From an uncultured Sulfolobales archaeon (lineage in GTDB: Archaea; Thermoproteota; Thermoprotei_A; Sulfolobales; NBVN01), in contig CALJEN010000006.1 of assembly GCA_938073905.1 (NCBI GenBank), positions 1-64,000 of the forward strand: a DNA stretch of 64,000 nucleotides, in the 5' to 3' direction. Made by a program: the position numbers and the translations under genes. Shown here piece by piece: positions 1-64,000 of this stretch (within the stretch, counting starts at the first letter, position 1; each line of letters opens with the position of its first letter). The notes under the pieces are model-generated. The model ran no database searches, was not told the origin of the DNA, and worked only from the letters and a program-made list of their open reading frames with translations.

Positions 1-273
1 CACGTCCTTGTAGTAGGTCACCCAGTACGTCGGGTGCACCGTTAAGGAGAGGCTCGCGGAGTTGGGGCCCAGGGACACCTCTATCTTGTTGCCGGGGCCC
101 AGGTCGGGCTCGTTGGCGTTGGACCCGAGTTCGAAGTACACCGGCGGCCGTGTCGGCACCGCCCTCAGATCGATGGGCATGTAGGCGAAGACGCTGGAGA
201 GGGCCGCGGGGAGGGTCAGCATCAGCACTGCCACCAGTACGAGACCTGCCGCCCTCCGCGCACCGGGCGACAC
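1..273 (-). CDS. Secreted TasA-like protein, 3' part cut by window edge
   Basis: The visible 91 codons start at a GTG (271-273) and run off the left edge. They encode a signal peptide (basic MSPGARRAAG, then a leucine/valine-rich core) followed by a mature start YMPIDL and the sequence PPVYFELGSNANEPDLG. A TATA-like TTATAAG lies near 290-297, so the mRNA would be almost leaderless. The product is a close paralogue of the 206-residue protein at 31217-31837, and two stretches of 36 and 44 bases are identical between the genes. By that similarity it is probably a secreted beta-sandwich subunit of a cell-surface fibre; that role is inference. Confidence 0.8.
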   Translation of the reverse strand, partial: MSPGARRAAGLVLVAVLMLTLPAALSSVFAYMPIDLRAVPTRPPVYFELGSNANEPDLGPGNKIEVSLGPNSASLSLTVHPTYWVTYYKDV

Positions 274-424
274 TGCTTTCTTTGGTTGGAATGCTTATAA
301 GTGTTGATTACGCCCGCCCCCCGGGAGCCGCCGCGGTGCCCGCGCTCCGGGCCCGACGCGAGCCCGGGCTACGAGGCTCCCCGGTATGCGCAAAAACCGT
401 GCTCCGCTCCCTCCGGTCGGCCCC

Positions 425-1294
425 TCACTCTGTCGGGAACTCTACCGCGACCTCCACCGCGTACTCCCTGGGAGCACCGACGATACCCAGGCGGAAGCTC
501 ACGGCCTCGGTCTCGCCCCTGAGCTGCTCCCTGAACTCCTCTCGTATATCCGCTCGGGCCTCCACGGTCGCCGACTCCCCCGGCATCACCACTACCCACT
601 CGGGGATCGTGGCCCACCCGATCACCGTCCCCGTCTCTCTCAGCTCTATGCCCGCTCCCCTCAGTATCACCGGGACGTCTCCCGAGTTCCTCAGCTCGAG
701 CCTCAGCGCCTCGCTCCAGGAAGACCACCTCGTCGGGCCCACCGAGGCCTCGAGGGACATCCGGAGGGTGAAGCTCTTGTCGAACAGCACTGTCCTGTTC
801 TCGTAGGGGCCCTGCAGCCACACGACGACCCTGTACACACCCTCCAGGCACACCTCCTCGAACCACTCGGTCGGTATGTAGACGTCCAGGGTCTTCGAGC
901 CCTCCATGTGCTGGAAGCTCTGGAAGACGTTGAAGTAGTCGGGGGGCTCGTGCACGCGGTCCTGGACTCTGCCGTCCGGCAGGTAGACCGTGACTGTGCC
1001 GAACCACCATCCGTAGACCCCGCCTATCTCCACCTTCTCCCGGAGGTCGACCTCGCCGTGTATCTCGATCCTCCAGTAGAGCTCCTTGTAGTGCGGCTCG
1101 TCGACCGCGAGCACGAAGCCCACGGAGACCACGTCGGTGATCCTCGGCCGGGCGGGACCGGTGGTCTGGGTGGACTGCGCCGGCGGGGACTCCGTCGGGA
1201 GAGGCATGCCCGGTGCTGCCGAGTAGTAGAGGGCCCCGACCAGAACCGCTAGGAGGGCCAGGGCCGCGGCCACCAACACCCTACGGTCTGCCAC
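425..1294 (-). CDS. Membrane-anchored or exported protein of unknown function
   Basis: 289 residues from a GTG start. The N-terminus has two basic residues and a hydrophobic helix (about 5-27), followed by a Pro/Ser/Thr-rich linker (about 30-48), so the rest should lie outside the cell. The body is rich in beta-strand-like segments with aromatic residues; the last third (about 185-285) resembles a CARDB/DUF11-like immunoglobulin-fold pattern (LRLELRNSGDVPVILRGAGI, then a PGESATVEA turn). No catalytic motif is visible. It lies upstream of, and in the same direction as, the secreted TasA-like gene at the left edge with a 151-bp gap holding a separate promoter. I do not recognise a family. Confidence 0.8.
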   Translation of the reverse strand: MADRRVLVAAALALLAVLVGALYYSAAPGMPLPTESPPAQSTQTTGPARPRITDVVSVGFVLAVDEPHYKELYWRIEIHGEVDLREKVEIGGVYGWWFGTVTVYLPDGRVQDRVHEPPDYFNVFQSFQHMEGSKTLDVYIPTEWFEEVCLEGVYRVVVWLQGPYENRTVLFDKSFTLRMSLEASVGPTRWSSWSEALRLELRNSGDVPVILRGAGIELRETGTVIGWATIPEWVVVMPGESATVEARADIREEFREQLRGETEAVSFRLGIVGAPREYAVEVAVEFPTE

Positions 1295-1462
1295 TCACAC
1301 CATACCCCTAGAGCACTGCGCGGTGCTGCTACGCACTTCTATTCTCTGCGCGGGCTAATATAGCCGAAGCCAGCGGCGGGACGCCTCCCCGGTGTCCAGC
1401 TCCCCGGCTCGCCGGTTCGCGCGAAGATATATCCCCGGCGGCACGCTGCCTGGGCGCTCGAC

Positions 1463-2701
1463 TTGATAGAGGTCGTGGGCTCCCACCTCTACGTGGGGTC
1501 GGTGAGGGCGGACAGGATAGCGGAGGCCTACGGCACTCCAGTCTACGTCTACGACGGGGAGGTCGTGGAGGAGAACTACCTCAGGCTCAGGAGAGCCATA
1601 GGGTACAGAGACCTCGAGATAATGTACGCGTGCAAGGCCAACAGCAACGTCGGAGTCCTGAGGATCCTCAGAGACCTCGGCTCCGGTCTCGACGCGGTAT
1701 CGCCCTGGGAGGCCCTGCTCGGGGTGGAGCTCGGCTTCCCCAGGGAGAGGATCCTGTTCACGGGCACCAGCGTCTCGGACGAGGAGATGAGGTTCGTGAG
1801 GGGTGAGCTCGGGGTGCTGGTCAACGTCGACTCCCTCTCGCAGCTCAGGAGGTACGGGAGGCTGTTCCCGGAGACCGAGGTCTCGGTGAGGGTGAACCTG
1901 GGGTTCGGAGCCGGTCACCACAGGTACGCGGTCACCGGGGGTCTCTCGAAGTTCGGGGTGCCCCCGGGTCAGCTCGGGGCGGTCGGAGACGCCCTGAGGG
2001 AGCACGGGCTCAGGCTGGTGGGGCTCCACACCCACATAGGGTCTGGGATCCTGGACGCGGAGCCCTTCCTCGAGGCCGCGAGGAGGCTCCTCGAGCTGGC
2101 CTCCCGGTTCCCGGACCTCGAGTTCGTCGACGTCGGTGGGGGCTTCGGGATACCCTACGGGCCTAGCGAGAGGCCCCTGGACGTGGAGCTCCTGGGCGGC
2201 GAGCTCGCGAAGCTCGTGGAGGACTTCGCCTCCAGGTACGGTCACGTCAGGCTGAGGGTGGAGCCCGGCAGGTTCATAGTGGGGAGCGCGGGCGTCCTCC
2301 TGACTAGAGTGGTCGACGTCAAGGAGGTCGAGGTCGGCGGGGCGAGGAAGGTCTTCGTCGGGGTGGACTCCGGCATGAACCACCTGATCAGACCGGCTCT
2401 CTACGGAGCCCGCCACGAGGTCGTGGCCGCGACCAAGGCGGACTGGCCGAGAGTCCTGAGGGCCGACGTGGTCGGCAACATATGCGAGAGCGGAGACGTG
2501 CTGGCCGCGGACGCCGAGCTCCCGGAGGTCGAGGAGGGAGACGTGCTGGCCATAATGAACGCGGGGGCCTACGGGTACTCGATGAGCTCTAACTACAACC
2601 TGAGGCCCAGACCTCCGGAGGTCCTCGTCTACAGGGGCGAGACCAGGCTGACCAGGAGGAGGGAGACCTTCGGGGACTTGATGAGGACTGTCGAGCTGTA
2701 G
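1463..2701 (+). CDS. lysA: Diaminopimelate decarboxylase
   Basis: 412 residues. It catalyses the PLP-dependent decarboxylation of meso-diaminopimelate to L-lysine in the cytoplasm. The fold type III PLP lysine is in YACKANSN (about residue 57), the HTHIGSGI and GGGFGIPYG segments bind phosphate and substrate, EPGRFIVG carries the substrate-binding arginine, and CESGDVLA holds the catalytic cysteine. The TTG start at 1463 is chosen because a TATA-like GATATAT at about 1425-1431 places transcription initiation near 1455-1460. It is monocistronic here. A carboxynorspermidine or ornithine decarboxylase paralogue is less likely because all LysA motifs are intact. An M20 peptidase (57487-58716) that might act in the same pathway lies far away. 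Confidence 0.93.
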   Translation: MIEVVGSHLYVGSVRADRIAEAYGTPVYVYDGEVVEENYLRLRRAIGYRDLEIMYACKANSNVGVLRILRDLGSGLDAVSPWEALLGVELGFPRERILFTGTSVSDEEMRFVRGELGVLVNVDSLSQLRRYGRLFPETEVSVRVNLGFGAGHHRYAVTGGLSKFGVPPGQLGAVGDALREHGLRLVGLHTHIGSGILDAEPFLEAARRLLELASRFPDLEFVDVGGGFGIPYGPSERPLDVELLGGELAKLVEDFASRYGHVRLRVEPGRFIVGSAGVLLTRVVDVKEVEVGGARKVFVGVDSGMNHLIRPALYGARHEVVAATKADWPRVLRADVVGNICESGDVLAADAELPEVEEGDVLAIMNAGAYGYSMSSNYNLRPRPPEVLVYRGETRLTRRRETFGDLMRTVEL

Positions 2702-2951
2702 CGAGAGCTCTGCTGGGGGACGACCCGGGAGCCCGGAGAGCTCCCGCTTGTCCGCGCGAGGCCGGCGGGAGGTCCTCGGGCGCGTGGGACAGCTGGGAAG
2801 GGAGACCGTGGGAGCACAGTCGCGGGGTCCGTGTACAGAGCTTTAGCATCGAAACGGCGAAGGGCTGGTGAGCCCCCCGACCCCGCACCCCAAGGAGCCC
2901 GGGAAGGAACGAGGGCGTGGCCCTGGCGGGCGGAGCGCTGAAGCGGGCTTC

Positions 2952-4016
2952 CTAGGGCCTGCGGGGTTCGTCTACCGACGGTCCCTCCGGGTTCCGAGCA
3001 GCCCACCGCTTCTCGAACGCGCGCTCTACCGCGATTGAGGCGATCGCTAGGACGGCCCCGAGGGCGACCAGACCCATACCCAGGACGGGACTGACCGGAG
3101 CCCGGACGTAGCTCCTCTCCTCCCACGATACGCTGACGTCGTACAGCACCGAGATCTCGACGGGCTTGGTGTACGAGATGCTGGCGGATAGCAGCACCTC
3201 CAGCTCCTCCCCCAGAGTCCCCGGCTCCCTCCACGTCCTCAGCACGATGAAGTAGAGGTCTCTCGTCGTGGACGCGATGGAGAAGGAGTACGAGGACTCC
3301 CCCCTCGCCTCGTAAAAGGCTCTGCAGGGTAGGCCGCTCTTCCACAGGTCGTAGTTCGCGGTGTCGACCACCATCAGGTCGAAGCTCCGGCCCCTCAGCT
3401 CCCTGGCCGAGCCACTCACCACCGCTACCGAGTCTTCGAGCATCACGGGTAGGTTCGTGAAGGTGTAGCCGTAGTCGGCCCATCCCACGAGCCTGACCAC
3501 CTCGTCGACCAGGGAGTCCGCCGCGCGCTCCCCCGCTCGAACGTTTGAGACTACGAGGAGCAGGTCGGCAGCGGGGAGGGAGAGCGAGTACGTGCTCACG
3601 TTGGCCACCTCGAGGTAGGCGGTGTAGGCCGCTCCGGCCTTCCAGAGCTCGTAGTTGGGCCTGTCGAGGACGTGGAGGTCGAAGGGACGCCCTCTCAGCT
3701 CCCTAACGGTGCCGCTGACCCTCAGGCTCCTCGACCCCTCGGGGACGTGAACGTAGCTCGCGGGCTCTAGAGACCAGTGGTGCTGTGGGTACCAGAGCCA
3801 GACCACCCTAGGGGGAACGGTCACCTCCTTGAGCAGCCTCTCGCTCCTGGGGACCCACACCTCCCTCGTTACGGGAACCGCGGACAGCGCGGCACCCAGG
3901 GCTACGATGAGCAGACCGGCTATGGCTAGCGTCCTCGAAGCTCTCAGGCCCGCCGCCCAGCTACGGGCGTTAGGAGAGCATATATGCCCCGCCGCGGCTC
4001 GAGCCCGCGCTTCCAC
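2952..4016 (-). CDS. Membrane protein with two tandem beta-domain repeats
   Basis: About 355 residues if started at the GTG at 4014-4016. An N-terminal helix (TLAIAGLLIVALGAALSAV) and a C-terminal helix (MGLVALGAVLAIASIAV) bracket an extracytoplasmic region. That region contains two clear copies of one domain: ELRGRPFDLHVLDRPNYELW...TYSLSLP...LLLVVSN and ELRGRSFDLMVVDTANYDLW...SYSFSIA...LYFIVLR. The pattern recalls the GOLD/emp24-like beta-sandwich of archaeal surface proteins; this is a resemblance, not a proven match. The start is uncertain: a TATA-like CATATATG sits at about 3979-3986, but no ATG/GTG/TTG lies in frame downstream before the membrane helix. The chosen GTG overlaps the end of the upstream gene by 47 bp. 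Confidence 0.72.
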   Translation of the reverse strand: MEARARAAAGHICSPNARSWAAGLRASRTLAIAGLLIVALGAALSAVPVTREVWVPRSERLLKEVTVPPRVVWLWYPQHHWSLEPASYVHVPEGSRSLRVSGTVRELRGRPFDLHVLDRPNYELWKAGAAYTAYLEVANVSTYSLSLPAADLLLVVSNVRAGERAADSLVDEVVRLVGWADYGYTFTNLPVMLEDSVAVVSGSARELRGRSFDLMVVDTANYDLWKSGLPCRAFYEARGESSYSFSIASTTRDLYFIVLRTWREPGTLGEELEVLLSASISYTKPVEISVLYDVSVSWEERSYVRAPVSPVLGMGLVALGAVLAIASIAVERAFEKRWAARNPEGPSVDEPRRP

Positions 4017-5301
4017 AGTAGGCGCGTCGCCGGCTGGCGAGGCCTTGACCGCGAGAGCTCCCGGTCCGGGGCCGCGGAGTCGGCCCGGGGAACCGCGGGA
4101 CCCGGCCGTAGCCCGAGGACATGTCGAACACCGGGAGCAGCATTGAAGGCGGGACCGCCGTGGATTGCCTCCTCCCGCCTCTCCCGGAGGCCTCTCCAGC
4201 TGGAGCTCGGCCGGGATCGCCGGCACTTCGGAAGCGGCCTCCGGCGGCCCGGTCTGGACGGGGACGCTCGACCCCGAGTTGGCCGGACCCTGGCTTCCTC
4301 AGCACCTCGCCGACGCCGTATCCGAGGAGGGCCACCAGGAGCTGGGAGAGGATGGCCACCAGGGTCGCGAGCCTGTAGAGGACGACGGAGGCCGTCGCGG
4401 CCTCCGGGTCTACCCCCATAGCTGCCGAGGCCAAAAGCTGGACCGTCTCCACCTGTCCGATCCCCGCCGGGGTCACTATCGGCAGGAGCCAGAAGGTGAC
4501 GAGGATGGCGTCGAAGAGCACCAGCGAGTAGGCGAGGTTCACCGGGTGACCGAGCCCCGAGAGCACCAGGTGGCCGCCCAGAGCCGCCAGCGCCTTCTCG
4601 AGCCCTACGAGGAGGAGGGCTGCGCAGAGGGGCCCGACCCGGGGGCGCTTCGGGGACACGGGAACCTCCCAGCGAGCCCCGAGCCTGGAGGATAGCCTCT
4701 CGAGGAGTCCCGAGACCCTCCTAGACCTGGCCGAGGCAAAGGCCGCGATGTTCAGGAGGTTCGTAGCGGCGACAGCAGCCGCGAGCCACAGGACTACCGC
4801 GTCGACCCTGTGGAGCAGCAGGGCCACCAGGAAGACCTCCGCAGCTGCGGAGACCGAGTGGACTAGCCTGTGCGCGAACACGACCTCCAGGGCTCCGCCG
4901 GGGCCGAGCCCCTCGCGGACTAGGAGTGCCGTCCTCCCGACCTCGACGGCCCCTCCCACGGGCACCGCGTATTCCAGCGCCAGGGAGCTGTAGACGATGA
5001 GGAGAGTCCTGCGGAGGTCCAGCCGGTGGCCGTAAGACCTCATGACCATGTAGAACTGGGTCGCGTGGACGAGGGGACCCAGGGCCCTGAGCGCGATGAC
5101 CGTTGTCAGGAGCGGGATGGGGAGCGAGGAGGCCATCGAGATGGCTGACCCCAGGTCTACCGAGAGAGCGTACTTGGAGACGGCGAGGAGAGCCGCGACC
5201 CCGGCGAGGACAGCTGCGAGGGCCCTGGCCCAGGTTCCGAGAGACCTCCCCTTTCCCCGCTGGCCCTCCCAGCGCGCCGGACCACCGCGAGCCCCGGCCA
5301 A
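3970..5301 (-). CDS. Flippase-like integral membrane protein (UPF0104/AglD-type)
   Basis: 443 residues from a TTG start; a TATA-like CTTATATG is at about 5352-5359. Residues about 25-330 form seven or eight membrane helices of the lysylphosphatidylglycerol-synthase transmembrane family (PF03706 type). Family hallmarks visible are EYAVPVGGAVEVGRTALL and the C-terminal VTPAGIGQVETVQLL with a following YRLATL. Relatives such as AglD act in lipid-linked sugar transfer or flipping at the membrane. After GVGEVLRKP the last 110 or so residues are arginine/proline/glycine-rich and low in complexity, unlike the family, so the natural C-terminus may be shorter with a frameshift or read-through extension. 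The next gene (2952-4016) begins inside this tail. Confidence 0.8.
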   Translation of the reverse strand: MAGARGGPARWEGQRGKGRSLGTWARALAAVLAGVAALLAVSKYALSVDLGSAISMASSLPIPLLTTVIALRALGPLVHATQFYMVMRSYGHRLDLRRTLLIVYSSLALEYAVPVGGAVEVGRTALLVREGLGPGGALEVVFAHRLVHSVSAAAEVFLVALLLHRVDAVVLWLAAAVAATNLLNIAAFASARSRRVSGLLERLSSRLGARWEVPVSPKRPRVGPLCAALLLVGLEKALAALGGHLVLSGLGHPVNLAYSLVLFDAILVTFWLLPIVTPAGIGQVETVQLLASAAMGVDPEAATASVVLYRLATLVAILSQLLVALLGYGVGEVLRKPGSGQLGVERPRPDRAAGGRFRSAGDPGRAPAGEASGRGGRRQSTAVPPSMLLPVFDMSSGYGRVPRFPGPTPRPRTGSSRGQGLASRRRAYCGSAGSSRGGAYMLS

Positions 5302-5554
5302 GCGCGCCTCCCTGCGGACTAGCCCTAGATCTCTCCTGGAGATGGTGACACCACATATAAGACCGGCGCGCGGGCCACCGCGTGGAGCCGGTGGCAGTAG
5401 CCTCTTCCTCTACAGACTCCTGCGCCCGGGGCCCTCGCTCTCAGCGCTCGCTCGGGAAGCTACGGTGAGGGCTCCGGGCAACGGTGGACTGGGGTCCGCG
5501 CCCGACCAGATGGAGCCCCACCGCGGCGAGCCCAGCGAGGGATGTCCCCTCGGT

Positions 5555-5854
5555 CTAGAGCTCGGCCCCGGTGAGCTCGTCCACCACCAAGACCTCTGCG
5601 AAGCCGAGACCGCGGAGGGAGTCCTTGATCCTCTGGACCACAGTACTCATCAGGACGTGGTTGATGAGCTTGCAAAAGCCGCAGCCGGGGTCGGACCCGA
5701 TGAAGTCTACGAAGACGGCCACCCTGGTGCCGTCCGTAGAGACCCTCACCCTCCTCACGAGGCCGGACGATACGACGTCGATGTCGAAGCCCGGCACCTC
5801 GACCTTCCCGAGGGCTTCCCAGACCCTGGCGACGTCCAGCGCCCCTACCCGCAC
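5555..5854 (-). CDS. MIP18/DUF59-family Fe-S cluster assembly protein
   Basis: 99 residues from a GTG start at 5854 placed about 22 bp after an ATTTTAG TATA-like box. The pattern GLVRRVRVSTDGTRVAVFVDF followed by PGCGFCKLI and a C-terminal amphipathic helix fits the DUF59 (PF01883) family. Members help insert or transfer Fe-S clusters in the cytoplasm. The extra CxxC (GCGFC) is noteworthy because the family usually has a single conserved cysteine in this loop, so direct metal or cluster binding is possible. It is a lone gene between a membrane protein and the divergent transporter. Confidence 0.75.
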   Translation of the reverse strand: MRVGALDVARVWEALGKVEVPGFDIDVVSSGLVRRVRVSTDGTRVAVFVDFIGSDPGCGFCKLINHVLMSTVVQRIKDSLRGLGFAEVLVVDELTGAEL

Positions 5855-6057
5855 CCTACGGGAGTGGGGAGCTAAAATGGGGCGCCCCGGTCGAGACCGA
5901 AGACGCCCGCTCCTTTCCCGGTGACAGCCCTGGGTCGACGGTGGCTCAGCTTCTTTTAACCCCGGGCTCTGGTAGTAGGTTCCGTGAGAGGTGCGGGTAG
6001 CTGGAGAGGGAGCTCGGAAAGCTCGCGGTCGCGAGCCTGGTCTCCGTCGCGATCGCG

Positions 6058-7497
6058 GTGGCGGTGTCCGCGGTCGTGAGGATCCCCACGGAGGACGCCC
6101 TCGGGCGCGCCGTAGCCTGGAGCTGGTGCGAGGTGCGCGGCTGCTCCAGCGTGACCGAGATCAACGAGCCCCGCGTCGTCCTGGAGGGAGCGGTAGTCCT
6201 GAGCGCGTTCCTCTTCATCGTCGCCAGCACCATAGTCTCGCCCGAGTACAGGTACTACTCGGCCCTCCTCGGGCTATCGCTGGTGGCGTTCAGCGGAGCG
6301 GTTCCCGCGCAGCACCTGATAGAGGGGGCCGAGTGGAGACTGATCCTCTTCCTCGTCGGGAGCATGACGCTCGCCTACCTCCTCCAGAGGCTCGGGGTGT
6401 TCAGATACCTCTCGATCAAGATGCTCCAGGCCTCGAAGGGGAGGCCGGGGCTGCTAGTCCTCTACGTCCTGCTCCTCTCGTGGTTCCTAGCGATGGTGGT
6501 CGACGAGGTCACGAGCGTGGTCTACATGGTGATGCTGGTCCTGGACATCTACAGGCTGACCGGTCACGACGTGAGACCACTGCTCGTCCTCTCGGTGGTG
6601 GCCACCAACGTGGGCAGCCTGGCTCTTCCCGTGGGCAACCCGATAGGGATATACATGGCCTTCACCGTCGGTCTAACGGTCGCCGACTTCCTCAGGAGGG
6701 GGCTACCGCTCTCCTTCACGGTCCTCACTGTCACCGCAGCCCTCTCCGCCGCTCTGATGCGCGGCTACCTCCGGAACCTAGGGAGGGCACTCTCCCGGGA
6801 GAGGTGCGAGGCCTTCATCCAGGCCTACTACGCCAACCTGACGGCCAGGGACGCGAGGAACATCTACGGGGGGCTCTCGACCCTGACGGCCTTCCTCGTC
6901 ACGGTAGCCTCCAACGACCTCGTGGCGGAGGGGGTCTCCCGCCTAGCCGGGGCGGAGGTCTCGCCGCACGCCCTGCTCTCCCTCACCCCCTACGCTTACC
7001 TCGTGGTGGCCGCGCTGCTGGTCGGGGTTAGCAATATGAGGGAGGCCCTGGAGAAGGGAGTCGAGTGGCCCTCGCTCGTCTTCTTCATATCGCTGTTCAT
7101 GATGGGCCACTCCCTGGCGTGGACCGGAGTCTCCCACAGGATCGCCTACCTGACCGCGGAGCTCGCGCCGGCGGGCTCGGGTAGCGTCGCTCCGCTGTAC
7201 CTGGCCCTCTCCGCGGTCCTCAGCGCGTTCCTCGACAACCTCTCGGTGGTCGTGGCGTTCACCAGCGTCGGGAAGGCCCTCGTGGCCTTCGGGGTGTCCG
7301 GCAAGGTCTTCTGGGGGATACTCTACGGGGGCGTCCTGGGGGGCAACTACACTCCCATAGGGAGCACCGCCAACCTCGTGGCCCTGGCCATGGTGGAGAA
7401 GCACACGAAGGTGACGTGGGGGTACTGGCTCAGGGTCTCCGGGCTCGTGACCACGGTTCAGTTAGCCGTAGCGCTGGCGTGGCTGTTCCTCGTCTAG
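6058..7497 (+). CDS. SLC13/ArsB/NhaD-type ion transporter
   Basis: About 479 residues with 11-12 membrane helices. The citrate-transporter/ArsB superfamily signature appears twice: VGNPIGIYMAFTVG (about 205-220) and GGNYTPIGSTANLVAL (about 425-440), the two inverted-repeat hairpin motifs that bind substrate and sodium in this superfamily. The substrate (dicarboxylate, arsenite or Na+/H+) cannot be told. The start is unclear: in-frame codons from 6001 to 6057 encode a further hydrophobic stretch (LAVASLVSVAIAVAV) but begin with CTG after a stop at 5998-6000; the TATA-like CTTTTAA is at 5953-5959. GTG 6058 is the first standard start. A 40-residue membrane peptide is encoded downstream. Confidence 0.87.
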   Translation: MAVSAVVRIPTEDALGRAVAWSWCEVRGCSSVTEINEPRVVLEGAVVLSAFLFIVASTIVSPEYRYYSALLGLSLVAFSGAVPAQHLIEGAEWRLILFLVGSMTLAYLLQRLGVFRYLSIKMLQASKGRPGLLVLYVLLLSWFLAMVVDEVTSVVYMVMLVLDIYRLTGHDVRPLLVLSVVATNVGSLALPVGNPIGIYMAFTVGLTVADFLRRGLPLSFTVLTVTAALSAALMRGYLRNLGRALSRERCEAFIQAYYANLTARDARNIYGGLSTLTAFLVTVASNDLVAEGVSRLAGAEVSPHALLSLTPYAYLVVAALLVGVSNMREALEKGVEWPSLVFFISLFMMGHSLAWTGVSHRIAYLTAELAPAGSGSVAPLYLALSAVLSAFLDNLSVVVAFTSVGKALVAFGVSGKVFWGILYGGVLGGNYTPIGSTANLVALAMVEKHTKVTWGYWLRVSGLVTTVQLAVALAWLFLV

Positions 7498-7618
7498 ACA
7501 GAGCCCACCCCGCCGCGTCGGGCGCGGAACCCGCTATCGGCGCCCGCGCCGCGGGTCTCGGCCTCTAGGCTCCGTGCTTTTACGAAAGTCTAGCGCGAGA
7601 GGGGGTGCGGCAGGTATC

Positions 7619-7741
7619 ATGGTGGCTTGGTACGGTGTCGTAGCGTACCTGGCTCTGATCCCCCTGATCCTCGCGGTGGGCTCGGCCCTGGCTAGGAGGG
7701 TCGAGAAGCTCCCGGCGAAGCCCACTAGGCTCTACGAGTAG
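7619..7741 (+). CDS. 40-residue single-span membrane peptide
   Basis: ATG at 7619 opens a 40-codon frame encoding one hydrophobic helix (YGVVAYLALIPLILAVGSAL) followed by a basic tail RRVEKLPAKP, a classic positive-inside small membrane protein. A TATA-like GCTTTTACG is at about 7576-7584, and a GGGGGTG Shine-Dalgarno-like run lies before the ATG. It follows the SLC13/ArsB-type transporter by 120 bp in the same direction but has its own promoter. It may be a small transporter accessory subunit, as DUF3311 is for symporters, but that is inference. Confidence 0.6.
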   Translation: MVAWYGVVAYLALIPLILAVGSALARRVEKLPAKPTRLYE

Positions 7742-8278
7742 AGCCCGGGAGGCTCGCGGGAGTGCGCTCCCGAAGAGCTGCTACTGGACCGGGCCACTCG
7801 GCGCGGAGCTCCCGCCCAGAGGACCCGTACCGCGGTTTCGGCTGGAACGCGGTACACCGCGCCTAGGCAGAGAACGCGGAGGACTGGGGTGGGGGAGGCT
7901 CCGGTCTCTGCGCTCGGGGCGGTGGCGCTCTCGACACTCGCGCCACCGCGGTCTCCGGACGAGACTCGCGCGCTCGAGCGTCCCACCTCGACCGCGTTGC
8001 GGACGCTCCAGCACTGCGGCACCAGCGGTTTCCGGGCACGCCTCCGCATCGGTCCCACGGGGACGGCGCTACGCCCGGAGCGACCTCCTCGGCATGAGCG
8101 GTGTCGCAGAGGACTGCTGCGCCGGAACGCGGGGGTCCGAGGAGCCGGGCATCCCACGGGGTCTTCCCACCGAGCACGCGCTCCCGCAGTGCCGGTGGGG
8201 AAGCGCGACGGCCTCGGCACCTCCACGGCTGACCGCCGCCTACCCGGTCGGCGGTGCGGACCCTCGGCGGTGGAGGGC
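7742..8278. other. Non-coding stretch of about 540 bp
   Basis: No reading frame here has the codon pattern of the flanking genes. The stretch separates the end of the 40-residue peptide gene from the convergent end of the GH130 operon. It contains several short GC-rich inverted repeats (for example around 7832-7862, with repeated CCGCG/CGCGG elements), but no clear TATA box, tRNA or long hairpin. It could be a decayed gene or untranslated RNA; nothing specific can be supported. Confidence 0.4.
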
Positions 8279-9238
8279 TCAGGGGTCGGCGCGCTTCAGG
8301 AGCTCCCCGACGAGCTCGTCGAGGTCTCCGTGAGCCGCGGCCACGTACTTGTCGGAGGCGCCGTAGTAGACTACGAGCTTCCCGTCCAGGACTACGTGAC
8401 CGCACGAGAAGACGACCCTCATCCCCTCGGTCTCGTACCACTCCCTCGGCTCCAGTATCGGGTACTCTAGCCTCGATAGGACGGTGGTGGGGTCCTCCCT
8501 GTCTAGGAGGGCCGCGCCGAGCCTGTAGGCCCCGTCGTAGGAGGACTTCGCGTGGTACACCATCACCCACCCCTCGCTGACCTCCACGGGGACCCCGGCT
8601 ACTCCCACCCTGTCGCTGTCCCAGGCTCCGGGCCTGGTCCTGAAGAACTCGTAGCCCCTGAGCCAGTAGCCCCTGAACTCGAGGTCCTCGACGAAGTCGA
8701 CCCACGCGTTCGGGAAGAACCTGTGGATGACCGCGTACCTGCCCCAGACCCTCCTGGGCAGGAGCGCCGCGTTCTTGTCCCAGACCCCCGGTGGCGATAC
8801 CGGGACGGGCCTAGCCCACCTGTCCCACAGGCCCTCGACGAAGTCGCGGACGTCTATGCTAGTCATGGCCACCCTGACGTAGTCGTAGGCGTCGCTGACG
8901 GCGGTGTAGAGCATGTAGAGCCTGCCGTCGAGGACGGTGACCCTGGGGTCCTCGCAGCCGACCGGGCCTATCCCCCCTACGATCCTCCTCTCGAACACCT
9001 CCCTTGGTCTGTAGACGGGCTCCTCGGCGACCCGCTCCACCGAGAACCCGTCGGGAGAGACCGCGAGCCCCACGGTCGACTCGAGCTCGTAGGACTGGGC
9101 CCTGAACAGTATGTAGACGGTTCCGCCGAGGACTACCGCTGCGGGGTTGAAGACCGCGAACTCCATGAACCTCCTCGAGGGGTCCGGCCTCAGTATCGGG
9201 TTGCCCCCGTACCTGGTGAGCCTGAACACCCTAGCCAC
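8279..9238 (-). CDS. GH130-family glycoside phosphorylase/hydrolase (copy 1)
   Basis: 319 residues. GH130 enzymes are five-bladed beta-propellers that phosphorolyse or hydrolyse beta-mannosides. Visible family motifs are YGGNPILRPD (N-terminus), FNPAAVV, the GCEDPRVTVLDGRLYMLYTA segment carrying the proposed catalytic aspartate, DKNAALLPRR, YHAKSS and the C-terminal LLDREDP...PILEPREWYE with VVYYGASDKY. No signal peptide, so it acts in the cytoplasm. It is the last gene of a three-gene operon and overlaps the start of the previous GH130 gene by 8 bp. Substrate and whether it is a phosphorylase are not decided by the sequence. Confidence 0.88.
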   Translation of the reverse strand: MARVFRLTRYGGNPILRPDPSRRFMEFAVFNPAAVVLGGTVYILFRAQSYELESTVGLAVSPDGFSVERVAEEPVYRPREVFERRIVGGIGPVGCEDPRVTVLDGRLYMLYTAVSDAYDYVRVAMTSIDVRDFVEGLWDRWARPVPVSPPGVWDKNAALLPRRVWGRYAVIHRFFPNAWVDFVEDLEFRGYWLRGYEFFRTRPGAWDSDRVGVAGVPVEVSEGWVMVYHAKSSYDGAYRLGAALLDREDPTTVLSRLEYPILEPREWYETEGMRVVFSCGHVVLDGKLVVYYGASDKYVAAAHGDLDELVGELLKRADP

Positions 9239-10208
9239 CCCTCAGCACGTATCTCACGAGGGCCTCCTCCTCCGCTTCGGCTACCGCTACGTGCCTGTCC
9301 GCTGCTCCGTAGTAGAGAAGAATCCTGCCGTCCCCCGTCCTGAGGGCCCCGGTCGGGAAGGCTATCCCCCTGAGGGGCTCCGAGAACGTCAGCTCGTACT
9401 CCACGGTCGGCGACAGGATGGGTCTCCTCGATACCCCGACGACCCTCGAGGGGTCGCTCTTGTCGAGCAGCACCGCCTTGACCCTGAACTCCCGGAAGTG
9501 TCCGTCCTCGTAGACTATGTCGGGGACGAAGAGGAGCCAGTACTCGTCGAGCTCTACGGGGGGAGTGCCTATCTCGACGAAGGGTCTCTCCGGAGTCCCC
9601 TCGAGCAGGACTCTCGACTCCGCCAGCGCCGACCTCCAGAACTCGGAGTCCAGGAGGTCCTCCACCCGGTCGAACTCCACCAGGACCACCCTCGACGGCG
9701 GCAGGTCCGGGTTCAGGGTGAGGGCCAGCAGGTACCTGCCGTCGTACCTTCTCGGAAAGACGAAGCCGGCCTTGGAGTTGTACGGGCATACGGGCCCGAC
9801 CTTGCTCACCCTGCTGAAGTCCTCGGTCAGGGCCAGGGCCAGGCGGACGGTCTCGGGTCTCGGGGGGACAGAGGAGACCGCTGTGTACGTCACGAAGTAG
9901 GTGCCGCCGACCAGCGTCACCCTGGGGTCCTCGGTAGCGTAGGACTCCCAGGGGTACTCGGGGCCGAAGAGCATGCGGCGGGAGCCGAACCCGTAGCCGT
10001 CCGCCGACTCCGCGTAGAATACCGTCGAGATCCTCAGGCTCTCGTAGGGCGACCTGGGGATGGGCCTGGAGAGGGCCCTGTAGAGCAGGACTACCTTGCC
10101 GGAGAAGGAGACGGCGGAGGGGTTGAAGACGGCCTCGGCCTCTAGCCAGCAGCGCGGGTCGGGAAGGAGCACTGGATTGCCCGAGAACCTCCTGAGCAAC
10201 AACTCCAA
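9231..10208 (-). CDS. GH130-family glycoside phosphorylase/hydrolase (copy 2)
   Basis: 325 residues, the most divergent of the three neighbours. Motifs: FSGNPVLLPDPRCW, FNPSAVS, ATEDPRVTLVGGTYFVTYTA, a PRRYDGRYL segment in place of the usual DKN-LLPRR, and LLDKSDPSRVVG...PILSPTVEYE with LLYYGAADRHVAVAE. The altered centre of the active site suggests a different specificity from copies 1 and 3. A TATA-like GCTTTTAAG sits at about 10231-10239, about 27 bp before the start, so it can be transcribed on its own as a leaderless mRNA besides read-through from copy 3. No signal peptide. Confidence 0.86.
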   Translation of the reverse strand: MELLLRRFSGNPVLLPDPRCWLEAEAVFNPSAVSFSGKVVLLYRALSRPIPRSPYESLRISTVFYAESADGYGFGSRRMLFGPEYPWESYATEDPRVTLVGGTYFVTYTAVSSVPPRPETVRLALALTEDFSRVSKVGPVCPYNSKAGFVFPRRYDGRYLLALTLNPDLPPSRVVLVEFDRVEDLLDSEFWRSALAESRVLLEGTPERPFVEIGTPPVELDEYWLLFVPDIVYEDGHFREFRVKAVLLDKSDPSRVVGVSRRPILSPTVEYELTFSEPLRGIAFPTGALRTGDGRILLYYGAADRHVAVAEAEEEALVRYVLRGG

Positions 10209-10237
10209 GCCCGGCAGACTCTAGACCCGGTGCGCTT

Positions 10238-11347
10238 TTAAGGGGACGCCCCCTTGCTCTCGAGCTCCGAGAGCGCGGAGTCGGCGATCCCCTCTATCTC
10301 CTCCAGAGAGACCTCGCCCAGAGCCACGAAGTAGTCCGAGGCTCCGTAGTACACGAGGAGGCTGTCCCCCACGACCGCGGAGCCCGTGGGATACATGACG
10401 TACGGCTTGCCCTCCGGGTAGACTTCGTACCAGCGCTCGGGCTCGGCCAGGGGAGCGTCCGGCCTGTAGAGGACCCTTGCCGGGTCCTCCGAGTCAAGGA
10501 GCATTATCCCCAGCTTGTACCTGTACCCGTCGGATGCCGCGAAGTCCGACGGCCTGAGGCCCTCCGAGAGGTAGTAGTTGTCCCAGCCGGTCACCCCGTA
10601 GTACACGAGGGCCCACGCTCTCCCGAGCTCGACGACCGAGCCCGCTCCTATCTTCCTGCTGTCCCAGTGCCTGGGCCTCGTCTTTATGGCCGGACTGCCC
10701 CACAGATACCTCCCGCGCTCGAACTCCTCGAGGTCCCAGACCGCGTCCACCCATATGTGCGGGAATATCCTGTGGAGGAAGACCCACCTCCCCCCTACTC
10801 TCCTCGGCAGCATGACGATGCTCTTGTCGGTCACGGACGGGTGAGTGATGAGGACCGGTCTGCTCCACCTCTCCCAGCGCTGCTCGAGGAAGTCCGCCAG
10901 CCTTATCCAGCTCATAGCTCCCCTCGGGGGGTCGACCCCGTTGTACGCCACGTACGTTAGGTAGAGAGTATCGCCGACCAGGGCGACCCTGGGGTCCTCG
11001 ACCCCGAAGCAGCTCCCCCCGGAGTGAGCCCTGGCGCACCTCTCGGGGTCCGCGAAGCTCTCCAGGGGCTCCAGGCCCTGCCCGCTCACGGACGGGTGGA
11101 CCTCGAAGGGCTCCCGCGGGACGTAGACGGGGCCGTCCGACCTCTCCGAGACCTCGCGCCCGCCGCCCAGCACCGCGAGCCCGAGGGTCGACACGCAGTT
11201 CCTCGAGACCTGCCTGTACAGGAGGTAGACCCTATCGCCGATAGCGAAGGCTGCCGGGTTGAACGTGCCGCCAGCTTCCCAGAAGCTCCCCGACCGCGGG
11301 CTTACCAGGGGGTTGTTCCCCCACCTCCTGAACCTCGGCGACCTCAC
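10238..11347 (-). CDS. GH130-family glycoside phosphorylase/hydrolase (copy 3)
   Basis: 369 residues from a GTG start, first gene of the three-gene GH130 operon. Motifs: GNNPLVSPRSG, FNPAAFAIGDRVYLLYR, GVEDPRVALVGDTLYLTYVA with the proposed catalytic aspartate, DKSIVMLPRRVGGRWVFLHR, YYGVTG, and MLLDSEDPARVLYRP...PLAEPERWYE with LLVYYGASDYFVALGE. It has about 40 more residues than copy 1, including an insert with two cysteines (ERCARAHSGGSCFG, about residues 107-120). A TATA-like CTTTAATAGG lies at about 11380-11390. Cytoplasmic by lack of signal peptide; probable role in processing oligo-mannosides or related glycans. Confidence 0.87.
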   Translation of the reverse strand: MRSPRFRRWGNNPLVSPRSGSFWEAGGTFNPAAFAIGDRVYLLYRQVSRNCVSTLGLAVLGGGREVSERSDGPVYVPREPFEVHPSVSGQGLEPLESFADPERCARAHSGGSCFGVEDPRVALVGDTLYLTYVAYNGVDPPRGAMSWIRLADFLEQRWERWSRPVLITHPSVTDKSIVMLPRRVGGRWVFLHRIFPHIWVDAVWDLEEFERGRYLWGSPAIKTRPRHWDSRKIGAGSVVELGRAWALVYYGVTGWDNYYLSEGLRPSDFAASDGYRYKLGIMLLDSEDPARVLYRPDAPLAEPERWYEVYPEGKPYVMYPTGSAVVGDSLLVYYGASDYFVALGEVSLEEIEGIADSALSELESKGASP

Positions 11348-11455
11348 CCTGCGTCCTGAGAGCTCTACCTCCCAGGCGTCCTATTAAAGGAGATTGGTTG
11401 GATCGGCGAACGAACGTCCGTCCGCGCAAGCGCCGTGTCCCGCGGCGATAGTTCC

Positions 11456-11477
11456 GTAATACCCTGATTGGTATTAC
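11456..11477. promoter_or_regulatory. Perfect inverted repeat, candidate operator
   Basis: GTAATACC (11456-11463) and GGTATTAC (11470-11477) are perfect 8-bp arms separated by six bases. A third related half-site GGTTATTAC lies at about 11485-11493. The sequence is AT-rich against a GC-rich background and lies in the divergent gap between the GH130 operon and the 92-residue protein gene, as expected for a dimeric regulator binding site. Confidence 0.6.
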
Positions 11478-11529
11478 TGTCGCACCGGTTATTACAGCCA
11501 TAGCTACAAAGAGCGCGGCGAAGAGGTGG

Positions 11530-11808
11530 TTGTCGGAAGCCGAGCTGCGGTGGATCGACGAGCGCGTGAGGCAGATCCTTAGGAGGGTCTCCGAACTGGA
11601 GGAGAAGTACTCGGTCAGGGGCTTCAGGCTGCTGGGAGACCCCGTCACCGCTAGAACCCTCGCGAGCGGATCCGAGGAGGCTAGGAGGGACATCAAGCTG
11701 CTGAGGGATCTCTACGTAGAGTTGATTAGACTGAGGGAGTTGAGATCCTCGTACCCGGGGAGCACCGGGGCCGCTGAGAGACCGAGGGGGCACTCCATCC
11801 CCACCTAG
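11530..11808 (+). CDS. Small, helical protein of unknown function
   Basis: 92 residues from a TTG start preceded by GAGGTGG (Shine-Dalgarno-like). Two charged amphipathic helices are apparent (about 3-28 and 48-72: LRWIDERVRQILRRVSELEEKY and EARRDIKLLRDLYVELIRLRELR), which could pair as a coiled-coil hairpin. No hydrophobic segment or cysteines. Codon use matches neighbours. It may be a small cytoplasmic adaptor or DNA-binding dimer; the perfect inverted repeat just upstream (11456-11477) would be a plausible self-regulated site, but this is inference. Confidence 0.62.
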   Translation: MSEAELRWIDERVRQILRRVSELEEKYSVRGFRLLGDPVTARTLASGSEEARRDIKLLRDLYVELIRLRELRSSYPGSTGAAERPRGHSIPT

Positions 11809-11832
11809 ACCCCGGCGAACCTCCTAGCTTCT

Positions 11833-13560
11833 CTACTGCGAGCCGGCTAGGTACCTCTCGAACTGCTCCGCGTACTTGTACCCGCTGTCCGGGAAGACGA
11901 GCACGTAGACCCCCTTCTCCTCGGCCACCCTCTCGAAGCCGCGGACCACGGCGCCCGCGCTCAGCCCTATCAGGAGGCCCTCGCTCCTCGCTACCCTCAC
12001 CGCGGCCTCCACGGCCTCGTGCTGCCTAACGTCGACCACCTCGTCGAAGTCTGCCCAGTGTACCCACTTCATCCCGCTCTCGATCCTCCTGATCCCCGGG
12101 ATCACCTCGCCCGGCGCCGGCTGAACCCCGACGATTCTGACGCTGCTCCCGTACTTGGTCTTGAAGTACACGGATATGGCGCTCATGTGGCCGGACGTCC
12201 CCAGCCCACCGACTACGCACGTGGGCCTCAGGTTGAGGCTGGCAAGCTGTCGGTCTATCTCCCTCGCTGTGTACTTGAGGTGGACCTTGAAGTTGGCGTC
12301 GTTCTCGAACTGGTTCAGATGGGCGGCCCCGTCAGCCCTCGCCTCCGAGTCCACCCGGCCTATCGCCTCGACCGTCAGGCTCGTGGGCACCCTAACGACC
12401 TCGGCTCCGAGGACCTTCAGGTACACGTCGGTCACTCTCTGTATGGTCATCGGGATGTAGAGCCTCGCCCTCAACCCCAGGACGTTCGCTATCGAGGCCA
12501 GGGCTATGCCCGTGTTCGTCGAGGTGGCCTCGTAGAGGACTCGCCCGAGGCTCCCAGCCTCCGCGGCCTCCTTGATCATGGACCAGGCTATCCTGTCCTT
12601 GACGCTGTTGCTGAACGGGTTGTAGCACTCGAGCTTCGCCCAGACGCTCCTGCTCTCCGTCGAGAAGGAGCTCAGCTTCACGAGCGGGGTGGGCCATCCC
12701 TCGTAGAGGAGCTCCAGAGTGCTGTTGTAGACTCTCAGAGCCTTCCTGGTTAGCCTCTCCCTCTTGAGCAGCCTCCTCAGCGGAAGGGGCTCGCTCAGCC
12801 CGACCCGCTCGGCTAGGAGCGCGAAGCTCCTGGGCGGGAGCTTCTCCCTCCCGAGACCGGCCCTCAGGATATCCCCCTTCGTCACGCCCTCCGAGGTCCT
12901 CACCTCCACCCTGTCTACGTCTATCATGAGCGCCGGAGCCTTCCCGACCGAGAGCAGGTCCAGCGCTTGGTACGCCTCGTAGCCGTCTAGCAGGACCCGC
13001 GTCTTCCTGTCTACGATCAGGGGCACGTCGACCGCTCCTGCCCTGAGGAACCTCGCGTACACCGGTAGCGCGTCCCTCAGGTCCACCCGCATGGCCGTCC
13101 TGATCCTCTCCAGCGGTACGAGCTCTAGCTCTCCCCTCAAGACCTCGAGCGGTACGTCAACCCTTTTCTCTATGGAGAATATGTGCTCTGGAGAGCCACT
13201 CCTCCTCACCATATGCCGGGACGTCTTCGGGGGGAAGAGTTTCCCCGTCAGAGCAGCCTCGACTACCTCCCGCTTCGTCAGGTTGATGCCGTCCCTCCAC
13301 GTGTGGACCTCGATGTCCGGAGACTCGTAGTCCACGTAGACTACGGGTATCCTCCTGCACCCGAGTCTCGCGAGGGCGTTGCGGCGGTGTTCTCCGTCGA
13401 GAACGGTGTTCGTCCTCCTGTCGACCGCTATCGCGTACTTCAGGACTCCGTCGGCGGCTATCTGCCGCGTCAGCTCTTCCAGGTGTTCCGGGTCGACCTC
13501 CTCGTGGGGGCGTAGCCTGTCCAGCTCGACGAGGTAGACCTCGTTAAGGCTATCGAGCAT
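11833..13560 (-). CDS. SerK-like (ParB-fold) serine kinase fused to cysteine synthase
   Basis: 575 residues with three parts. Residues about 1-125 match free-serine kinase SerK of the ParB superfamily: DGEHRRNAL and the later FPPKTSRHMV are its hallmark motifs. Residues about 135-265 look like a second, degenerate copy (LLDGYEAYQAL; LPPRSFALL). Residues about 285-575 are a fold type II PLP enzyme of the cysteine synthase family, with the PLP lysine in SNSVKDRIAW, TSTNTGIALAS for the substrate carboxylate and GGLGTSGHMSA for the PLP phosphate. SerK makes O-phosphoserine and archaeal O-phosphoserine sulfhydrylase turns it to cysteine, so one polypeptide may do both steps. ATG start; TATA-like CTTTTATACC at about 13592-13601. 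Confidence 0.87.
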   Translation of the reverse strand: MLDSLNEVYLVELDRLRPHEEVDPEHLEELTRQIAADGVLKYAIAVDRRTNTVLDGEHRRNALARLGCRRIPVVYVDYESPDIEVHTWRDGINLTKREVVEAALTGKLFPPKTSRHMVRRSGSPEHIFSIEKRVDVPLEVLRGELELVPLERIRTAMRVDLRDALPVYARFLRAGAVDVPLIVDRKTRVLLDGYEAYQALDLLSVGKAPALMIDVDRVEVRTSEGVTKGDILRAGLGREKLPPRSFALLAERVGLSEPLPLRRLLKRERLTRKALRVYNSTLELLYEGWPTPLVKLSSFSTESRSVWAKLECYNPFSNSVKDRIAWSMIKEAAEAGSLGRVLYEATSTNTGIALASIANVLGLRARLYIPMTIQRVTDVYLKVLGAEVVRVPTSLTVEAIGRVDSEARADGAAHLNQFENDANFKVHLKYTAREIDRQLASLNLRPTCVVGGLGTSGHMSAISVYFKTKYGSSVRIVGVQPAPGEVIPGIRRIESGMKWVHWADFDEVVDVRQHEAVEAAVRVARSEGLLIGLSAGAVVRGFERVAEEKGVYVLVFPDSGYKYAEQFERYLAGSQ

Positions 13561-13567
13561 TTTCGCT

Positions 13568-13602
13568 CCGTTAAAATTAACCCCGTTAAAGGTATAAAAG
13601 CT
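13568..13602 (-). promoter_or_regulatory. Promoter of the SerK-cysteine synthase gene with repeat elements
   Basis: On the minus strand a strong TATA-like CTTTTATACC (13592-13601) precedes the ATG at 13560 by about 32 bp. Between them the plus strand holds CCGTTAAA twice (13568-13575 and 13583-13590), 15 bp apart, and GTTAA/TTAAC arms around AA (13570-13581). The repeats cover the transcription start region and could be a repressor site. Confidence 0.5.
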
Positions 13603-13720
13603 TGTCCCAAGGGGTAGGAAGGGGCTGTCCGAGCCGGGGATCGGGTGGAGAGGGCCCAGTGCCGCGCGGGGGCGATGGTCTCGTGCTTAAAAGCTTGGCC
13701 GAGCCTCAATCAACACCTCG

Positions 13721-14497
13721 GTGACCCCGATGGAGCTCTGGGCCTACTGGACTCTCGGGCTAGCGGCAGCGACGCTCGCGGGAGCCCAGCTCGTCAGGAG
13801 GCACAGGGACACCTACGGCTATCCGGCGCTCGTCGGGATCTACGTGGCCTTCATCCTGGTCTCGAACCTCCTGGCCGGCAGGCTCGTCTACTACGAGATC
13901 TTCGGGGTGGAGGTCGTAACGGCCGGCGCCACCCTGGTGTTCCCCTTCGTCGCGCAGGTCGTCGACATGGTCAACGAGGTCTACGGAAGGAGGGCCACCT
14001 ACATGGCGATCCTCGTAACGCTGGTCTGCAACGTCGTCGCGAGCGTGCTGGTCTGGCACGTCTCCTTCGAGAGGCCGGCTCTGGAGGTCATGGAGGTCCC
14101 GCCGGTCTACGAGGAGGCGTGGAGGTTCTTCATGCTCCAGGCGCCGAGGATAGTCTTCGCCTCCTACCTGGCCTTCTACGTCGCCAACACTCTCGACGCC
14201 AAGGTGTTCGCAGACCTCAAGAGGCACTTCTACGCGAGGTACAGAGAGGCCTACAGGGACGTCAGGACGATAACCCTCTTCGTGCTCGCCAGGAGCGTAG
14301 CGAGCGACCTCGTCAACATGGTCGTCGACAGCCTCATATTCTTCCCGACCGCGTACCTCTTCACGTTCCCGCTCGAGGCCCTGCCGGAAGCGATGCTCGG
14401 CGGAGCGTACGTCAAGGTGGTGGCGACGATCCTCATGCAGCCGTTCCTCATAGCCTACAGGGTGCTAATACGGGACGTGAGGAGGGTGGTCGACTGA
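13721..14497 (+). CDS. VUT/YhhQ-family queuosine precursor transporter
   Basis: 258 residues with about six membrane helices. The YhhQ (QPTR, DUF165) family imports 7-deazaguanine precursors of queuosine/archaeosine. Family features visible include an early helix with FILVSNLLAGRLV, an aspartate/glutamate-bearing loop VVDMVNEVYGRRATY, and a late SDLVNMVVDSLIFFPTAYL segment. The GTG start at 13721 lies about 30 bp after TTAAAAG (13686-13692), fitting a near-leaderless mRNA. In archaea the salvaged base would feed archaeosine in tRNA; no tgt or other pathway gene is adjacent. Confidence 0.85.
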   Translation: MTPMELWAYWTLGLAAATLAGAQLVRRHRDTYGYPALVGIYVAFILVSNLLAGRLVYYEIFGVEVVTAGATLVFPFVAQVVDMVNEVYGRRATYMAILVTLVCNVVASVLVWHVSFERPALEVMEVPPVYEEAWRFFMLQAPRIVFASYLAFYVANTLDAKVFADLKRHFYARYREAYRDVRTITLFVLARSVASDLVNMVVDSLIFFPTAYLFTFPLEALPEAMLGGAYVKVVATILMQPFLIAYRVLIRDVRRVVD

Positions 14498-14562
14498 GGG
14501 AGACTGGGGCTCCCGACCTGCTCCGCGGGGACCGCTCGGGAGAGCTCTCGCGACCTCGGCGC

Positions 14563-14590
14563 TTAAACTCTTTAACCACGTTTAAACTCT
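14563..14590 (+). promoter_or_regulatory. Two direct repeats before the DGC-protein gene
   Basis: TTAAACTCT occurs at 14563-14571 and again at 14582-14590, with a 19-bp period (about two helical turns), directly upstream of the CTTTATCT TATA-like box (about 14602-14609) of the zinc-binding protein gene. The position and spacing suit an activator or repressor site, perhaps metal-responsive. Confidence 0.45.
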
Positions 14591-14631
14591 CTCTAGAGGA
14601 GCTTTATCTGCGCACGCCCCTCTCCGGGGAG

Positions 14632-15039
14632 GTGGAGAGCGTGGAGAGGAGCTCTGCGGTGAAAATGCTGGAGCCCTGCCACAGGATCGCCGAGCACACA
14701 CCCATGATCTGGGTCTGCAGCGGTGCTTCCAGCACGGGCCGGGTAGCGCACGAGGTCGGGGTCCTGCTCACCCTCATGGGAAAGGGCAGGATGTGCTGTA
14801 CCTCGGCCATCGGTGCCGGGTCTAAGATGCACGTAGAGATAGCCCTGAAGGCTAGGAGGAACGTAGTCATAAACGGCTGCGGCAACAGGTGCGCCTCGAA
14901 GATACTGGAGAGCGCCGGAGTGCGGATAGACTGCGAGGTAGACGTGTCGAAGTACGTACGGAAGATGCCGACGCTCGACGTCCTCGAGGGCGACGTGAAG
15001 GAGGTAGCGGAGAGGGTCATCGAGGAGGCCGGACTCTGA
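14632..15039 (+). CDS. DGC-domain putative zinc-binding protein
   Basis: 135 residues from a GTG start about 25 bp downstream of a TATA-like CTTTATCT. The conserved cysteines of the DGC family (PF08859 type) can be seen: CSGASSTGRVAHEVG near the N-terminus, MCCTSAIGAGS in the middle and GCGNRCASKILESAG near residues 80-95. Members are small cytoplasmic proteins thought to bind zinc or another metal through these cysteines; their biochemical role is not established. Two direct repeats upstream suggest it is regulated. A T-run follows the stop codon. Confidence 0.78.
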   Translation: MESVERSSAVKMLEPCHRIAEHTPMIWVCSGASSTGRVAHEVGVLLTLMGKGRMCCTSAIGAGSKMHVEIALKARRNVVINGCGNRCASKILESAGVRIDCEVDVSKYVRKMPTLDVLEGDVKEVAERVIEEAGL

Positions 15040-15070
15040 GACCGGTGCCGCGAAGGGGCGCGCTCCCCGC

Positions 15071-15075
15071 TTTTT
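15071..15075 (+). terminator. T-run terminator after the DGC gene
   Basis: Five thymidines follow GCTCCCCGC, 32 bp after the DGC stop codon. Archaeal termination commonly uses such T-runs. The same element (GCTTTTTAGCC) could alternatively serve as a TATA box for the 30-residue frame at 15116. Confidence 0.4.
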
Positions 15076-15115
15076 AGCCTGACGCCGGACTCGGTCTCGA
15101 CCGGGAGAGCTGGGA

Positions 15116-15208
15116 GTGCCGGCGAGGCAGGAGCCTGTCGTCTGCGGGGCGGACGGGTTCGAGTACGAGGTCTGGTTCGCGAGGGAGGGGTTCGGCTGCA
15201 GCTCCTAA
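15116..15208 (+). CDS. Possible 30-residue cysteine-containing peptide
   Basis: A GTG-initiated frame encodes a 30-residue peptide with VVCGADGFEYEVWF and a final GFGCSS, i.e. two cysteines 17 residues apart. Composition and codon choice resemble the surrounding coding DNA and it is preceded by GGGAG. It sits between the DGC zinc-protein gene and the promoter of the next gene. It may be a genuine small metal-binding peptide or a gene remnant; sequence alone cannot decide. Confidence 0.33.
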   Translation: MPARQEPVVCGADGFEYEVWFAREGFGCSS

Positions 15209-15217
15209 ATAGTAAAC

Positions 15218-15402
15218 TTTATATACTTCTCCCCAACACTGCATGATGGCGGGATAGGCGCGCCCGGTATGTGGCGAAGCGAGTAAGCCGAATGGGCACG
15301 CTATGAGGCGCTCGATGTGGGGTGCTTCACCGTTGCCCCCGAAAGCCACCGAGGCCTCCAGGGCCGGGGTGGAACGCGTAGTCACGAAGTGTTGACTACG
15401 CG
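15218..15402 (+). promoter_or_regulatory. Promoter and structured leader with chained micro-ORFs
   Basis: A strong TATA-like TTTATATA (about 15218-15225) would start transcription near 15243, where ATGATG begins. Four micro-ORFs follow: 15243-15257 (MMAG), 15269-15286 (MWRSE), 15292-15306 (MGTL) and 15303-15395 (30 residues). The third stop overlaps the fourth start as ATGA, and the fourth stop overlaps the presumed start GTGTTGA of the beta-propeller gene. A perfect 9-bp hairpin (CGCGTAGTC 15375-15383, GACTACGCG 15394-15402) holds that start codon in its loop. This suggests translational coupling or attenuation, or alternatively a separate non-coding RNA. Confidence 0.5.
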
Positions 15403-16657
15403 ACAACGGTACACCCCCCACTACGCGGAGCACCTCGTAGACCCCCTCGACGGGAGGGAGAAGCTCCTCATGTTCGACCCCCACACTAGGTTCAGCGCGA
15501 TAGTGTACGACCTGGAGGAACGGAGGGTCGAGTGGGAGTTCAGAGTCCCGGGTTCGACCGTGAACAACCCCCACCAGGGCGGGATGCTCCTCGAGGACGT
15601 CCCCGGCTTCGGGAGGAGGGGCGACGTGTTCTGCCCCGACAGGGACAACAACGTCGTGGTCGTGGACAGGGTGAGGAGGGCTGTGGCGTTCCGCAGGAGG
15701 CCATCCTCGTGGAGCGTCGGGTGGCTCCACTGCGTAGCGAGGGGGCTCGGCCATAGCCTCGTGGTGACCGACTACACGGCCAACGTCGTGGCCAAGCTGA
15801 GGCTCCCCGACCTCTCCGAGGAGTGGAGGGTCACGAGCATAGCCAAGCCGTCCAAGGTGTCGACGATAAGGGGCGTGGGGTTGGCCCACGACCCCAGCTT
15901 CGGGGGACACTACCTGGTTGCCTCGAACACACCCAGGGGAGGAGTCTTCGAGATCAGGGACGGCGACGGAGCCGTCGTGTGGTCCGTAGACCCCCACACC
16001 GCGATGAGGGGTCCCTGGATGGGGGCTCCCCACTCGGCGTTCAGGCTCGGCAGGGTCGAGTGTCGCGGGAACGTGACGGTCGTGGGGGGCGAGGCCGGCG
16101 GGGGCATACTGGCTATCAACTACTACGGTGAGCCTGTCTGGGGCATCAGCTCGCTGTTTCTCGGGGAGGCCGGCGGAGGGGCCCTCTACTACTTCAACTA
16201 CTGCGGACTGGCCGAGGTGACCCACGTCTTCCCGACCCTCGACGGGAGGGTGGGGTTCGTAGCCTGGTCGGGTCACAACCGCTCGGTGGTCGGGGTGGTG
16301 AGGAGGCTGCCCGAGAGGCAGAGCGTCGGCTACGTGCTGGCCTACGACGAGAGGGCTGCGGACGAGTGGTCCGCCCTCCGACCGGTGACCGCCTACGGGT
16401 GGAGCGAGGTTCTCGTGGGGGTGAGGAACACCGGTGGGAGCCCCCTCGAGGTTAGAGTCCTCGGCTACGCGGTGCCTGTCCTCGACCTCGGGGCCCCCGC
16501 CGGAGGCTTCACCGTCGCGTCGGGCCTCGCCGTCCCGCCCGGAGGCGAGGAGCACCTGCTCCTCACGCACCCGTTCTTCTTCTACCAAGTCCTCGTGAGG
16601 GCGGCGAGCCCCGGGCAGCACACGACGTTCCAGGTCTTCGTCGTGAAGAGGAGGTGA
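15389..16657 (+). CDS. Beta-propeller protein of unknown function
   Basis: About 422 residues from the GTG at 15389 (TTG 15392 is equally possible; an in-frame GTG also exists at 15317). Repeated segments such as NNPHQGGMLLEDVPGFGRRGDVFCPDRDNNVVVVDR, LGHSLVVTDYTANVVAKL and GGHYLVASNTPRGGVFEI have the strand pattern of blades in arylsulfotransferase-like or NHL-like propellers. The last 110 residues form a beta-rich domain resembling an immunoglobulin-like module (EVLVGVRNTGGSPLEVRVLG). No signal peptide is visible, so it is probably cytoplasmic. No catalytic residues can be assigned. Its leader is unusual (15218-15402). Confidence 0.75.
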   Translation: MLTTRQRYTPHYAEHLVDPLDGREKLLMFDPHTRFSAIVYDLEERRVEWEFRVPGSTVNNPHQGGMLLEDVPGFGRRGDVFCPDRDNNVVVVDRVRRAVAFRRRPSSWSVGWLHCVARGLGHSLVVTDYTANVVAKLRLPDLSEEWRVTSIAKPSKVSTIRGVGLAHDPSFGGHYLVASNTPRGGVFEIRDGDGAVVWSVDPHTAMRGPWMGAPHSAFRLGRVECRGNVTVVGGEAGGGILAINYYGEPVWGISSLFLGEAGGGALYYFNYCGLAEVTHVFPTLDGRVGFVAWSGHNRSVVGVVRRLPERQSVGYVLAYDERAADEWSALRPVTAYGWSEVLVGVRNTGGSPLEVRVLGYAVPVLDLGAPAGGFTVASGLAVPPGGEEHLLLTHPFFFYQVLVRAASPGQHTTFQVFVVKRR

Positions 16658-16835
16658 GAGGGCGCCGGCGGCTCCGCGCGGGCGGCGCATCGGTTAAATA
16701 GCCTTTGCCCGAGGGGGTGGCGAGGGGATCGCGTCGGCGCAGCACTGCCGGGGGTACCGGGAGCTCGAGGTCTCGGAGGAGGAGGTCGTCGACCTGGGAC
16801 CCGCATCGCTCGTCCTGACCAGGGTCGGTCCAGAC

Positions 16836-17438
16836 ATGGTCAGGGTGGTGCTCAGGAAGGGGGGCAGCGAGGTTCCCCAGGGCACGCTCTGCGTACCGGA
16901 GGGCGCGACCGTGACCGTGGCACCGCACCCTCCCGCGGGGGGACCCGTGAGCGTCGGGTGCCTGCTCGTGCGCTTCCCTGAGAGCGTCTTCGTCCCCCCG
17001 GGCGGGACCACGACGCTCCAGCTGCCGAGCCCGGTCGACGTGGCCCTCTACGTGAGGGGCTCCCTGGCCACCGTCGTCCCGGTCAGCGTCAAGTACGCGC
17101 TCTACGGACCGGCGGACCTGGGAGACCTGTGCAGGTACTCGAGCCAGGAGCTGGTCCGCGAGCTCGGACCGTGCCTGAGGTCTGTCCTCAGAGTGAGGCT
17201 CTCCAACGAGAGCAAGTCCGTCGTGAAGTCCTCCAGAGTCGTCGTGCCGCTGAGGGGTCTGGGGGTGTACCTGACGCCCGAGAGGCTCCCCCTGCTGACG
17301 TCCGCCAGGATGGTGGTGCGCGGCGAGAGCTACGCCGAGGTGACCACGGAGCTCCTCCCCTCTCTCGATGTGGAGGGGGTCTCAGCCCTCGCGGTGGCAC
17401 CCTCGGCAGCCACGTACGTAATGAGGTACGGGCTCTGA
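16836..17438 (+). CDS. DUF432-family protein, true start upstream and unclear
   Basis: 200 residues from the first ATG, but the frame is open and protein-like from 16698 (…LEVSEEEVVDLGPASLVLTRVG…) and this part belongs to the domain, so the real start lies upstream. No ATG, GTG or TTG is in frame there; GTG 16717 lies the right distance from the TATA-like GTTAAATA (16693-16700) but is in another frame, so a frameshift or non-standard start is possible. The segment VPPGGTTTLQLPSPVDVALYV followed by VKYALYGPADLGDLCRYSS fits DUF432, an archaeal family commonly encoded beside MscS channels, as here. Function is unknown; regulation or assembly of the channel is inference. Confidence 0.68.
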   Translation: MVRVVLRKGGSEVPQGTLCVPEGATVTVAPHPPAGGPVSVGCLLVRFPESVFVPPGGTTTLQLPSPVDVALYVRGSLATVVPVSVKYALYGPADLGDLCRYSSQELVRELGPCLRSVLRVRLSNESKSVVKSSRVVVPLRGLGVYLTPERLPLLTSARMVVRGESYAEVTTELLPSLDVEGVSALAVAPSAATYVMRYGL

Positions 17439-17706
17439 GGCAGACCGTCGTCGCATGGCTGCCGAGCAGTAGCATCCCACATCGGGCTCCCTTCGCGCGT
17501 CCGTCCAGCCCGCTCTCTCCACCGCGTGCCGGACATGATGGTAGCCCCTCCGCGGTATCTTTCCACCACTGCGCAGGCAAGGAGTATGCGGAGCAAGCTG
17601 TTTGGGAGCCGCGGTCCTGCCCCGCGGTGCGGCCTAGCTTCGGCCCGTGGGCCGCTCCGGACGGAGCCGGCTCTCTGATATAAAGCGTGCCGGTCTCCAC
17701 AGCTGG

Positions 17707-18543
17707 TTGGGGAGTGTGGTGCTCGAGGACCTCGCCAGATGGGTCTCGGAGAACATGCACCTGCTGTACCGCTACGTGGCGGCGCTCGCGGTAGTCGCGC
17801 TGTTCTACTACGTCTCGAAGGTCGTCTCGAAGCCCGTGAGCAGGCTGGGCGTCACGCTGAAGCCCGAGGTCGTCCACAACCTGGAGAGGCTCGTGAGGTT
17901 CCTGTTCGTGCTCGCTGGGTTCGTGGTGGCCCTCTCGATAGTCGGCATAGACCTCGGCGGCCTCCTGATAGCGGCCGGGTTCACGGGCCTCGTCGTGGGT
18001 CTGGCAGCCCAGCAGACTCTGGGCAACTTCTTCTCCGGCCTGGCCCTGATCCTCGAGGGCAGGCTGAAGGTCGGGGACTCCGTGAGGATAGGGAGCGACG
18101 GGGGAGTCGTCGAGTCTGTCGGGCTCATGTCGACGACCCTGAGGCTGTGGAGCGGAGAAGTCCTGACAGTCCCCAACAGTGCGCTGATGAGCTCCTCCGT
18201 CTACAACTTCAGCAAGTCGGTCGCCAGGAGAGTCGACGCGAGCGTGGGCGTATCGTACGAGTCGGACGTGGACAGGGCAATCGAAGTCATCAGGAACGTC
18301 CTCTGGAGGAGCGAGGCGGTCCTAGCGGAGCCCGAGCCGCAGGTGCTCGTCGACTCCTTCGGGGAGAGCTCGGTGAACCTGGTCGTCCGCTTCTGGGTGC
18401 CCTCCCAGCTCTTCGTGCCCGCGAGGAGCGCCGTCCTCAGGGACATCAGGAAGGCTCTCGAGGCCGAGGGCATAGAGATACCCTACCCCATGAGGGTAGT
18501 CTGGCTGAGGGAGAGCCCCGGAAGCCGCGCTCCGGGAAGCTAG
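17707..18543 (+). CDS. MscS-family mechanosensitive channel
   Basis: About 278 residues. Three membrane helices (about 18-40, 55-75, 78-100) end in the pore-lining segment GLLIAAGFTGLVVGLAAQQTLGNFFSGL, followed by the MscS beta domain (GDSVRIGSDGGVVESVGLMSTTLRLWSGEVLTVPNS) and the alpha/beta C-terminal domain. It should release solutes on hypo-osmotic shock. TTG 17707 is taken as start; GTG 17716 or 17719 are alternatives. A TATA-like GATATAAAG is at about 17677-17685. It lies 268 bp after the DUF432 gene, its usual partner. It is one of three MscS-type genes in this window. Confidence 0.88.
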   Translation: MGSVVLEDLARWVSENMHLLYRYVAALAVVALFYYVSKVVSKPVSRLGVTLKPEVVHNLERLVRFLFVLAGFVVALSIVGIDLGGLLIAAGFTGLVVGLAAQQTLGNFFSGLALILEGRLKVGDSVRIGSDGGVVESVGLMSTTLRLWSGEVLTVPNSALMSSSVYNFSKSVARRVDASVGVSYESDVDRAIEVIRNVLWRSEAVLAEPEPQVLVDSFGESSVNLVVRFWVPSQLFVPARSAVLRDIRKALEAEGIEIPYPMRVVWLRESPGSRAPGS

Positions 18544-19002
18544 GGCTAGCAGACCTACACACACGCGCATGTTGCCTCCATTCCTCAGCACGAGAGCCGT
18601 GACCTGCTCCCTGGGTGCCGGCTCCGCGAAGCTCCTCGCGGCCATCTGTCTCGACCCCCCGCGGTCGGCGGATAGGGTCTCACCGTGATGCCACCGGAGC
18701 CCCGGCACGAAACCCCTCGCCCTCTCCCCGACCCAGCACGGGGGCTCTGCCCTCCTCTGAGCCTTGCGACATCCACGGCCCACCTCAGCGCCATCGGCTC
18801 GGAGGCCTCGTAGACGGGCCTGTCGCAGGGACGCCCGACCTCCCTGATTCCCCCCACCTAGTCCACCATCCCCGCGGCCGCGTGGGGCACCGGCCTGTCG
18901 GCTTCGGGACGCTATTCGAGAATATTAGCTCTAGCTCCCAGTACCGCTGGATGTGCTGATGGGCTTCGGTCCCGGCAGCGCGCTCCCGGCGGGGGTGGAA
19001 GG
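18544..19002. other. Intergenic stretch with promoter and short leader frame before moxR
   Basis: About 460 bp with no convincing gene up to 18900. Near the end there is a TATA-like AATATTAG (about 18921-18928), then a GTG at 18953 that opens a 17-codon frame (MLMGFGPGSALPAGVEG) whose TGA (19004-19006) overlaps the TTG start of moxR. The alternative reading is an ordinary leader with the strong Shine-Dalgarno GGGGGTGG at 18991-18998. Confidence 0.45.
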
Positions 19003-19938
19003 TTGAGCTTCATCAAGGACATAAGGAGGATACTCGTTGACGGGAGGATACTCATAGAGAAGGAGTGGGAGATAAACATGATAGTGGCCTGCCTTCTAGC
19101 GAGGGGGCACGCCCTCATCGAGGGGGTGCCCGGGGTGGCAAAGACCTACACGGCCAAGTCCGTCTCCAAGCTCCTAGACCTGGACTTCAGGAGAGTCCAG
19201 ATGACCCCCGACCTCCTCCCCTCCGACATAGTGGGCTTCTACGTTTTCGACCAGAGGACCGGAGAGTTCAGGCTGAGGAGGGGCCCCATATTCACGAACA
19301 TACTGCTGGCCGACGAGATCAACAGGGCCTCCCCCAGGACTCAGTCCGCCCTCCTCGAGGCCATGCAGGAGAGGCAGGTGACGATCGAGGGCCAGACCTT
19401 CAGGCTCGAGGAGCCCTTCATGGTCCTCGCCACTCAGAACCCCATCGAGATGGAGGGAGTGTTCCCCCTGCCGGAGGCCCAGCTCGACAGGTTCCTCGCC
19501 AAGATAGTCACCGGCTACGTGTCCCACAGGGGCTTCGTGGAGATGCTGAAGAGGGTCTACGAGATCGAGGCCTCGATCGAGGAGCTCAAGCCCGTGATAC
19601 CTAGGAGCGAGCTCCTCGAGGAGATCTCCAGGTCTGCGAGTGTCAGGGTCGACGACTCGGTCCTCGACTACATAGCCTCCGTGGTCGAGGAGACGAGGAG
19701 GCACCCGGCAGTGAGGCTCGGCGGCTCCCCGAGGTCCGGGATAGCCGTGCTGAAGCTCGCGAAGGCCTGGGCCTACCTAGACGGGAGGAGCTACGCGATA
19801 CCGGACGACGTGAAGGCGGTGGCGAAGCCGGCCCTCGTCCACAGGATAATCCTGAAGCCCGAGTACGAGCTCCAGGGGGTGACCCCCGAGAGGGTGGTGG
19901 AGGACGTCCTGACCAGGGTCCCGGTGCCGAAGCCTTGA
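19003..19938 (+). CDS. MoxR-family AAA+ ATPase
   Basis: 311 residues. Walker A GVPGVAKT (about 41-48), Walker B LLADEINRA (about 103-111), sensor 1 VLATQNP, and the sensor 2 region near GGSPRSG define a MoxR ATPase. These chaperone-like ATPases work with von Willebrand/DUF58 proteins to activate or assemble partner complexes. The TTG start follows GGGGGTGGAAGG, a good Shine-Dalgarno. It leads an operon of six genes that overlap or abut each other to 25162, ending in the DUF58 protein, which is its expected partner. Confidence 0.93.
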   Translation: MSFIKDIRRILVDGRILIEKEWEINMIVACLLARGHALIEGVPGVAKTYTAKSVSKLLDLDFRRVQMTPDLLPSDIVGFYVFDQRTGEFRLRRGPIFTNILLADEINRASPRTQSALLEAMQERQVTIEGQTFRLEEPFMVLATQNPIEMEGVFPLPEAQLDRFLAKIVTGYVSHRGFVEMLKRVYEIEASIEELKPVIPRSELLEEISRSASVRVDDSVLDYIASVVEETRRHPAVRLGGSPRSGIAVLKLAKAWAYLDGRSYAIPDDVKAVAKPALVHRIILKPEYELQGVTPERVVEDVLTRVPVPKP

Positions 19939-20993
19939 GGGTCGCCCTCGCTCTCCTCTTCCTCCTGGCCCTCGCGGTTCCCGCGGTAGCCGAGACCCCG
20001 AGGCACACGCCGGGCTTCCCGGACGCCGAGACCCCGGAGTGGTTCGCCGAGCTCCTGAGGCTCCTGGGAGACCCCGAGCTCGCCGAGCTCCTCCTCCAGC
20101 TCGCGAGTGCCGGTCCCGGGTCCGGGGAGGCCCTCGAGGAGCTCGTCAGGCGGGGCGCGCTGAGCCCCGAGCAGGGAGCCAGGATCTCGAGGGCGCTGGA
20201 GCGCCCGCTCGACGAGCTGTCCGGCAGGGTAGACCAGTCCCTCCTGGAGCAGCTGGAGAGGCTGCTGGTCTACGGAGCGGACTCCCCGGAGCAGCTGGGG
20301 GGCCTGCTGTCGACCCTGCTCTCCCTGCGGGAGTCGGGGCTCCTAGACCCCTACTCCTTCATCGCGGCAGCCGGGATCCTGGCGAAGGCCTTCAGGAGCC
20401 TCGGGATGGAGGTTCCAGCGGAGCTCTCGTACGGGATGCTGAGCTCCCTGGGCGAGCTGTTGACCTCTCTCGGTTCCGGAGCCGAGGAGCCGAAGACCGG
20501 CGCCGGTGCGGGCCTTCCGAGGCTCCCCGAGCTGAGGGCGACCCTCCCCTCGGTGCTGGGAGAGCCCGGGCTCTCGCCCCTAGTGCTGCTCCCCGTCGCC
20601 GCCTGCTCGCTGCTCGCTCTAGGCCTGGCCTACCGGTACCGGGGGAAGCTCGCGGGCCTAGTGGCGGGGCTCTGGGCGCGCCTCCGCGGAAGACCGGAGC
20701 TCTGGACGCTCCCAGAGGGCAGTGACCCGGTCTCCGTGTACTGGAGGTCGGTCGGCTTGCTCGAGAGAGTCACCGGGATAAGGAAGCCAGACCACGCGAC
20801 GCACAGAGAGTACCTGGGCTCGGTTCTCAGAGCCTCCGCCGAGCTTGGGAGGTACGGGAGAGCCGCCGAGGTCTTCAGCGAGATCACCGGGCTCTACGAG
20901 GTGGCCAGGTTCGCCGGAGAGAGCCGCGAGGAGGTGGCGGCCAGAGCCAGGGAGAGGTTCGGGGAGATGGTGGAGAGCCTTGGTCGACCCTAG
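19935..20993 (+). CDS. Signal-peptide membrane protein with C-terminal DUF4129
   Basis: 352 residues; its TTG start overlaps the moxR stop by 4 bp. A signal peptide (ALALLFLLALAVPAVA) leads to a helical, leucine-rich extracytoplasmic region (about 30-195) with many acidic LLRLLGDPELAELL-like repeats. A single membrane helix (about 210-230, LVLLPVAACSLLALGLAYRY) is followed by a cytoplasmic DUF4129 domain (VYWRSVGLLERVTGIRKPDHATHREYL, ending at the C-terminus). In moxR-DUF58 operons, DUF4129 proteins are regular members of unknown function. Confidence 0.82.
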   Translation: MRVALALLFLLALAVPAVAETPRHTPGFPDAETPEWFAELLRLLGDPELAELLLQLASAGPGSGEALEELVRRGALSPEQGARISRALERPLDELSGRVDQSLLEQLERLLVYGADSPEQLGGLLSTLLSLRESGLLDPYSFIAAAGILAKAFRSLGMEVPAELSYGMLSSLGELLTSLGSGAEEPKTGAGAGLPRLPELRATLPSVLGEPGLSPLVLLPVAACSLLALGLAYRYRGKLAGLVAGLWARLRGRPELWTLPEGSDPVSVYWRSVGLLERVTGIRKPDHATHREYLGSVLRASAELGRYGRAAEVFSEITGLYEVARFAGESREEVAARARERFGEMVESLGRP

Positions 20994-22110
20994 GCGAGTC
21001 CTGTCCCTGGGCGCGAGGCTCGTGCCCGCGGTGGTCTTCGTAGACGTGATCAGGGCGACCGTTGCCACGCTCCCGGTCTTGCTCCAGCCGGCCTCCGCCG
21101 GGCTCCAGCACGCCGCCCTCTCCCCCTCCGCGGTCGCGATCGTGGTCTCGGGGATCGCGGCGGCCCTCGCGGTCGCCACCGGGAGCGCCGCGGCCTACTC
21201 GGCGGCACTCGTGGCGCTGGTCCTAGCGAGGATCCCCCTGGGCTCTCCCGAGGCAGACCCGGAGAGCTCCGGGCTCGAGGTTCCCTGGACCGGCGTCGCC
21301 GGGCTCTTCGTGCTCCTCGCTCTCGACTCCTACGCGACCGCCTACAGGAAGGGGGGCACCGGACTGCCGAGCCCGAGAGTCCGGAGCGCGCTGAAGTCTC
21401 TCGGAGCCCTCCTCATCCTGTCCGCACCCTTTGCGGCGGCCTCGGCGGTCGTGGGGGTCTACCTCTCCGCACTGCTAGGTCTCCTCGGGGAGCTCCCGAG
21501 CAGGCTCGGCGGGAGCCCCCTGCGCTTCCTGGCCGAGTCGCGCCTCACCTACACCGTCCTCGCACTCGCGGCCTTCCTCGCGCTCGTCAGGCTCCTGGAC
21601 TCCGCAGCGGGAGTCCTGGTGCCCTTCCTCCTCCCCTCCAGGAGGCTGTCCCTGAGAGTCCTGGTGGACGAGGCGGACGTGGGCAGGGTCTTCGCACCTC
21701 CTCTGCTCTGGACGGTCCTCGGCCTCGCCTCTCTCGCCTTCTACCCCGCAGTCCACACGCTGGTCTTCGAGGTGATCCTGGGCGTCCCGGAGGAGCCCGG
21801 GCTCTGGGTCTCTGCCCTCACCCACGCGGTCTCCCTCCTCGCGACCTCCTACGCGGTGTTCGGCTCCTTCGGGAGACCCCTCCTGCGCTCCCGCGGTGCC
21901 GGGATCGGTCCAGCAGTCCTGGTGCTCTTGCTGGTCTACGCGGGCGCCGTCGCGGTCCGCCTCAGGAGCGGTGTCGACCTCCTCGGCTCCGTCCTGGCAC
22001 CCGACTTCGCCGGCCTCCTGGAGACCCTCGGGAGGCGCTACACGGACTACTCTCGCGGACTCCTCTCCCTCGCCGAGTCGTTGTTTAGACTCCTGGGTGT
22101 CGCGCCGTGA
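20980..22110 (+). CDS. Polytopic membrane protein of the MoxR operon
   Basis: About 376 residues from a TTG that overlaps the preceding stop by 14 bp. About nine hydrophobic helices alternate with short arginine-rich loops; no enzyme motif is visible. The protein is rich in Leu, Ala and Val with basic residues on the predicted cytoplasmic side. Its place between the DUF4129 and DUF4350 proteins suggests it is the membrane core of the complex handled by the MoxR ATPase. I do not recognise a named family. Confidence 0.75.
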   Translation: MVDPRRVLSLGARLVPAVVFVDVIRATVATLPVLLQPASAGLQHAALSPSAVAIVVSGIAAALAVATGSAAAYSAALVALVLARIPLGSPEADPESSGLEVPWTGVAGLFVLLALDSYATAYRKGGTGLPSPRVRSALKSLGALLILSAPFAAASAVVGVYLSALLGLLGELPSRLGGSPLRFLAESRLTYTVLALAAFLALVRLLDSAAGVLVPFLLPSRRLSLRVLVDEADVGRVFAPPLLWTVLGLASLAFYPAVHTLVFEVILGVPEEPGLWVSALTHAVSLLATSYAVFGSFGRPLLRSRGAGIGPAVLVLLLVYAGAVAVRLRSGVDLLGSVLAPDFAGLLETLGRRYTDYSRGLLSLAESLFRLLGVAP

Positions 22111-22337
22111 GGAAGCTCAGAGTCCCGAGGGTGAGGGGCTTCGTCCCCCTCTTCGCGCTGGGGGTGGTCGTGCTCGCTGTAGCCATTCAGGTCCTAGTGT
22201 GGTCTATAGCGTACATGGAGAGAGCCATGGTCGCCACGGCCCTCATAAGCGGTCTGGTGGGCTTCTCCCTCCTCTCCGCGTCCCTGTACATACTGAGGCT
22301 GGCGGCCTATGCCTACGGGGTGGAGTCTGGAGGCTGA
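22107..22337 (+). CDS. Small two-helix membrane protein of the MoxR operon
   Basis: 76 residues from a GTG in a GTGA overlap with the preceding stop. Two membrane helices (about 12-34 and 42-66) with a basic N-terminus (RKLRVPRVRG). No known domain. Its tight translational coupling on both sides argues that it is a real subunit of the complex. Confidence 0.75.
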   Translation: MRKLRVPRVRGFVPLFALGVVVLAVAIQVLVWSIAYMERAMVATALISGLVGFSLLSASLYILRLAAYAYGVESGG

Positions 22338-23865
22338 TCGCGAGGTCAGACTGGTCGGACTGGGTCTCGCTGCGGCCCTGGTCATCGCGGGGCTCCTCGG
22401 GCTAGTCGAGAAGGGGCCCGTAGTCCCCGCTCTGCACCTGGGGTCCTCCCCGCTCAGCCCCCTCTCCTACGGGACGAGCTCCCTCTACGAGATGGCCAGG
22501 TCGAGGTACGGGGCAGCGGTAATCCTGGAGCCCGGAGACCTGGAGGGACTGAAGTCCGAGAGGTGCGTCCTCGTAGTCGTCTCTCCCGCGGTACCCATCG
22601 AGGGGGGCGAGGCGCGGAGCCTCGTGCGCAGGCTGAGGGAGGCGTGCGGGAGCCTCGCGGTGCTCGTGGCCGACGAGGAGACCACGTCGAACGGGCTCCT
22701 CGAGGCCCTGAACTCGAGCATAAGGATCGCGGGCAACAGGATCGGGGTTCCCCAGTCCGGAGGGGTATCGTACCACCCGGTGGCCTACCTGAGGGTCGGC
22801 GAGAGGACTATCCTCGCGAGGCTCGACCTGGCGTCCGAGGTGCGCGGCGGCGTACCTTCGGGCTTCGCTGTGGGCTACGTAGTCTTGCCCGGGGACGCCC
22901 TCCGGGTCCGGCTCCCCCACGAGCTGCCGGTGGACTCGGCCTCCGGGGGGACTGTCGTCACGCTGTGGGGAGCGGTGCCCGTGGCCTCCGAGGAGGTCGT
23001 CGGCGGAGTCCACGTGTACGCGATCGGAGACGGGTCTGTGCTGGTGAACCAGGTCCTCGACTCGGCCGACCCGACCTACAGAGAACTCGCGGAGGCCCTC
23101 CTCGACTACCTCTGCGCCGGGAGCGGGGACTGCCTCGTGGTCTTCGACGCGCGCCACTACGCCGTCGCCAACCCGCTGGAGGCCCTGAGCGGGGAGGCCC
23201 GGTGGCTGGGGGAGCTGGCCGGTCTCCGCGACGCGCTCTACGTGGTCCTGGCGGCCGCCGTGACCATGCTCCACCCGGCCCTGTGGCTCCCCCCGCTGTT
23301 CAGAGCGGTCGACGAGCACGTGTTCGGGGCAGTTCTCGGCCGCGGCGCCGCGGTTGTCCCACCCCACCTGGCCGCCTACGCGGCAGTCCTCCTGGCCGCT
23401 GCGGGCATCGCTCTGCCTCTCTGCCGGAGGTGGGGCACCGCTAGGGACGGGTCTCTGCCGGAGCAGCTCGAGAGGGACGTCTACATAGCCGCCGGTCTCA
23501 GGGACTCGATACTCAGGGGGTCGGTGAAGCTGGGTCCCGGAGACTTCGCCAACCTCTACGCCATGGTCGACTCGGCTCTGCGCTCGGTGCTCGGTGTGGG
23601 GCTCTCGGACGGCTCGCTGCCCGGAGTCCTCGGCCGCTACGTCGGGGAGGGCAGGGCTCTCGAGTTCTGGAGAGCCATGAACGGGCTCTACCGGAGGGCC
23701 ACCGGGAAGACCCTCTGGCCGCTGGTCGTCTCGTGGAGGAGATCCGTCCTGAGGTACCTCGCGGAGAGCGAGGAGGTGCTGGCCGCCCTGGGGGAGTCCC
23801 TGGAGAGAGCGGCGGCACCCGAGCGCCTGCTGAGCGGTGGGGCAGTCCTTGGTGGCACCGGTTAG
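22309..23865 (+). CDS. DUF4350-type membrane protein of the MoxR operon
   Basis: 518 residues from ATG 22309, overlapping the small membrane protein gene by 29 bp. An N-terminal helix (LVGLGLAAALVIAGLLGLV), a ThuA/GATase-like alpha/beta region (about 45-270; SSLYEMARSRYGAAVIL, ERCVLVVVSPAVPIEGGEA), two central helices (about 300-385) and a helical C-terminal part make up the DUF4350 arrangement found in moxR-DUF58 operons. The extracytoplasmic alpha/beta domain may bind a small ligand. The last 14 or so bases overlap the DUF58 gene start. Confidence 0.78.
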   Translation: MPTGWSLEADREVRLVGLGLAAALVIAGLLGLVEKGPVVPALHLGSSPLSPLSYGTSSLYEMARSRYGAAVILEPGDLEGLKSERCVLVVVSPAVPIEGGEARSLVRRLREACGSLAVLVADEETTSNGLLEALNSSIRIAGNRIGVPQSGGVSYHPVAYLRVGERTILARLDLASEVRGGVPSGFAVGYVVLPGDALRVRLPHELPVDSASGGTVVTLWGAVPVASEEVVGGVHVYAIGDGSVLVNQVLDSADPTYRELAEALLDYLCAGSGDCLVVFDARHYAVANPLEALSGEARWLGELAGLRDALYVVLAAAVTMLHPALWLPPLFRAVDEHVFGAVLGRGAAVVPPHLAAYAAVLLAAAGIALPLCRRWGTARDGSLPEQLERDVYIAAGLRDSILRGSVKLGPGDFANLYAMVDSALRSVLGVGLSDGSLPGVLGRYVGEGRALEFWRAMNGLYRRATGKTLWPLVVSWRRSVLRYLAESEEVLAALGESLERAAAPERLLSGGAVLGGTG

Positions 23866-25162
23866 GGGGACCCACAGGCTCCTCCCCTACGTTCTCGTCT
23901 GCTCCACCCTGGCCGTCGTCGGAGTCCTCTACGAGGAGTCCCTCGTCGTCCCCTCCCTCCTCCTGGCATCCGTAGCCGTCCTCATGAGGCACTACGCCTC
24001 GCTGGCGGCGGCAGCCCTCTCGAGGCTCTCGGTCGAGGCGAGGGTGGAGGCGGCGACGGAGGGCTCCGACGTGAGGGTGGGCTTCGAGCTCAGGAACCCC
24101 ACTAGGGTCCCGGTGATCCTCGGCGAGTACAGCCTCTCCTACAGTCCCCTGCTGAGGCTGAGGGGACCATCGAAGGCGGGTCTCCTCGTAGTGCCGCCCT
24201 CGGGAGCCGTCGAGATCACCTTCACCTTCGGCGGGAGGGTCGGAAGGTACAGGGTGGGGCCGCTGAGGGTCGTCGCGAGAGACCCCCTGGGACTGTTCAG
24301 GAGCGTGGAGGTGGAGGTCTGCGGACCCCTCGAGGTGAGAGTCCTGCCGACTGTGGAGCCCGTCTCGGTCAGGAGGCTCTGGGTCCCGACGAGGAGGTCG
24401 GGGCTGGTGGGGACGAGGCACCCCGGGACGGGGACCGTGCTCTACGACGTCAGGGAGTACGGACCGGGTGACGAGCTCAGGAGCGTGGTCTGGAGGCTCC
24501 TCGCGTCCAGGGGGCTCCTGGCCGTTAAGGAGATGGAGAGGGAGACCTACCAGCACGTGGTCTTCGTGGTCGACTCGACCAGGGACATGTGGGTCGGGCC
24601 CCCGGGGAGGACTCCGGCCGAGCACTTCTCGAGGATCGCGGCCTCTGTCTCCTACTACCTCTGCGCCAGGGGCTACAGCGTCTCGGCGCTGGTCTTCAGC
24701 GAGAGGGAGGTCTTCTCCTCGGGAAGGCCGTCCTGGGGGAGGGAGGGGTTCAGGAGAGTCATCGGGGCCCTCTCGAACCTGGAGTACGTGGAGGACTCCG
24801 GGAGAGGCGTGGACTTCGGGAGAGTCCTCAGCGGCCTGCTTTCCCTCCTGCCCAGGGAGAGGGCGGTGGTCTTCCTGCTCACGAGACCCGCGGGTCTCAG
24901 GGAGGAGCTCGCCGCGAGGCTCTCGGAAGTTCTGGGCTCCAGGGGCCACGTCCTCTTCCTCGTGACCCCACTGCTCCCGAGCTACGAGGTGGCGGACGCG
25001 CCGCCCTGGGTCCGGAGCCTCTACAGGCTTAAGCTCTACGGAGTCCTCAAGGAAGACCTGGAGAGCGTGGGGAGGCTGGGGAGGCGCGGAGTGAGGGTCG
25101 TGGCGGTCGACCCCACCTACGCTCCCCAGAGGCTCGTCAGGATAGTCGAGGAGCTCCTGTAG
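23849..25162 (+). CDS. DUF58/von Willebrand A-like protein
   Basis: About 437 residues. Two N-terminal helices (about 10-50) precede an immunoglobulin-like region, the DUF58 core YDVREYGPGDELRSVVWRLLASRGLLAVKEMERE (about 195-230), and a von Willebrand A-like domain with the degenerate metal-site VFVVDSTRDMW (DxTxx in place of DxSxS). DUF58 proteins are the usual binding partners of MoxR ATPases. TTG 23849 and GTG 23852 are both possible starts; either overlaps the previous stop. It closes the operon. Confidence 0.88.
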   Translation: MVAPVRGTHRLLPYVLVCSTLAVVGVLYEESLVVPSLLLASVAVLMRHYASLAAAALSRLSVEARVEAATEGSDVRVGFELRNPTRVPVILGEYSLSYSPLLRLRGPSKAGLLVVPPSGAVEITFTFGGRVGRYRVGPLRVVARDPLGLFRSVEVEVCGPLEVRVLPTVEPVSVRRLWVPTRRSGLVGTRHPGTGTVLYDVREYGPGDELRSVVWRLLASRGLLAVKEMERETYQHVVFVVDSTRDMWVGPPGRTPAEHFSRIAASVSYYLCARGYSVSALVFSEREVFSSGRPSWGREGFRRVIGALSNLEYVEDSGRGVDFGRVLSGLLSLLPRERAVVFLLTRPAGLREELAARLSEVLGSRGHVLFLVTPLLPSYEVADAPPWVRSLYRLKLYGVLKEDLESVGRLGRRGVRVVAVDPTYAPQRLVRIVEELL

Positions 25163-25353
25163 TCTCCGGGCTCGCGACGGGCTACGGAGGCTCCGCTCTT
25201 ACCGGGTCCCGCGGCTCTTCGGCGGTGCCGAGCAGCTCCCGCGACGCTACCCGTCCCTCGGGTCTAAGGCATGGGTGCTCAGGCCGGCTCGAGACTCTTC
25301 GAGGTGCCGGGCGTAGCTTAAATGCCGCACCCCAAACGAACACGTGGTCGTAG

Positions 25354-26292
25354 ATGCCCGGCGCGGAAGCCCCCCGGGATGTGGGAGAGAGGATCCGGAG
25401 GCTAAAGAAGGAGCTCAACGCAGTGATCCTGGCTCACAACTACCAGCTGCCGGAGGTCCAGGAGGTCGCCGACTACGTCGGGGACTCCCTCGAGCTCACC
25501 CTCAGAGCCGCCGAGACCGATGCCAAGTACTTAGTGTTCGCCGGAGTAGACTTCATGGCCGAGCAGGCGGCAGTGCTCAACCCCGACAAGGTAGTCCTCC
25601 ACCCAGACCCGGGAGCCAGGTGCCCCATGGCCGCGATGCTGCCGAGGAGCCTCCTGCTAGAGTACAAGAGGAGGTACCCGGGGGTTCCGGTGGTGCTCTA
25701 CGTAAACACCCTGGCGGAGGCCAAGGCCGAGGCCGACTACATCTGCACCTCGGCAAACGCCGTCGAGGTCGTCAGGAGGGTGCCGTCGGACAGGGTCGTC
25801 TTCGGCCCGGACGCCAACCTCGCCAGGTACGTCGAGCTGAAGACGGGGAAGGAGGTGATCGCGGTGCCCCCGACCGGGCACTGCTACGTGCACCTCTCGA
25901 TCTCCCCAGAGGACGTGGAGAAGCTGAGGGAGGCCTACCCGGACGCCGAAGTCCTCGCGCACCCCGAGTGCGTGCCGGAGGTCTGGGCCGGGGCTGACCT
26001 CGTCGGGAGCACGAGCTCGATGGTCAGGCGGGCCGGGGCCTCCAGCGCGAAGCGCTTCATCGTGGCCACCGAGGTCGGTCTGCTGCACAGGCTCAGGGTC
26101 GAGAACCCAGCTAAGGAGTTCGTCCCGGCGTACCAGAACGCCGTCTGCGTCTTCATGAAGAGGATAACGCTCGAGAAGGTTTACGAGAGCCTGAGGGACC
26201 TGAAGCACCCGGTCAGGGTCCCGCCGGAGATAGCCTCCAGGGTAGCGGAGGCTCTGAGGAGGACTTTCGAGCTCCTGGGTGCGTCGCGGTGA
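25354..26292 (+). CDS. nadA: Quinolinate synthase
   Basis: 312 residues. The enzyme condenses iminoaspartate with dihydroxyacetone phosphate to quinolinate using a [4Fe-4S] cluster held by three cysteines. Here these are in PGARCPMA (about 89), DYICTSANA (about 131) and ECVPEVW (about 209), with the family motifs AHNYQLPEVQ and GDSLELT near the start. TATA-like GCTTAAATG at about 25317-25325; ATG start. First gene of the nadA-nadC-nadX operon, with 4-bp overlaps between genes, so iminoaspartate made by NadX can be used at once. Confidence 0.96.
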   Translation: MPGAEAPRDVGERIRRLKKELNAVILAHNYQLPEVQEVADYVGDSLELTLRAAETDAKYLVFAGVDFMAEQAAVLNPDKVVLHPDPGARCPMAAMLPRSLLLEYKRRYPGVPVVLYVNTLAEAKAEADYICTSANAVEVVRRVPSDRVVFGPDANLARYVELKTGKEVIAVPPTGHCYVHLSISPEDVEKLREAYPDAEVLAHPECVPEVWAGADLVGSTSSMVRRAGASSAKRFIVATEVGLLHRLRVENPAKEFVPAYQNAVCVFMKRITLEKVYESLRDLKHPVRVPPEIASRVAEALRRTFELLGASR

Positions 26293-27134
26293 TCCTTCAG
26301 GAGCTCACCAGGTTCCTCTACGAGGACCTGGGCAGGGGGGACGTGACTACCGAGATCCTCGTCCCGGAGGGGCTCAGGGTGAGGGCCGTGGTGCTGGCCA
26401 AGGAGCGCGGAGTCCTGGCTGGCGTCAGGGAGTGTCGCGAGCTGCTGGAGTCCCTGGGGCTCGAGGTCGCCCGCTCCCTGATGGACGGGGACGAGGTCGA
26501 GGAGGGGTCCGTGGTCTTCGAGGTCGTGGGCGACGCGCGCAAGGTCCTGGGAGTCGAGAGGACTCTCCTCAACCTGCTCGGACACATGAGCGGCGTGGCC
26601 ACGGCGACCAGGGAGGCTGTCAGGAGGGCCAGGTCCGCCAACCCGAGAGTCCGCGTAGCAGCAACCAGGAAGACCCTCCCCGGGCTCCGGTACTTCGAGA
26701 AGAGGGCGGTCGAGATCGGGGGAGGAGACCCCCACCGCTACGACCTGAGCGACATGGTCCTGATCAAGGACAACCACCTCAGGATAGTCGGTAGCGTGGA
26801 GAGGGCCGTGAGGATAGCGCGGGAGAGGGCTAGCTTCACCAAGAAGGTGGAGGTCGAGGTGGGAACCGCGGAGGAGGCGGTGCTCGCGGCGAGGGCCGGG
26901 GCGGACGTTGTGATGCTCGACAACGTCAGCCCCGAGGAGGCTAGGAGGACGGTCGAGGCGCTGTCCAGGGAGGGGCTGCGGGACAGAGTCCTGGTCGAGG
27001 TCTCCGGAGGCATAACGCTCGACAACGTCGCCGAGTACGCGGCGGCGGGGGTCGACGTCATATCCATGGGTGCCCTGACCCACTCCGCCAGGTCCCTCGA
27101 CTTCAGCCTCGAGGTGGTGGAGGTCCTGGGGTGA
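26289..27134 (+). CDS. nadC: Quinolinate phosphoribosyltransferase (decarboxylating)
   Basis: 281 residues from a GTG in a GTGA overlap with nadA. It converts quinolinate and PRPP to nicotinate mononucleotide. Family motifs: EDLGRGDVTTE, ERTLLNLLGHMSGVAT, ATRKTLPGLRYFEKRAVEIGGGDPHRYDLSDMVLIKDNH (TRKT and the substrate-binding arginine/histidine region) and VMLDNVSPEEAR with VEVSGGITLDNV near the end. Usual length for the family. Confidence 0.96.
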   Translation: MILQELTRFLYEDLGRGDVTTEILVPEGLRVRAVVLAKERGVLAGVRECRELLESLGLEVARSLMDGDEVEEGSVVFEVVGDARKVLGVERTLLNLLGHMSGVATATREAVRRARSANPRVRVAATRKTLPGLRYFEKRAVEIGGGDPHRYDLSDMVLIKDNHLRIVGSVERAVRIARERASFTKKVEVEVGTAEEAVLAARAGADVVMLDNVSPEEARRTVEALSREGLRDRVLVEVSGGITLDNVAEYAAAGVDVISMGALTHSARSLDFSLEVVEVLG

Positions 27135-27958
27135 TGCTGGGCGTAGCCCTCGTAGGGTGCGGAGCCATAGGGACGGTGATAGCGAAAGCCATCGACCGCG
27201 GGGAGGCCGGGAGCGCGAGGCTGGTGGTGGTCTACGACCGCGTCCCGGAGAGGGCTAGGAGGCTCGCGGAGAGCCTCAGGACCAGGCCCCTCGTAGCCGA
27301 GAGCTTCGACGAGGTCATCGGGAGGAGCGACGTGAGCGTCGTCGTCGAGGCGGCCTCCCAGGAGGCCGTCCGGGAGTACGCCGAGAGAGTCCTGAGGGCC
27401 GGGAAGGACTTGGTGGTCATGAGCGTCGGGGCCCTCCTGGACGGGGGGCTCCTCGAGAGGCTGCTCTCGGTAGCCGAGGAGATGGGAGTGCGGATCTACG
27501 TGCCCTCGGGAGCGGCGGTGGGGCTGGACGGCGTCAAGGCCGCTGCCCTCGGTGGCCTCGTGAGCGTTACGCTCACGACCACGAAGCCTCCCAGGAGCCT
27601 GAAGGGGGCTCCCTACATCGAGCAGCGGGGGATAGACCTGGAGAGGATAGACAGGCCGACAGTGATCTACGAGGGGCCGGCTGAGGAAGCTGTCCGCCTG
27701 TTCCCGGCCAACATAAACGTCGTCGCGGCTCTCAGCCTGGCCGGCCTGGGACCGGAGAGAACGAGAGTCAGGATAGTCGTCGACCCCGGTGCCGACAGGA
27801 TAGTCCACGAGGTTAGGGCCGTCGGCAGCTTCGGCGAGCTCGTCGCGGTCGCGCGCAACATCCCGCACCCCGACAACCCGAGGACCAGCTACCTAGCCGC
27901 CCTCTCGGCGGTCGGGCTGCTGAAGAGGCTCAGCGAGAGGCTGGTCGTCGGGACCTAG
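27131..27958 (+). CDS. nadX: L-aspartate dehydrogenase
   Basis: 275 residues. It oxidises L-aspartate to iminoaspartate with NAD(P)+, replacing the flavoenzyme NadB. The N-terminal Rossmann motif GCGAIGTVIAKAI, the SVGALLDGG and PSGAAVGLDGVKAA segments and the NINVVAALSLAG motif are typical. Its start (GTG 27131, or ATG 27134) overlaps the nadC end. Absence of nadB in the operon agrees with the oxygen-independent route. It is convergent with the gene at 27955-28584, the stops overlapping by 4 bp. Confidence 0.93.
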   Translation: MMLGVALVGCGAIGTVIAKAIDRGEAGSARLVVVYDRVPERARRLAESLRTRPLVAESFDEVIGRSDVSVVVEAASQEAVREYAERVLRAGKDLVVMSVGALLDGGLLERLLSVAEEMGVRIYVPSGAAVGLDGVKAAALGGLVSVTLTTTKPPRSLKGAPYIEQRGIDLERIDRPTVIYEGPAEEAVRLFPANINVVAALSLAGLGPERTRVRIVVDPGADRIVHEVRAVGSFGELVAVARNIPHPDNPRTSYLAALSAVGLLKRLSERLVVGT

Positions 27959-28584
27959 GTCTCTTCTCCGAACCCGCGTGAGGCGGGGAGCCGCCGGACT
28001 AGCACGACCTCCTCGGCGGGGTGCCTCGCGGCTATGCTGACCGCCAGCAGCGCGGCCGAGAGCGTGGAGAACAGGAGTGCGAGGAGGGGGAGCGCGAGCG
28101 CCGGGGTCGGCGAGACCAGGACCTCCGGGAGCAGCACGCGGCCGGCGGACGTCGCGTGGGAGAAGCTCCCGGCCAGTCGGCTCGCCACCAGGAGCACGGG
28201 AGTCCTGAGGCCCATGGAGAGCCCGGACGCTGCTATGGCTAGGCAGGGCCCCGCGAGGGAAGTCCACGGTCTGACCCCCCGGATGTGCCTGGCCAGCTCG
28301 GCTACCCCGAGGGCTCCGGGGAGCGACGCCCTACGGCGCCTCGGGAAGGCCACCGCCACCGAGAAGACGGCCGCGGGCATGGAGACCGCTACCGAGAGAG
28401 CCGGGGCCCAGAGGGTCTGGAGGACCGGGGAGGCCGCGCCGCGCTCGAGGACGCTCAGCCTGTAGCCCAGGATGCCCGCGTAGCCCTCGGCACCGCCCGA
28501 GAACGCGTAGAGGGGCAGCACTAGGTACAAGACCTGGGAGAGCGCGTAGAGCACCGAGAAGACCAGGGAGAGGGCCCAGGCCAC
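27955..28584 (-). CDS. Integral membrane protein at the end of the signal-peptidase cluster
   Basis: 209 residues from a GTG start. Four to five hydrophobic segments: about 4-26, 58-80, 105-125 and 150-185, with a basic loop (FPRRRRAS) between the second and third. No catalytic motif seen. It follows the signal peptidase gene by 22 bp in the same direction and is the last of four co-directional genes from 31837. It may be a membrane partner for secretion or anchoring of the two exported proteins; this rests on position only. Confidence 0.68.
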   Translation of the reverse strand: MAWALSLVFSVLYALSQVLYLVLPLYAFSGGAEGYAGILGYRLSVLERGAASPVLQTLWAPALSVAVSMPAAVFSVAVAFPRRRRASLPGALGVAELARHIRGVRPWTSLAGPCLAIAASGLSMGLRTPVLLVASRLAGSFSHATSAGRVLLPEVLVSPTPALALPLLALLFSTLSAALLAVSIAARHPAEEVVLVRRLPASRGFGEET

Positions 28585-28606
28585 CAGTGGGAGGGCTCTG
28601 CGCTCG

Positions 28607-29773
28607 CTACGATGCCGGTCTCCCGTCCCTCATCACCTCCCTCTGGACTAGCAGGAGCCTCCCGCCCAGGACGTACTCTATCCTCACGTAGGCGTACCTG
28701 TAGTGCCTCAGGTCTAGCACGAGGGGCTCTCCGGGCTCCAGGCACAGGATCGTGGAGCTGACGTTCCAGGGGCCGATCCTGTTGGCCCACAGAACGGTCA
28801 CGTTGGCGTCCAGGCAGACCGGGTTCGGGTTCCTGATCGAGACGAGCCCGCCGCCCACGTCGACCTCGAGGCGGTCGAAGGGGACGTGCACCCTGTAAGA
28901 CCAGGTCAGGAGCCTGGCGCCCCCGGGGAGGCTGAGGTTGAGCCTGACGAAGAGGGAGCCCATCCCCTCGAGGTTCATAGCTCTCAGGAGCTCGCGCGGG
29001 ACTTCGACGAGCACCCTGCTCCCGGAGACCAGGGCCGAGCAGCCGACGGTGGCGTTCGCCGCGGAGAGCTCGCAGCCGTCGACTGACAGTATCTCGACCG
29101 ACGACCGGGCGTTCGCGTTCCCGAGCCTCCGCCACGTGTTCGCGTTTGCGTTCGCGGGCCCGTACTCGACGACCACGAGGCCGCTGGCCCGGTCGAACTC
29201 CGCCCTCAGGAGCTCCGCACTGGGCACGGAGAGCCCGGCCAGCAGCACGGGGCTAAGGGGGCTAGCGAGCGCCAGGAGGAGGACTAGGACCGTGTAGACG
29301 ACCGGAAGCTCGAGGGCTCCAGTGGGGTTTCCGCGGTGGTAGAGCCTCCTCCGCCTCCTCAGGGCTCTCGAGGCCGCGTAGACCACGAGGGGCGCGAGGA
29401 GGAGCGGTACCCAGACGTGCCTCGGCACCGCGAGGACTACGACACCCCTCACCAGGTTCCGCGGGACCGGAGGGTCGGGGACGGGGCTCGCGTCGCCCCT
29501 GGTCACCACGGTGTTGCCGTTGTTCCGAACCTCGACGACCCTGTGGACTGCGCAGTACATGGGTGCCGCACACCAGACCACCACGTCGCCGACCTTGAAG
29601 TCCCTCCGGAGACAGAGAACGGCGTCGAGGGGGTGGAGGGTCGGGACCATGGTGTCCGAGGTGACGAGCGTGAGGAAGACCGGGAGCCCCAGGACCCTCC
29701 CGAGCCCCAGGACGACTATGGCGAGAGCCGCGGCCCAGGCAGCCGCTCTCAGCGCCGCACTCGGGACCCCCAC
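28607..29773 (-). CDS. Signal peptidase I (archaeal/SipW type) with extra C-terminal domain
   Basis: 388 residues. After an N-terminal helix (about 8-32), the catalytic serine lies in TSDTMVPTLHPLD (about 38-50), followed by GDVVVW, the histidine of AVHRVVEV that replaces lysine in ER-type enzymes, and VVTRGDASPVPD with the acidic residue. Two further helices (about 118-137, 155-178) lead to a 200-residue extracytoplasmic domain with five or six cysteines and NANANT/NANA repeats, absent from standard signal peptidases. It is sandwiched between the genes of two secreted proteins and a membrane protein, suggesting a dedicated processing role like SipW for TasA. Confidence 0.86.
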   Translation of the reverse strand: MGVPSAALRAAAWAAALAIVVLGLGRVLGLPVFLTLVTSDTMVPTLHPLDAVLCLRRDFKVGDVVVWCAAPMYCAVHRVVEVRNNGNTVVTRGDASPVPDPPVPRNLVRGVVVLAVPRHVWVPLLLAPLVVYAASRALRRRRRLYHRGNPTGALELPVVYTVLVLLLALASPLSPVLLAGLSVPSAELLRAEFDRASGLVVVEYGPANANANTWRRLGNANARSSVEILSVDGCELSAANATVGCSALVSGSRVLVEVPRELLRAMNLEGMGSLFVRLNLSLPGGARLLTWSYRVHVPFDRLEVDVGGGLVSIRNPNPVCLDANVTVLWANRIGPWNVSSTILCLEPGEPLVLDLRHYRYAYVRIEYVLGGRLLLVQREVMRDGRPAS

Positions 29774-29774
29774 G

Positions 29775-31193
29775 CTACCGCCCCACTACGACCCTGATCG
29801 GGTAGTAGACCAGGACCCCCCCGCCGCCAGGCAGGCTCGAGTACCTCAGGTAGAGGTAGACCTCCGCTGGGGCCGCGGGGGGCTGGTAGCAGTGGAGCAG
29901 GACGTAGCCCACCCCCTGGGGCGGCAGTCCGACCTCGCTCGTCTCTCTAGGTCCCGGAGGCACCACCACAGGGGTCGAGCACTTCGAGGTGCTGCAGAGG
30001 TAGACGCGGAGCCCCAGGGGAGCGCTGTAGCCGTGGAGGACGAGGGCTCCGTAGTAGCTCTTGGAGTCGAGGTTGAGCACGTCGAGGACCCTCGGACACC
30101 GGAGCCTGAAGACCTGGCCCCCGACTATCGTGGTGGGCCCGTAGCTGGCCACCAGGTTCCCGGCTTCGTCGTAGACCTCTATCCTGCCCTGCCTCAGTAT
30201 GGTGCTTCGCTGCCCGTCCTGGGGCCACCAGAACCTGTCGAAGACTACGGGAGCCCCGGTCGAGGTGACGCTCTGGAGCAGGCTAGTCCCGTTGTAGAGC
30301 CTGACGGTCCAGCCGCTCGGGACGTCGAGGACGGTTATGCTCAGGGGGTGGTAGTCGCGGGTCACCACGAACTCGTCGTAGTAGCCGTACTGCCCCAATC
30401 GCATGTAGACGAAGAAGCCGGCCGTATACGGCGGTATGTAGACATCCACCGGGAAGGTCCCGGAGAGGCTGGCCATGAGGGTACCCGCGGCGGGATCGTA
30501 GAGGTATGCCCTGGCCTCCCGCGTGGCCGGGTTTACGGCGCAGACCATGACGTACCACTTGCCCGTCGTCAGGGTGACGCTCGTGTACGAAACGGCAGTA
30601 TCCCTCCTGAGCGCACCGTCTTCGAACCTCTGGTAGGAGATGTGGAAGTTCCCGTACCCGGACCACGTCCCGATCTCGCAGGTGGCGGCGAAGGTATACG
30701 TGCCAGACCTGCCTATGAAGGACACCCCGACGTAGCGTGTAGTGTCCGTGGTCCGGATGTACGCGGCCGCGTAGTAGAAGCCGTTGTAGCTCCCGTCGAC
30801 TATGGTCGAGCCGTAGAACGCGTAGGCGCGGTCGGTGGAGGTCCCGGAGAGAGCTCCGCGCACCCACGCGGTCGTCGTGTACCCCCACGTGGTCGCCCTA
30901 AACATAGTCCAGCCCGGCGGGAGCCCCGCGTCGAGCGTGTGGTGGTAGACGACCGGGTTCACCAGCTCCAGGGAGCAGCCCGGGCACGCCGGCACGGAGA
31001 CCTCGGCGCTCGTCCCGTTGGTACCTAGGACCACCCCCACGCCGGGCGTCCCGGGGTCTCCGAAGACTACCGGAGGCTCCGCGGGTCTCGAAGAAACTGC
31101 CACCGGGTGGTAAGCGAACGCGGAGGAGAGGGCGACGGTGGCTAGGGAGAGGAGGGCTAGGAACGCTGCCAGGAAAAAGGCTCGCGTTTTCAC
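29775..31193 (-). CDS. Large secreted protein with LamG-like jelly-roll domain
   Basis: 472 residues. A signal peptide (FFLAAFLALLSLATVALSSAFA) is followed by YHPVAVSSRPAEPPVVF, which parallels the mature start of the small secreted proteins at 1-273 and 31217-31837. Residues about 75-280 look like a LamG/concanavalin-type beta-sandwich (DAGLPPGWTMF, GFYYAAAYIRTT, TYTFAATCEIG, YYDEFVV). The rest is beta-rich with a C-terminal strand-rich region. Aromatic and Ser/Thr-rich composition suits a surface adhesin or fibre tip. It lies 23 bp downstream of the small secreted protein gene and directly upstream of the signal peptidase. Confidence 0.8.
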   Translation of the reverse strand: MKTRAFFLAAFLALLSLATVALSSAFAYHPVAVSSRPAEPPVVFGDPGTPGVGVVLGTNGTSAEVSVPACPGCSLELVNPVVYHHTLDAGLPPGWTMFRATTWGYTTTAWVRGALSGTSTDRAYAFYGSTIVDGSYNGFYYAAAYIRTTDTTRYVGVSFIGRSGTYTFAATCEIGTWSGYGNFHISYQRFEDGALRRDTAVSYTSVTLTTGKWYVMVCAVNPATREARAYLYDPAAGTLMASLSGTFPVDVYIPPYTAGFFVYMRLGQYGYYDEFVVTRDYHPLSITVLDVPSGWTVRLYNGTSLLQSVTSTGAPVVFDRFWWPQDGQRSTILRQGRIEVYDEAGNLVASYGPTTIVGGQVFRLRCPRVLDVLNLDSKSYYGALVLHGYSAPLGLRVYLCSTSKCSTPVVVPPGPRETSEVGLPPQGVGYVLLHCYQPPAAPAEVYLYLRYSSLPGGGGVLVYYPIRVVVGR

Positions 31194-31216
31194 GGGCTCC
31201 GCTCACCCTGCCGCGG

Positions 31217-31837
31217 CTACGGTGGCGTCTCGGCGGACGGCGAGTATATCAGGTGTAGCTCCGCTGTCGACGTCTCCGGAGACGTGCCCTCGGGTATGTA
31301 GAAGTACAGGTCGAGATCCCAAGTGGTCTCAGCGCGCAGCGTACCGATGAGAATGGGACCGGCAGCCTCAGTCAGGTCGACGCACTCGATGTAGGTGTCC
31401 TCTCTAGGCTCCGGCGTCGACCAGCCCTCCAGGTCTCTGGTATCGCCCCTGCCGTACACGCAGACCATGGCCACGCTATCGGAGGGTAGACTCAGGGGTG
31501 TCCTGACCTCTATGTACACGTAGTAGGCCTTGTTGTCCGCGTTCGTCACTCGGGCCACGTCCTTGTAGTAGGTCACCCAGTACGTCGGGTGGACCGTTAC
31601 GTAGAGGCTCGTCTTGTTGTCTCCCAGGCTCACGGATATCGTGTTGCCGGAACCCAGGTCGGGCTCGTTGGCGTTGGACCCGAGTTCGAAGTACACGGGC
31701 GGCGGCACCGGCGCTACGGTCAGCTGGATCGGCATGTAGTTGAAGACGCTGGCGAGGGCTACCGACGCTGCCAGAGCCAGTAGCACCGACGCGGCCGCTA
31801 GCAGGGTGCTCCTCCTTTCTCTCCGCATGGCGCTCAC
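31217..31837 (-). CDS. Secreted TasA-like candidate fibre subunit
   Basis: 206 residues. Basic N-terminus, hydrophobic core (LLAAASVLLALAASVALAS) and a mature part beginning FNYMPIQL...PPPVYFELGSN. The mature chain is beta-rich: VTNADNKAYYVYIEVRTPL and the final WDLDLYFYIPEGTS...AELHLIY recall the TasA/camelysin and archaeal bundling-pilin pattern of strands with a late low-helix segment. A dedicated signal peptidase gene two genes downstream supports that reading. The family assignment is inference from pattern and context. Promoter: TATA-like TTTATATACC at about 31857-31866. First gene of the 31837-27955 cluster and paralogue of the gene at 1-273. Confidence 0.72.
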   Translation of the reverse strand: MSAMRRERRSTLLAAASVLLALAASVALASVFNYMPIQLTVAPVPPPVYFELGSNANEPDLGSGNTISVSLGDNKTSLYVTVHPTYWVTYYKDVARVTNADNKAYYVYIEVRTPLSLPSDSVAMVCVYGRGDTRDLEGWSTPEPREDTYIECVDLTEAAGPILIGTLRAETTWDLDLYFYIPEGTSPETSTAELHLIYSPSAETPP

Positions 31838-31952
31838 TCGCCACCCTCTCTCGGTAAAGGTATATAAACTTTGCGAGGGTTCCCGGGATCAGGTCTCACC
31901 AGCGCACGGGCGGGGCGCCGCGGGGTTCGAAAAGCGTACTTTTATACCTCGC

Positions 31953-32258
31953 TCACCCGCGGTCTCCGCACTCCGGGACCCTCACCCTGAAGACCCCCAC
32001 CCTCCTGGTCTCGTTCTCCCCGGGCTCCTCGTACCCCACTAGCTCGGCCTCGTAGCCGAGCTGCCTGAGCACGTAGGCCAGGTCCTCGACCCAGTCGAGA
32101 ACACCGCACCACATGCAGAACGTCCCTGAGAACTCCACCTCAACGAGCCCCCTCTCCTCGTCGACCCTCAGCACCCTGGCCACGGCCTCCGGACTGCGGT
32201 ACCTGTTGTAGAGCTCCACCGCCTCGCTCACGGCCTTCGCGATGCCCGCGCACACCAC
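31953..32258 (-). CDS. Small protein with a CxxC motif, unknown function
   Basis: 101 residues from a GTG start; TATA-like AATATATC at about 32292-32299. An N-terminal helix (about 3-20) is followed by a beta-hairpin LVEVEFSGTFCMWCGVLDW with CMWC, then a helix DLAYVLRQLGYEAELVGYEE and a final strand VGVFRVRVPEC. The alpha-beta layout could be ferredoxin-like. The CxxC with tryptophan might bind a metal or be redox-active. I do not recognise the family. Confidence 0.72.
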   Translation of the reverse strand: MVCAGIAKAVSEAVELYNRYRSPEAVARVLRVDEERGLVEVEFSGTFCMWCGVLDWVEDLAYVLRQLGYEAELVGYEEPGENETRRVGVFRVRVPECGDRG

Positions 32259-32388
32259 GGGAGACCACCGCCGGGCACTGCCCCTCCCGGAATATATCTC
32301 CGAGCGCGGGAAGCGGTGCCCCCGCGCAGCCAGTGTGGGAGGATAGGGATGAGGGAAAAACCTCGTTCCGGACTTGGGCTCCCGGGCG

Positions 32389-33003
32389 CTAGCCCAGCAC
32401 CTTGCCTAGCCTCTTCTCGACCTCGTCCCAGTTCACTATGCTCCAGAAGGCCTCTACGAACTTCCCCCTGTCGTTCCTGTAGTCCACGTAGTACGCGTGC
32501 TCGAAGACGTCGAGGACCATCAGTATGGGGAGCGTCGGGGCCACGTTGACATTGTGCTTCTCTATCTGCAGGATCAGCAAGCGGCCCGTCAGGGGGCAGA
32601 GTGCCAGGGCTGCCCACCCGGACCCCTCGACGGTCAGAGCGGCCTGGCTGAACTCCCTCCTGAACCTCTCGAAGCTCCCGAACTCCGCGTCTATCGCGTC
32701 CGCCAGCCTCCCGCCCGGTCTCCCGCCGCCCCTCCCCGGCGGCGCCATGTTGTACCAGAACAGCGTGTGGAGCACGTGGCCGCCGATGTTCCAGGAGAGC
32801 TCCTTGAGCACGGCCTTGACGTCCACCTCCAGACCCTCCCTGCGGGCCCTCTCGAGCCTCTGGAGGGCCGCGTTGGCGCCGTTCACGTAGGCCTGGTGGT
32901 GCTTGGTGTGGTGTATCCTGAGCTGCTCCTCGGACATGTGGGGCTGGAGGTCTCCGTAGCCGTACGGGAGCTCCGGGAGCGCGTAGAGCTTGGACTGGGC
33001 CAC
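32389..33003 (-). CDS. sodA: Iron/manganese superoxide dismutase
   Basis: 204 residues from GTG 33003. It converts superoxide to O2 and H2O2 in the cytoplasm. Metal ligands are recognisable: [11 protein letters not shown] near the N-terminus, [12 protein letters not shown] (second His), and [23 protein letters not shown] with the Asp and last His. The preceding frame to 33624 is an open shadow of the peroxiredoxin gene. It lies 65 bp downstream of that gene, with a GCTTTTTTCC TATA-like stretch at about 33052-33061, so it can be made alone or with it. Confidence 0.93.
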
Positions 33004-33068
33004 GGTCTCAACCCCACCGGAGACGTGCGTCGAGAGAGGAGAGGCCTCAGGGAAAAAAGCTTCTCTCC

Positions 33069-33752
33069 TCACTCCGGGAGCTTCTTCTTGCAGAGGAACC
33101 AGTCGACGCACTCGTAGCCCTTCTCGGCAGCCTCCCGCAGTCTCTTCTCGGCCTCCTCGGAGGTCGCCGGCGGCGGCACTATCACGGGGTCTCCAGGCTT
33201 CCAGTCGGCCGGCGTGGCCACCTTGTACTTGTCCGAGACCTGGAGGGCGTCCACGAGCCTCAGGATCTCCCCGATGTTCCTCCCCACGCTCATCGGGTAG
33301 TAGATGATGGCCCTGAGCCTCATCTCGGGGTCTATCACGAAGACGGCCCTCACCGCGGCCGTCGTGCTCTGCTTCGGGTGTATCATCCCGAACAGCTTGG
33401 CGACCTTCATGTCGAGGTCGGCTATTATCGGGAACGGGACGTCGACCCCGGTCTTCTCCTTGATCCACCTGACCCAGTCTATGTGGGAGTAGACGCTGTC
33501 GATGCTGAGGCCTATGAGCTGGACGTTCCTCTTCGCGAACTCCTGGTGGAGCCTCGCGAAGGCGACGAACTCGGTCGTGCACACCGGCGTGAAGTCGGCG
33601 GGGTGCGAGAACAGGATCACCCACTTCCCCTTGAAGTCGGAGAGCCTTATCTTGCCGTGGGTCGTCAGGGCCTCGAAGTCCGGCACGGTTTCTCCGATCG
33701 TCGGTATCGGTCTGACCTCCGCCTCCACTCGCGTCACCCCGTTCGAGCTCAC
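33069..33752 (-). CDS. Thioredoxin peroxidase (archaeal 2-Cys Prx6-type peroxiredoxin)
   Basis: 227 residues from a GTG start. It reduces hydrogen and organic peroxides. The peroxidatic cysteine is in [17 protein letters not shown] (about residue 52) with the catalytic Thr and the later arginine region; two cysteines near the C-terminus ([11 protein letters not shown]) match the archaeal decameric type, such as the Aeropyrum pernix enzyme, in which the first acts as resolving cysteine. It shares a palindromic promoter region (33768-33792) with the divergent Lrp-type regulator and precedes superoxide dismutase in the same direction. Confidence 0.93.
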
Positions 33753-33767
33753 CTTTTACTCGGTGCG

Positions 33768-33792
33768 AAGCTTATAAGCTTTTCGTACGAAA
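33768..33792. promoter_or_regulatory. Bidirectional palindromic promoter between peroxiredoxin and Lrp regulator
   Basis: AAGCTTATAAGCTT (33768-33781) is a perfect 14-bp palindrome containing a TATA box readable on both strands, about 20-30 bp from each divergent start codon. It overlaps by one base a second perfect palindrome TTTCGTACGAAA (33781-33792), itself followed by the half-site CTCGTAC. The latter is a good candidate for the binding site of the adjacent Lrp-type protein. Confidence 0.65.
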
Positions 33793-33812
33793 CTCGTACA
33801 CAGTGATGCAGG

Positions 33813-34259
33813 ATGCCGCACGAGTCCCCGGGGCTGGACGAGGTCGACCTGAGGATACTCGAGGTGCTGAGGGAGGACTCCAGGACTCCGTTCCTCGAGA
33901 TAGCCCGGAGGCTCGGGATGAGCGAGGCGGCCGTCCGCAAGAGGGTCCGGGCACTCGTCGAGAGGGGCGTGGTGAGGAGGTTCACGGTAGAGGTCGACCC
34001 GGCCGGGCTGGGCTACAGGGCCGTCGCGGTGGTGGGGGTGGACGTCGACCCGCCGAGGCTCCTAGAGGTTGCCCAGAGGCTCTGCGAGCTCGAGGGAGTC
34101 CGGAGCGTCTCGATAACGAGCGGCGACCACTCCATAATGGCCGAGGTGTGGACTAGGGACTCCCGAGAGCTGACCAGGCTGCTCTCCGAGGGCATAGGGT
34201 CGATAGAGGGAGTCCGGAGGGTCTGCCCGGCGATAGTGCTCGAGAAGCTCAAGGGCTAG
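33813..34259 (+). CDS. Lrp/AsnC-family transcriptional regulator
   Basis: 148 residues. N-terminal helix-turn-helix: LDEVDLRILEVLREDSRTPFLEIARRLGMSEAAVRKRVRALVERGVVRRF, then a RAM-type ligand/oligomerisation domain (about 65-148; AVAVVGVDVDPPRLLEVAQRLC, VRSVSITSGDHSIMAEVWT). These proteins form dimers to octamers and bind palindromic DNA. ATG 33813 is chosen because it opens the conserved domain; the ATG at 33806 is in a different frame. It is divergent from the peroxiredoxin gene and probably regulates it and itself through 33768-33792. Confidence 0.92.
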   Translation: MPHESPGLDEVDLRILEVLREDSRTPFLEIARRLGMSEAAVRKRVRALVERGVVRRFTVEVDPAGLGYRAVAVVGVDVDPPRLLEVAQRLCELEGVRSVSITSGDHSIMAEVWTRDSRELTRLLSEGIGSIEGVRRVCPAIVLEKLKG

Positions 34260-34349
34260 AATCAGCGAGCGGAGGGGTCGGGGCGTGGAGGCGGCCTACC
34301 CAAGAGGGTGCGCGCGATGCTGCGATAAATTCTCGAGCTAGAGCTATAC

Positions 34350-35240
34350 TTGGAGAGCGAGAGCATGGGTACGCTCCGACCGGGCTACTCGAGGGTCAGG
34401 TTCGGGAGGCCCGTAGGTGCCTGGACCGGGGGCGACGGGAAGACCTACGGCCCCTACGGGGAGGGCGACGAGGCGGTGGTGGAGACGGCCGCGGCCGGAG
34501 TGCTCGAGGCCCTCGGGATCGCGGAGGTCTTGGAGAGGGGGCCGGCGCCCAGGACGTCGGAGGAGATAGCGGCCGGGCTTCCGGACGAGCTGAGGACGTA
34601 CCTGAAGCTCGCGGGTCTAGACCCTGTCGGCGAGCCCACTCGCGAGGTCCCGCCGGGCTCCGCCGAGCCCCTCTACGTGGTCCCGGTCAGGGACGAGGGG
34701 GCGGGTGAGGTCGTGAGGATAGTCTACCCGTGGCCCCGGAGGATGACCGACAGGTACAGGATCTCGGCGGTGACTAACAAGAGGGGGGAGTCGGTTCTGG
34801 TCGTCGTGCCGTTCGAGGGAGCCCGACCATCCGAGACCGAGGAGGCCTGGCCGCCTCCGAAGCCCGGAGAGAGGTCTGACGAGGTGGTCAGGCGAGTCTA
34901 CAGGGCCACCGGTGACCCGCGCAGAGCCCTGGAGCACGCGTCCGCGCTCCGCGACGGCCTGAGGGTGATCGCCGAGGAGAAGCTGAGGGACTCCGGCTAC
35001 AGAGTGCTGAGGCTCGAGGAGATCCCGAGGCGGATCCTGGTGGCCGGCATCCCGAGCGTTGTGGCGGTCAAGGGCAACGAGTACTTGGTGGCCGAGGTCA
35101 GAGTGGGCGGGCGGCTCAGGGTCTACGCGGACGCGGGAGCCAGGATAGTCCTGGTCACAGACCTCGAGGAGGGGAGAAAGATCGAGGTGTGGGGACTGAA
35201 GGAGCTGAGCCGCCCCAGGGAGGCGTACGACATCTTCTGA
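34350..35240 (+). CDS. Conserved-looking protein with a possible nuclease-like C-terminal domain
   Basis: 296 residues from a TTG start about 25 bp after a TATA-like GATAAATT (about 34324-34331); ATG 34365 is an alternative. Residues about 1-200 are charged with no clear family. Residues about 200-275 have the order helix (EEKLRDSGYRVLRLEE) then GIPSVVAVKGNEYLVAEVRVGGRL and VYADAGARIVLVTD, reminiscent of restriction-endonuclease-like PD-(D/E)xK folds, but the usual catalytic Asp and Lys are replaced (Ser and Arg), so activity is doubtful. Cytoplasmic. Function not recognised. Confidence 0.68.
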   Translation: MESESMGTLRPGYSRVRFGRPVGAWTGGDGKTYGPYGEGDEAVVETAAAGVLEALGIAEVLERGPAPRTSEEIAAGLPDELRTYLKLAGLDPVGEPTREVPPGSAEPLYVVPVRDEGAGEVVRIVYPWPRRMTDRYRISAVTNKRGESVLVVVPFEGARPSETEEAWPPPKPGERSDEVVRRVYRATGDPRRALEHASALRDGLRVIAEEKLRDSGYRVLRLEEIPRRILVAGIPSVVAVKGNEYLVAEVRVGGRLRVYADAGARIVLVTDLEEGRKIEVWGLKELSRPREAYDIF

Positions 35241-35370
35241 GCCCGGTCTCCGCGTAGGCAGGAGTCCACCGCAGAGGAGCCGGTCTCGGGTCGAGCGGTG
35301 GAGCTCTCGAGCGGGGACTGGGAGAAAGCTTATATTCTTGTTCTAGAGACAGGATCGAGCGAGTGGTCGG

Positions 35371-36009
35371 GTGGGAGCTGTGAGCGCGCAGGACTCCGTC
35401 AGCGGGGCCCTCGGGCGGGTGGTGCTCTACGCGATACTGGTGGCGGTGGTGATGGGGATTCTCCAGTGGATCTTCACCCAGGGGATTGAGGGCCTGGCGA
35501 AAGCGACCAGGCTCTACGGGTTGCTGGTGCTCGCCGACTACGCGGTCTACGTCTACATAATCGTGCTGCTGGTCCTCGGCTGGATGGTGGTTGGCGCGAT
35601 AGCCACCCTGTTCTACGTGATGCTCGCCCCCAAGTACGGGGTCTCCACGGCGGCCGCCGTGAGGAGCATGGTGAAGATACTGGGCCTCGGGGGTCTGCTG
35701 GCCGGGATAGCGGGGGGCGTAGCGGGAGGTGCCGCGGGCGTAGCCCTCGGCGGCTTCATAGGGCTCGTCGTGGGCTTCGCCGTGCAGCAAGTCCTCGGGC
35801 AGGCCGTCGCCGGGATGTTCCTGCTGCTGGCCAGGCCCTTCAAGATAGGTGACGTGATCGACGTAGCCGGTGAGGCTGAGGTCAGGGTGAAGGACGTCGC
35901 GACGATGTTTACCGTGGTCGAGAGGAAGGACGGGGTCGAGGTGCTGATACCCAGCGGAGCGATCGTGGGCCAGAAGATAGTCCTGAGGCAGAGGGCCCCC
36001 TCGAAGTAG
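35371..36009 (+). CDS. Small MscS-like mechanosensitive channel protein
   Basis: 212 residues from GTG 35371 (an in-frame GTG at 35380 is also possible); TATA-like GCTTATATTC at about 35328-35337. Helices at about 16-36, 48-82 and 95-150, the last being glycine/alanine-rich with VGFAVQQVLGQAVAGMFLLLARPFKIGDVIDVAG, the MscS pore and start of the beta domain. The protein ends soon after the beta domain (EVLIPSGAIVGQKIVL), so it lacks the C-terminal alpha/beta cage of full MscS. It may be a minimal channel. Confidence 0.83.
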   Translation: MGAVSAQDSVSGALGRVVLYAILVAVVMGILQWIFTQGIEGLAKATRLYGLLVLADYAVYVYIIVLLVLGWMVVGAIATLFYVMLAPKYGVSTAAAVRSMVKILGLGGLLAGIAGGVAGGAAGVALGGFIGLVVGFAVQQVLGQAVAGMFLLLARPFKIGDVIDVAGEAEVRVKDVATMFTVVERKDGVEVLIPSGAIVGQKIVLRQRAPSK

Positions 36010-36683
36010 CTCGTCGCCTCGCGGAGCCCAAGGTTTTTCCCTCTCCACCTCACGGTGGGAAAGCGCGTAGATCGCGGTGCCGAAACCCGGCGCCGCGCGG
36101 CTCCCGCACGCCACACTCCGGGTAGCTCGAGGAGCGAGCCGAGGACTAGCGCACTCCGGGGCGGCATGCGTTGAGCAGAAGAACGGGTCAAGCGGGCCGC
36201 CGCTTGTCGTACCAAGGATGAGCCGAGGAGCATAGGTAGTGAGTGGTCCAAGCAATTGCTCCAGTCACGACCGGCCGCCCATTTCGAGAGGGGCTTCTGA
36301 CAGGCTCCCGGATAGGACTCATCTGAAAGAAGCCCCTCAGATTATCAACCCCTCGTCACTCGTCCGGCTACGTCGGCTTCATCACCCTCCGGTCTTCCAG
36401 TCCCGAGTAAAGCGGAGAGCTGAACTTATAAAGCTGGAAACCCCCTTACGCGAAGTCCTGTTCACGAGATCTTCCAGAAACTCCAGGAAACCTGGTGGCT
36501 GGCATCAAGTGTCGAGTGAGGTATGGGCTCGGCGACCATTTTGAGAGTGCGGAACCATAACTAGGTAGACCCACCGGACAAGACATTCCCCTCGTTTCGC
36601 TCGCCGCGATCTCACGGTTCTCTAAGGGAGCCGCACCGGACAAGGCTCGGCTCGAGGGGGCACCAGGGGGAGCCCCTCTTCGC
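36010..36683. other. Non-coding stretch of about 670 bp with hairpins and a lone TATA box
   Basis: Base composition from about 36180 to 36640 is less GC-rich than neighbouring genes. It holds a T-run (36034-36038) after the MscS-like gene, a perfect 11-bp inverted repeat (GAGGGGCTTCT 36288-36298 with AGAAGCCCCTC 36328-36338), a strong TATA-like ACTTATAAAG (about 36423-36432) with no convincing frame after it, a small hairpin CCAGGAAACCTGG near 36482-36494, and the direct repeat CACCGGACAAG at 36572-36582 and 36634-36644. A non-coding RNA gene or a decayed mobile element could explain this. Confidence 0.45.
36034..36038 (+). terminator. T-run after the MscS-like gene
   Basis: Five thymidines 25 bp after the stop codon at 36009, followed by CCCTCTCC. 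This fits archaeal T-run termination. Confidence 0.45.
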
Positions 36684-36974
36684 TCACCCCCCGTCCGCGA
36701 CGATCGCGAAGACCACCTCGTCTCCCTCCTCGATCCCGGTGCCGGCGCTCCGGACCGGAACGCCGTTGACCAGGGCCAGCACGCCCACCCTCAGCTCCCG
36801 GCCGGCGTCGTCGAGCAGCGCGGTCAGCAGTCTCTCTCCGTGGACCTCGGCCAGCCTGCGCACCAGCTCCCTGAGAGTCGAGCCCCTCTCCACCTCCACC
36901 TCCTCGCTCTCGACGCCCGCGAGCTCCCTGATGAGGGGGGACGCGTAGCTAACCCTCACCCTTATACAGCTCAT
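36684..36974 (-). CDS. moaD: MoaD/ThiS-family sulfur carrier
   Basis: 96 residues with the beta-grasp pattern and the required C-terminal Gly-Gly (VFAIVADGG) that becomes a thiocarboxylate. VNGVPV and EEGDEVVF are typical MoaD motifs. It supplies sulfur for the pterin dithiolene of molybdenum/tungsten cofactor. Its start overlaps the end of the aldehyde ferredoxin oxidoreductase gene by 26 bp, so the carrier is co-translated with the enzyme that uses the cofactor. Confidence 0.9.
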   Translation of the reverse strand: MSCIRVRVSYASPLIRELAGVESEEVEVERGSTLRELVRRLAEVHGERLLTALLDDAGRELRVGVLALVNGVPVRSAGTGIEEGDEVVFAIVADGG

Positions 36975-38850
36975 CCGCCACCCACTCGAGCCCGAGCTCG
37001 CAGAGCTTCGCCCTCGTGGGCCTCCCCTCCTCGTCCCACCCGGCCATCCCGTAGAGCAGCCTCACCGCTTCGCGGAACGCCCTCCTGTCTATCCCCTGTC
37101 CCCTCCTCGTGCCGAACTCGAGCCCCTCGAAGAACCTCTCGGGCAGGGCGTCGTCCCTGGCCCCGAAGCCCTCGCGGGCGTTGAAGCTCTTCACCAGGTT
37201 GAGGGCCCTCTCGCTCGCCTTCATCAGCTCCCAGAGGCTCGCCTGCCAGCCCGTGACCGCGTTGACCACCTCGACTAGGTGGTTCGGGGTCAGGACGCCG
37301 GCCGAGTGGGGCAGGAGCGTGAACCTGCAGACCCCCAGGCAGTCACCGAGACCCCACCAGAGCATGCCGTAGTAGAGGGCCCTCACCTTCGCCGGGCCCA
37401 GGTCTAGCCTCCCCACGGCCTCCTCTATCCCCAGAGACCTGAGGTCTTCGCGCTCCCTCTCGAAGACTGGGTCGTGCGGGCACTGGAGGTGGTCGGCCCC
37501 TATCGGCGAGACCGCGTACATGATCCCCACACCGACCTTGCCCCGGGGCTCGTGCATCGGCACCTCCTTCCCCTTGACGTGCATCGCGAGCTTCTCCGAC
37601 CCCCTGCCGATGATCTCGGAGGCCCTCCTGACCCCCTCGGCGAGAACGTTCCCGAAGCCCTCCCTCCTCACTATGCTGAGCAGGGCCTTGATCATGGAGT
37701 CGGGGTCGCCGAACCTGAGCCTGAGGCCTCCCGTGTCCTCCTCCGTCAGGATCCCCCTCTCGAAGCACTCCATGGCGAACGCTATGGTGACCCCCGCGCT
37801 TATCGTGTCCACTCCGTAGGCGTTGCACAGCTGGTTGGCGTAGGCCACCGCGTCCAGGTCGCCGATGCCGCAGAGAGAGCCGAAGGCGGCGATGGTCTCG
37901 TACTCGGGGCCTCCGTAGTCGGGGTCCGTCTCGTAGGGAGGCCTCGCCCTGACGACGGCCTTGCAGCTCAGCGGGCAGGCGAAGCAGCCCTCCCTCTTCA
38001 CCAGTATGGTCTTGTTCAGCTCCTCACCGCTTATCGAGCCCGCCCCTTCGAAGGACCCTCCCCTGAAGTTGAGGGTCGGGAGAGTCCCGTCCCTGCTGAG
38101 GGGGGTCACGAGCTCGGGAGTCCCGTAGGTGCTCCTGGACACGGCCCCGGGGAACTTCCTCCAGTTCTCGCCGAACCACCTGGCTATCTCGGCGAGCCTC
38201 CCCGGATCGTGGAACTCGAAGGGCCTCCTAGTCCCCCTGACGGCCACGGCCTTCAGCTTCTTGGACCCCATCACGGCGCCGAGCCCTCCCCTGCCGGCCG
38301 CGTAGCGGTTGTCGAACACGACGCATGCGAACCTCACCATCCTCTCCCCGGCGGGGCCGATGCAGGCGACCCTGGCCAGGGGCTCTCCGAGCTCCCCCCT
38401 TATCGCCTCGACGGTCTCCTTCACCGTCTTCCCCCAGAGCCCCCTCGCGTCCCTCAGCTCCGCGCGCCCGTCCTTGACCCACAGGTACACGGGCTCCTCG
38501 GAGGCTCCCTCGATCACTACGGCGTCGAAGCCCGAGAACTTCATCTCGACGGCGAAGAAGCCTCCGGCCTCCGCCTCGCCGTACGTCCCGGTTAGGGGGG
38601 ACTTCGCTCCAACGCTGACCCTGTTGACCCCGGCGATCGGAGCGCCCGTTATGACGCTGGTCGCGAAGACGAGCTTGTTCTCGGGTCCCAGGGGGTCGGT
38701 GCCCGGCCTCAGCTCCCTGAAGAGGACGTACGCGCAGAACCCCCTGCCGCCGAGGTACGACCTGTAGACCCTCTCCTCCACCTCCTCGACCCTCATCCTG
38801 CCGGTCGAGAGGTCTACCCGAAGCCACCTCCCGTTAAAACCGTAGGGCAC
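36949..38850 (-). CDS. aor: Aldehyde ferredoxin oxidoreductase (tungsten-pterin type)
   Basis: About 633 residues. It oxidises aldehydes to acids with ferredoxin as acceptor. Motifs: GFNGRWLRVDLSTGRM at the N-terminus, the pterin-binding AGVNRVSVGAKSPLTGTYGEAEAGG, AAGRGGLGAVMGSKKLKAV, and the [4Fe-4S] ligands CFACPLSC (about 300-310) with a late cysteine in LGVCRF. GTG 38850 is chosen as start because it lies about 30 bp after a TTTTTTGA TATA-like stretch (about 38880-38888); a TTG at 38883 would fall within that box. Followed by and overlapping moaD. Confidence 0.94.
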   Translation of the reverse strand: MPYGFNGRWLRVDLSTGRMRVEEVEERVYRSYLGGRGFCAYVLFRELRPGTDPLGPENKLVFATSVITGAPIAGVNRVSVGAKSPLTGTYGEAEAGGFFAVEMKFSGFDAVVIEGASEEPVYLWVKDGRAELRDARGLWGKTVKETVEAIRGELGEPLARVACIGPAGERMVRFACVVFDNRYAAGRGGLGAVMGSKKLKAVAVRGTRRPFEFHDPGRLAEIARWFGENWRKFPGAVSRSTYGTPELVTPLSRDGTLPTLNFRGGSFEGAGSISGEELNKTILVKREGCFACPLSCKAVVRARPPYETDPDYGGPEYETIAAFGSLCGIGDLDAVAYANQLCNAYGVDTISAGVTIAFAMECFERGILTEEDTGGLRLRFGDPDSMIKALLSIVRREGFGNVLAEGVRRASEIIGRGSEKLAMHVKGKEVPMHEPRGKVGVGIMYAVSPIGADHLQCPHDPVFEREREDLRSLGIEEAVGRLDLGPAKVRALYYGMLWWGLGDCLGVCRFTLLPHSAGVLTPNHLVEVVNAVTGWQASLWELMKASERALNLVKSFNAREGFGARDDALPERFFEGLEFGTRRGQGIDRRAFREAVRLLYGMAGWDEEGRPTRAKLCELGLEWVADELYKGEG

Positions 38851-38991
38851 CAGCAGTCCCAGGAGGCGTGGGACCCCCCTCAAAAAAGCTTGTTCCAGTC
38901 TCCGGTGCCCGCGCGGGCACCGCGCTGCCGCCTCCCGAAGAGCCCAGCCTGCGTCGCGGATCTGCGGAGCAGTCCCGCCGTAGGGCTGCCG

Positions 38992-40395
38992 TCACCCCTC
39001 CGGGCTCCCGAGAGCCCCCCTCCGGGAGGCCGCCACGAACCTAGCCTTGGCCCACAGCTCCTCGATGCTCCTGGCACCCGCGTACCCCAGGCCGGCCCTT
39101 ATCGCCTCGACCATCTCCCTCACCACGCTGTACACGCTGCCCCGGTAGGGAACGAGCCCCTCTACCCCCTCGGGAACCCTCTTGGCCACCCTCGAGTACC
39201 TGTCCACCGCGAACCTCCTCTCCATGGCTCCCCTGCTGGCCATCCCGCGGTACGGCTTGTAGAGCCTCTCCCCCACCGCTACGAGCGGAGCAGGGGCCTC
39301 GTCCGTCCCCGCGAGGGCGTAGCCGAGCATGGCCGCGCTGGCTCCCGCCGCGAGGGCCTTGACCACGTCACCGGGGCTCCTTATGCCGCCGTCGGCCACC
39401 ACCGGCACCCCGACGTTCAGCCTATCGAGAGCGTCCCTGACCGAGGCCACGGCCCAGAGCGTCGGCGCGTAGGCCCCGGCGACCTCTGGCGTCGTGCATA
39501 TGGAGCCCCCTCCTATTCCCACCCTGAACCCGTCCACCCTCTCGACGTGGGACACGGCGTCCTCCGCGGCCTCCCCGGTGCCCACGTTCCCGGCCACGAA
39601 GTCCGCCGAGGTCTCGCTCGCGAGCCTCCTCGCGCTCCTCAGGACCTCGGCGCTGTGGAAGTGGGCCACGTCGGAGACGATGGCGTCAACGTGCCGGTCT
39701 AGGGCCCTCGCCCTGTCCGCGTCGAAGGGGGAGACGGCCGCCGCGACCAGCAGCCTGCCCTCGGGGTCTAGAGCGGGTGAGAGCTCCTCGAGAGCGTCGT
39801 GGTAGACGAGAGTGCCCAGGTAGGCTCCCTCTCTGGATACCACCGCGATCGTGTCGCGCTCCCCCCTCACAAGCCTGCTCCTGGCCTCTCCGATGCCCCG
39901 GAGGTCTGAGACCTCTCCGGGCCTGGCGAAGCGTCCCGCGGGCTCGAGGGGGTCGGCGCACTCCTCGAGAGACCTGAAGCTCACGTACCCGAGGACGACC
40001 CCTCCGTCCACCACCGGGACGTCCCTTATCCTGTAGTCCCTCAGCCTAGCCGCGACGCTGCCGCACGGGTCTCCGGGCTTCGCGTAGAGGCTCCTGAGCC
40101 TGACCGGCGGGTGCTCCTTGACCCTCCTGACCACCTCGACCTGCCTCGCGCGCTCCATGTTTCTGTGGACGACCCCTATGCCGCCGAGGAGGGCCATGGC
40201 TACGGCCATATCGAGCTCCGTGACCGTGTCCATGGGTGACGAGGCGAGGGGCACGAGGAGCCTCACGCTGGTGGAGAACCTGGTCGAGACCTCGACGGAG
40301 CCGGGCTCGACCGGAGCCATAGATGGCACTAGGTACACGTCCTCGAAGCCCGGAGCCCTAGCGGCACCTACGAGCTTCTCCACGAAGGTGGGCAC
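38992..40395 (-). CDS. guaB: IMP dehydrogenase/GMP reductase family enzyme with CBS domains
   Basis: 467 residues. A TIM barrel with the catalytic loop VGIGGGSICTT (Cys about 293), the N-terminal PLASSPMDTVTE and a flap region REMVEAIRAGLGYAGARSIEEL. Two CBS repeats lie at about 98-210 (IRDVPVVDGGVVLGYV; DTIAVVSREGAYLGTL), as in IMP dehydrogenase; GMP reductases lack them. It makes XMP from IMP with NAD+. A TATA-like GCTTTTAAC is at about 40474-40482, giving a leader of about 60 bases that contains a perfect hairpin just before the GTG start. Confidence 0.93.
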   Translation of the reverse strand: MPTFVEKLVGAARAPGFEDVYLVPSMAPVEPGSVEVSTRFSTSVRLLVPLASSPMDTVTELDMAVAMALLGGIGVVHRNMERARQVEVVRRVKEHPPVRLRSLYAKPGDPCGSVAARLRDYRIRDVPVVDGGVVLGYVSFRSLEECADPLEPAGRFARPGEVSDLRGIGEARSRLVRGERDTIAVVSREGAYLGTLVYHDALEELSPALDPEGRLLVAAAVSPFDADRARALDRHVDAIVSDVAHFHSAEVLRSARRLASETSADFVAGNVGTGEAAEDAVSHVERVDGFRVGIGGGSICTTPEVAGAYAPTLWAVASVRDALDRLNVGVPVVADGGIRSPGDVVKALAAGASAAMLGYALAGTDEAPAPLVAVGERLYKPYRGMASRGAMERRFAVDRYSRVAKRVPEGVEGLVPYRGSVYSVVREMVEAIRAGLGYAGARSIEELWAKARFVAASRRGALGSPEG

Positions 40396-40400
40396 GGTCT

Positions 40401-40417
40401 CGGATCCCCGGGATCCG
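40401..40417 (-). promoter_or_regulatory. Perfect inverted repeat just before the guaB start
   Basis: CGGATCCC and GGGATCCG are 8-bp arms around one central base, ending five bases before the GTG start codon. As RNA the arms would form a very tight or strained hairpin; as DNA it is a good dimer-binding operator. Its place next to a purine gene suggests purine-dependent control, which is inference. Confidence 0.5.
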
Positions 40418-40582
40418 CCGAGAGCCCGACCGGGCGGCCTCGGCGCTACCCAGAGGCGCTACCGCGGGACTGTTAAAAGCGGTCTGGCGGAGGAGCCCGA
40501 CCGCTGGCCGGAAGCGCGCAGCTCTGCTGTCGGAAGGCCTCCGAGACCCCGGGGTGTCTCCCCGCTGCCGAGGAGGGTGGAG

Positions 40583-42688
40583 CTAGGCGAAGAGCTCGAG
40601 GACCCAGTACGCGGAGACCGAGACGACCAGCGCTGCCAGGACCAGGTACAGGGACACTCCGAGCGCGTACCTGAGGCTCCTGCTCTCGTAGTATATCGCC
40701 GCGATCGTCGGCAGGCAGGGTATGTAGAACATGAAGAAGAAGAGGAGCCCGACCGCCTGCTGGAACGTCAGCCCCAGGGCCTCCAGAGCCTCGGCCTCCT
40801 CGACGTTGGACAGCGCGGCCGCGGAGGTCACGAGACCCTCCTTCGCTACGGCTCCGTAGAGGAGGGCGAACCCCACCTTCCAGGAGGACGAGGGGTCGAG
40901 CCCGTAGACCGCCTCCGCGAGCCTGCCCACGGCGGACCCGACCAGTGCCGCGTACGAGTCCGCGGGGTCGCTGGCGAGTCCCGCGGGTCCGTAGGACACG
41001 GCGAGCCACGCGGCGAGGGCCATCGCGAATATCACGGTCCCGGCCTTGGCGAGGAAGTGGCGGACCCTTATCCAGGAGTTCCACCACACGACCCTAGCGC
41101 TCGGCCTGTGGAGCGGGGGTATCTCCATGACGAGCTCCGGAGCCTCGCCCGCCTTGAACACGAGAGCCCTCAGGAGCTTCGAGGTGAGGAGGAAGAGGGC
41201 TATAGAGAGCATGTAAAGGGAGAAGACCAGAGAGGCCTGGAGCAGGGGTCGGCCGGGGAAGAGGTACTGGGCGAAGTACATCATGACCACGAACCTCGCC
41301 TGGCACAGAACGAACGGCACCGAGCCGAGCACCTGGAGCCTCTCGTGCTCGTCTATGGCGATCCTGGACTGGAGAGCCGCCGGGACGTTGCACCCGAACC
41401 CAAGCACCAGCGGGTACAGAGACCTGCCGGAGAGCCCGAACGCTCGGAGGAGCCTGTGGAGCGAGTGGACCATCCTGGGACCGAGGCCGCTGTCCTCGAG
41501 CACGGAGATCAGGGCCGAGACCACGAGGACTAGGGGGGCGAAGCTCAGCACCAGGCCCACCCCGCCCAGGATCCCGTCGGCGACCAGGGCCGCCAGGGCC
41601 TCGCTGTAGCCCTCGAGGCTCCCCCTCACCGAGTCCCCGAGGAGCGAGAAGGCCCGGGCCAGGAGGCCCGACAGGCTGTACTCCTCGAGGGCCTCCGCGG
41701 CGCTCTCCCAGCCGGCGAGCCTCATGAGCGCGTTGAGGGGGAACCCAGTGTTGACGCCGAACGCCCCGAGGAAGACGAGGAAGAGCGTGGCCAGCGAGAG
41801 TACTGGCCCTAGCCTCGGGCTCAGGAAGAGCCTGTCCAGGTAGAGCGATGCCCTGCTCTCCCTCACGGCCACCCTGACCACGGCCCCCTCCAGTACCTCC
41901 GAGGCCTTCTCGTACCTCGCGAACACCGCGACGTCCTCCGGGTGCCTGCCGTAGACCCTCCTGAACTCCTCCCTGAGCTCCTTAGCGAGCTCGAGGACAT
42001 CCCCCCTGGAGACCAGCCTGGCCACCTCCTCGTCGCCCTCGAGGAGCTTCAGGGCCACCCAGGTGCTGGAGAGGGGCGTGCTCCCGAGCTCCCTGGAGAG
42101 CCTCTCGATGTACTGGCCCAGGGGTCCGTAGTCGACGCGCAGGGGAGGCCTGGGACCGCCTCCCCTCGCAGCCTCGACGAGCGCGTCGAGCAGCTCCTTC
42201 ACCCCCTCCCCCGTTAGGGACGATATGGGGATCACCGGCACCCCGAGCCTGCTCGAGACCTTGCCCACGTCTACGTGTACGCCCCTCTTGTGGGCAAGAT
42301 CCCACTTGGTCAGGGCGACCACCAGCCTCAAGCCCATCTCGGCCAGCTCCAGCGGGAGGTAGACCGACCTCTCCACGATTAGGGGGTCAACGAGAGCCAG
42401 CACAGCGTCGTAGGAGCCCTCGAGCAGGAACCTCTTGGTTATAGCCTCCTCGGGCGAGGTCGTCGCAAGGCCGTAGACCCCCGGGAGGTCGACCAGGCAC
42501 ACCCTCGCTCCTCGGTGCTCGATCCTCGCGACGGCCATCTCCACAGTAGTCCCGGGCCACGCCGCGACCCTCACGGCCTTCCCGGTGACGTGGCCGAAGA
42601 AGGTCGACTTGCCCGTCGACGGCTGCCCGACCACCGCTACAACCAGGTCGCACTCCTCGCCGACCTCCACCGCTCGGTGACGGGCCAC
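40583..42688 (-). CDS. feoB: Ferrous iron transporter FeoB
   Basis: 701 residues. N-terminal G-protein domain: G1 GQPSTGKST, G3 DLPGVYGL, G4 TKWD and G5-like SSLTGEG, followed by a helical guanine-dissociation-inhibitor-like region (about 190-270) and a membrane domain with two Gate motifs (VLSFAPLVLVVSALISVLEDSG; FGCNVPAAL). It imports Fe2+. The GTG start is preceded by GGGTG; the promoter has CTTTATTTT (about 42718-42726) and an adjacent DtxR-like box. No feoA is encoded next to it. The usual NKxD is TKWD here, a common archaeal variant. Confidence 0.95.
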   Translation of the reverse strand: MARHRAVEVGEECDLVVAVVGQPSTGKSTFFGHVTGKAVRVAAWPGTTVEMAVARIEHRGARVCLVDLPGVYGLATTSPEEAITKRFLLEGSYDAVLALVDPLIVERSVYLPLELAEMGLRLVVALTKWDLAHKRGVHVDVGKVSSRLGVPVIPISSLTGEGVKELLDALVEAARGGGPRPPLRVDYGPLGQYIERLSRELGSTPLSSTWVALKLLEGDEEVARLVSRGDVLELAKELREEFRRVYGRHPEDVAVFARYEKASEVLEGAVVRVAVRESRASLYLDRLFLSPRLGPVLSLATLFLVFLGAFGVNTGFPLNALMRLAGWESAAEALEEYSLSGLLARAFSLLGDSVRGSLEGYSEALAALVADGILGGVGLVLSFAPLVLVVSALISVLEDSGLGPRMVHSLHRLLRAFGLSGRSLYPLVLGFGCNVPAALQSRIAIDEHERLQVLGSVPFVLCQARFVVMMYFAQYLFPGRPLLQASLVFSLYMLSIALFLLTSKLLRALVFKAGEAPELVMEIPPLHRPSARVVWWNSWIRVRHFLAKAGTVIFAMALAAWLAVSYGPAGLASDPADSYAALVGSAVGRLAEAVYGLDPSSSWKVGFALLYGAVAKEGLVTSAAALSNVEEAEALEALGLTFQQAVGLLFFFMFYIPCLPTIAAIYYESRSLRYALGVSLYLVLAALVVSVSAYWVLELFA

Positions 42689-42728
42689 CCGGCTTCCCGG
42701 GCGATGCAGGAGTCCTCAAAATAAAGTT

Positions 42729-42742
42729 TTAGACTTATCTAA
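42729..42742. promoter_or_regulatory. DtxR/IdeR-like box upstream of feoB
   Basis: TTAGACTTATCTAA has perfect 5-bp arms and matches the general TTAG-N6-CTAA form of DtxR-family (iron repressor) boxes. It lies directly upstream of the CTTTATTTT TATA-like box of feoB, as expected for iron-dependent repression or competition with transcription factor binding. Confidence 0.62.
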
Positions 42743-42791
42743 CTCCTGACGGTATAAGAAGCTCGTGGAATCGCGGCCCCCGATCGACCCC

Positions 42792-44138
42792 CTAGCAGGC
42801 GAGCCTTCTCCGCGAGTACTCTACGGCTCTATCTATCAGCTCCGGGCAGTTCCCGAGGTACCTCGAGGGGTCGAGGACCTCTCTGAGCTCCTCCGGGCTC
42901 AGGTGCTTCGACAGGAGCTCGTGTCTCCGGACGGCCTCCTCCAGGCCGACCCCGGGTCTCAGGGACCTCGTCAACTCGACCAGGGCTTGGTGAGCCACGT
43001 GCCTGGGCACCCCCTTTCCGACGAGCCTGACGACCAGGGCCTCAGCCATTATCGCACCGCCGGTCAGAGCCAGGTTCCTGAGCATGGCATCCCTATCGAC
43101 GGCGAAGACCCTGAGCAGCCTAAGGGAGTCCTCGAGCATCTGGTCTACGACGAGCAGCACGTGGGGGACCAGTATCCTCTCGCTGCTGCTGTTCGTGAGG
43201 TCCCTCTCGTGCATCAGGGGCACGTTCTCCAGGGCCGCTACGCAGAGAGACCTCGCGATCCTGGCGAGCCCCGAGATCCTCTCGGCGGTCACGGGGTTCC
43301 TCTTGTGGGGCATGGCGCTGCTCCCGACCCTCGGCTCGGACTCGTAGACCTCCCCTATCTCCGTCCTCGAGAGCTCCCTGACCTCGAGAGCGAGCCTGTC
43401 GAGCTGCGAGGCCAGGATAGCGAGGTCTGCCACGAGCTCCGCGAACCCGTCCCGCGGTGCCACCTGGGTGGTTATGGCGTGGGGCTCGAGCCCCAGGCGC
43501 TCCGAGGCCACCCTCTCGACTACCAGTCCCCTCCCGAGCCACCCGGCCATCGTCCCGACGGCCCCCGAGATCTTGGACTTGACGAGCCTCTTCTCCGCGT
43601 CGCAGAGCCTCTCGTAGCTCCTCGAGAGCTCGTAGACGTAGTTGGCGAGCTTGAAGCCCAGCGTTATTGGGAGAGCGTGCTGTCCGTGAGTCCTGCCCAC
43701 CATCAGGGTGTCCCTGTGCTCCAGAGCGAGCCTGGAGAGCCCCTCGACGACCCTGGCGAGCTTCCCCTTCACTATGCCGAGGGCCTCCCTGAGCACGAGG
43801 GCCCAGGCCGTGTCGACCACGTCGTAGCTGGTAGCGCCGAGGTGGACGTACTTGCCGCACTCCCCGCACCTCTCCCCCAGTATGTAGGTCAGGGACGCTA
43901 TGTCGTGCCCCAGCACGGCCTCCTTGGCGTATACCTCCGAGGCGCTGAGCCCTCTCGAGCACTCGGCGAGGGCCTCCGCGCACCCCCTCGGTGCCAGCCC
44001 GGCCTCCTCGAGACCCGCCATGATCGCTATCTCGACCTCGACGAACCTCCTGACGAGCTCCTCGACCCTGAAGAGCCTCCTCATCTCCTCAGAGCCGTAC
44101 CTCCAGTCCAGAGGGCACACAGCGCCGAGCTCTCCCAA
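42792..44138 (-). CDS. purB: Adenylosuccinate lyase
   Basis: 448 residues. It acts twice in purine synthesis, releasing fumarate from SAICAR and adenylosuccinate. The fumarase/aspartase-superfamily signature is SSAMPHKRNPV (about 270-280), with VHLGATSYDVVDT and VGRTHGQHALPITLG carrying catalytic histidine regions. TTG start. The AT-rich element near 44166-44177 (GGTTAAATGC, GCATTTAACC on the other strand) may serve both this gene and the divergent gene at 44198. Confidence 0.94.
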   Translation of the reverse strand: MGELGAVCPLDWRYGSEEMRRLFRVEELVRRFVEVEIAIMAGLEEAGLAPRGCAEALAECSRGLSASEVYAKEAVLGHDIASLTYILGERCGECGKYVHLGATSYDVVDTAWALVLREALGIVKGKLARVVEGLSRLALEHRDTLMVGRTHGQHALPITLGFKLANYVYELSRSYERLCDAEKRLVKSKISGAVGTMAGWLGRGLVVERVASERLGLEPHAITTQVAPRDGFAELVADLAILASQLDRLALEVRELSRTEIGEVYESEPRVGSSAMPHKRNPVTAERISGLARIARSLCVAALENVPLMHERDLTNSSSERILVPHVLLVVDQMLEDSLRLLRVFAVDRDAMLRNLALTGGAIMAEALVVRLVGKGVPRHVAHQALVELTRSLRPGVGLEEAVRRHELLSKHLSPEELREVLDPSRYLGNCPELIDRAVEYSRRRLAC

Positions 44139-44197
44139 CCGGTCTCCCCTCGAGTCCTCTCGAGAGCGGTTAAATGCTGTCCGGGGCTCGGTGAGCT

Positions 44198-44662
44198 GTG
44201 CGCGCAGAGCCGTCCGGACGCCCGGTGGGCAGGCTCAGGCTGCTGCCCGTCTACCTGGCCCTCGCGATCTTCTACGCCTACGGGCTCCTCTGGACTCTCA
44301 GACCGAGGAGGGTCGAGAACATGGAGGACGTACTGGAGCAGTTCTACTACGGCTTCCTCAAGCTGAGGAGGGAGGACGTCGAGGTCGTCAGGCTGAGCGA
44401 AGACGAGCTCGTGACGGTCTCGAGGAACCCGTGCCCCATACTGAGGCTCTCGCTGAGGCTGGGGCTCGACACGAGGTACACGTGCAGGGTGGTCTCCGAG
44501 ACGGTCTGCAGGTACGTGCTCGAGCGGATGGACCCGAGGCTGCGCTTCGAGAGGGACTACGAGCGCATCAGGCCGCACAGTGACGGTTGTCTGGAGAGAG
44601 TGTACGTAGCCCGCGGGGGAGGACGACCGGGGAGCACGGACTCCCGGACCTCCACCCTCTAG
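44198..44662 (+). CDS. Cysteine-containing membrane-associated protein, unknown function
   Basis: 154 residues from a GTG start about 25 bp after a TATA-like GGTTAAATGC. A short N-terminal hydrophobic stretch (LLPVYLALAIFYAYGLLW) may be an anchor. The central part has conserved-looking cysteines and arginines (SRNPCPILRLSLRLGLDTRYTCRVVSETVCRYVLERM; then HSDGCLERVY), four in all. The C-terminal tail is Gly/Ser/Thr-rich. The pattern resembles the L-2-amino-thiazoline-4-carboxylate hydrolase-like/small-cysteine families, but the match is weak and I assign no function. Confidence 0.68.
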   Translation: MRAEPSGRPVGRLRLLPVYLALAIFYAYGLLWTLRPRRVENMEDVLEQFYYGFLKLRREDVEVVRLSEDELVTVSRNPCPILRLSLRLGLDTRYTCRVVSETVCRYVLERMDPRLRFERDYERIRPHSDGCLERVYVARGGGRPGSTDSRTSTL

Positions 44663-44833
44663 AGCAGGGAGCGATGCGCCCCGGCCGACGGGAGCCGCAC
44701 CCGGCTGGACGAAGCTCGGAGCCTCCGGGGCGGAGAAACCTTCTTTAGCCAGTTTCGGGGAAGTCCGCAAAGCGCCCGGTGGTGTCTTCATAAAACTTAT
44801 AAGTCGGACCCACAACGCTATGCGGTATTCGCT

Positions 44834-46228
44834 GTGGTAGGGCCGGTGGACGTGCTGATATTCGTTCTCTACCTGCTGGCACTGCTCGCGATAGGCCGCT
44901 GGACATCCAAATGGGCTAAGACCTTCGAGGACTTCTCGGTGGCCGGCAGGAGGGTGAGGCTCTGGCTAGCGTTCTCCACGGTCGCGGCGACCTGGATAGG
45001 TGGAGGGATAACGATCGGGGTCGCTGCCAGAGCGTACGCGGGAAAGATGGTGGGTGCCTGGGGCACGACGATAGGCTTCGGCAGCACGCTGCTACTGCTG
45101 GGGCTCTTCTACGCGGGCCCCCTGCGGAGGCTGAGGCTCCACACGCTGGCCGACTACTACACGGCGAGATTCGGGAGGGAGTGGATCGGGGCCCTCTCCG
45201 GGATCCTGATGTACGTAGCGTACGTCTTCGCCGTCACGGCCCAGGTGTCCGCGGGTGCGGTGCTCCTCTCAGCCGTCTTCGGCTGGGACTACAGTGCCTC
45301 GGTACTGGTGAGCGGCGGCGTGGTCATAGTCTACACAGTCATGGGAGGTCTGTGGGCCGTAGCCATGACGGACTTCGTCCAGCTCCTCGTGACGTTCGCC
45401 GGGATCCTAGCGGCCCTCGCCATAGGCATAAGCAGGGTCGGCGTGGGGACCGTGGCCGTAGCGATGGGGGAGGCGGGAGCGTTCGACCCGGGGATACTGC
45501 TGTCCATGAACTTCTGGGCCCTCTTCCTCGTGCTCGCGCTGGGGGACATACCGGCGCCGGACCTGATGCAGAGGGTGTACGCGTCCGCCGACGATAGGAC
45601 CGCCAGGGCCTCCTCGATACTCGCAGGCTTCGCTTACTACGCGGCCGGCATCGTCTCGATAACCGTGGGGGTCATCATGAAGGTCCTCGAGCCTTCTCTC
45701 CCAGACCCCCAGCTGGCCTACCCGTCGATGATAGCCTACTTCCTCCCGACGGGCATAGCGGGGCTCACCCTAGCGGGGCTCATGGCCGCCGTTATGAGCA
45801 ACGCGGACAGCATGCTCCTGGCCCCGTCTCTAGTCCTCGTCAAGAACGTGGTCAGAGACCTGCTCAAGAAGGAAATGAGCGACGCCGAGCTGCTCAGGGC
45901 CAGCAGGTTCGCGGTGGTCGGGCTGGGGATCCTGGCGCTGGCGGCGAGCCTCGCCAGGGCCGACGTCCTCTACTGGCTGACCCTTGCCTTCGACGTGCTC
46001 TTCGCGAGCCTCTTCGTCCCCCTGACGCTGGGCCTGTTCTGGTCTGGGTACAACTGGCAGGGCGCCGCTTCCGCGATAATCGCCGGAGCCGCCTCCAGGC
46101 TCGCCCTCGAGTGGATGCTGGTCGCCGAAGTGATACCGGAATGGTGGATGGCCAGCCTCGGCGCACCCCTGATAAGCCTCGCAGCCGGAGTCGTGGCCGC
46201 GCTGCTCACCCCGGCTGGGAGCCGGTAG
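44834..46228 (+). CDS. Sodium:solute symporter (SSS family)
   Basis: 464 residues with 12-13 membrane helices. SSS features: an early DFSVAGRRVRLW motif, AATWIGGGITIGVA, the TLADYYTARFG loop, and GLTLAGLMAAVMSNADSMLLAPS, the sodium-site helix. TATA-like ACTTATAAG at about 44796-44804; the GTG start at 44834 gives a near-leaderless transcript. Substrate unknown. A second SSS symporter (58727-60154) has a DUF3311 partner, this one has not. Convergent with the B3/B4 gene. Confidence 0.9.
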   Translation: MVGPVDVLIFVLYLLALLAIGRWTSKWAKTFEDFSVAGRRVRLWLAFSTVAATWIGGGITIGVAARAYAGKMVGAWGTTIGFGSTLLLLGLFYAGPLRRLRLHTLADYYTARFGREWIGALSGILMYVAYVFAVTAQVSAGAVLLSAVFGWDYSASVLVSGGVVIVYTVMGGLWAVAMTDFVQLLVTFAGILAALAIGISRVGVGTVAVAMGEAGAFDPGILLSMNFWALFLVLALGDIPAPDLMQRVYASADDRTARASSILAGFAYYAAGIVSITVGVIMKVLEPSLPDPQLAYPSMIAYFLPTGIAGLTLAGLMAAVMSNADSMLLAPSLVLVKNVVRDLLKKEMSDAELLRASRFAVVGLGILALAASLARADVLYWLTLAFDVLFASLFVPLTLGLFWSGYNWQGAASAIIAGAASRLALEWMLVAEVIPEWWMASLGAPLISLAAGVVAALLTPAGSR

Positions 46229-46296
46229 CCGGGAGCCCCGGGGAGCTTACGAGAAGCTTTTCTCCCCTAGACCTCGACGTTCGGGAAGTCCTGCCG

Positions 46297-46995
46297 CTAC
46301 CAGGTGGCCGGCCTCTTGACGACCACCCTCCCGCACCAGCTCCAGCCGGCCGGGGAGAGGAGCTCGTAGACCCTTCTGACGGCTTCGACGACCCTGGTCT
46401 CCTTGACCCCCGGGACTCCGGCTCCCAGGACGAAGACCTCCCTAGTGTCGTCCCTGATGGCGGTCTCGACGCAGTCTCTGTGGGGATACAGGTGCATGAC
46501 GGTGCCCCTGCCGTCGACGAGCACCGGTATCCCCCTCGGCAGGGTCTCTGGTCTGCCGCCCAGGGGGTTGAAGACCTCCCCTCCGCGGCTCAGCGTCAGA
46601 GCGTAGGGGAGAGTGGCCCTGTCCATGTCGTAGAGGCCTATCGGGACGCCCGTGTAGGCCGAGGCTATGTTGCCCGCGTCCACCACCGTGTTGACCCTCG
46701 GGAAGGAGCCCCTGAGGCACCTCCTCACCAGGGCCTCGCTCGAGGGTCTAGTCTTGGTGGGGTCTATCCCGACCCTCCAGAAGAAGTCCCTATAGGCCCT
46801 GAAGACGGGGTCCTCCTTGACGGACTCGAGAGTGTAGCGCGAGCCTACGTACCTCACCAGCTCCTCCACCTCCCCCTCGAAACTCGCGGGCCGCGGCTCC
46901 CTCGCCCAGACAACCGTGTAGGCCGCGAAGACCCCTAGGGGGTGCAGAGACCTGTCCACCTCGAGCAGGCCGTCTAGGGAACCGCAGTACTCCAC
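46297..46995 (-). CDS. B3/B4 tRNA-binding domain protein
   Basis: 232 residues from GTG 46995, about 30 bp after a TATA-like GATTTTTTAT. The frame is open further upstream but that part is a shadow. Residues about 50-215 match the B3/B4 domain of phenylalanyl-tRNA synthetase beta chain in stand-alone form: RDFFWRVGIDPTKTRPSSEALVRRCLRG, NTVVDAGNIAS, GIPVLVDGRGTVMHLYPHRDCVETAI. Such stand-alone proteins may edit mischarged tRNA or act on D-amino-acid esters; the real substrate is unknown. Confidence 0.85.
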   Translation of the reverse strand: MEYCGSLDGLLEVDRSLHPLGVFAAYTVVWAREPRPASFEGEVEELVRYVGSRYTLESVKEDPVFRAYRDFFWRVGIDPTKTRPSSEALVRRCLRGSFPRVNTVVDAGNIASAYTGVPIGLYDMDRATLPYALTLSRGGEVFNPLGGRPETLPRGIPVLVDGRGTVMHLYPHRDCVETAIRDDTREVFVLGAGVPGVKETRVVEAVRRVYELLSPAGWSWCGRVVVKRPATW

Positions 46996-47174
46996 TCCGG
47001 GTACCGCCCGGTGCTCGCGGGCTTCGATAAAAAATCGGCGACCCCGGATAGTGGCCGGGCCCTCCCCGCCCCCGGATATTAGCCTCGGTGCTCTCGGTAT
47101 GTCGGCTGATGAAGCCCTCGATCGCTGAGCAGTGATGTCGGCAGGGTTTGGCTGACGCCCGCGCGACCGGGGGC

Positions 47175-47879
47175 TCAGCACGGCACGACCAGCACCCTGA
47201 GGTTCCCGAGGTCGACCGCTCCCGGGCCGGGCGCCAGAGCCTCGACCGCGGCGGGCAGGCCCCTGAGAGCCAGCACGTCCTCCTCGACGAGAGGCCCCCT
47301 CCTGTAGACCAGGGCCACGCAGGGGAGTCCGACCACGGCCGACGCGTAGAGACCCTCCATGAACCTCACCATAGCGGTGCTCGCGTCCCTCTCCGAGGGG
47401 ACGCAGGATACCGGGTGGGTGTGGGCCTCGAGCAGCACCTCGCTTACGTACGGGAGGGAGACCCTCCCGACGTCCCCCTCCGCTACGTAGACGTCGCCAG
47501 TCCTCAGGACCAGGAGCACGTACTCTACTCCAGACCGCGAGCTCGCCTGCGCGTAGCCCCTCATCCCGGCCACCAGGTCGAGCGCGTAGCGGCTGGCCCT
47601 CTCCAGCAGCTCGTCCGGAGCCCTGCCCCCAGCACCGCCGACGAGGCGCACGGTCACCCCGCTCTCCGCCAGCTCCCCGAGCTCGAAGAGCTCTCGACCG
47701 GGCTCGCAGTCCCTGTAGTACACGAGGACCTCGCCGTCCACCACGTCCCCGGAGGCCTCGCAACCGTACTCGGACGAGATCGAGAGCAGCCCGTCTGCTA
47801 GCAGCACGAGCGTCCTGAGCCTTAGAGAGCTGTCCGCGCGGAACAGCTTCTCCAGCTTACCCGCCCTCAAGCCGGACAC
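47175..47879 (-). CDS. JAMM/MPN-like putative metalloprotease
   Basis: 234 residues from a GTG start. In the second half the sequence EAHTHPVSCVPSERDASTA fits the JAMM zinc motif HxHP...SxxD, with a possible catalytic glutamate in EGDVGRV upstream. Strands before (VEYVLLVLRTGDVYVAEGD) and after (VVGLPCVALVYRRG) are as in JAB/MPN domains. The first 100 residues are a separate alpha/beta part with two cysteines. JAMM enzymes remove ubiquitin-like modifiers or activate sulfur carriers. The match is by motif only, and the spacing is slightly shorter than the classic one. Confidence 0.7.
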   Translation of the reverse strand: MSGLRAGKLEKLFRADSSLRLRTLVLLADGLLSISSEYGCEASGDVVDGEVLVYYRDCEPGRELFELGELAESGVTVRLVGGAGGRAPDELLERASRYALDLVAGMRGYAQASSRSGVEYVLLVLRTGDVYVAEGDVGRVSLPYVSEVLLEAHTHPVSCVPSERDASTAMVRFMEGLYASAVVGLPCVALVYRRGPLVEEDVLALRGLPAAVEALAPGPGAVDLGNLRVLVVPC

Positions 47880-48110
47880 CCGCGGTCAGGGATAGCGGTG
47901 CTAGCGTCTCCCCGCTAGCAGTAGGCGCCCAAGGTTTTTGAGGGCTCGCTAGAGGGATCGTCCCCCGCCCCCACCTGTCTCGTGCGATGTCTCTCGGAAG
48001 AGAGACCGCTCCAAACTCGCGCTCTCCTCGAACGCCTGCTCGCGCCAGAGGAGTCAGCCCGCTCGGCCGCGATAGATTTAAGTCCGCTCGAGAAGCTGAG
48101 TCGAGAGATC

Positions 48111-48809
48111 GTGAGGTACCTGCTAGTGGTGGGCAACGGGCTAGCGCTCCACCTGGTGAGGGCCGTGCGGAAGCACGATAGCAGAGCGCACGTAACCCTG
48201 GTGCCGACCACCAGAGAGGCTCTAGAGCTTTCGGCGTCTTCGGGTGCCGACAGCGTTCTCGAGTCCCTCGAGAGGCTAGACCCGAAGTCCATCGACGTGG
48301 CGGTGGTCCAGCTGGAGTCCGCGGGGGACTACTGCGAGCTGGGCAGGGAGCTGAAGCGCGGCGGAGTCCCCCTAGTCGTGGCATTCACGGTCTCCGGGGA
48401 TCCCGGAGACTACGGAGCGTGCGGCTTCGACGTCGCCATACCCGTAGGGCTCCTCATCGAGAGCGCCGTCGGCTCCATAGTGGGCTTCGACTCGTGGGTG
48501 CGAGTGCCCACGCACGAGTTTGCCGGCGTGAGCCTGGAGGTCTGCAGGGTCTTCAGGAGGGCCAGGCTCGGGGTGACCCTGAGGGACGTCCTGAGCGAGG
48601 TGAGCGGCGTGAGGGGACTCGTGGCTCTGTACGACAAGCACGGCAGCTACGTGACGTCGGGAGACTACGTGCTCTCCGAGGGAGACCTGGTGGCCGTAGC
48701 CGCTCCCACCGAGAGGGACTTGGTGAGGGCCGTCGAGAGGCTGAACAAGCTCTTCTCCCTCGCGGAGAGGGTCTACGCGGCGCTGGAGTCGAGGAGGCCT
48801 CCGGGGTAG
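48111..48809 (+). CDS. TrkA-like RCK-domain protein
   Basis: 232 residues from GTG 48111, about 32 bp after a TATA-like GATTTAAG. An N-terminal Rossmann-like part (MRYLLVVGNGLALHLVRAV) lacks the full GxGxxG. The C-terminal RCK_C domain is clear: VTLRDVLSEVSGVRGLVALYDKHGSYVTSGDYVLSEGDLVAVAAP. Such proteins gate or regulate ion channels and transporters on ligand binding. It ends one base before the start of the MscS-family gene at 48811, so the two very probably form a channel and regulator unit. Confidence 0.82.
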   Translation: MRYLLVVGNGLALHLVRAVRKHDSRAHVTLVPTTREALELSASSGADSVLESLERLDPKSIDVAVVQLESAGDYCELGRELKRGGVPLVVAFTVSGDPGDYGACGFDVAIPVGLLIESAVGSIVGFDSWVRVPTHEFAGVSLEVCRVFRRARLGVTLRDVLSEVSGVRGLVALYDKHGSYVTSGDYVLSEGDLVAVAAPTERDLVRAVERLNKLFSLAERVYAALESRRPPG

Positions 48810-48810
48810 G

Positions 48811-49584
48811 GTGGTAGCCGTGGCGTCCTGGGTCGAGGTGTTCACCGGCTGGCTGGGGGCCTACCTGGTCAGGGTGCTCCAGGCAGCGCTGGTGATCCTC
48901 GTAGCCTACATCGTCGTCAAGTACATAGACAAAGCAGTCACCCTGATAGTGAGGAGCGAGGAGCACGAGTTCCTGGAGAGGTTCGTCATGTTCTTCAAGG
49001 CCGTGGTGTACTCGGTGTCCGTGCTGATGGCCATCAGCTTCGTGTCGACGGAGCCCCTGGTCTTCGTGGCCCTGCTCCTCAGCGTCGGGATAGGGGTGAT
49101 TGTGATGTTCTCGGACGTCCTGAGGAACCTGGGGTCGGAGCTCTACGTGAGGAACGTCAGGGCCTTCAGGGAGGGCGACTGGGTGGAGGTGGACGGCATA
49201 CAGGGGAGGGTAGCCAAGATGGGCTCCCTCGGAGTAGTCCTGGAGACCCTGAGGAGGGAGAGGGTCTACATACCGTACACGAGGCTCTCCCACTCGACCG
49301 TCGTGAACAGGATGAGCACCTACGGCCTGTCCGTGAGGCTCGCAGCGATGGTCCCTAAGACGTACGACATGCCGAGAGCCCGGGAGCTCGTGCTCTCCTC
49401 TCTCGAGGCGGTCAGAGAAGACCTGATGGCGGAGCCCTCGGTCGTCCTGAGGTCTGCCACCGAGACGCACTACGTATTCGACGTGGTCATCGACGTCATG
49501 AACGTGGGCAAGGTGGAGAGAGTCCTCGACAGAGTGGTCCTCGAGCTCAAGTCAAGAGACCCGAACGTGGACGTGACGTTCTAG
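48811..49584 (+). CDS. MscS-family channel protein paired with a TrkA-like regulator
   Basis: 257 residues from a GTG start directly after the TrkA-like gene. Helices at about 15-40, 62-80 and 85-110, with FVALLLSVGIGVIVMFSDVLRNLGSELYVRNVRAFREGDWVEVDGIQGRVAKMGSLGVVLETLRRERVYIPYTRL, the MscS pore helix and beta domain, and a C-terminal alpha/beta domain. Unlike the gene at 17707, the pore helix lacks the GLAAQQTLGN motif. It probably gates under control of its RCK partner. Third MscS-type gene in the window. Confidence 0.85.
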   Translation: MVAVASWVEVFTGWLGAYLVRVLQAALVILVAYIVVKYIDKAVTLIVRSEEHEFLERFVMFFKAVVYSVSVLMAISFVSTEPLVFVALLLSVGIGVIVMFSDVLRNLGSELYVRNVRAFREGDWVEVDGIQGRVAKMGSLGVVLETLRRERVYIPYTRLSHSTVVNRMSTYGLSVRLAAMVPKTYDMPRARELVLSSLEAVREDLMAEPSVVLRSATETHYVFDVVIDVMNVGKVERVLDRVVLELKSRDPNVDVTF

Positions 49585-49603
49585 CGCGAGCGGTGTCGAG
49601 GAG

Positions 49604-50824
49604 TTGTCCGAGGGAGAGAGGGAGAGGCTGCTGAAGCTCTGGAAAGTCGAGGCCGCCTCGTACAACTTCTCGGTGAGCATCTCCTCGACCATGGTGCAGG
49701 CCTACGCCATCAGGGTGCTGAGGTTCGACGTCGAGCTCCTCGGGACCATGGTCCTCGTGCAGCTCGGCACTCTCGGCGCCGGGTACCTCCTCGGGTCCCT
49801 GATAGTCCCCCTCTTCAGGGTCAGGAGGATGGCTCTCTGGAAGGTCTTCGGGACTCTGAACAGGTGCCTCTGGGCCCTGCTCGGCTTCTCGCACAAGCTG
49901 CCCGAGGAGCATAGGGTCTGGGCATTCCTAGCGATGCTGGCGACCTCCCAGCTCTCCGCCTCGATAGCGGGAGTGGCGGCCGGCGACGTGGGAGCGGACC
50001 TGGTGGGCAGGGGGAGAGCCCTGAAGTTCTTCAGCTCCCTGAACTCCTGGAACCTGGTCGCCAACAGCCTGGGACTGGCCCTTGCGACGGCCGTCTTCAC
50101 CCTCCTGCCCAGCGGAGAGGAGAGGTACGTGGTCGCATACTCGGTGGCCCTCGCGTCCTCGGTCGTCTCGTCGGCGCTCCTAGCGATGCTGAAGGACGTC
50201 GAGCTCCCCAGTTCGGGCAGGTCTCCGAGGGACATCCTGAACGACATGGCCGAGGTGGTGAGGAGCAGGGACTCCTCTCTCTACCTGAGGACGGTCGCGC
50301 TGTTCACCTTCGCGGTCAACCTGCCCGGCGCTCTGTGGGGCTACTACCTTCTCAACGTCCTCGGTGGGGACGAGTCCTGGTTCCCGCCGAGGGCCATAGC
50401 CGCCAACCTCTGCCAGTCCCTGGGCTTCAGACTGTGGGGCAAGGTGTCCGGCAAGGTGGGGCTCAGGAAGACCCTGTACCTGGGCATAGCGCTGACGACC
50501 CCGATACCGGCCGTCTTCACCCTCCTGCCCAGCCTGCCCGGCCAGGTGCTGCTGGAGGCGTACTCGGGGTTCGCGTGGGCCGCCTACCACCTGGCCACCA
50601 ACATCTATACCCTCTACCTGCCCAGGAAGGCCTCGAGGGCCACCTTCATAGCCGCGGTGAACCTGGCAACCAACACGCTGGCCTCGGTAGCGTCCAGGCT
50701 GGGAGCATCGGTAGCGGCAACGAGCCTGCTGGCCATGAGCGCCGTGTTCTACGCCTCGACGCTCGGGAGGGTCGCAGCGGCTCTCTACGCGAGGAGGACG
50801 GCTCCGGAGCTGGCCACCAGGTAG
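49604..50824 (+). CDS. MFS-type transporter
   Basis: 406 residues from a TTG start. Twelve predicted helices with short loops and basic residues at the cytoplasmic ends (RVRRMALWKVFG; KVGLRKTLYLG, similar to the MFS loop 2-3 and 8-9 motif). Substrate unknown. It follows the MscS gene by 19 bp and may be co-transcribed with the TrkA/MscS pair. Confidence 0.85.
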   Translation: MSEGERERLLKLWKVEAASYNFSVSISSTMVQAYAIRVLRFDVELLGTMVLVQLGTLGAGYLLGSLIVPLFRVRRMALWKVFGTLNRCLWALLGFSHKLPEEHRVWAFLAMLATSQLSASIAGVAAGDVGADLVGRGRALKFFSSLNSWNLVANSLGLALATAVFTLLPSGEERYVVAYSVALASSVVSSALLAMLKDVELPSSGRSPRDILNDMAEVVRSRDSSLYLRTVALFTFAVNLPGALWGYYLLNVLGGDESWFPPRAIAANLCQSLGFRLWGKVSGKVGLRKTLYLGIALTTPIPAVFTLLPSLPGQVLLEAYSGFAWAAYHLATNIYTLYLPRKASRATFIAAVNLATNTLASVASRLGASVAATSLLAMSAVFYASTLGRVAAALYARRTAPELATR

Positions 50825-50997
50825 CCCCGCTCCCCGGCGAGCGCCCCCGGTGGGCGGGAACCGCGCCCGAAACCCCTTCAGCCGAGTTTCCGGGCAGCTG
50901 GCCGCCGGTGCGACCGAGGGAGCCACAGCGGGGAGAGCGCCGCCGGGGCTCGCCGCTTAAATACCGCACCGACCAGCTCAAGCGGGCAGGATCCCCC

Positions 50998-51549
50998 GTG
51001 ACCAGGAAGTCGGAGGCCTTCGCCTTCGTCGACTTCTGGTCCATATGCTCAGGATGCGGTATCAACTGCTGCCGCCGCTTCTACGCGGTGCTCCTCCCGG
51101 AAGAGGAGGGGGAGTTCGGGGAGGCCAGCTTCGAGGTCGAGACGGGGCTCGGCTGCGTGAAGGCCATAGGCTCCAGGAGCGGTGCACCCTGTCCCTACCT
51201 GGACGAAGCGGGTCGCTGCACCATATACCCGAGGAGGCCCCTCGACTGCAGGCTGTGGCCAGTGATGATGTACTACGACTTCGAGACCGGGGACAGGGTG
51301 GTGTACCTAGACCTCGACTGCCCGGCCGCTTCCTCCGGGAGGATTCCGAGGAAGCTCGTGGACGAGATAATCGGGAGGCTGGAGATGGTGGACATTGATG
51401 AAGAGTGGCTGAAGAGGTACACTCTCGCTCCCTGGCCCAACAACCTCGTCGAGGTAGCCAGGCTGCGCCCGACTGGGCGCACCCCGTCGGGGGTGGCGGT
51501 CGAGAGCCGAGACCGCGGCAGGGTCCAGGTTCCAGCGAGTGGGCCGTGA
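50998..51549 (+). CDS. YkgJ-type CxxCxxCC-family protein
   Basis: 183 residues from GTG 50998; TATA-like GCTTAAATA at about 50955-50963. The cysteine pattern SICSGCGINCCRRF at the N-terminus and PCPYLDEAGRCTIYPRRPLDCRLWP in the middle define the PF03692-type family, thought to bind zinc or an Fe-S cluster. A further cysteine DLDCPA may also take part. The last 30 residues are variable. Cytoplasmic. Confidence 0.85.
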   Translation: MTRKSEAFAFVDFWSICSGCGINCCRRFYAVLLPEEEGEFGEASFEVETGLGCVKAIGSRSGAPCPYLDEAGRCTIYPRRPLDCRLWPVMMYYDFETGDRVVYLDLDCPAASSGRIPRKLVDEIIGRLEMVDIDEEWLKRYTLAPWPNNLVEVARLRPTGRTPSGVAVESRDRGRVQVPASGP

Positions 51550-51569
51550 AGAGCTGAAGTGCTCCAGCC

Positions 51570-51574
51570 TTTTT
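51570..51574 (+). terminator. T-run after the CxxCxxCC-protein gene
   Basis: Five thymidines followed by CCCC, 21 bp downstream of the stop codon at 51549; typical archaeal T-run. Confidence 0.45.
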
Positions 51575-51728
51575 CCCCTACTCGCTCCTCCGGCAGTGGG
51601 CACCGGGGGCTCTCGGGTGCAAAGCCCCTCTCGAGTGCTGCGGGAAACAATGTCCGGGGACTCCCGAGAGCTCTCCGAGGTTCGGGGAAAAACCGGTCTA
51701 CGACCGCCGGTCCGGCCCTATCCGCCGC

Positions 51729-53102
51729 CTACAGCGGCAGCGCCGTGAGCAGCGCCACCAGGGTGGGAGCGGCGACCAGGGCCATGAAGAGGACTCCCAG
51801 CGAGACGCCGAGCCTCCAGAGGGCTCCGGAGACCAGGCTGACGACGAGCGTCCCGAAGATCCCGGCCACCTTGGCGTCGTAGTAGGACAGCATTATCACT
51901 ATAGCTATGAAGAGTCCGTAGAGGGCCTCCGCGGGGACTCTCCTGAAGACCGCGACCGTCAGCCTCCTGGAGTACCTGACCAGTATCGGGTACGCCACGA
52001 GGAAGGCTATGGCGGTGGCCGCCAGCAGCGCCACCGCTATCGTCGGGTAGTCGTACCTGGACACTATGTAGTCCCTCGGCGTCGCCCCGAGCGACTCCAG
52101 CTTGTGGAAGAACGGTGCGGCGGGTCCCGCGGCCATGGGTCCCGTCGGAACCCCTATGACGAGGAGCGGGATGAGGATCCCGCCGATGTAGGTCGCGTTC
52201 TTGATCGCGTCCCTGACCGTGTAGGCCAGGACGGCCCCCCTGACCCTGTCCCTGACGCTCCCCCTGATCAGGTCGCCAATCAGGATCGTCAGGCCCACGG
52301 GAGACATGACCGCCGCCAGGACGGAGGTCGCGGCCGACCAGAGGGCGCTGTGGGCCAGCTCCTCCCTGTCGAGGATCCTCAGCGGGTTGAGGCTTATCCT
52401 CCCGACCCTCAGGAGCCTCACCTCCTTCGCTCCCCTGCGGGCGTAGGCCTGCCTCAGGTCTCTGTGGAGCATCGAGAGGAGCTCGAACAGCATGGGCCCT
52501 ATGGTTATCCCCAGGAAGAGGCTTATGAAGACGGGCCTGCCGTAGACCCCCCTGAGACCCTGAACCAGGAGAGCGAACGAGGGTATAGTCGCGAGTGCCG
52601 CGACCCTGCTCCGGGACATGAGGGCCAGCACCAGGAGACCGGCGAGGATCAGCCAGAACCACCTGGCCACCTTAACTCCCAAGACCTCGTCCGCAGTCCT
52701 CAGCCACTCGCCGGCGGGCATCAGGTAGTACGAGAGAGACAGGCAGACCGCCAGGGCCACGAACTGCCCCACCACGCTGGACGCTATCCCCTTCCTCAGG
52801 ATCGTGTCCGCGAGGCCGTGCTCCTTGGCCGTCAGGGCGTCCGGGACCTGCGGAACGGCCATGACGCCCCCCGGTATGCCCGCGAGGGCCACCGGGATGC
52901 TGTCGGCCATCTTGAAGGCCGCTATGCTGGCCGTGAACCAGACCAGGACGAGGAGCGGGTCGACTCCGGCCAGCAGGAGCGTGAGTGCCACCGGAGCCAT
53001 GGTGGCGGTCTCGTCGGTCCCCGGCAGTATGCCTATGAATATGTAGAGGATCGTCGAGAGGGCGGACAGGGCTACGACCAGGAGGACGGTCAGAGGGTCC
53101 AA
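51729..53102 (-). CDS. TctA-family tripartite transporter membrane protein
   Basis: 457 residues with about 11 helices. The TctA signature appears as an N-terminal GILPGTDETATMAPVALTLLL with a nearby ADSIPVALAGIPGGVMAVPQ and a symmetric C-terminal VIGVPTGPMAAGPAAPFF. TctA is the large membrane subunit of tricarboxylate-type TTT transporters, which normally need TctB and a secreted TctC receptor. Here the only partner seen is a small two-helix protein 4 bp upstream. Substrate unknown. Confidence 0.85.
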   Translation of the reverse strand: MDPLTVLLVVALSALSTILYIFIGILPGTDETATMAPVALTLLLAGVDPLLVLVWFTASIAAFKMADSIPVALAGIPGGVMAVPQVPDALTAKEHGLADTILRKGIASSVVGQFVALAVCLSLSYYLMPAGEWLRTADEVLGVKVARWFWLILAGLLVLALMSRSRVAALATIPSFALLVQGLRGVYGRPVFISLFLGITIGPMLFELLSMLHRDLRQAYARRGAKEVRLLRVGRISLNPLRILDREELAHSALWSAATSVLAAVMSPVGLTILIGDLIRGSVRDRVRGAVLAYTVRDAIKNATYIGGILIPLLVIGVPTGPMAAGPAAPFFHKLESLGATPRDYIVSRYDYPTIAVALLAATAIAFLVAYPILVRYSRRLTVAVFRRVPAEALYGLFIAIVIMLSYYDAKVAGIFGTLVVSLVSGALWRLGVSLGVLFMALVAAPTLVALLTALPL

Positions 53103-53106
53103 CTCC

Positions 53107-53349
53107 CTACACCTCCACGACCACCCTCTTGACCTTGGTGACGAGCATCGAGACGGCGAACCCCAGAGCTGCTCCGGCGGCTCCGAGCGTTATCGAGATG
53201 CCGGTCACCTGGAGGTCCAGCGCTTCTGCGACCGCCGGGGCAGCGAAGTAGAACAGCATCGCGAAGGCCGTGCATATCAGTGTGGAGACCCCGAGCTCCC
53301 TGAGGGACACGTACTCACCGTAGAGCTCGTAGTGAACGTCTTCGTCCAA
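53107..53349 (-). CDS. Small membrane protein, possible TctB-like partner
   Basis: 80 residues from a TTG start with CTTTTAACC (about 53380-53388) as TATA-like box. Two helices (about 20-40 and 50-70) with a charged N-terminus. TctB proteins are small membrane subunits but longer and with four helices; this may be a minimal equivalent. Its stop is 4 bp before the tctA-like start, so the genes are surely one transcript. Confidence 0.72.
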   Translation of the reverse strand: MDEDVHYELYGEYVSLRELGVSTLICTAFAMLFYFAAPAVAEALDLQVTGISITLGAAGAALGFAVSMLVTKVKRVVVEV

Positions 53350-53721
53350 CTTCTCACAGCGCTGGGTTTAATCTGAGGGTTAAAAGTTTTAGTCAAGCTG
53401 CATAAACCCCCTCCAACGAGTAGACTAGACCACCTCGCGCCGCGTTCCGGCCTCCGGGGATTCGCGAGAGCCCGCCCTCCGACTCGACAGGAGCTTCTCT
53501 AAGAGAAATCCTGGGGAGCGTCGGAAGCGGGAGGCTATCGCCTTCGGTCGGTACGGAGATCCGCGGGGCGTTCGGTTTCGTCCTCATCGCATCTCAGAGG
53601 CCTGGGTGCCGAAACGCGAGAGGCTGCGTGAGACCTATGGGACTTTTCTCGATGGGCTTCGCGCGAAACTGTCGCTCGACACAACGAGCCGATATAAATC
53701 GGTCGGCTCCACCAATCTGCG
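53350..53721. other. Divergent intergenic region between the TctA operon and the subtilase
   Basis: Contains the promoters of both flanking units: CTTTTAACC (minus strand, about 53380-53388) and GATATAAAT (plus strand, about 53692-53700), the latter embedded in CCGAT-ATAA-ATCGG, with 5-bp arms. A short TTCTC/GAGAA hairpin is near 53493-53505. No convincing frame in the middle 250 bp. Confidence 0.5.
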
Positions 53722-56130
53722 GTGAGTAACGTGAGAGCGAGTCTGCTCGCGTCCCTGCTAGTCCTCTCGCTGCTCTCGGTCCAGCTGACCGCGGCGCTAG
53801 CGGCGACTGCGGTCCAGCACGGTGAGTACCTGGCAGTCCTGGAGGGAGACCCGTCGCTCCTCGGCGGGATGCTCGAGCGCGGATGCGCGGTCCTGAGGGT
53901 CTTCGAGTCCTTCGGCATAGTGCTCCTCAGGTGCCCGAGGACGGTCGAGGGCCTCGGTCTGAGGGGGGTCGTGCCGAACCTGGAGGTGACGAGGGCAGAC
54001 GTAGACCTGGAGGTCGTCGGAGGCGTGGACGCTCTGGGCGGCTACGAGGGCGGCTACACGCTGTACTGGTCTTGGGCCGTGAGCAGGGTCGGGGCGGACA
54101 TGGTCTGGGGCTACCTGGGGACGACCGGCGAGGGGGTGGTCGCGGCCGTCCTGGACACCGGGATCGACCCCGAACACCCCCTCCTCGCCGAGAAGCTCGT
54201 GACCGTCGACCCGAACGACCCCTACTACCCGGGAGGCTGGATAGAGTTCGACGGGTACGGGAGGCCCGTCTGCGTGAGGCCGCGAGATCTCGACGGTCAC
54301 GGGACCTGGGTCAGCAGCATCCTGGCCGGTGGCGACACCTCCAGGTACATCTTCGGGGTCGCGCCGAGCGCCAAGCTGATGGTAGCAGCGGTGCTGCCTG
54401 GAGGCCGCGGCACGTTCGCCCAGGTGCTGGCCGGCCTCGAGTGGGCCCTCGAGCCCTACGACTGCCGCGGGAGGAAGCTCCCGAACGCGCCGAGACCCAC
54501 GGTGATCTCGATGAGCCTGGGAGCGCTCAACTACTACGGTGACGTGTTCCTGCCGGCCATCAGGAGGCTCCTCGAGGCCGGGATAGTGGTCGTAGCGGCC
54601 GCGGGTAACGGGGGTCCCTACACCAGTGCCAACCCCGGGAACATATGGGGTGTGATAGGGGTCGGGGCCACGGACTTCAACGACGACGTGGCCTACTTCA
54701 GCAGCTACGAGGAGGTCCTCTGGCCGGAGCCGCCCGCGGACTGGCCGTTCAAGGGCCGCTACCCGGAGAGCTACAGGAAGCCGGACATCGCGGCACCGGG
54801 AGTGCGGGTCGCCGGTGCGTACCCCGGAGGCTACCTGGCCGTCGGCGACGGCACGAGCGCGGCCACCCCCCTGGTCGCCGGCGTCGCCGCTCTCCTCGCC
54901 GGCTACCTGAGGCAGAGGGGCTACTCGGGCGTCAGGCTCGTCGAGGAGGTCTACGACATCCTGACCTCGACGGCCGCTCCCGTAGACCATCCCGGGGCAG
55001 GACATGGAAGAGTTAGGGCGTACCTGGCGGTGTCCAGAGCCGCGGAGGCCCCGGTGGAGCACGTGTACGTCTCCACGTCGCCCGAGTACGCTTGGCCGCG
55101 CGGGACGGTCAGGGTGATGGCCGGCGTAACCCCCGGGAGGCCGGTCGACGTCTACGTATCGGGGATAAGGGTCTACTCGGGGAGCTACCCGACCGGCGGG
55201 GTCACGGTCACGGTCCCCGAGACGCACGTAGAGGGGAATACGGTCACCGTGGTCACGGCGGACGGCAGGGTCTACGGTGAGACCCTGCTGTACGTGGTGC
55301 CGGCGATGTTCGTGGAGGCCAACATGACCTCGGGCCGGCTCTACGATCTGGTGATCGCGGGGCTGGAGCCGGTCGCCAGGGTCACGATCTACGGAACGAC
55401 GGGAGGAGTCTACCTGGTGACTACGGCCAACCTGAGGGGGTTCCTCAGGATCAAGGTGCTCGCACCCCACGTGAGCGAGCCGGCGTACCTCACGCTGGTC
55501 GCATCGTCCGCATGGGCCTACCTGACGCAGTCCATCTACGTGAGCCCGCCCGGAGTCTACGCGGTCGTCGGAAGGCTCGAGGAGTCCCTCGGAGTCGAGC
55601 GCGAGAGGATAGACGGGCTGAGCCGAGCCGTGGAGGAGCTCAGGCCTGAGCTCCTGAACCTCGTTGAGGAGTTCGGGAGGCTGAGGGAGTCCCTCGCTGC
55701 CGAGATCGGGGAGCTGGGCAGTGCCCTCGGCAAGCTCAAGGCCGAGGTGGGAGCTCTATCCGCAGACGTGAGCGACGCCCTCTCCTCGATCGCGGACCTG
55801 AGGCGGTACGCGGCAGACCTCGGCACCAGACTCTCGACTGTGGAGGAGGGGGCCTCGAGGCTCAGGGCAGAGCTCGACGAGGCCGGGTCGAGGCTGAGGA
55901 GCGTGGAGGGGGACTTGGCAGACCTCAGGGCGTCCTACGGCCGGGTCTCTGCGGGACTGGAGAAGCTCTCCACCAGCGTCCGCGAGGAGCTCGACAGGGT
56001 CTCGAGAGACCTAGACCAGCTCTCGGCCGCGCTCGGTACACTGCAAGCCCTCTCCGCCGCGGCACTGGCACTGGCCCTGGTCTCCCTGGCCCTCCTCGCC
56101 GTGCTCTCGAGGGCTCTGCGCAAGCGTTAA
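53722..56130 (+). CDS. Secreted subtilase (S8) with stalk and membrane anchor
   Basis: 802 residues from a GTG start with a near-leaderless promoter. Order: signal peptide (about 5-28), prodomain-like region, catalytic domain with Asp in VLDTGIDPEHP (about 147), His in DGHGTWVSSILAG (about 194), oxyanion Asn in AAAGNGGP and Ser in GDGTSAATPLVAG (about 378), then two beta domains (about 435-610), a long heptad-rich coiled coil (about 620-770; repeated SLxxExxxL and RLRSVEGDLADL-type repeats) and a final membrane helix with basic end. The layout recalls STABLE-type stalk proteases of Staphylothermus, which attach to surface tetrabrachion. It degrades peptides at the cell surface. Confidence 0.94.
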   Translation: MSNVRASLLASLLVLSLLSVQLTAALAATAVQHGEYLAVLEGDPSLLGGMLERGCAVLRVFESFGIVLLRCPRTVEGLGLRGVVPNLEVTRADVDLEVVGGVDALGGYEGGYTLYWSWAVSRVGADMVWGYLGTTGEGVVAAVLDTGIDPEHPLLAEKLVTVDPNDPYYPGGWIEFDGYGRPVCVRPRDLDGHGTWVSSILAGGDTSRYIFGVAPSAKLMVAAVLPGGRGTFAQVLAGLEWALEPYDCRGRKLPNAPRPTVISMSLGALNYYGDVFLPAIRRLLEAGIVVVAAAGNGGPYTSANPGNIWGVIGVGATDFNDDVAYFSSYEEVLWPEPPADWPFKGRYPESYRKPDIAAPGVRVAGAYPGGYLAVGDGTSAATPLVAGVAALLAGYLRQRGYSGVRLVEEVYDILTSTAAPVDHPGAGHGRVRAYLAVSRAAEAPVEHVYVSTSPEYAWPRGTVRVMAGVTPGRPVDVYVSGIRVYSGSYPTGGVTVTVPETHVEGNTVTVVTADGRVYGETLLYVVPAMFVEANMTSGRLYDLVIAGLEPVARVTIYGTTGGVYLVTTANLRGFLRIKVLAPHVSEPAYLTLVASSAWAYLTQSIYVSPPGVYAVVGRLEESLGVERERIDGLSRAVEELRPELLNLVEEFGRLRESLAAEIGELGSALGKLKAEVGALSADVSDALSSIADLRRYAADLGTRLSTVEEGASRLRAELDEAGSRLRSVEGDLADLRASYGRVSAGLEKLSTSVREELDRVSRDLDQLSAALGTLQALSAAALALALVSLALLAVLSRALRKR

Positions 56131-57302
56131 GCTACCCCCGAGAGTGTCCACGAGGCTTTTTTGCTCCGGTTGTCCGTCTCGAGAGCCGAGGAGCTCTCCG
56201 CACTCCTCCGCGACTCCTCCACCCTTTGCGGATGGGGCGGGAGCGAGTGTGGACCGGGACTCCGGGCTACTGCTTGATGGAGAGCCAGCACGCCACCCGG
56301 CGTCCCGGAGATAACGACCAGTAGAGGCTTGTGGGTCGGACCGGCGTAGGTAGCTCCGGTGCCCTTCGGTCCCACGACCACTATGAAGTCCTCGGTCTCG
56401 ACGGTCCTCTCCACCTTAGATAGGTACGTCCCGACGTTAGCCGGGGCCACGTCCCTGTAGTACTTCAGCTCCGTGAACTCGGCACCTCCCCACACGAACG
56501 GCATCAGGTAGTTGTCCGGGTCCAGGTAGTCGGGTATCCACCCTATCAGGGCCACGTCGTAGTTGAAGTGGTCTACCCTGTCCAGGTACTCGGGCCAGCT
56601 GTAGGTCTCGACGTGGACTCTGAAGCCGAGCTGCGTCCAGTAGTTCTGGAGCAGCGCGGCTATCTGGGCCCTCGCCGTGTTGCCGAGGTTATACATGACC
56701 GTTATCGCGTACTTCGAGGGGTCGAAGCCCCTCTCCTTCAGCCTGCCTATGATCTCCCTGGCCTTGGCCATGTCGAGTGTGTACTTCGTTATCCCGAACT
56801 CCGTGTAGCCGAACATCCCCTTCGGGACTATCGTGTAGAGCTCCGTGTAGAGACCGCCGAATATCTGCTCCAGGATGGTCCCGTAGGGGACTGCGTAGGC
56901 GAGGGCCTGCCTCACCTCGGGGATGTCGAACGGCTCCCTCATGGTGTTCAGCAGTATGTACTGTATGGTCAGCCTGGGCTTCTCCTTGTCTATCCTCAGG
57001 TAGAGGTAGTGCCCGTCGACCCTGGTGAGGTTTACGTCCTTCCACCTAGCCGGCGTGACGACGGCTATGTCGGCTACCCCGGCCTTGTAGAGGCTTATCC
57101 TGGTCAGCTCGTCATCGGCTATTATGTAGAGGACCTGGGTGTGTAGGCGCTTGACCGGCGCGGGTGTGGGCGTAGGGGTGGGCGTAGGAGTTGGCGCAGG
57201 TACGGTGGTCAAGTATATCGCGACCCCGACTACCACGGCCACTACGACGATTGCGACAATGATGGCGGCCGCGGTTCTCGATATGGCCTTGCGCAAGCTC
57301 AT
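56127..57302 (-). pseudogene. Decayed extracellular solute-binding protein (ABC peptide type)
   Basis: 391 codons from ATG 57302 with TATA-like AATATT at about 57340-57346. N-terminal helix and a TPTPTPTP linker (typical archaeal anchored receptor), then a segment of the family 5 solute-binding domain: IPEVRQALAYAVPYGTILEQIFGG, YTLDMAKAREIIGRLKERGFDPSKYAITVMYNLGN and DVALIGWIPDYLDPDNYLMPF. Full-length receptors are about 550-700 residues; the N-lobe between linker and about residue 60 is missing, and after about residue 300 the sequence loses family character and ends in a Ser/Arg-rich tail. No ABC permease genes are near. Best read as a deleted, frameshifted relic; expression of a short product cannot be excluded. 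Confidence 0.65.
56157..56162 (+). terminator. T-run after the subtilase gene
   Basis: Six thymidines after CGAGGC, 27 bp past the stop codon. Typical archaeal terminator for the plus-strand gene. Confidence 0.5.
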
Positions 57303-57486
57303 AGAGATACCCTCCAGAGGGGCAAGGCGGTGTGCGCCTAATATTTTTGTTGTGCGGCGAGTCGGCGCGCCAGTTCTGGAGAGCGTGCCTAACTGAGGAC
57401 TCCGGCCGCTCTCTCCGCGATGCCCGAGCTCCCGGGCTCCTCTGGACGGGTCTCCGGAGCAAAAACTCCGTGAACTGGGGGGATCC

Positions 57487-58716
57487 CTACAGCACGAACT
57501 TCTCTATTAAGGAATAGTACACGCGCGCTACCCTCCCTATCTCCTCCACCGGGATGTACTCGTCGGCTATGTGCGCTACCCCCAGGAGGCCCGGTCCGTA
57601 GGTCACTGTCGGTATCCCGACCTCGGTGTAGAAGCGCATGTCGAGCCCCCCTAGGCACACGGTCGTCCTGACCCCGGCTTCCAGCACCTCCTCGGCCACG
57701 GCCTTGATCGTCTTCACGAGCTCCGAGCTCGGGTCGGTCAGGGCCGGCGGTAGCTCGTTGGTTATCCTGGCGGACACCTTTACCCCCTTCTTCTCCAGCT
57801 CGCGTGCCACCCTCTCCACGAACTCGAGTATCTCCCTCTTGACCTCCTCCACCCTCTCCTCCGGGACGACCCTGCGGTCTACCGAGAACGCGCAGTATCC
57901 GGGGACGACGTTCACCTTGGCTCCTCCCCTGACCTCTCCGCCAATCATGGCCGTCGGTCTAGCCCCTCTGGGGTCGTCGTACTCGTAGGAGCTCCTCCTG
58001 GCCTCCAGGGACGCTGCGTACTCCCTCGCGAACCTCTGGGCCACCTCGACCATGGCCTCGAACGCGTTGACCCCGAGCCACGGGGTCGAGCCGTGGGCCT
58101 GCCTCCCGAAGACCTCGACGATGGCCCACACGGCGCCCTTGTGGCCTATCCACACGGTGCCGGAGCCGCTGGGCTCTCCGATGATGGCGTAGTCCGGCCT
58201 CACCCCGACCTCTCTCACCAGGTACCCGGAGCCCGTCAGGCCCCCTATCTCCTCGTCTGGTACCAGGGCCACCTCGATAGACCCCTTCGGGCGCCTCCCG
58301 GACTCCACCAGCGTCTTGGCGGCTACCAGGAACGCGGCTATGCCCCCCTTCATGTCTGAGGAGCCCCTCCCGTAGACCCTGCCGCTCTCGACCACCGGAC
58401 TGAAGGGGTCTTTAGTCCACCCGCTCCCGGCCGGGACCACGTCGTAGTGGCCGTTGAAGTGGAGGACGGGGCGCCCCTCTCCGTACCTAGCGAGAACGAT
58501 GTACCTGGGATATTGGGCGTACTCGGGGTAGTGCCTCTCGACGTAGCTCCTCGGCACCTCCACCACGTCGACCCCGAACCCCAGCTCCTCGAGGAGTTCC
58601 TTCGAGAGCTTGGCGAACTCTCCGTACCTCTCTCCCGGCGGGTTCACCGTGGGCACGGAGACCATGTCCTTGAGAACCTCGATACCCCACTCCACGTTCC
58701 TCTCGAGAGACCCCAT
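57487..58716 (-). CDS. M20-family metallopeptidase/deacylase (ArgE/DapE type)
   Basis: 409 residues. Two-zinc M20 motifs: HFNGHYDVVPAG (His/Asp about 92-96), GRGSSDMKGG (bridging Asp), PDEEIGG (catalytic Glu and ligand), IGEPSGSGTVWIGHKG and the late GPGLLGVAHIADEYIPVEEI (His). Members cleave acyl groups from amino acids (succinyl-DAP, acetyl-ornithine, acetyl-lysine) or act on dipeptides. It is the last gene of the DUF3311-SSS-M20 operon, so the symporter may import its substrate. Confidence 0.9.
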   Translation of the reverse strand: MGSLERNVEWGIEVLKDMVSVPTVNPPGERYGEFAKLSKELLEELGFGVDVVEVPRSYVERHYPEYAQYPRYIVLARYGEGRPVLHFNGHYDVVPAGSGWTKDPFSPVVESGRVYGRGSSDMKGGIAAFLVAAKTLVESGRRPKGSIEVALVPDEEIGGLTGSGYLVREVGVRPDYAIIGEPSGSGTVWIGHKGAVWAIVEVFGRQAHGSTPWLGVNAFEAMVEVAQRFAREYAASLEARRSSYEYDDPRGARPTAMIGGEVRGGAKVNVVPGYCAFSVDRRVVPEERVEEVKREILEFVERVARELEKKGVKVSARITNELPPALTDPSSELVKTIKAVAEEVLEAGVRTTVCLGGLDMRFYTEVGIPTVTYGPGLLGVAHIADEYIPVEEIGRVARVYYSLIEKFVL

Positions 58717-58726
58717 GCCGACACCC

Positions 58727-60154
58727 CTAACCTCTGTACGTTAGCTTCGAGACCACTAGCGTTATCGGTAGGTTAAATATTAGGCCCCAGACTATCGAGT
58801 GCACCCCGAGGTAGTCGGGCCAGACGAAGCACGTGAGCACCCCCACTACCAGCCCCGAGATTAGACCAGCCAAGACCCCCTCCCTGGTTATCCACTTCCA
58901 TATGCTCCCGAGGACCCACCCCGGGAACATCTGCGTTATGCCCGTGTAGCCTACCAGCAGGAGGTAGACTATGTAGGCGGGTGCCGTGTATGCCAGCACT
59001 ACGCTGATCGCGGTGAAGAGAGCTATCCCCAGCCTGCTGACCAGTATGACTTCCCTCTCGCTCGCCTGGGGCCTGAGCCAGCCCTGGTAGATGTTCCTCG
59101 CGAGGAGGCTGGCCTGGGTCAGCAGTATCCCGGCGGCAGACGAGAGGGCGGCGGCCATGCCGGATGCCCCGATGAACCCCAGGGCTACTGGACCGAAGGT
59201 GTCCCTTACCAGGGCCAGGAACGCGTGGTCAGCCACGGCGAGCTTCATGCCTATGCCCAGGGCCACCAGGCCCGTGAGCGAGGCCCATAGTATCCCGAGG
59301 ACGTGGTACCAGGAAGTCATCACGATGCTCCTCCTCAGCACCCTGGGATCCTTCGCCGGGAACACCATCTGGGCCAGCTGGGGCCAGACCCAGAAACCGA
59401 GGCCACAGCCTGCCGCCGCTGTTATAACCCACTGGATCGAGTTCCTGCCTGCGGCGGCCCATAGGTAGGTGTGTTCTGGTTTGACCGCACTAACAGCCTC
59501 GAAGAGCCCGGGCAGCCCTCCGAAGTAGTAGGCGATGAGCGCGAGTCCCCCTCCGAGCATCGCTGCTAGCATTATGGCTCCGAGGAACACGTTCGTGATG
59601 GCAACGCTTATCATACCGCCCAGGAACACGTAAACCATTACCAGGACGAACGATACCACGGCGACGTGGAGCGTGGGAAGGGCCCCGTAGGTCGATAGGT
59701 CGAGGACGTACTTGGTCGTCAGTATCTGAAGCTGACCGTACGGTATGTTGAAAGCTATGCCGACTAGGGCTGTCAGCACCATGAGCAGCTTGCTCCCGTA
59801 CCTCCACATGAAGTAGTCAGCCTGCGTGAGCAACCCCCGGTCTTTGGCTATACCCCATATCCTCGGAGCGAAGAAGAAGGCAAAGGTATATGCTAGAGCG
59901 CCGTATATCCATATGTAGAGCACGGGGGCTCCAAACGCATAGGCCCATCCCGAGGCGCCCAGGAAGGCGAACCCGCTGTATATCACTGCGGCCATGTTAA
60001 GGAAGACCACGAAGAACCCGAGAGCTCTGCCGGCGACCATGTAGGTATCCACTCTTAAGACCTTAACCCTCAGCCTGTACGCCAGTATGCCGATGGTGAT
60101 GGTCAGAGCGAGGACGGTAAGCACTATCGACGTAGCCACTACGGCCTCGCTCAC
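58727..60154 (-). CDS. Sodium:solute symporter (SSS family)
   Basis: 475 residues with 13 helices. SSS signs: an early YMVAGRALGFFVVFLNMAAVIYSGFAFLGASGWAYAFG, QADYFMWRYGSK, WVITAAAGCGLGFWVWPQLAQMVFPAKDPR and GASGMAAALSSAAGILLTQASLLARN (sodium site helix 8). The start overlaps the DUF3311 gene by 4 bp; the M20 peptidase starts 10 bp after its stop, so all three genes are one unit. It resembles amino-acid/pantothenate-type symporters; the peptidase suggests acylated amino acids or short peptides as substrate. Confidence 0.92.
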   Translation of the reverse strand: MSEAVVATSIVLTVLALTITIGILAYRLRVKVLRVDTYMVAGRALGFFVVFLNMAAVIYSGFAFLGASGWAYAFGAPVLYIWIYGALAYTFAFFFAPRIWGIAKDRGLLTQADYFMWRYGSKLLMVLTALVGIAFNIPYGQLQILTTKYVLDLSTYGALPTLHVAVVSFVLVMVYVFLGGMISVAITNVFLGAIMLAAMLGGGLALIAYYFGGLPGLFEAVSAVKPEHTYLWAAAGRNSIQWVITAAAGCGLGFWVWPQLAQMVFPAKDPRVLRRSIVMTSWYHVLGILWASLTGLVALGIGMKLAVADHAFLALVRDTFGPVALGFIGASGMAAALSSAAGILLTQASLLARNIYQGWLRPQASEREVILVSRLGIALFTAISVVLAYTAPAYIVYLLLVGYTGITQMFPGWVLGSIWKWITREGVLAGLISGLVVGVLTCFVWPDYLGVHSIVWGLIFNLPITLVVSKLTYRG

Positions 60155-60366
60155 GGCTTCCTCACCTCAAGGACGTAGTACGCTACGCTGAGGAGCACCG
60201 GGACTATCCACACCCACACGAACACCCAGAACCAGAGGATCGGTATCCCCGCTACGCGCACTCCAGGGTTGTTCACCAGCGGTAGGAAGGCTGTCAGCAT
60301 GATCCACACGACCGCTGCGAGAAGCATGAATATCCTTTCCTCCCTGGCCACGTAACGGCACCTCAC
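60151..60366 (-). CDS. DUF3311-family small membrane subunit of SSS symporter
   Basis: 71 residues from GTG 60366, about 22 bp after a TATA-like GCTTAAATG. Two helices with LPLVNNPGVRVAGIPILWFWVFVWVWIVPVLLSVAYY match DUF3311, which is encoded beside SSS symporters and resembles the small subunit of certain sodium symporters. It overlaps the symporter start by 4 bp. Confidence 0.85.
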   Translation of the reverse strand: MRCRYVAREERIFMLLAAVVWIMLTAFLPLVNNPGVRVAGIPILWFWVFVWVWIVPVLLSVAYYVLEVRKP

Positions 60367-60776
60367 TAACCGGGCGGCAAGAAAGCATTTAAGCTTTTCC
60401 GGTGACGGGGCTCAGCGCACGAAGTCGTCTTCGTCTCGACGTTGGCACCACGGTGTTCACGTTTTGCGCGCTCCGGCAGAGAGTGTGTGTCGAGGTGCCG
60501 CCTCTTGTGCGGACCTACCCACATCGCTGACCGTTGTCGCATAGCTACCTTCCGGTGACCGCGCGTTCCACCTTGGCACCTTGGCCGTGGGGACCTCGGT
60601 GGCCTTCGGGGCAACGGTAGATAGAGCACCCCACGTCCCGGGCCCACCCTCGCGTGCCCGTTCGGTGCTATTTGTACGAGAGTGCCTCAGCGAAGTCTGG
60701 AGAATCAGTAGATGCGGAGAGCCGCGCCAGGCTCCCCGCTCGCGGTCGAGGGAGGTTTGAAGTAAAAAGAGGTCGG
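60367..60776. other. Intergenic stretch of about 410 bp downstream of cooS
   Basis: Holds the promoter of the DUF3311 operon (GCTTAAATG, about 60387-60395) and, closer to cooS, the hairpin CGAAGTCGTCTTCG (60420-60433). No protein-like frame; lower coding bias than neighbours. Nothing else is supported. Confidence 0.45.
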
Positions 60777-62684
60777 CTAGGCGGGAAGGCCCAGAGCCCT
60801 CCTCTTCCTGTCTATGTGCTCGAGCATCAGCTCGGCGGCCTTCTTCGGGTCGGGCTCCACGACGAACCTGGCTCCCACGAGCCCCTCGATGTCCTCCGTG
60901 AGGAGCTTCGTCACCGCCTTGCTCCCGAGTACAGGCGGCACCACTCCCAGGTGCACGTTGACTCCCTGAGCTACGAACCACGTCCCTATGGCCACCGCTT
61001 TGCTGCTCATGGCCTCCGGAGCGGAGCCGAACACCGGGAGGTCTGGTATGTCGACCCCGAGGGCCTCCGCCAGGGCGTTGAGCGCGACCAGGATCCTGGA
61101 GTTGTCGACGCAGCTGCCCATGTGGAGGCACGGGGGTATCTTCAAGGCCTCGAGGACCCTCCTCAGCCTGATGCCGGCCAGGGACTGGGCCTCCAGAGTC
61201 ATGAGGCCGGCCTTGGCGGCCGCGGCGGCCCAGCAGCCAGTCCCCACGACCAGGACGTCGTTGGCTATGAGCTCCTTGGCTAGCACGGTGTGCCCCCTGT
61301 CCTGAGGCACCTTCGGGTTGTTGCAGCCCACTATGCCGACGATCCCGCGTATGTTCCCCCTCTTCAGGGCGTCCACCAGGGGCGCTAGGGTGCCGCCGAG
61401 TGCCTCGAGTATTGCCTCTACGGAGAACCCGGCTATCACCTTGGACTTCACGTCCGGTATGTAGACCCTCTCCTTCATCCTCCTGGGGTAGTTCTCTATG
61501 GCCGTTCGCAGGACCTCCCTGGCCACTTCGTCAGCCCTGTCCGCCTTCCACTCTATGTGGATGGCCCCGGGGATCCTGGCTACGGGCATCGTGGTTATCA
61601 GCTTCGTGTGGAAGCACCCGGCTATGTCGGCTAGGGACGGCATCAGGCACTGGTAGTCGACTACCATGGCTTCGACGGCGCCGGTGGCCAGGGCCATCTC
61701 CTGGTGGAGGAGGTTGCCGGCTAGCGGAACCCCCAACCGCATGAGAGTCTCGTTGGCCGTGCAGCATATGCCGCAGACGTTGATGCCTCTGGCTCCGACG
61801 CTCTTGGCCAGGCCGAGCATCTCCTCGCTCCTGGCCAGCTCGGCCACCTTCATCGAGAGCAGCGGGTTATGACCGTGCACTACGACGTTGACCTCGTCGG
61901 GCTTCAGCACGCCCAGGTTCGCGTAGCTCTCTACAGGCCTCGGCGTGCCGAACAGGGCGTCCTGGAGCTCGGTAGCTGTCGCCATGGCGTAGCAGTCGGC
62001 CAGGGAAGTCCTCAAGCCGTGGAGCAGCAGGCTTCTGTAGTCGGCGTCTACCCCCATGTGTATCCTGTGGAGGGCCTCGAAGGCCTCGCGCCACACGGAC
62101 CTGGGCGCGATGCCCAACCTCTCGAAGACCCTCCTGCGCTTCTCGATGGAGTAGGCCTTGAGCATGTTGAGAGTCTCCTCGGTAGTCCTCGTCATGTCCT
62201 CCTCGATCATCCTGACGACATCGACGGCGAGGTCTAGCACGGGTCTCGTCTCGGCGTCGGGTATGCCGAGCCTCTTGGCGATGGCCCTCAGCTTCTTCTC
62301 GTCGGCTATCCTGTAGGGGAACGGTCTGCCCTCGGACGCGCTTCTCACGGCCTCCTTGAGGGTCTCCAGCACGTGGAACGCGTGCTCTCCGTGGGCCGCC
62401 TCACCGTTGGCTATGTGGAACAGCACTCTCCTGGCTACCATGGTGTCGGCGTCGGCACCGCATATCCCCTTGGTGGGTCCCACGCCGTAGGGGTCTATCC
62501 TGCAGGGACCCATCATGCAGAACCAGCAGCACGTCCCCAGCAGGCCGAAGCCGCACTGCGGCTGCATCCGCTCGTACCTGTGGTGGACGGTCTCTATACC
62601 CAGCTCCTCGGCTCTCCTTATCATCAACTGAGCCGCTCTATCTACGGTCTTCTCCTCCGGTCTCCTGATCGGGACTACCGACAC
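60777..62684 (-). CDS. cooS: Nickel carbon monoxide dehydrogenase catalytic subunit
   Basis: 635 residues from GTG 62684, which has the Shine-Dalgarno GGGGTGA; GTG 62699 and ATG 62723 are in-frame alternatives that overlap cooF. It oxidises CO to CO2 with ferredoxin-type acceptor. Cluster B/D ligands CGFGLLGTCCWFCMMGPCRIDP are near residue 45, and cluster C segments VVHGHNPLL, NVCGICCTANE, GCNNPKVPQDRGH, GTGCWAAAAAKAGLM and CLHMGSCVDNSRI follow in the expected order. The length is normal for stand-alone CooS. No acetyl-CoA synthase genes are seen in the window, so a respiratory or redox role is likely. Confidence 0.96.
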   Translation of the reverse strand: MSVVPIRRPEEKTVDRAAQLMIRRAEELGIETVHHRYERMQPQCGFGLLGTCCWFCMMGPCRIDPYGVGPTKGICGADADTMVARRVLFHIANGEAAHGEHAFHVLETLKEAVRSASEGRPFPYRIADEKKLRAIAKRLGIPDAETRPVLDLAVDVVRMIEEDMTRTTEETLNMLKAYSIEKRRRVFERLGIAPRSVWREAFEALHRIHMGVDADYRSLLLHGLRTSLADCYAMATATELQDALFGTPRPVESYANLGVLKPDEVNVVVHGHNPLLSMKVAELARSEEMLGLAKSVGARGINVCGICCTANETLMRLGVPLAGNLLHQEMALATGAVEAMVVDYQCLMPSLADIAGCFHTKLITTMPVARIPGAIHIEWKADRADEVAREVLRTAIENYPRRMKERVYIPDVKSKVIAGFSVEAILEALGGTLAPLVDALKRGNIRGIVGIVGCNNPKVPQDRGHTVLAKELIANDVLVVGTGCWAAAAAKAGLMTLEAQSLAGIRLRRVLEALKIPPCLHMGSCVDNSRILVALNALAEALGVDIPDLPVFGSAPEAMSSKAVAIGTWFVAQGVNVHLGVVPPVLGSKAVTKLLTEDIEGLVGARFVVEPDPKKAAELMLEHIDRKRRALGLPA

Positions 62685-62688
62685 CGAC

Positions 62689-63240
62689 TCACCCCGCACG
62701 CGTGCTGTACAAAACCATTCCACCCTTGGGCACTAGGCCCGTGACGAGCTCCCTAGCCTTCTCCTCGTGGATCTCGCGCATCAAGCTCTCCAGGGTGCCG
62801 AACTTGAGAGCCCTCGTGGGGCACGCCTCGACGCACGCCGGCTGGAGGCCCCTCCTGACCCTGTCGATGCAGAAGTCGCACTTCGTCACGACCTTCTCGG
62901 CCGGGTCGAGCGTTATGGCCCCGTAGGGGCAGGCCAGGACGCACCCCTTGCACCCGATGCACTGCTCCTTCTTCAGGAGGACTGGCCCCTCGGGGGTCTT
63001 CACGAGGGCCTCAGTTGGGCACACCTCGACGCACGGAGGCTTCTCGCAGTGCATGCACCGAACCGGCACGTCGTAGCCCATGGCGTGGACGACCCTAATC
63101 CTGGGAACGGGCCTGGGGGTCTCGAGGGGCGCGGTGAGTATGCTCTTCGTGAGCGAATGCTCCGTAGCACACGCCAGGTAGCAGGACAAGCACCCGAGGC
63201 AACGCTCTATATCAACGTAGATGAAGACATGATCAACCAC
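62689..63240 (-). CDS. cooF: CooF-like 4Fe-4S electron transfer protein
   Basis: 183 residues from a GTG start. Four [4Fe-4S] cluster motifs: CLGCLSCYLAC near the N-terminus, CMHCEKPPCVEVCP, CIGCKGCVLACPYG, and CDFCIDR...CVEACP. This is the polyferredoxin (DMSO reductase iron-sulfur-like) type that takes electrons from CooS. It ends four bases before the cooS start and is preceded by its own promoter, so cooF-cooS forms an operon. The redox partner beyond CooF is not in the window. Confidence 0.93.
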   Translation of the reverse strand: MVDHVFIYVDIERCLGCLSCYLACATEHSLTKSILTAPLETPRPVPRIRVVHAMGYDVPVRCMHCEKPPCVEVCPTEALVKTPEGPVLLKKEQCIGCKGCVLACPYGAITLDPAEKVVTKCDFCIDRVRRGLQPACVEACPTRALKFGTLESLMREIHEEKARELVTGLVPKGGMVLYSTRAG

Positions 63241-63261
63241 ACTACCGCCTCAAATAGTTGT

Positions 63262-63280
63262 AGGAGAGCTCCTTTATATG
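63262..63280 (-). promoter_or_regulatory. cooFS promoter with adjacent perfect palindrome
   Basis: The minus strand carries CATATAAAG (about 63272-63280) as TATA-like box; directly after it lies AGGAGAGCTCCT (63262-63273), a perfect 12-bp palindrome between TATA box and expected transcription start. A repressor bound there would block initiation. It is a candidate site for CO- or redox-dependent control. Confidence 0.55.
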
Positions 63281-63310
63281 CTTTACAAAGAATTGTCGGA
63301 GAGGGCCGGC

Positions 63311-64000
63311 TTAGGTGAGATTCTCTACTATCGCATCGCACAGCCTCTCTACGGACTTCACGAACGGTGAGCTGCTATTGTAGTCCACTATGGAGACCCC
63401 GAGCTTCTCCGCCCTGACTACGTCGACATCGAACGGGATCGCGACCGCGACCTCCATACCCGCTCCCCTGGCTACCGCGGAGAGCTCGGCGGCCTCGCCG
63501 TCGCTCGTCACCTTGTTCAAGACCACCCAGACCCTCCTTATTCCCAGCTCCCTAGCGTACTCGTAGCTCCTCTTGGCATGCTCCAGGGACTTGCGGGTGG
63601 GCTCCACGACGACCAGCAGCAGGTCTACCCCCCTCGCCGTAGCTCTGCCGAAGTGCTCCAGCCCCGCCTCCATGTCCACAACTATGGCCTCCCCCCTCTC
63701 CAAGACCGCGTGGTCGACGAGAGCTCTGACCAGAGCGTTCTGCGGGCACATGCACCCAGCGCCGGCTCTCGGCATTCCCACGACGAGCAGCCTGACTCCG
63801 TCGGGACACGGGATGGAGAGCCTGTCTGGTATGTCGTCCACCCTCGGGTTTAGAGAGAAGATGGCGCCCCACCCGCCCGGCCTAGCGCCCGTCCTCTCCT
63901 CGACCAGCGACTCGTCGTCGGACACCGGCCTGGGCACGGACTCGGGCCTCGCTCCCAGCGTTATGTAGAGATTCGGGTTGGAGTCGAGGTCTATTGCCAG
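63311..64000 (-). CDS. cooC: CO dehydrogenase maturation ATPase CooC, 5' end outside window
   Basis: 230 codons are visible, continuing beyond position 64000. CooC is a MinD/ParA-like P-loop ATPase that inserts nickel in CooS. Visible motifs: LAIDLDSNPNLYITLG at the edge (switch I region), CMCPQNALVRAL with a CxC (nickel-binding in CooC), VVDMEAGLEHFGR (switch II/Walker B), VVVEPTRKSLEHAKR and VWVVLNKV. The P-loop itself lies off the window. It precedes cooF-cooS with a 70-bp gap holding a separate promoter. The CMC motif (CxC) fits the dimer nickel site. Confidence 0.92.
   Translation of the reverse strand: MAIDLDSNPNLYITLGARPESVPRPVSDDESLVEERTGARPGGWGAIFSLNPRVDDIPDRLSIPCPDGVRLLVVGMPRAGAGCMCPQNALVRALVDHAVLERGEAIVVDMEAGLEHFGRATARGVDLLLVVVEPTRKSLEHAKRSYEYARELGIRRVWVVLNKVTSDGEAAELSAVARGAGMEVAVAIPFDVDVVRAEKLGVSIVDYNSSSPFVKSVERLCDAIVENLT

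Follow-up and report, generated by a model that had tools for sequence, protein, structure and literature searches.

A serine kinase-type domain joined to a CysO-type cysteine synthase in an uncultured Sulfolobales archaeon: a predicted two-step route from serine to cysteine

Can both steps that would lead from serine, by way of O-phosphoserine, to cysteine reside in one archaeal polypeptide? The question is raised by a 575-residue reading frame in a stretch of 64,000 nucleotides from an uncultured Sulfolobales archaeon (contig CALJEN010000006.1, positions 1 to 64,000; hereafter the window), in which the initial annotation had recognized a SerK-type domain, a degenerate copy of it and a PLP domain, in that order. 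As listed in Table 1, this architecture was borne out by comparisons with NCBIfam, PDB, hhalign, Foldseek and Pfam. The NCBIfam ranking places cysteine synthases at the top, followed by SerKinSerKArch (residues 7-92, E=2.9e-19) and SbnI, and Pfam detects PALP at residues 287-556 (E=3.6e-49) together with a sub-threshold match to ParB_N at residues 9-76. The full-length AlphaFold model (pLDDT 89.8, pTM 0.87) was folded from alignment A5, which is free of stand-alone SerKs; a mixed alignment placed these on the middle domain. The frame opens with ATG, and the start codon is supported by conserved putative operators just upstream of the starts of its relatives. The same domain order, which it had been proposed to seek elsewhere, is intact in seven further loci (L001-L006 and L009; 61-82% identical), and the fusion is therefore not an assembly artefact. 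A chimeric contig was also ruled out: four congeners have copies of a desuccinylase-type gene of this contig at 71-74% identity, so the contig is consistent with its genome. Searches of an open-access literature library gave no description of a SerK-CysO fusion.

Table 1. Coordinates of the fusion gene, its domains, key residues and upstream elements in the window
Feature	Position	Strand	Evidence
SerK-CysO fusion gene, 575 aa	11833..13560	-	ORF, family matches, 7 other loci alike
SerK-type ParB-fold kinase domain, minimal form, residues 1-143	13132..13560	-	Sequence and profile matches
Degenerate SerK-fold domain, HE and HR lost, residues 144-272	12745..13131	-	hhalign, Foldseek
CysO-type O-phosphoserine sulfhydrylase PLP domain, residues 277-575	11836..12732	-	Pfam, PDB matches
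H19-E20; E20 equivalent to Glu30 of T. kodakarensis SerK	13501..13506	-	Alignment; invariant in 20/20 SerK-type rows
D55-G-E-H-R59, GxxR-type phosphate motif with E57 in place of His	13384..13398	-	Alignment
P110-P-K-T-S-R-H116, aligned with C-terminal PKTTRH of T. kodakarensis SerK	13213..13233	-	Alignment
K321, lysine of the PLP Schiff base; K127 in A. pernix CysO	12598..12600	-	Alignment; 34/34 rows
R491, equivalent of A. pernix Arg297	12088..12090	-	Alignment; 34/34 rows
Putative operator (palindrome) TTAACCCCGTTAA, 29 bases before the fusion start	13577..13589	.	Pattern search
Degenerate second putative operator TTAACGGAGCGAA at -14; exact copy in relatives	13562..13574	-	Sequence comparison
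TATA-box-like TTTTATA, inferred promoter role	13593..13599	-	Direct reading of sequence

The N-terminal part of the fusion matches 5x0b, a free serine kinase, with E=6.9e-14, or E=1.3e-21 in a profile search, and SbnI is also among its PDB matches. From residue 11 onward, most of the kinase domain is modelled with pLDDT above 85. The DGEHR and PPKT-R-H motifs recognized at the outset are present, and the alignment keeps the catalytic Glu (E20) together with H58 and H116. In structures 5x0e-g and 5x0j-k, Ala or Gln replaces the T. kodakarensis counterpart of E20; GxxR has been described as the P motif (PMC12704722). Across alignment A1, which comprises 8 fused and 12 free-standing SerK-type domains, H19, E20, D55, G56, H58, R59, P110, T113 and H116 are invariant and K112 is nearly so; all eight fused sequences keep K112 as well. 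The fused kinases carry DGEHR (7/8) or DGVHR (1/8, L001), compared with DGHHR in 12/12 free-standing SerKs. SbnI aligns with DGVHR, so His may not be obligatory at that position of the motif. The domain scores 69.2 bits against the SerKinSerKArch cut-off of 380, only the shared core of the 244-residue model being aligned with a domain of ∼143 residues, and we therefore refer to it as a SerK-type homologue and not as a member of that equivalog. In comparisons that are not saturated, its dN/dS of 0.07-0.25 indicates a constraint similar to that on the PALP domain (0.07-0.20); the kinase domain is under purifying selection.

No fused member retains the first His of DGHHR, which would also suit a SerK-fold domain that has lost its kinase activity and instead senses a nucleotide or serine to regulate an otherwise ordinary CysO-type enzyme; ParB-fold domains do serve as NTP-binding modules (PMC12704722), and the middle domain provides one precedent of such decay. 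We consider this unlikely, because all remaining motif residues, the catalytic Glu among them, are the same in the eight fused sequences, whereas the decayed middle domain has lost them. Further, SbnI, with its DGVHR, is reportedly a free serine kinase, and no SerK besides the fusion was found in the window genome or in the genome of its sister L001. The sub-threshold ParB_N label could instead be taken to mean that a chromosome-partition or DNA-binding ParB protein had been joined to a PLP enzyme by chance. This is scarcely credible: SerK and SbnI score far above ParB, on which ground a partition role was rejected; the helix-turn-helix (HTH) and dimerisation domains that follow the ParB fold in partition proteins have no match above cut-off in the Pfam scan of the fusion; and the linkage of serK to cysO is tight across archaea.

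The closest solved structure to residues 277-573 is Aeropyrum pernix CysO (1wkv, E=1e-65), the next cysteine synthase following at E=7e-37. Arg297 of A. pernix CysO reportedly contributes to the recognition of O-phosphoserine (PMC5120207). Matches to SbnA and to cysteate synthase appear in NCBIfam at weaker scores than the cysteine synthase models. These weaker matches leave some room for a protein in which serine is phosphorylated but the PLP domain uses another nucleophile to give a beta-substituted alanine other than cysteine, in the manner of SbnA or, with sulfite, of cysteate synthase, and SbnI-SbnA is indeed a SerK-like/PLP pair with a different product. Such an outcome seems very improbable, however, as CysO leads the solved relatives by a wide margin, the cysteine synthase models score highest, and the putative operator of the gene recurs near NifU- and TusA-like sulfur genes.

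The middle domain was correctly called degenerate, in that it is a second SerK fold devoid of the HE and HR residues of SerK, but it is not an extra module. Compared with A1 by hhalign, it scores 99.5% (E=1.9e-22); a SerK-profile search of its own genome matches it (E=4.1e-12); and when it is modelled alone with AlphaFold (pLDDT 90.7), the top nine PDB entries in Foldseek are SerK-type proteins or SbnI. Unfused CysO-type proteins carry it too, in a long form (alignment A2) and a short form (A3), which hhalign relates to each other and to SerK at 98.2% each. Consistent with this, the full model aligns with A. pernix CysO over ∼440 columns (382-residue target, TMt 0.88), the N-terminal domain of CysO included. 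As the middle domain is thus the normal N-terminal domain of CysO-type enzymes, the fusion amounts to SerK plus a normal CysO. The lowest identity is that of this domain, a catalytically dead SerK fold whose role is probably structural or allosteric. The reading of the A. pernix CysO N-terminal domain as a relic kinase is supported by structure, its direct sequence match to the SerK fold being weak (E=0.55).

A scan of genome contigs gave 53 loci, among which the complete fusion is present in the window and in the seven loci named above. In six unfused loci a serK-like gene (150-180 aa) lies directly before the cysO gene, and in six others it is divergent from the cysO gene and next to or near it. 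Stand-alone SerK-type genes occur in many of 250 genomes sampled from the phylum of the window; among the matches listed for these genomes, the only kinase domain in a fused frame is the window's own. In the tree, the fused SerK domains form one clade (99/98), and in the PALP tree the fused, kinase-deleted and ThiS-fused forms do so as well (100/98). Judging from these sequences, the fusion arose once, by the joining of adjacent serK and cysO genes. Its clade mixes MAGs labelled as Bathyarchaeota and as Sulfolobales, a pattern to be read with the caveat that it depends on the labels, and in the genus of the window the other members are of the split serK/cysO type; both observations suggest horizontal transfer, which probably brought the fusion to the window's lineage.

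The kinase has also been lost from the fusion. In L007 (3974-5344), the protein starts with MSENYGEIH and continues with IERKVGVPLEF, the kinase having been excised in frame, and in L008 (3986-5509) only the C-terminal part of the kinase is left, with a decayed motif; these in-frame deletions are two independent events. A separate SerK, with a frame of 253 aa in one case and 188 aa in the other, is encoded in both genomes. The genomes of L010, L012 and L018, which are without a fused kinase, likewise encode another SerK, the window genome and that of L001 have none apart from the fusion, and the L009 genome has both the fusion and a separate SerK. Such an exchange would be expected if the fused domain were a working SerK. 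Together, the split gene pairs, the single origin and the separate SerKs of the kinase-deleted genomes support the succession of predicted activities that had been put forward, from serine to O-phosphoserine to cysteine. A different fusion was seen at L030:1991-3610, where a ThiS/MoaD-type sulfur-carrier domain (PF02597, E=1.2e-15, GG end) precedes the middle and CysO-type PLP domains, in the same genome as the SerK fusion L006. At L018, just the tail of such a ThiS fusion is left, cut by a tRNA-like sequence directly upstream.

The suggestion that cysteine is made here without serine acetyltransferase agrees with the genome. No SATase_N was detected in the window genome, and its sole CysE match is far below the cut-off (31 versus 211 bits); this genome is, however, ∼79% complete and contains a second, ordinary cysteine synthase gene (L055). 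It also encodes a 2-hydroxyacid dehydrogenase that is a possible SerA, so O-phosphoserine might come from 3-phosphoglycerate as well. The fusion is flanked by genes for a GH130 glycosidase and a vitamin-uptake-type transporter in the window and by MgtE and PhoU/TrkA_C genes in L009, and among the neighbours of these two copies none has a link to cysteine except an HTH gene. The GH130 gene (10238-11347) belongs to a minus-strand segment, 8279-11347, with two similar-looking ORFs alongside, and two GH130-type genes adjoin the fusion in L001 as well. Elsewhere on the minus strand of the window, a 411-residue frame (32389-33624) matches superoxide dismutase at residues 214-409 alone, and its first 213 residues may represent a fusion or an over-long frame. 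Also on that strand, an anaerobic CO dehydrogenase catalytic subunit (60777-62723) and FeoB (40583-42688) score above cut-off.

The putative operator WTAACNNNGTTAW lies upstream of cysO-type genes in several archaeal lineages (L001-L009, L010-L013, L015, L019 and L038). In fused genes the palindrome reads TTAACNNNGTTAA and is placed at about -34 and -14; in unfused relatives it reads ATAACNNNGTTAT, often at -11. In a set of 38 loci, 38 sites were counted, of which 26 lie in the 150 bases before a cysO-type gene, a region that makes up 1.8% of the sequence; this is given as a plain count and not as a probability, since the loci are related. The window genome contains five sites, compared with none for a backwards-pattern control. 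One is upstream of the fusion gene. Of the others, one is intergenic and adjoins genes for a NifU-type scaffold and a TusA-like protein, one separates the gene for a PALP protein from an aldehyde ferredoxin oxidoreductase-like gene, one overlaps the start region of a 112-residue HTH-like gene located away from the fusion (L120:1518-1856), and one is upstream of a metal ATPase. Homologues of the HTH-like gene accompany many of the relatives: in L002-L006, L008 and L009 they are divergent neighbours of the fusion or of what is left of it, and in L011-L014, L020 and L038 they lie downstream of a cysO-type gene. Its product has conserved cysteines and was called HTH by inspection of the sequence, no named family scoring above cut-off; this cysteine-containing protein is a candidate regulator at the putative operator. 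An operator-like site with one mismatch (TTAACCACGTTTA) was observed at 14572-14584 of the window, ∼1 kb from the fusion start. Lone matches in AT-richer genomes, mostly inside genes, look like chance and were set aside. In two species, a divergent PALP (threonine-synthase-like) protein with a winged-helix-looking C-terminal region (L121:1749-2912 and L135:139-1317) shares an operator-bearing intergenic region with the aldehyde ferredoxin oxidoreductase-like gene.

Overall, the fusion is likely to be a two-step cysteine-forming enzyme, in which the N-terminal SerK-type domain would phosphorylate serine to O-phosphoserine and the C-terminal CysO-type PLP domain would exchange the phosphate for sulfide to give cysteine, with the dead SerK-fold domain that is normal to CysO-type enzymes between them. 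What the analysis establishes is the architecture, the retained residues, the homology, the gene linkage and the single origin; both activities, the donor and any advantage of the fusion are inferred. Counted against this reading are the DGEHR/DGVHR motif, the low SerKinSerKArch score, the L055 cysteine synthase and the possible SerA, as well as a SerK-like archaeal protein reported to bind CTP and not ATP (PMC12704722). A broader scheme, in which CysO-type enzymes are relics of an older SerK fusion with a dead serine kinase as their N-terminal domain, a live SerK was later fused in front again in this clade, O-phosphoserine is channelled and a cysteine-containing HTH protein reads a cysteine/sulfur regulon, the fusion gene included, at WTAACNNNGTTAW, is tentative and, taken as a whole, rather doubtful. 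The fusion bears on the routes by which archaea make cysteine: it links the predicted serine-kinase route to cysteine in one polypeptide and lends weight to a role of the small ParB-like genes that adjoin archaeal cysteine synthase genes. One protein thus offers kinase, sulfhydrylase and channelling for study together, and two extensions are open to test: a relic-kinase origin of the N-terminal domain of CysO, and the putative operator together with the HTH protein proposed to act on it.

Among known systems, SerK of Thermococcus kodakarensis (TK0378, 5x0b; PMC5120207) resembles the kinase domain in its ParB fold, catalytic Glu (E30/E20), DGxHR and C-terminal PKT-RH motif. It differs in being unfused and in having DGHHR and a ∼90-residue insert, which the fused kinase lacks, so that PKT-RH lies within residues 204-227 in T. 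kodakarensis SerK but directly after the core in the fusion. A. pernix CysO (1wkv, 3vsc) is alike in its PLP domain, in the K127 and R297 equivalents and in the placement of its N-terminal domain, but it is without a serine kinase domain, and its N-terminal part of ∼82 residues is shorter than the middle domain of the fusion. The CysO carrier and CysM of Mycobacterium tuberculosis, a system that uses a sulfur carrier of the ThiS/MoaD type and is not known to involve a serine kinase, share O-phosphoserine-dependent cysteine synthesis and may be compared with the ThiS-fused L030. Finally, Staphylococcus SbnI and SbnA, although separate proteins that yield a different product in a bacterial siderophore pathway, are alike in that a SerK-like kinase, with DGVHR as in L001, supplies O-phosphoserine to a PLP enzyme.
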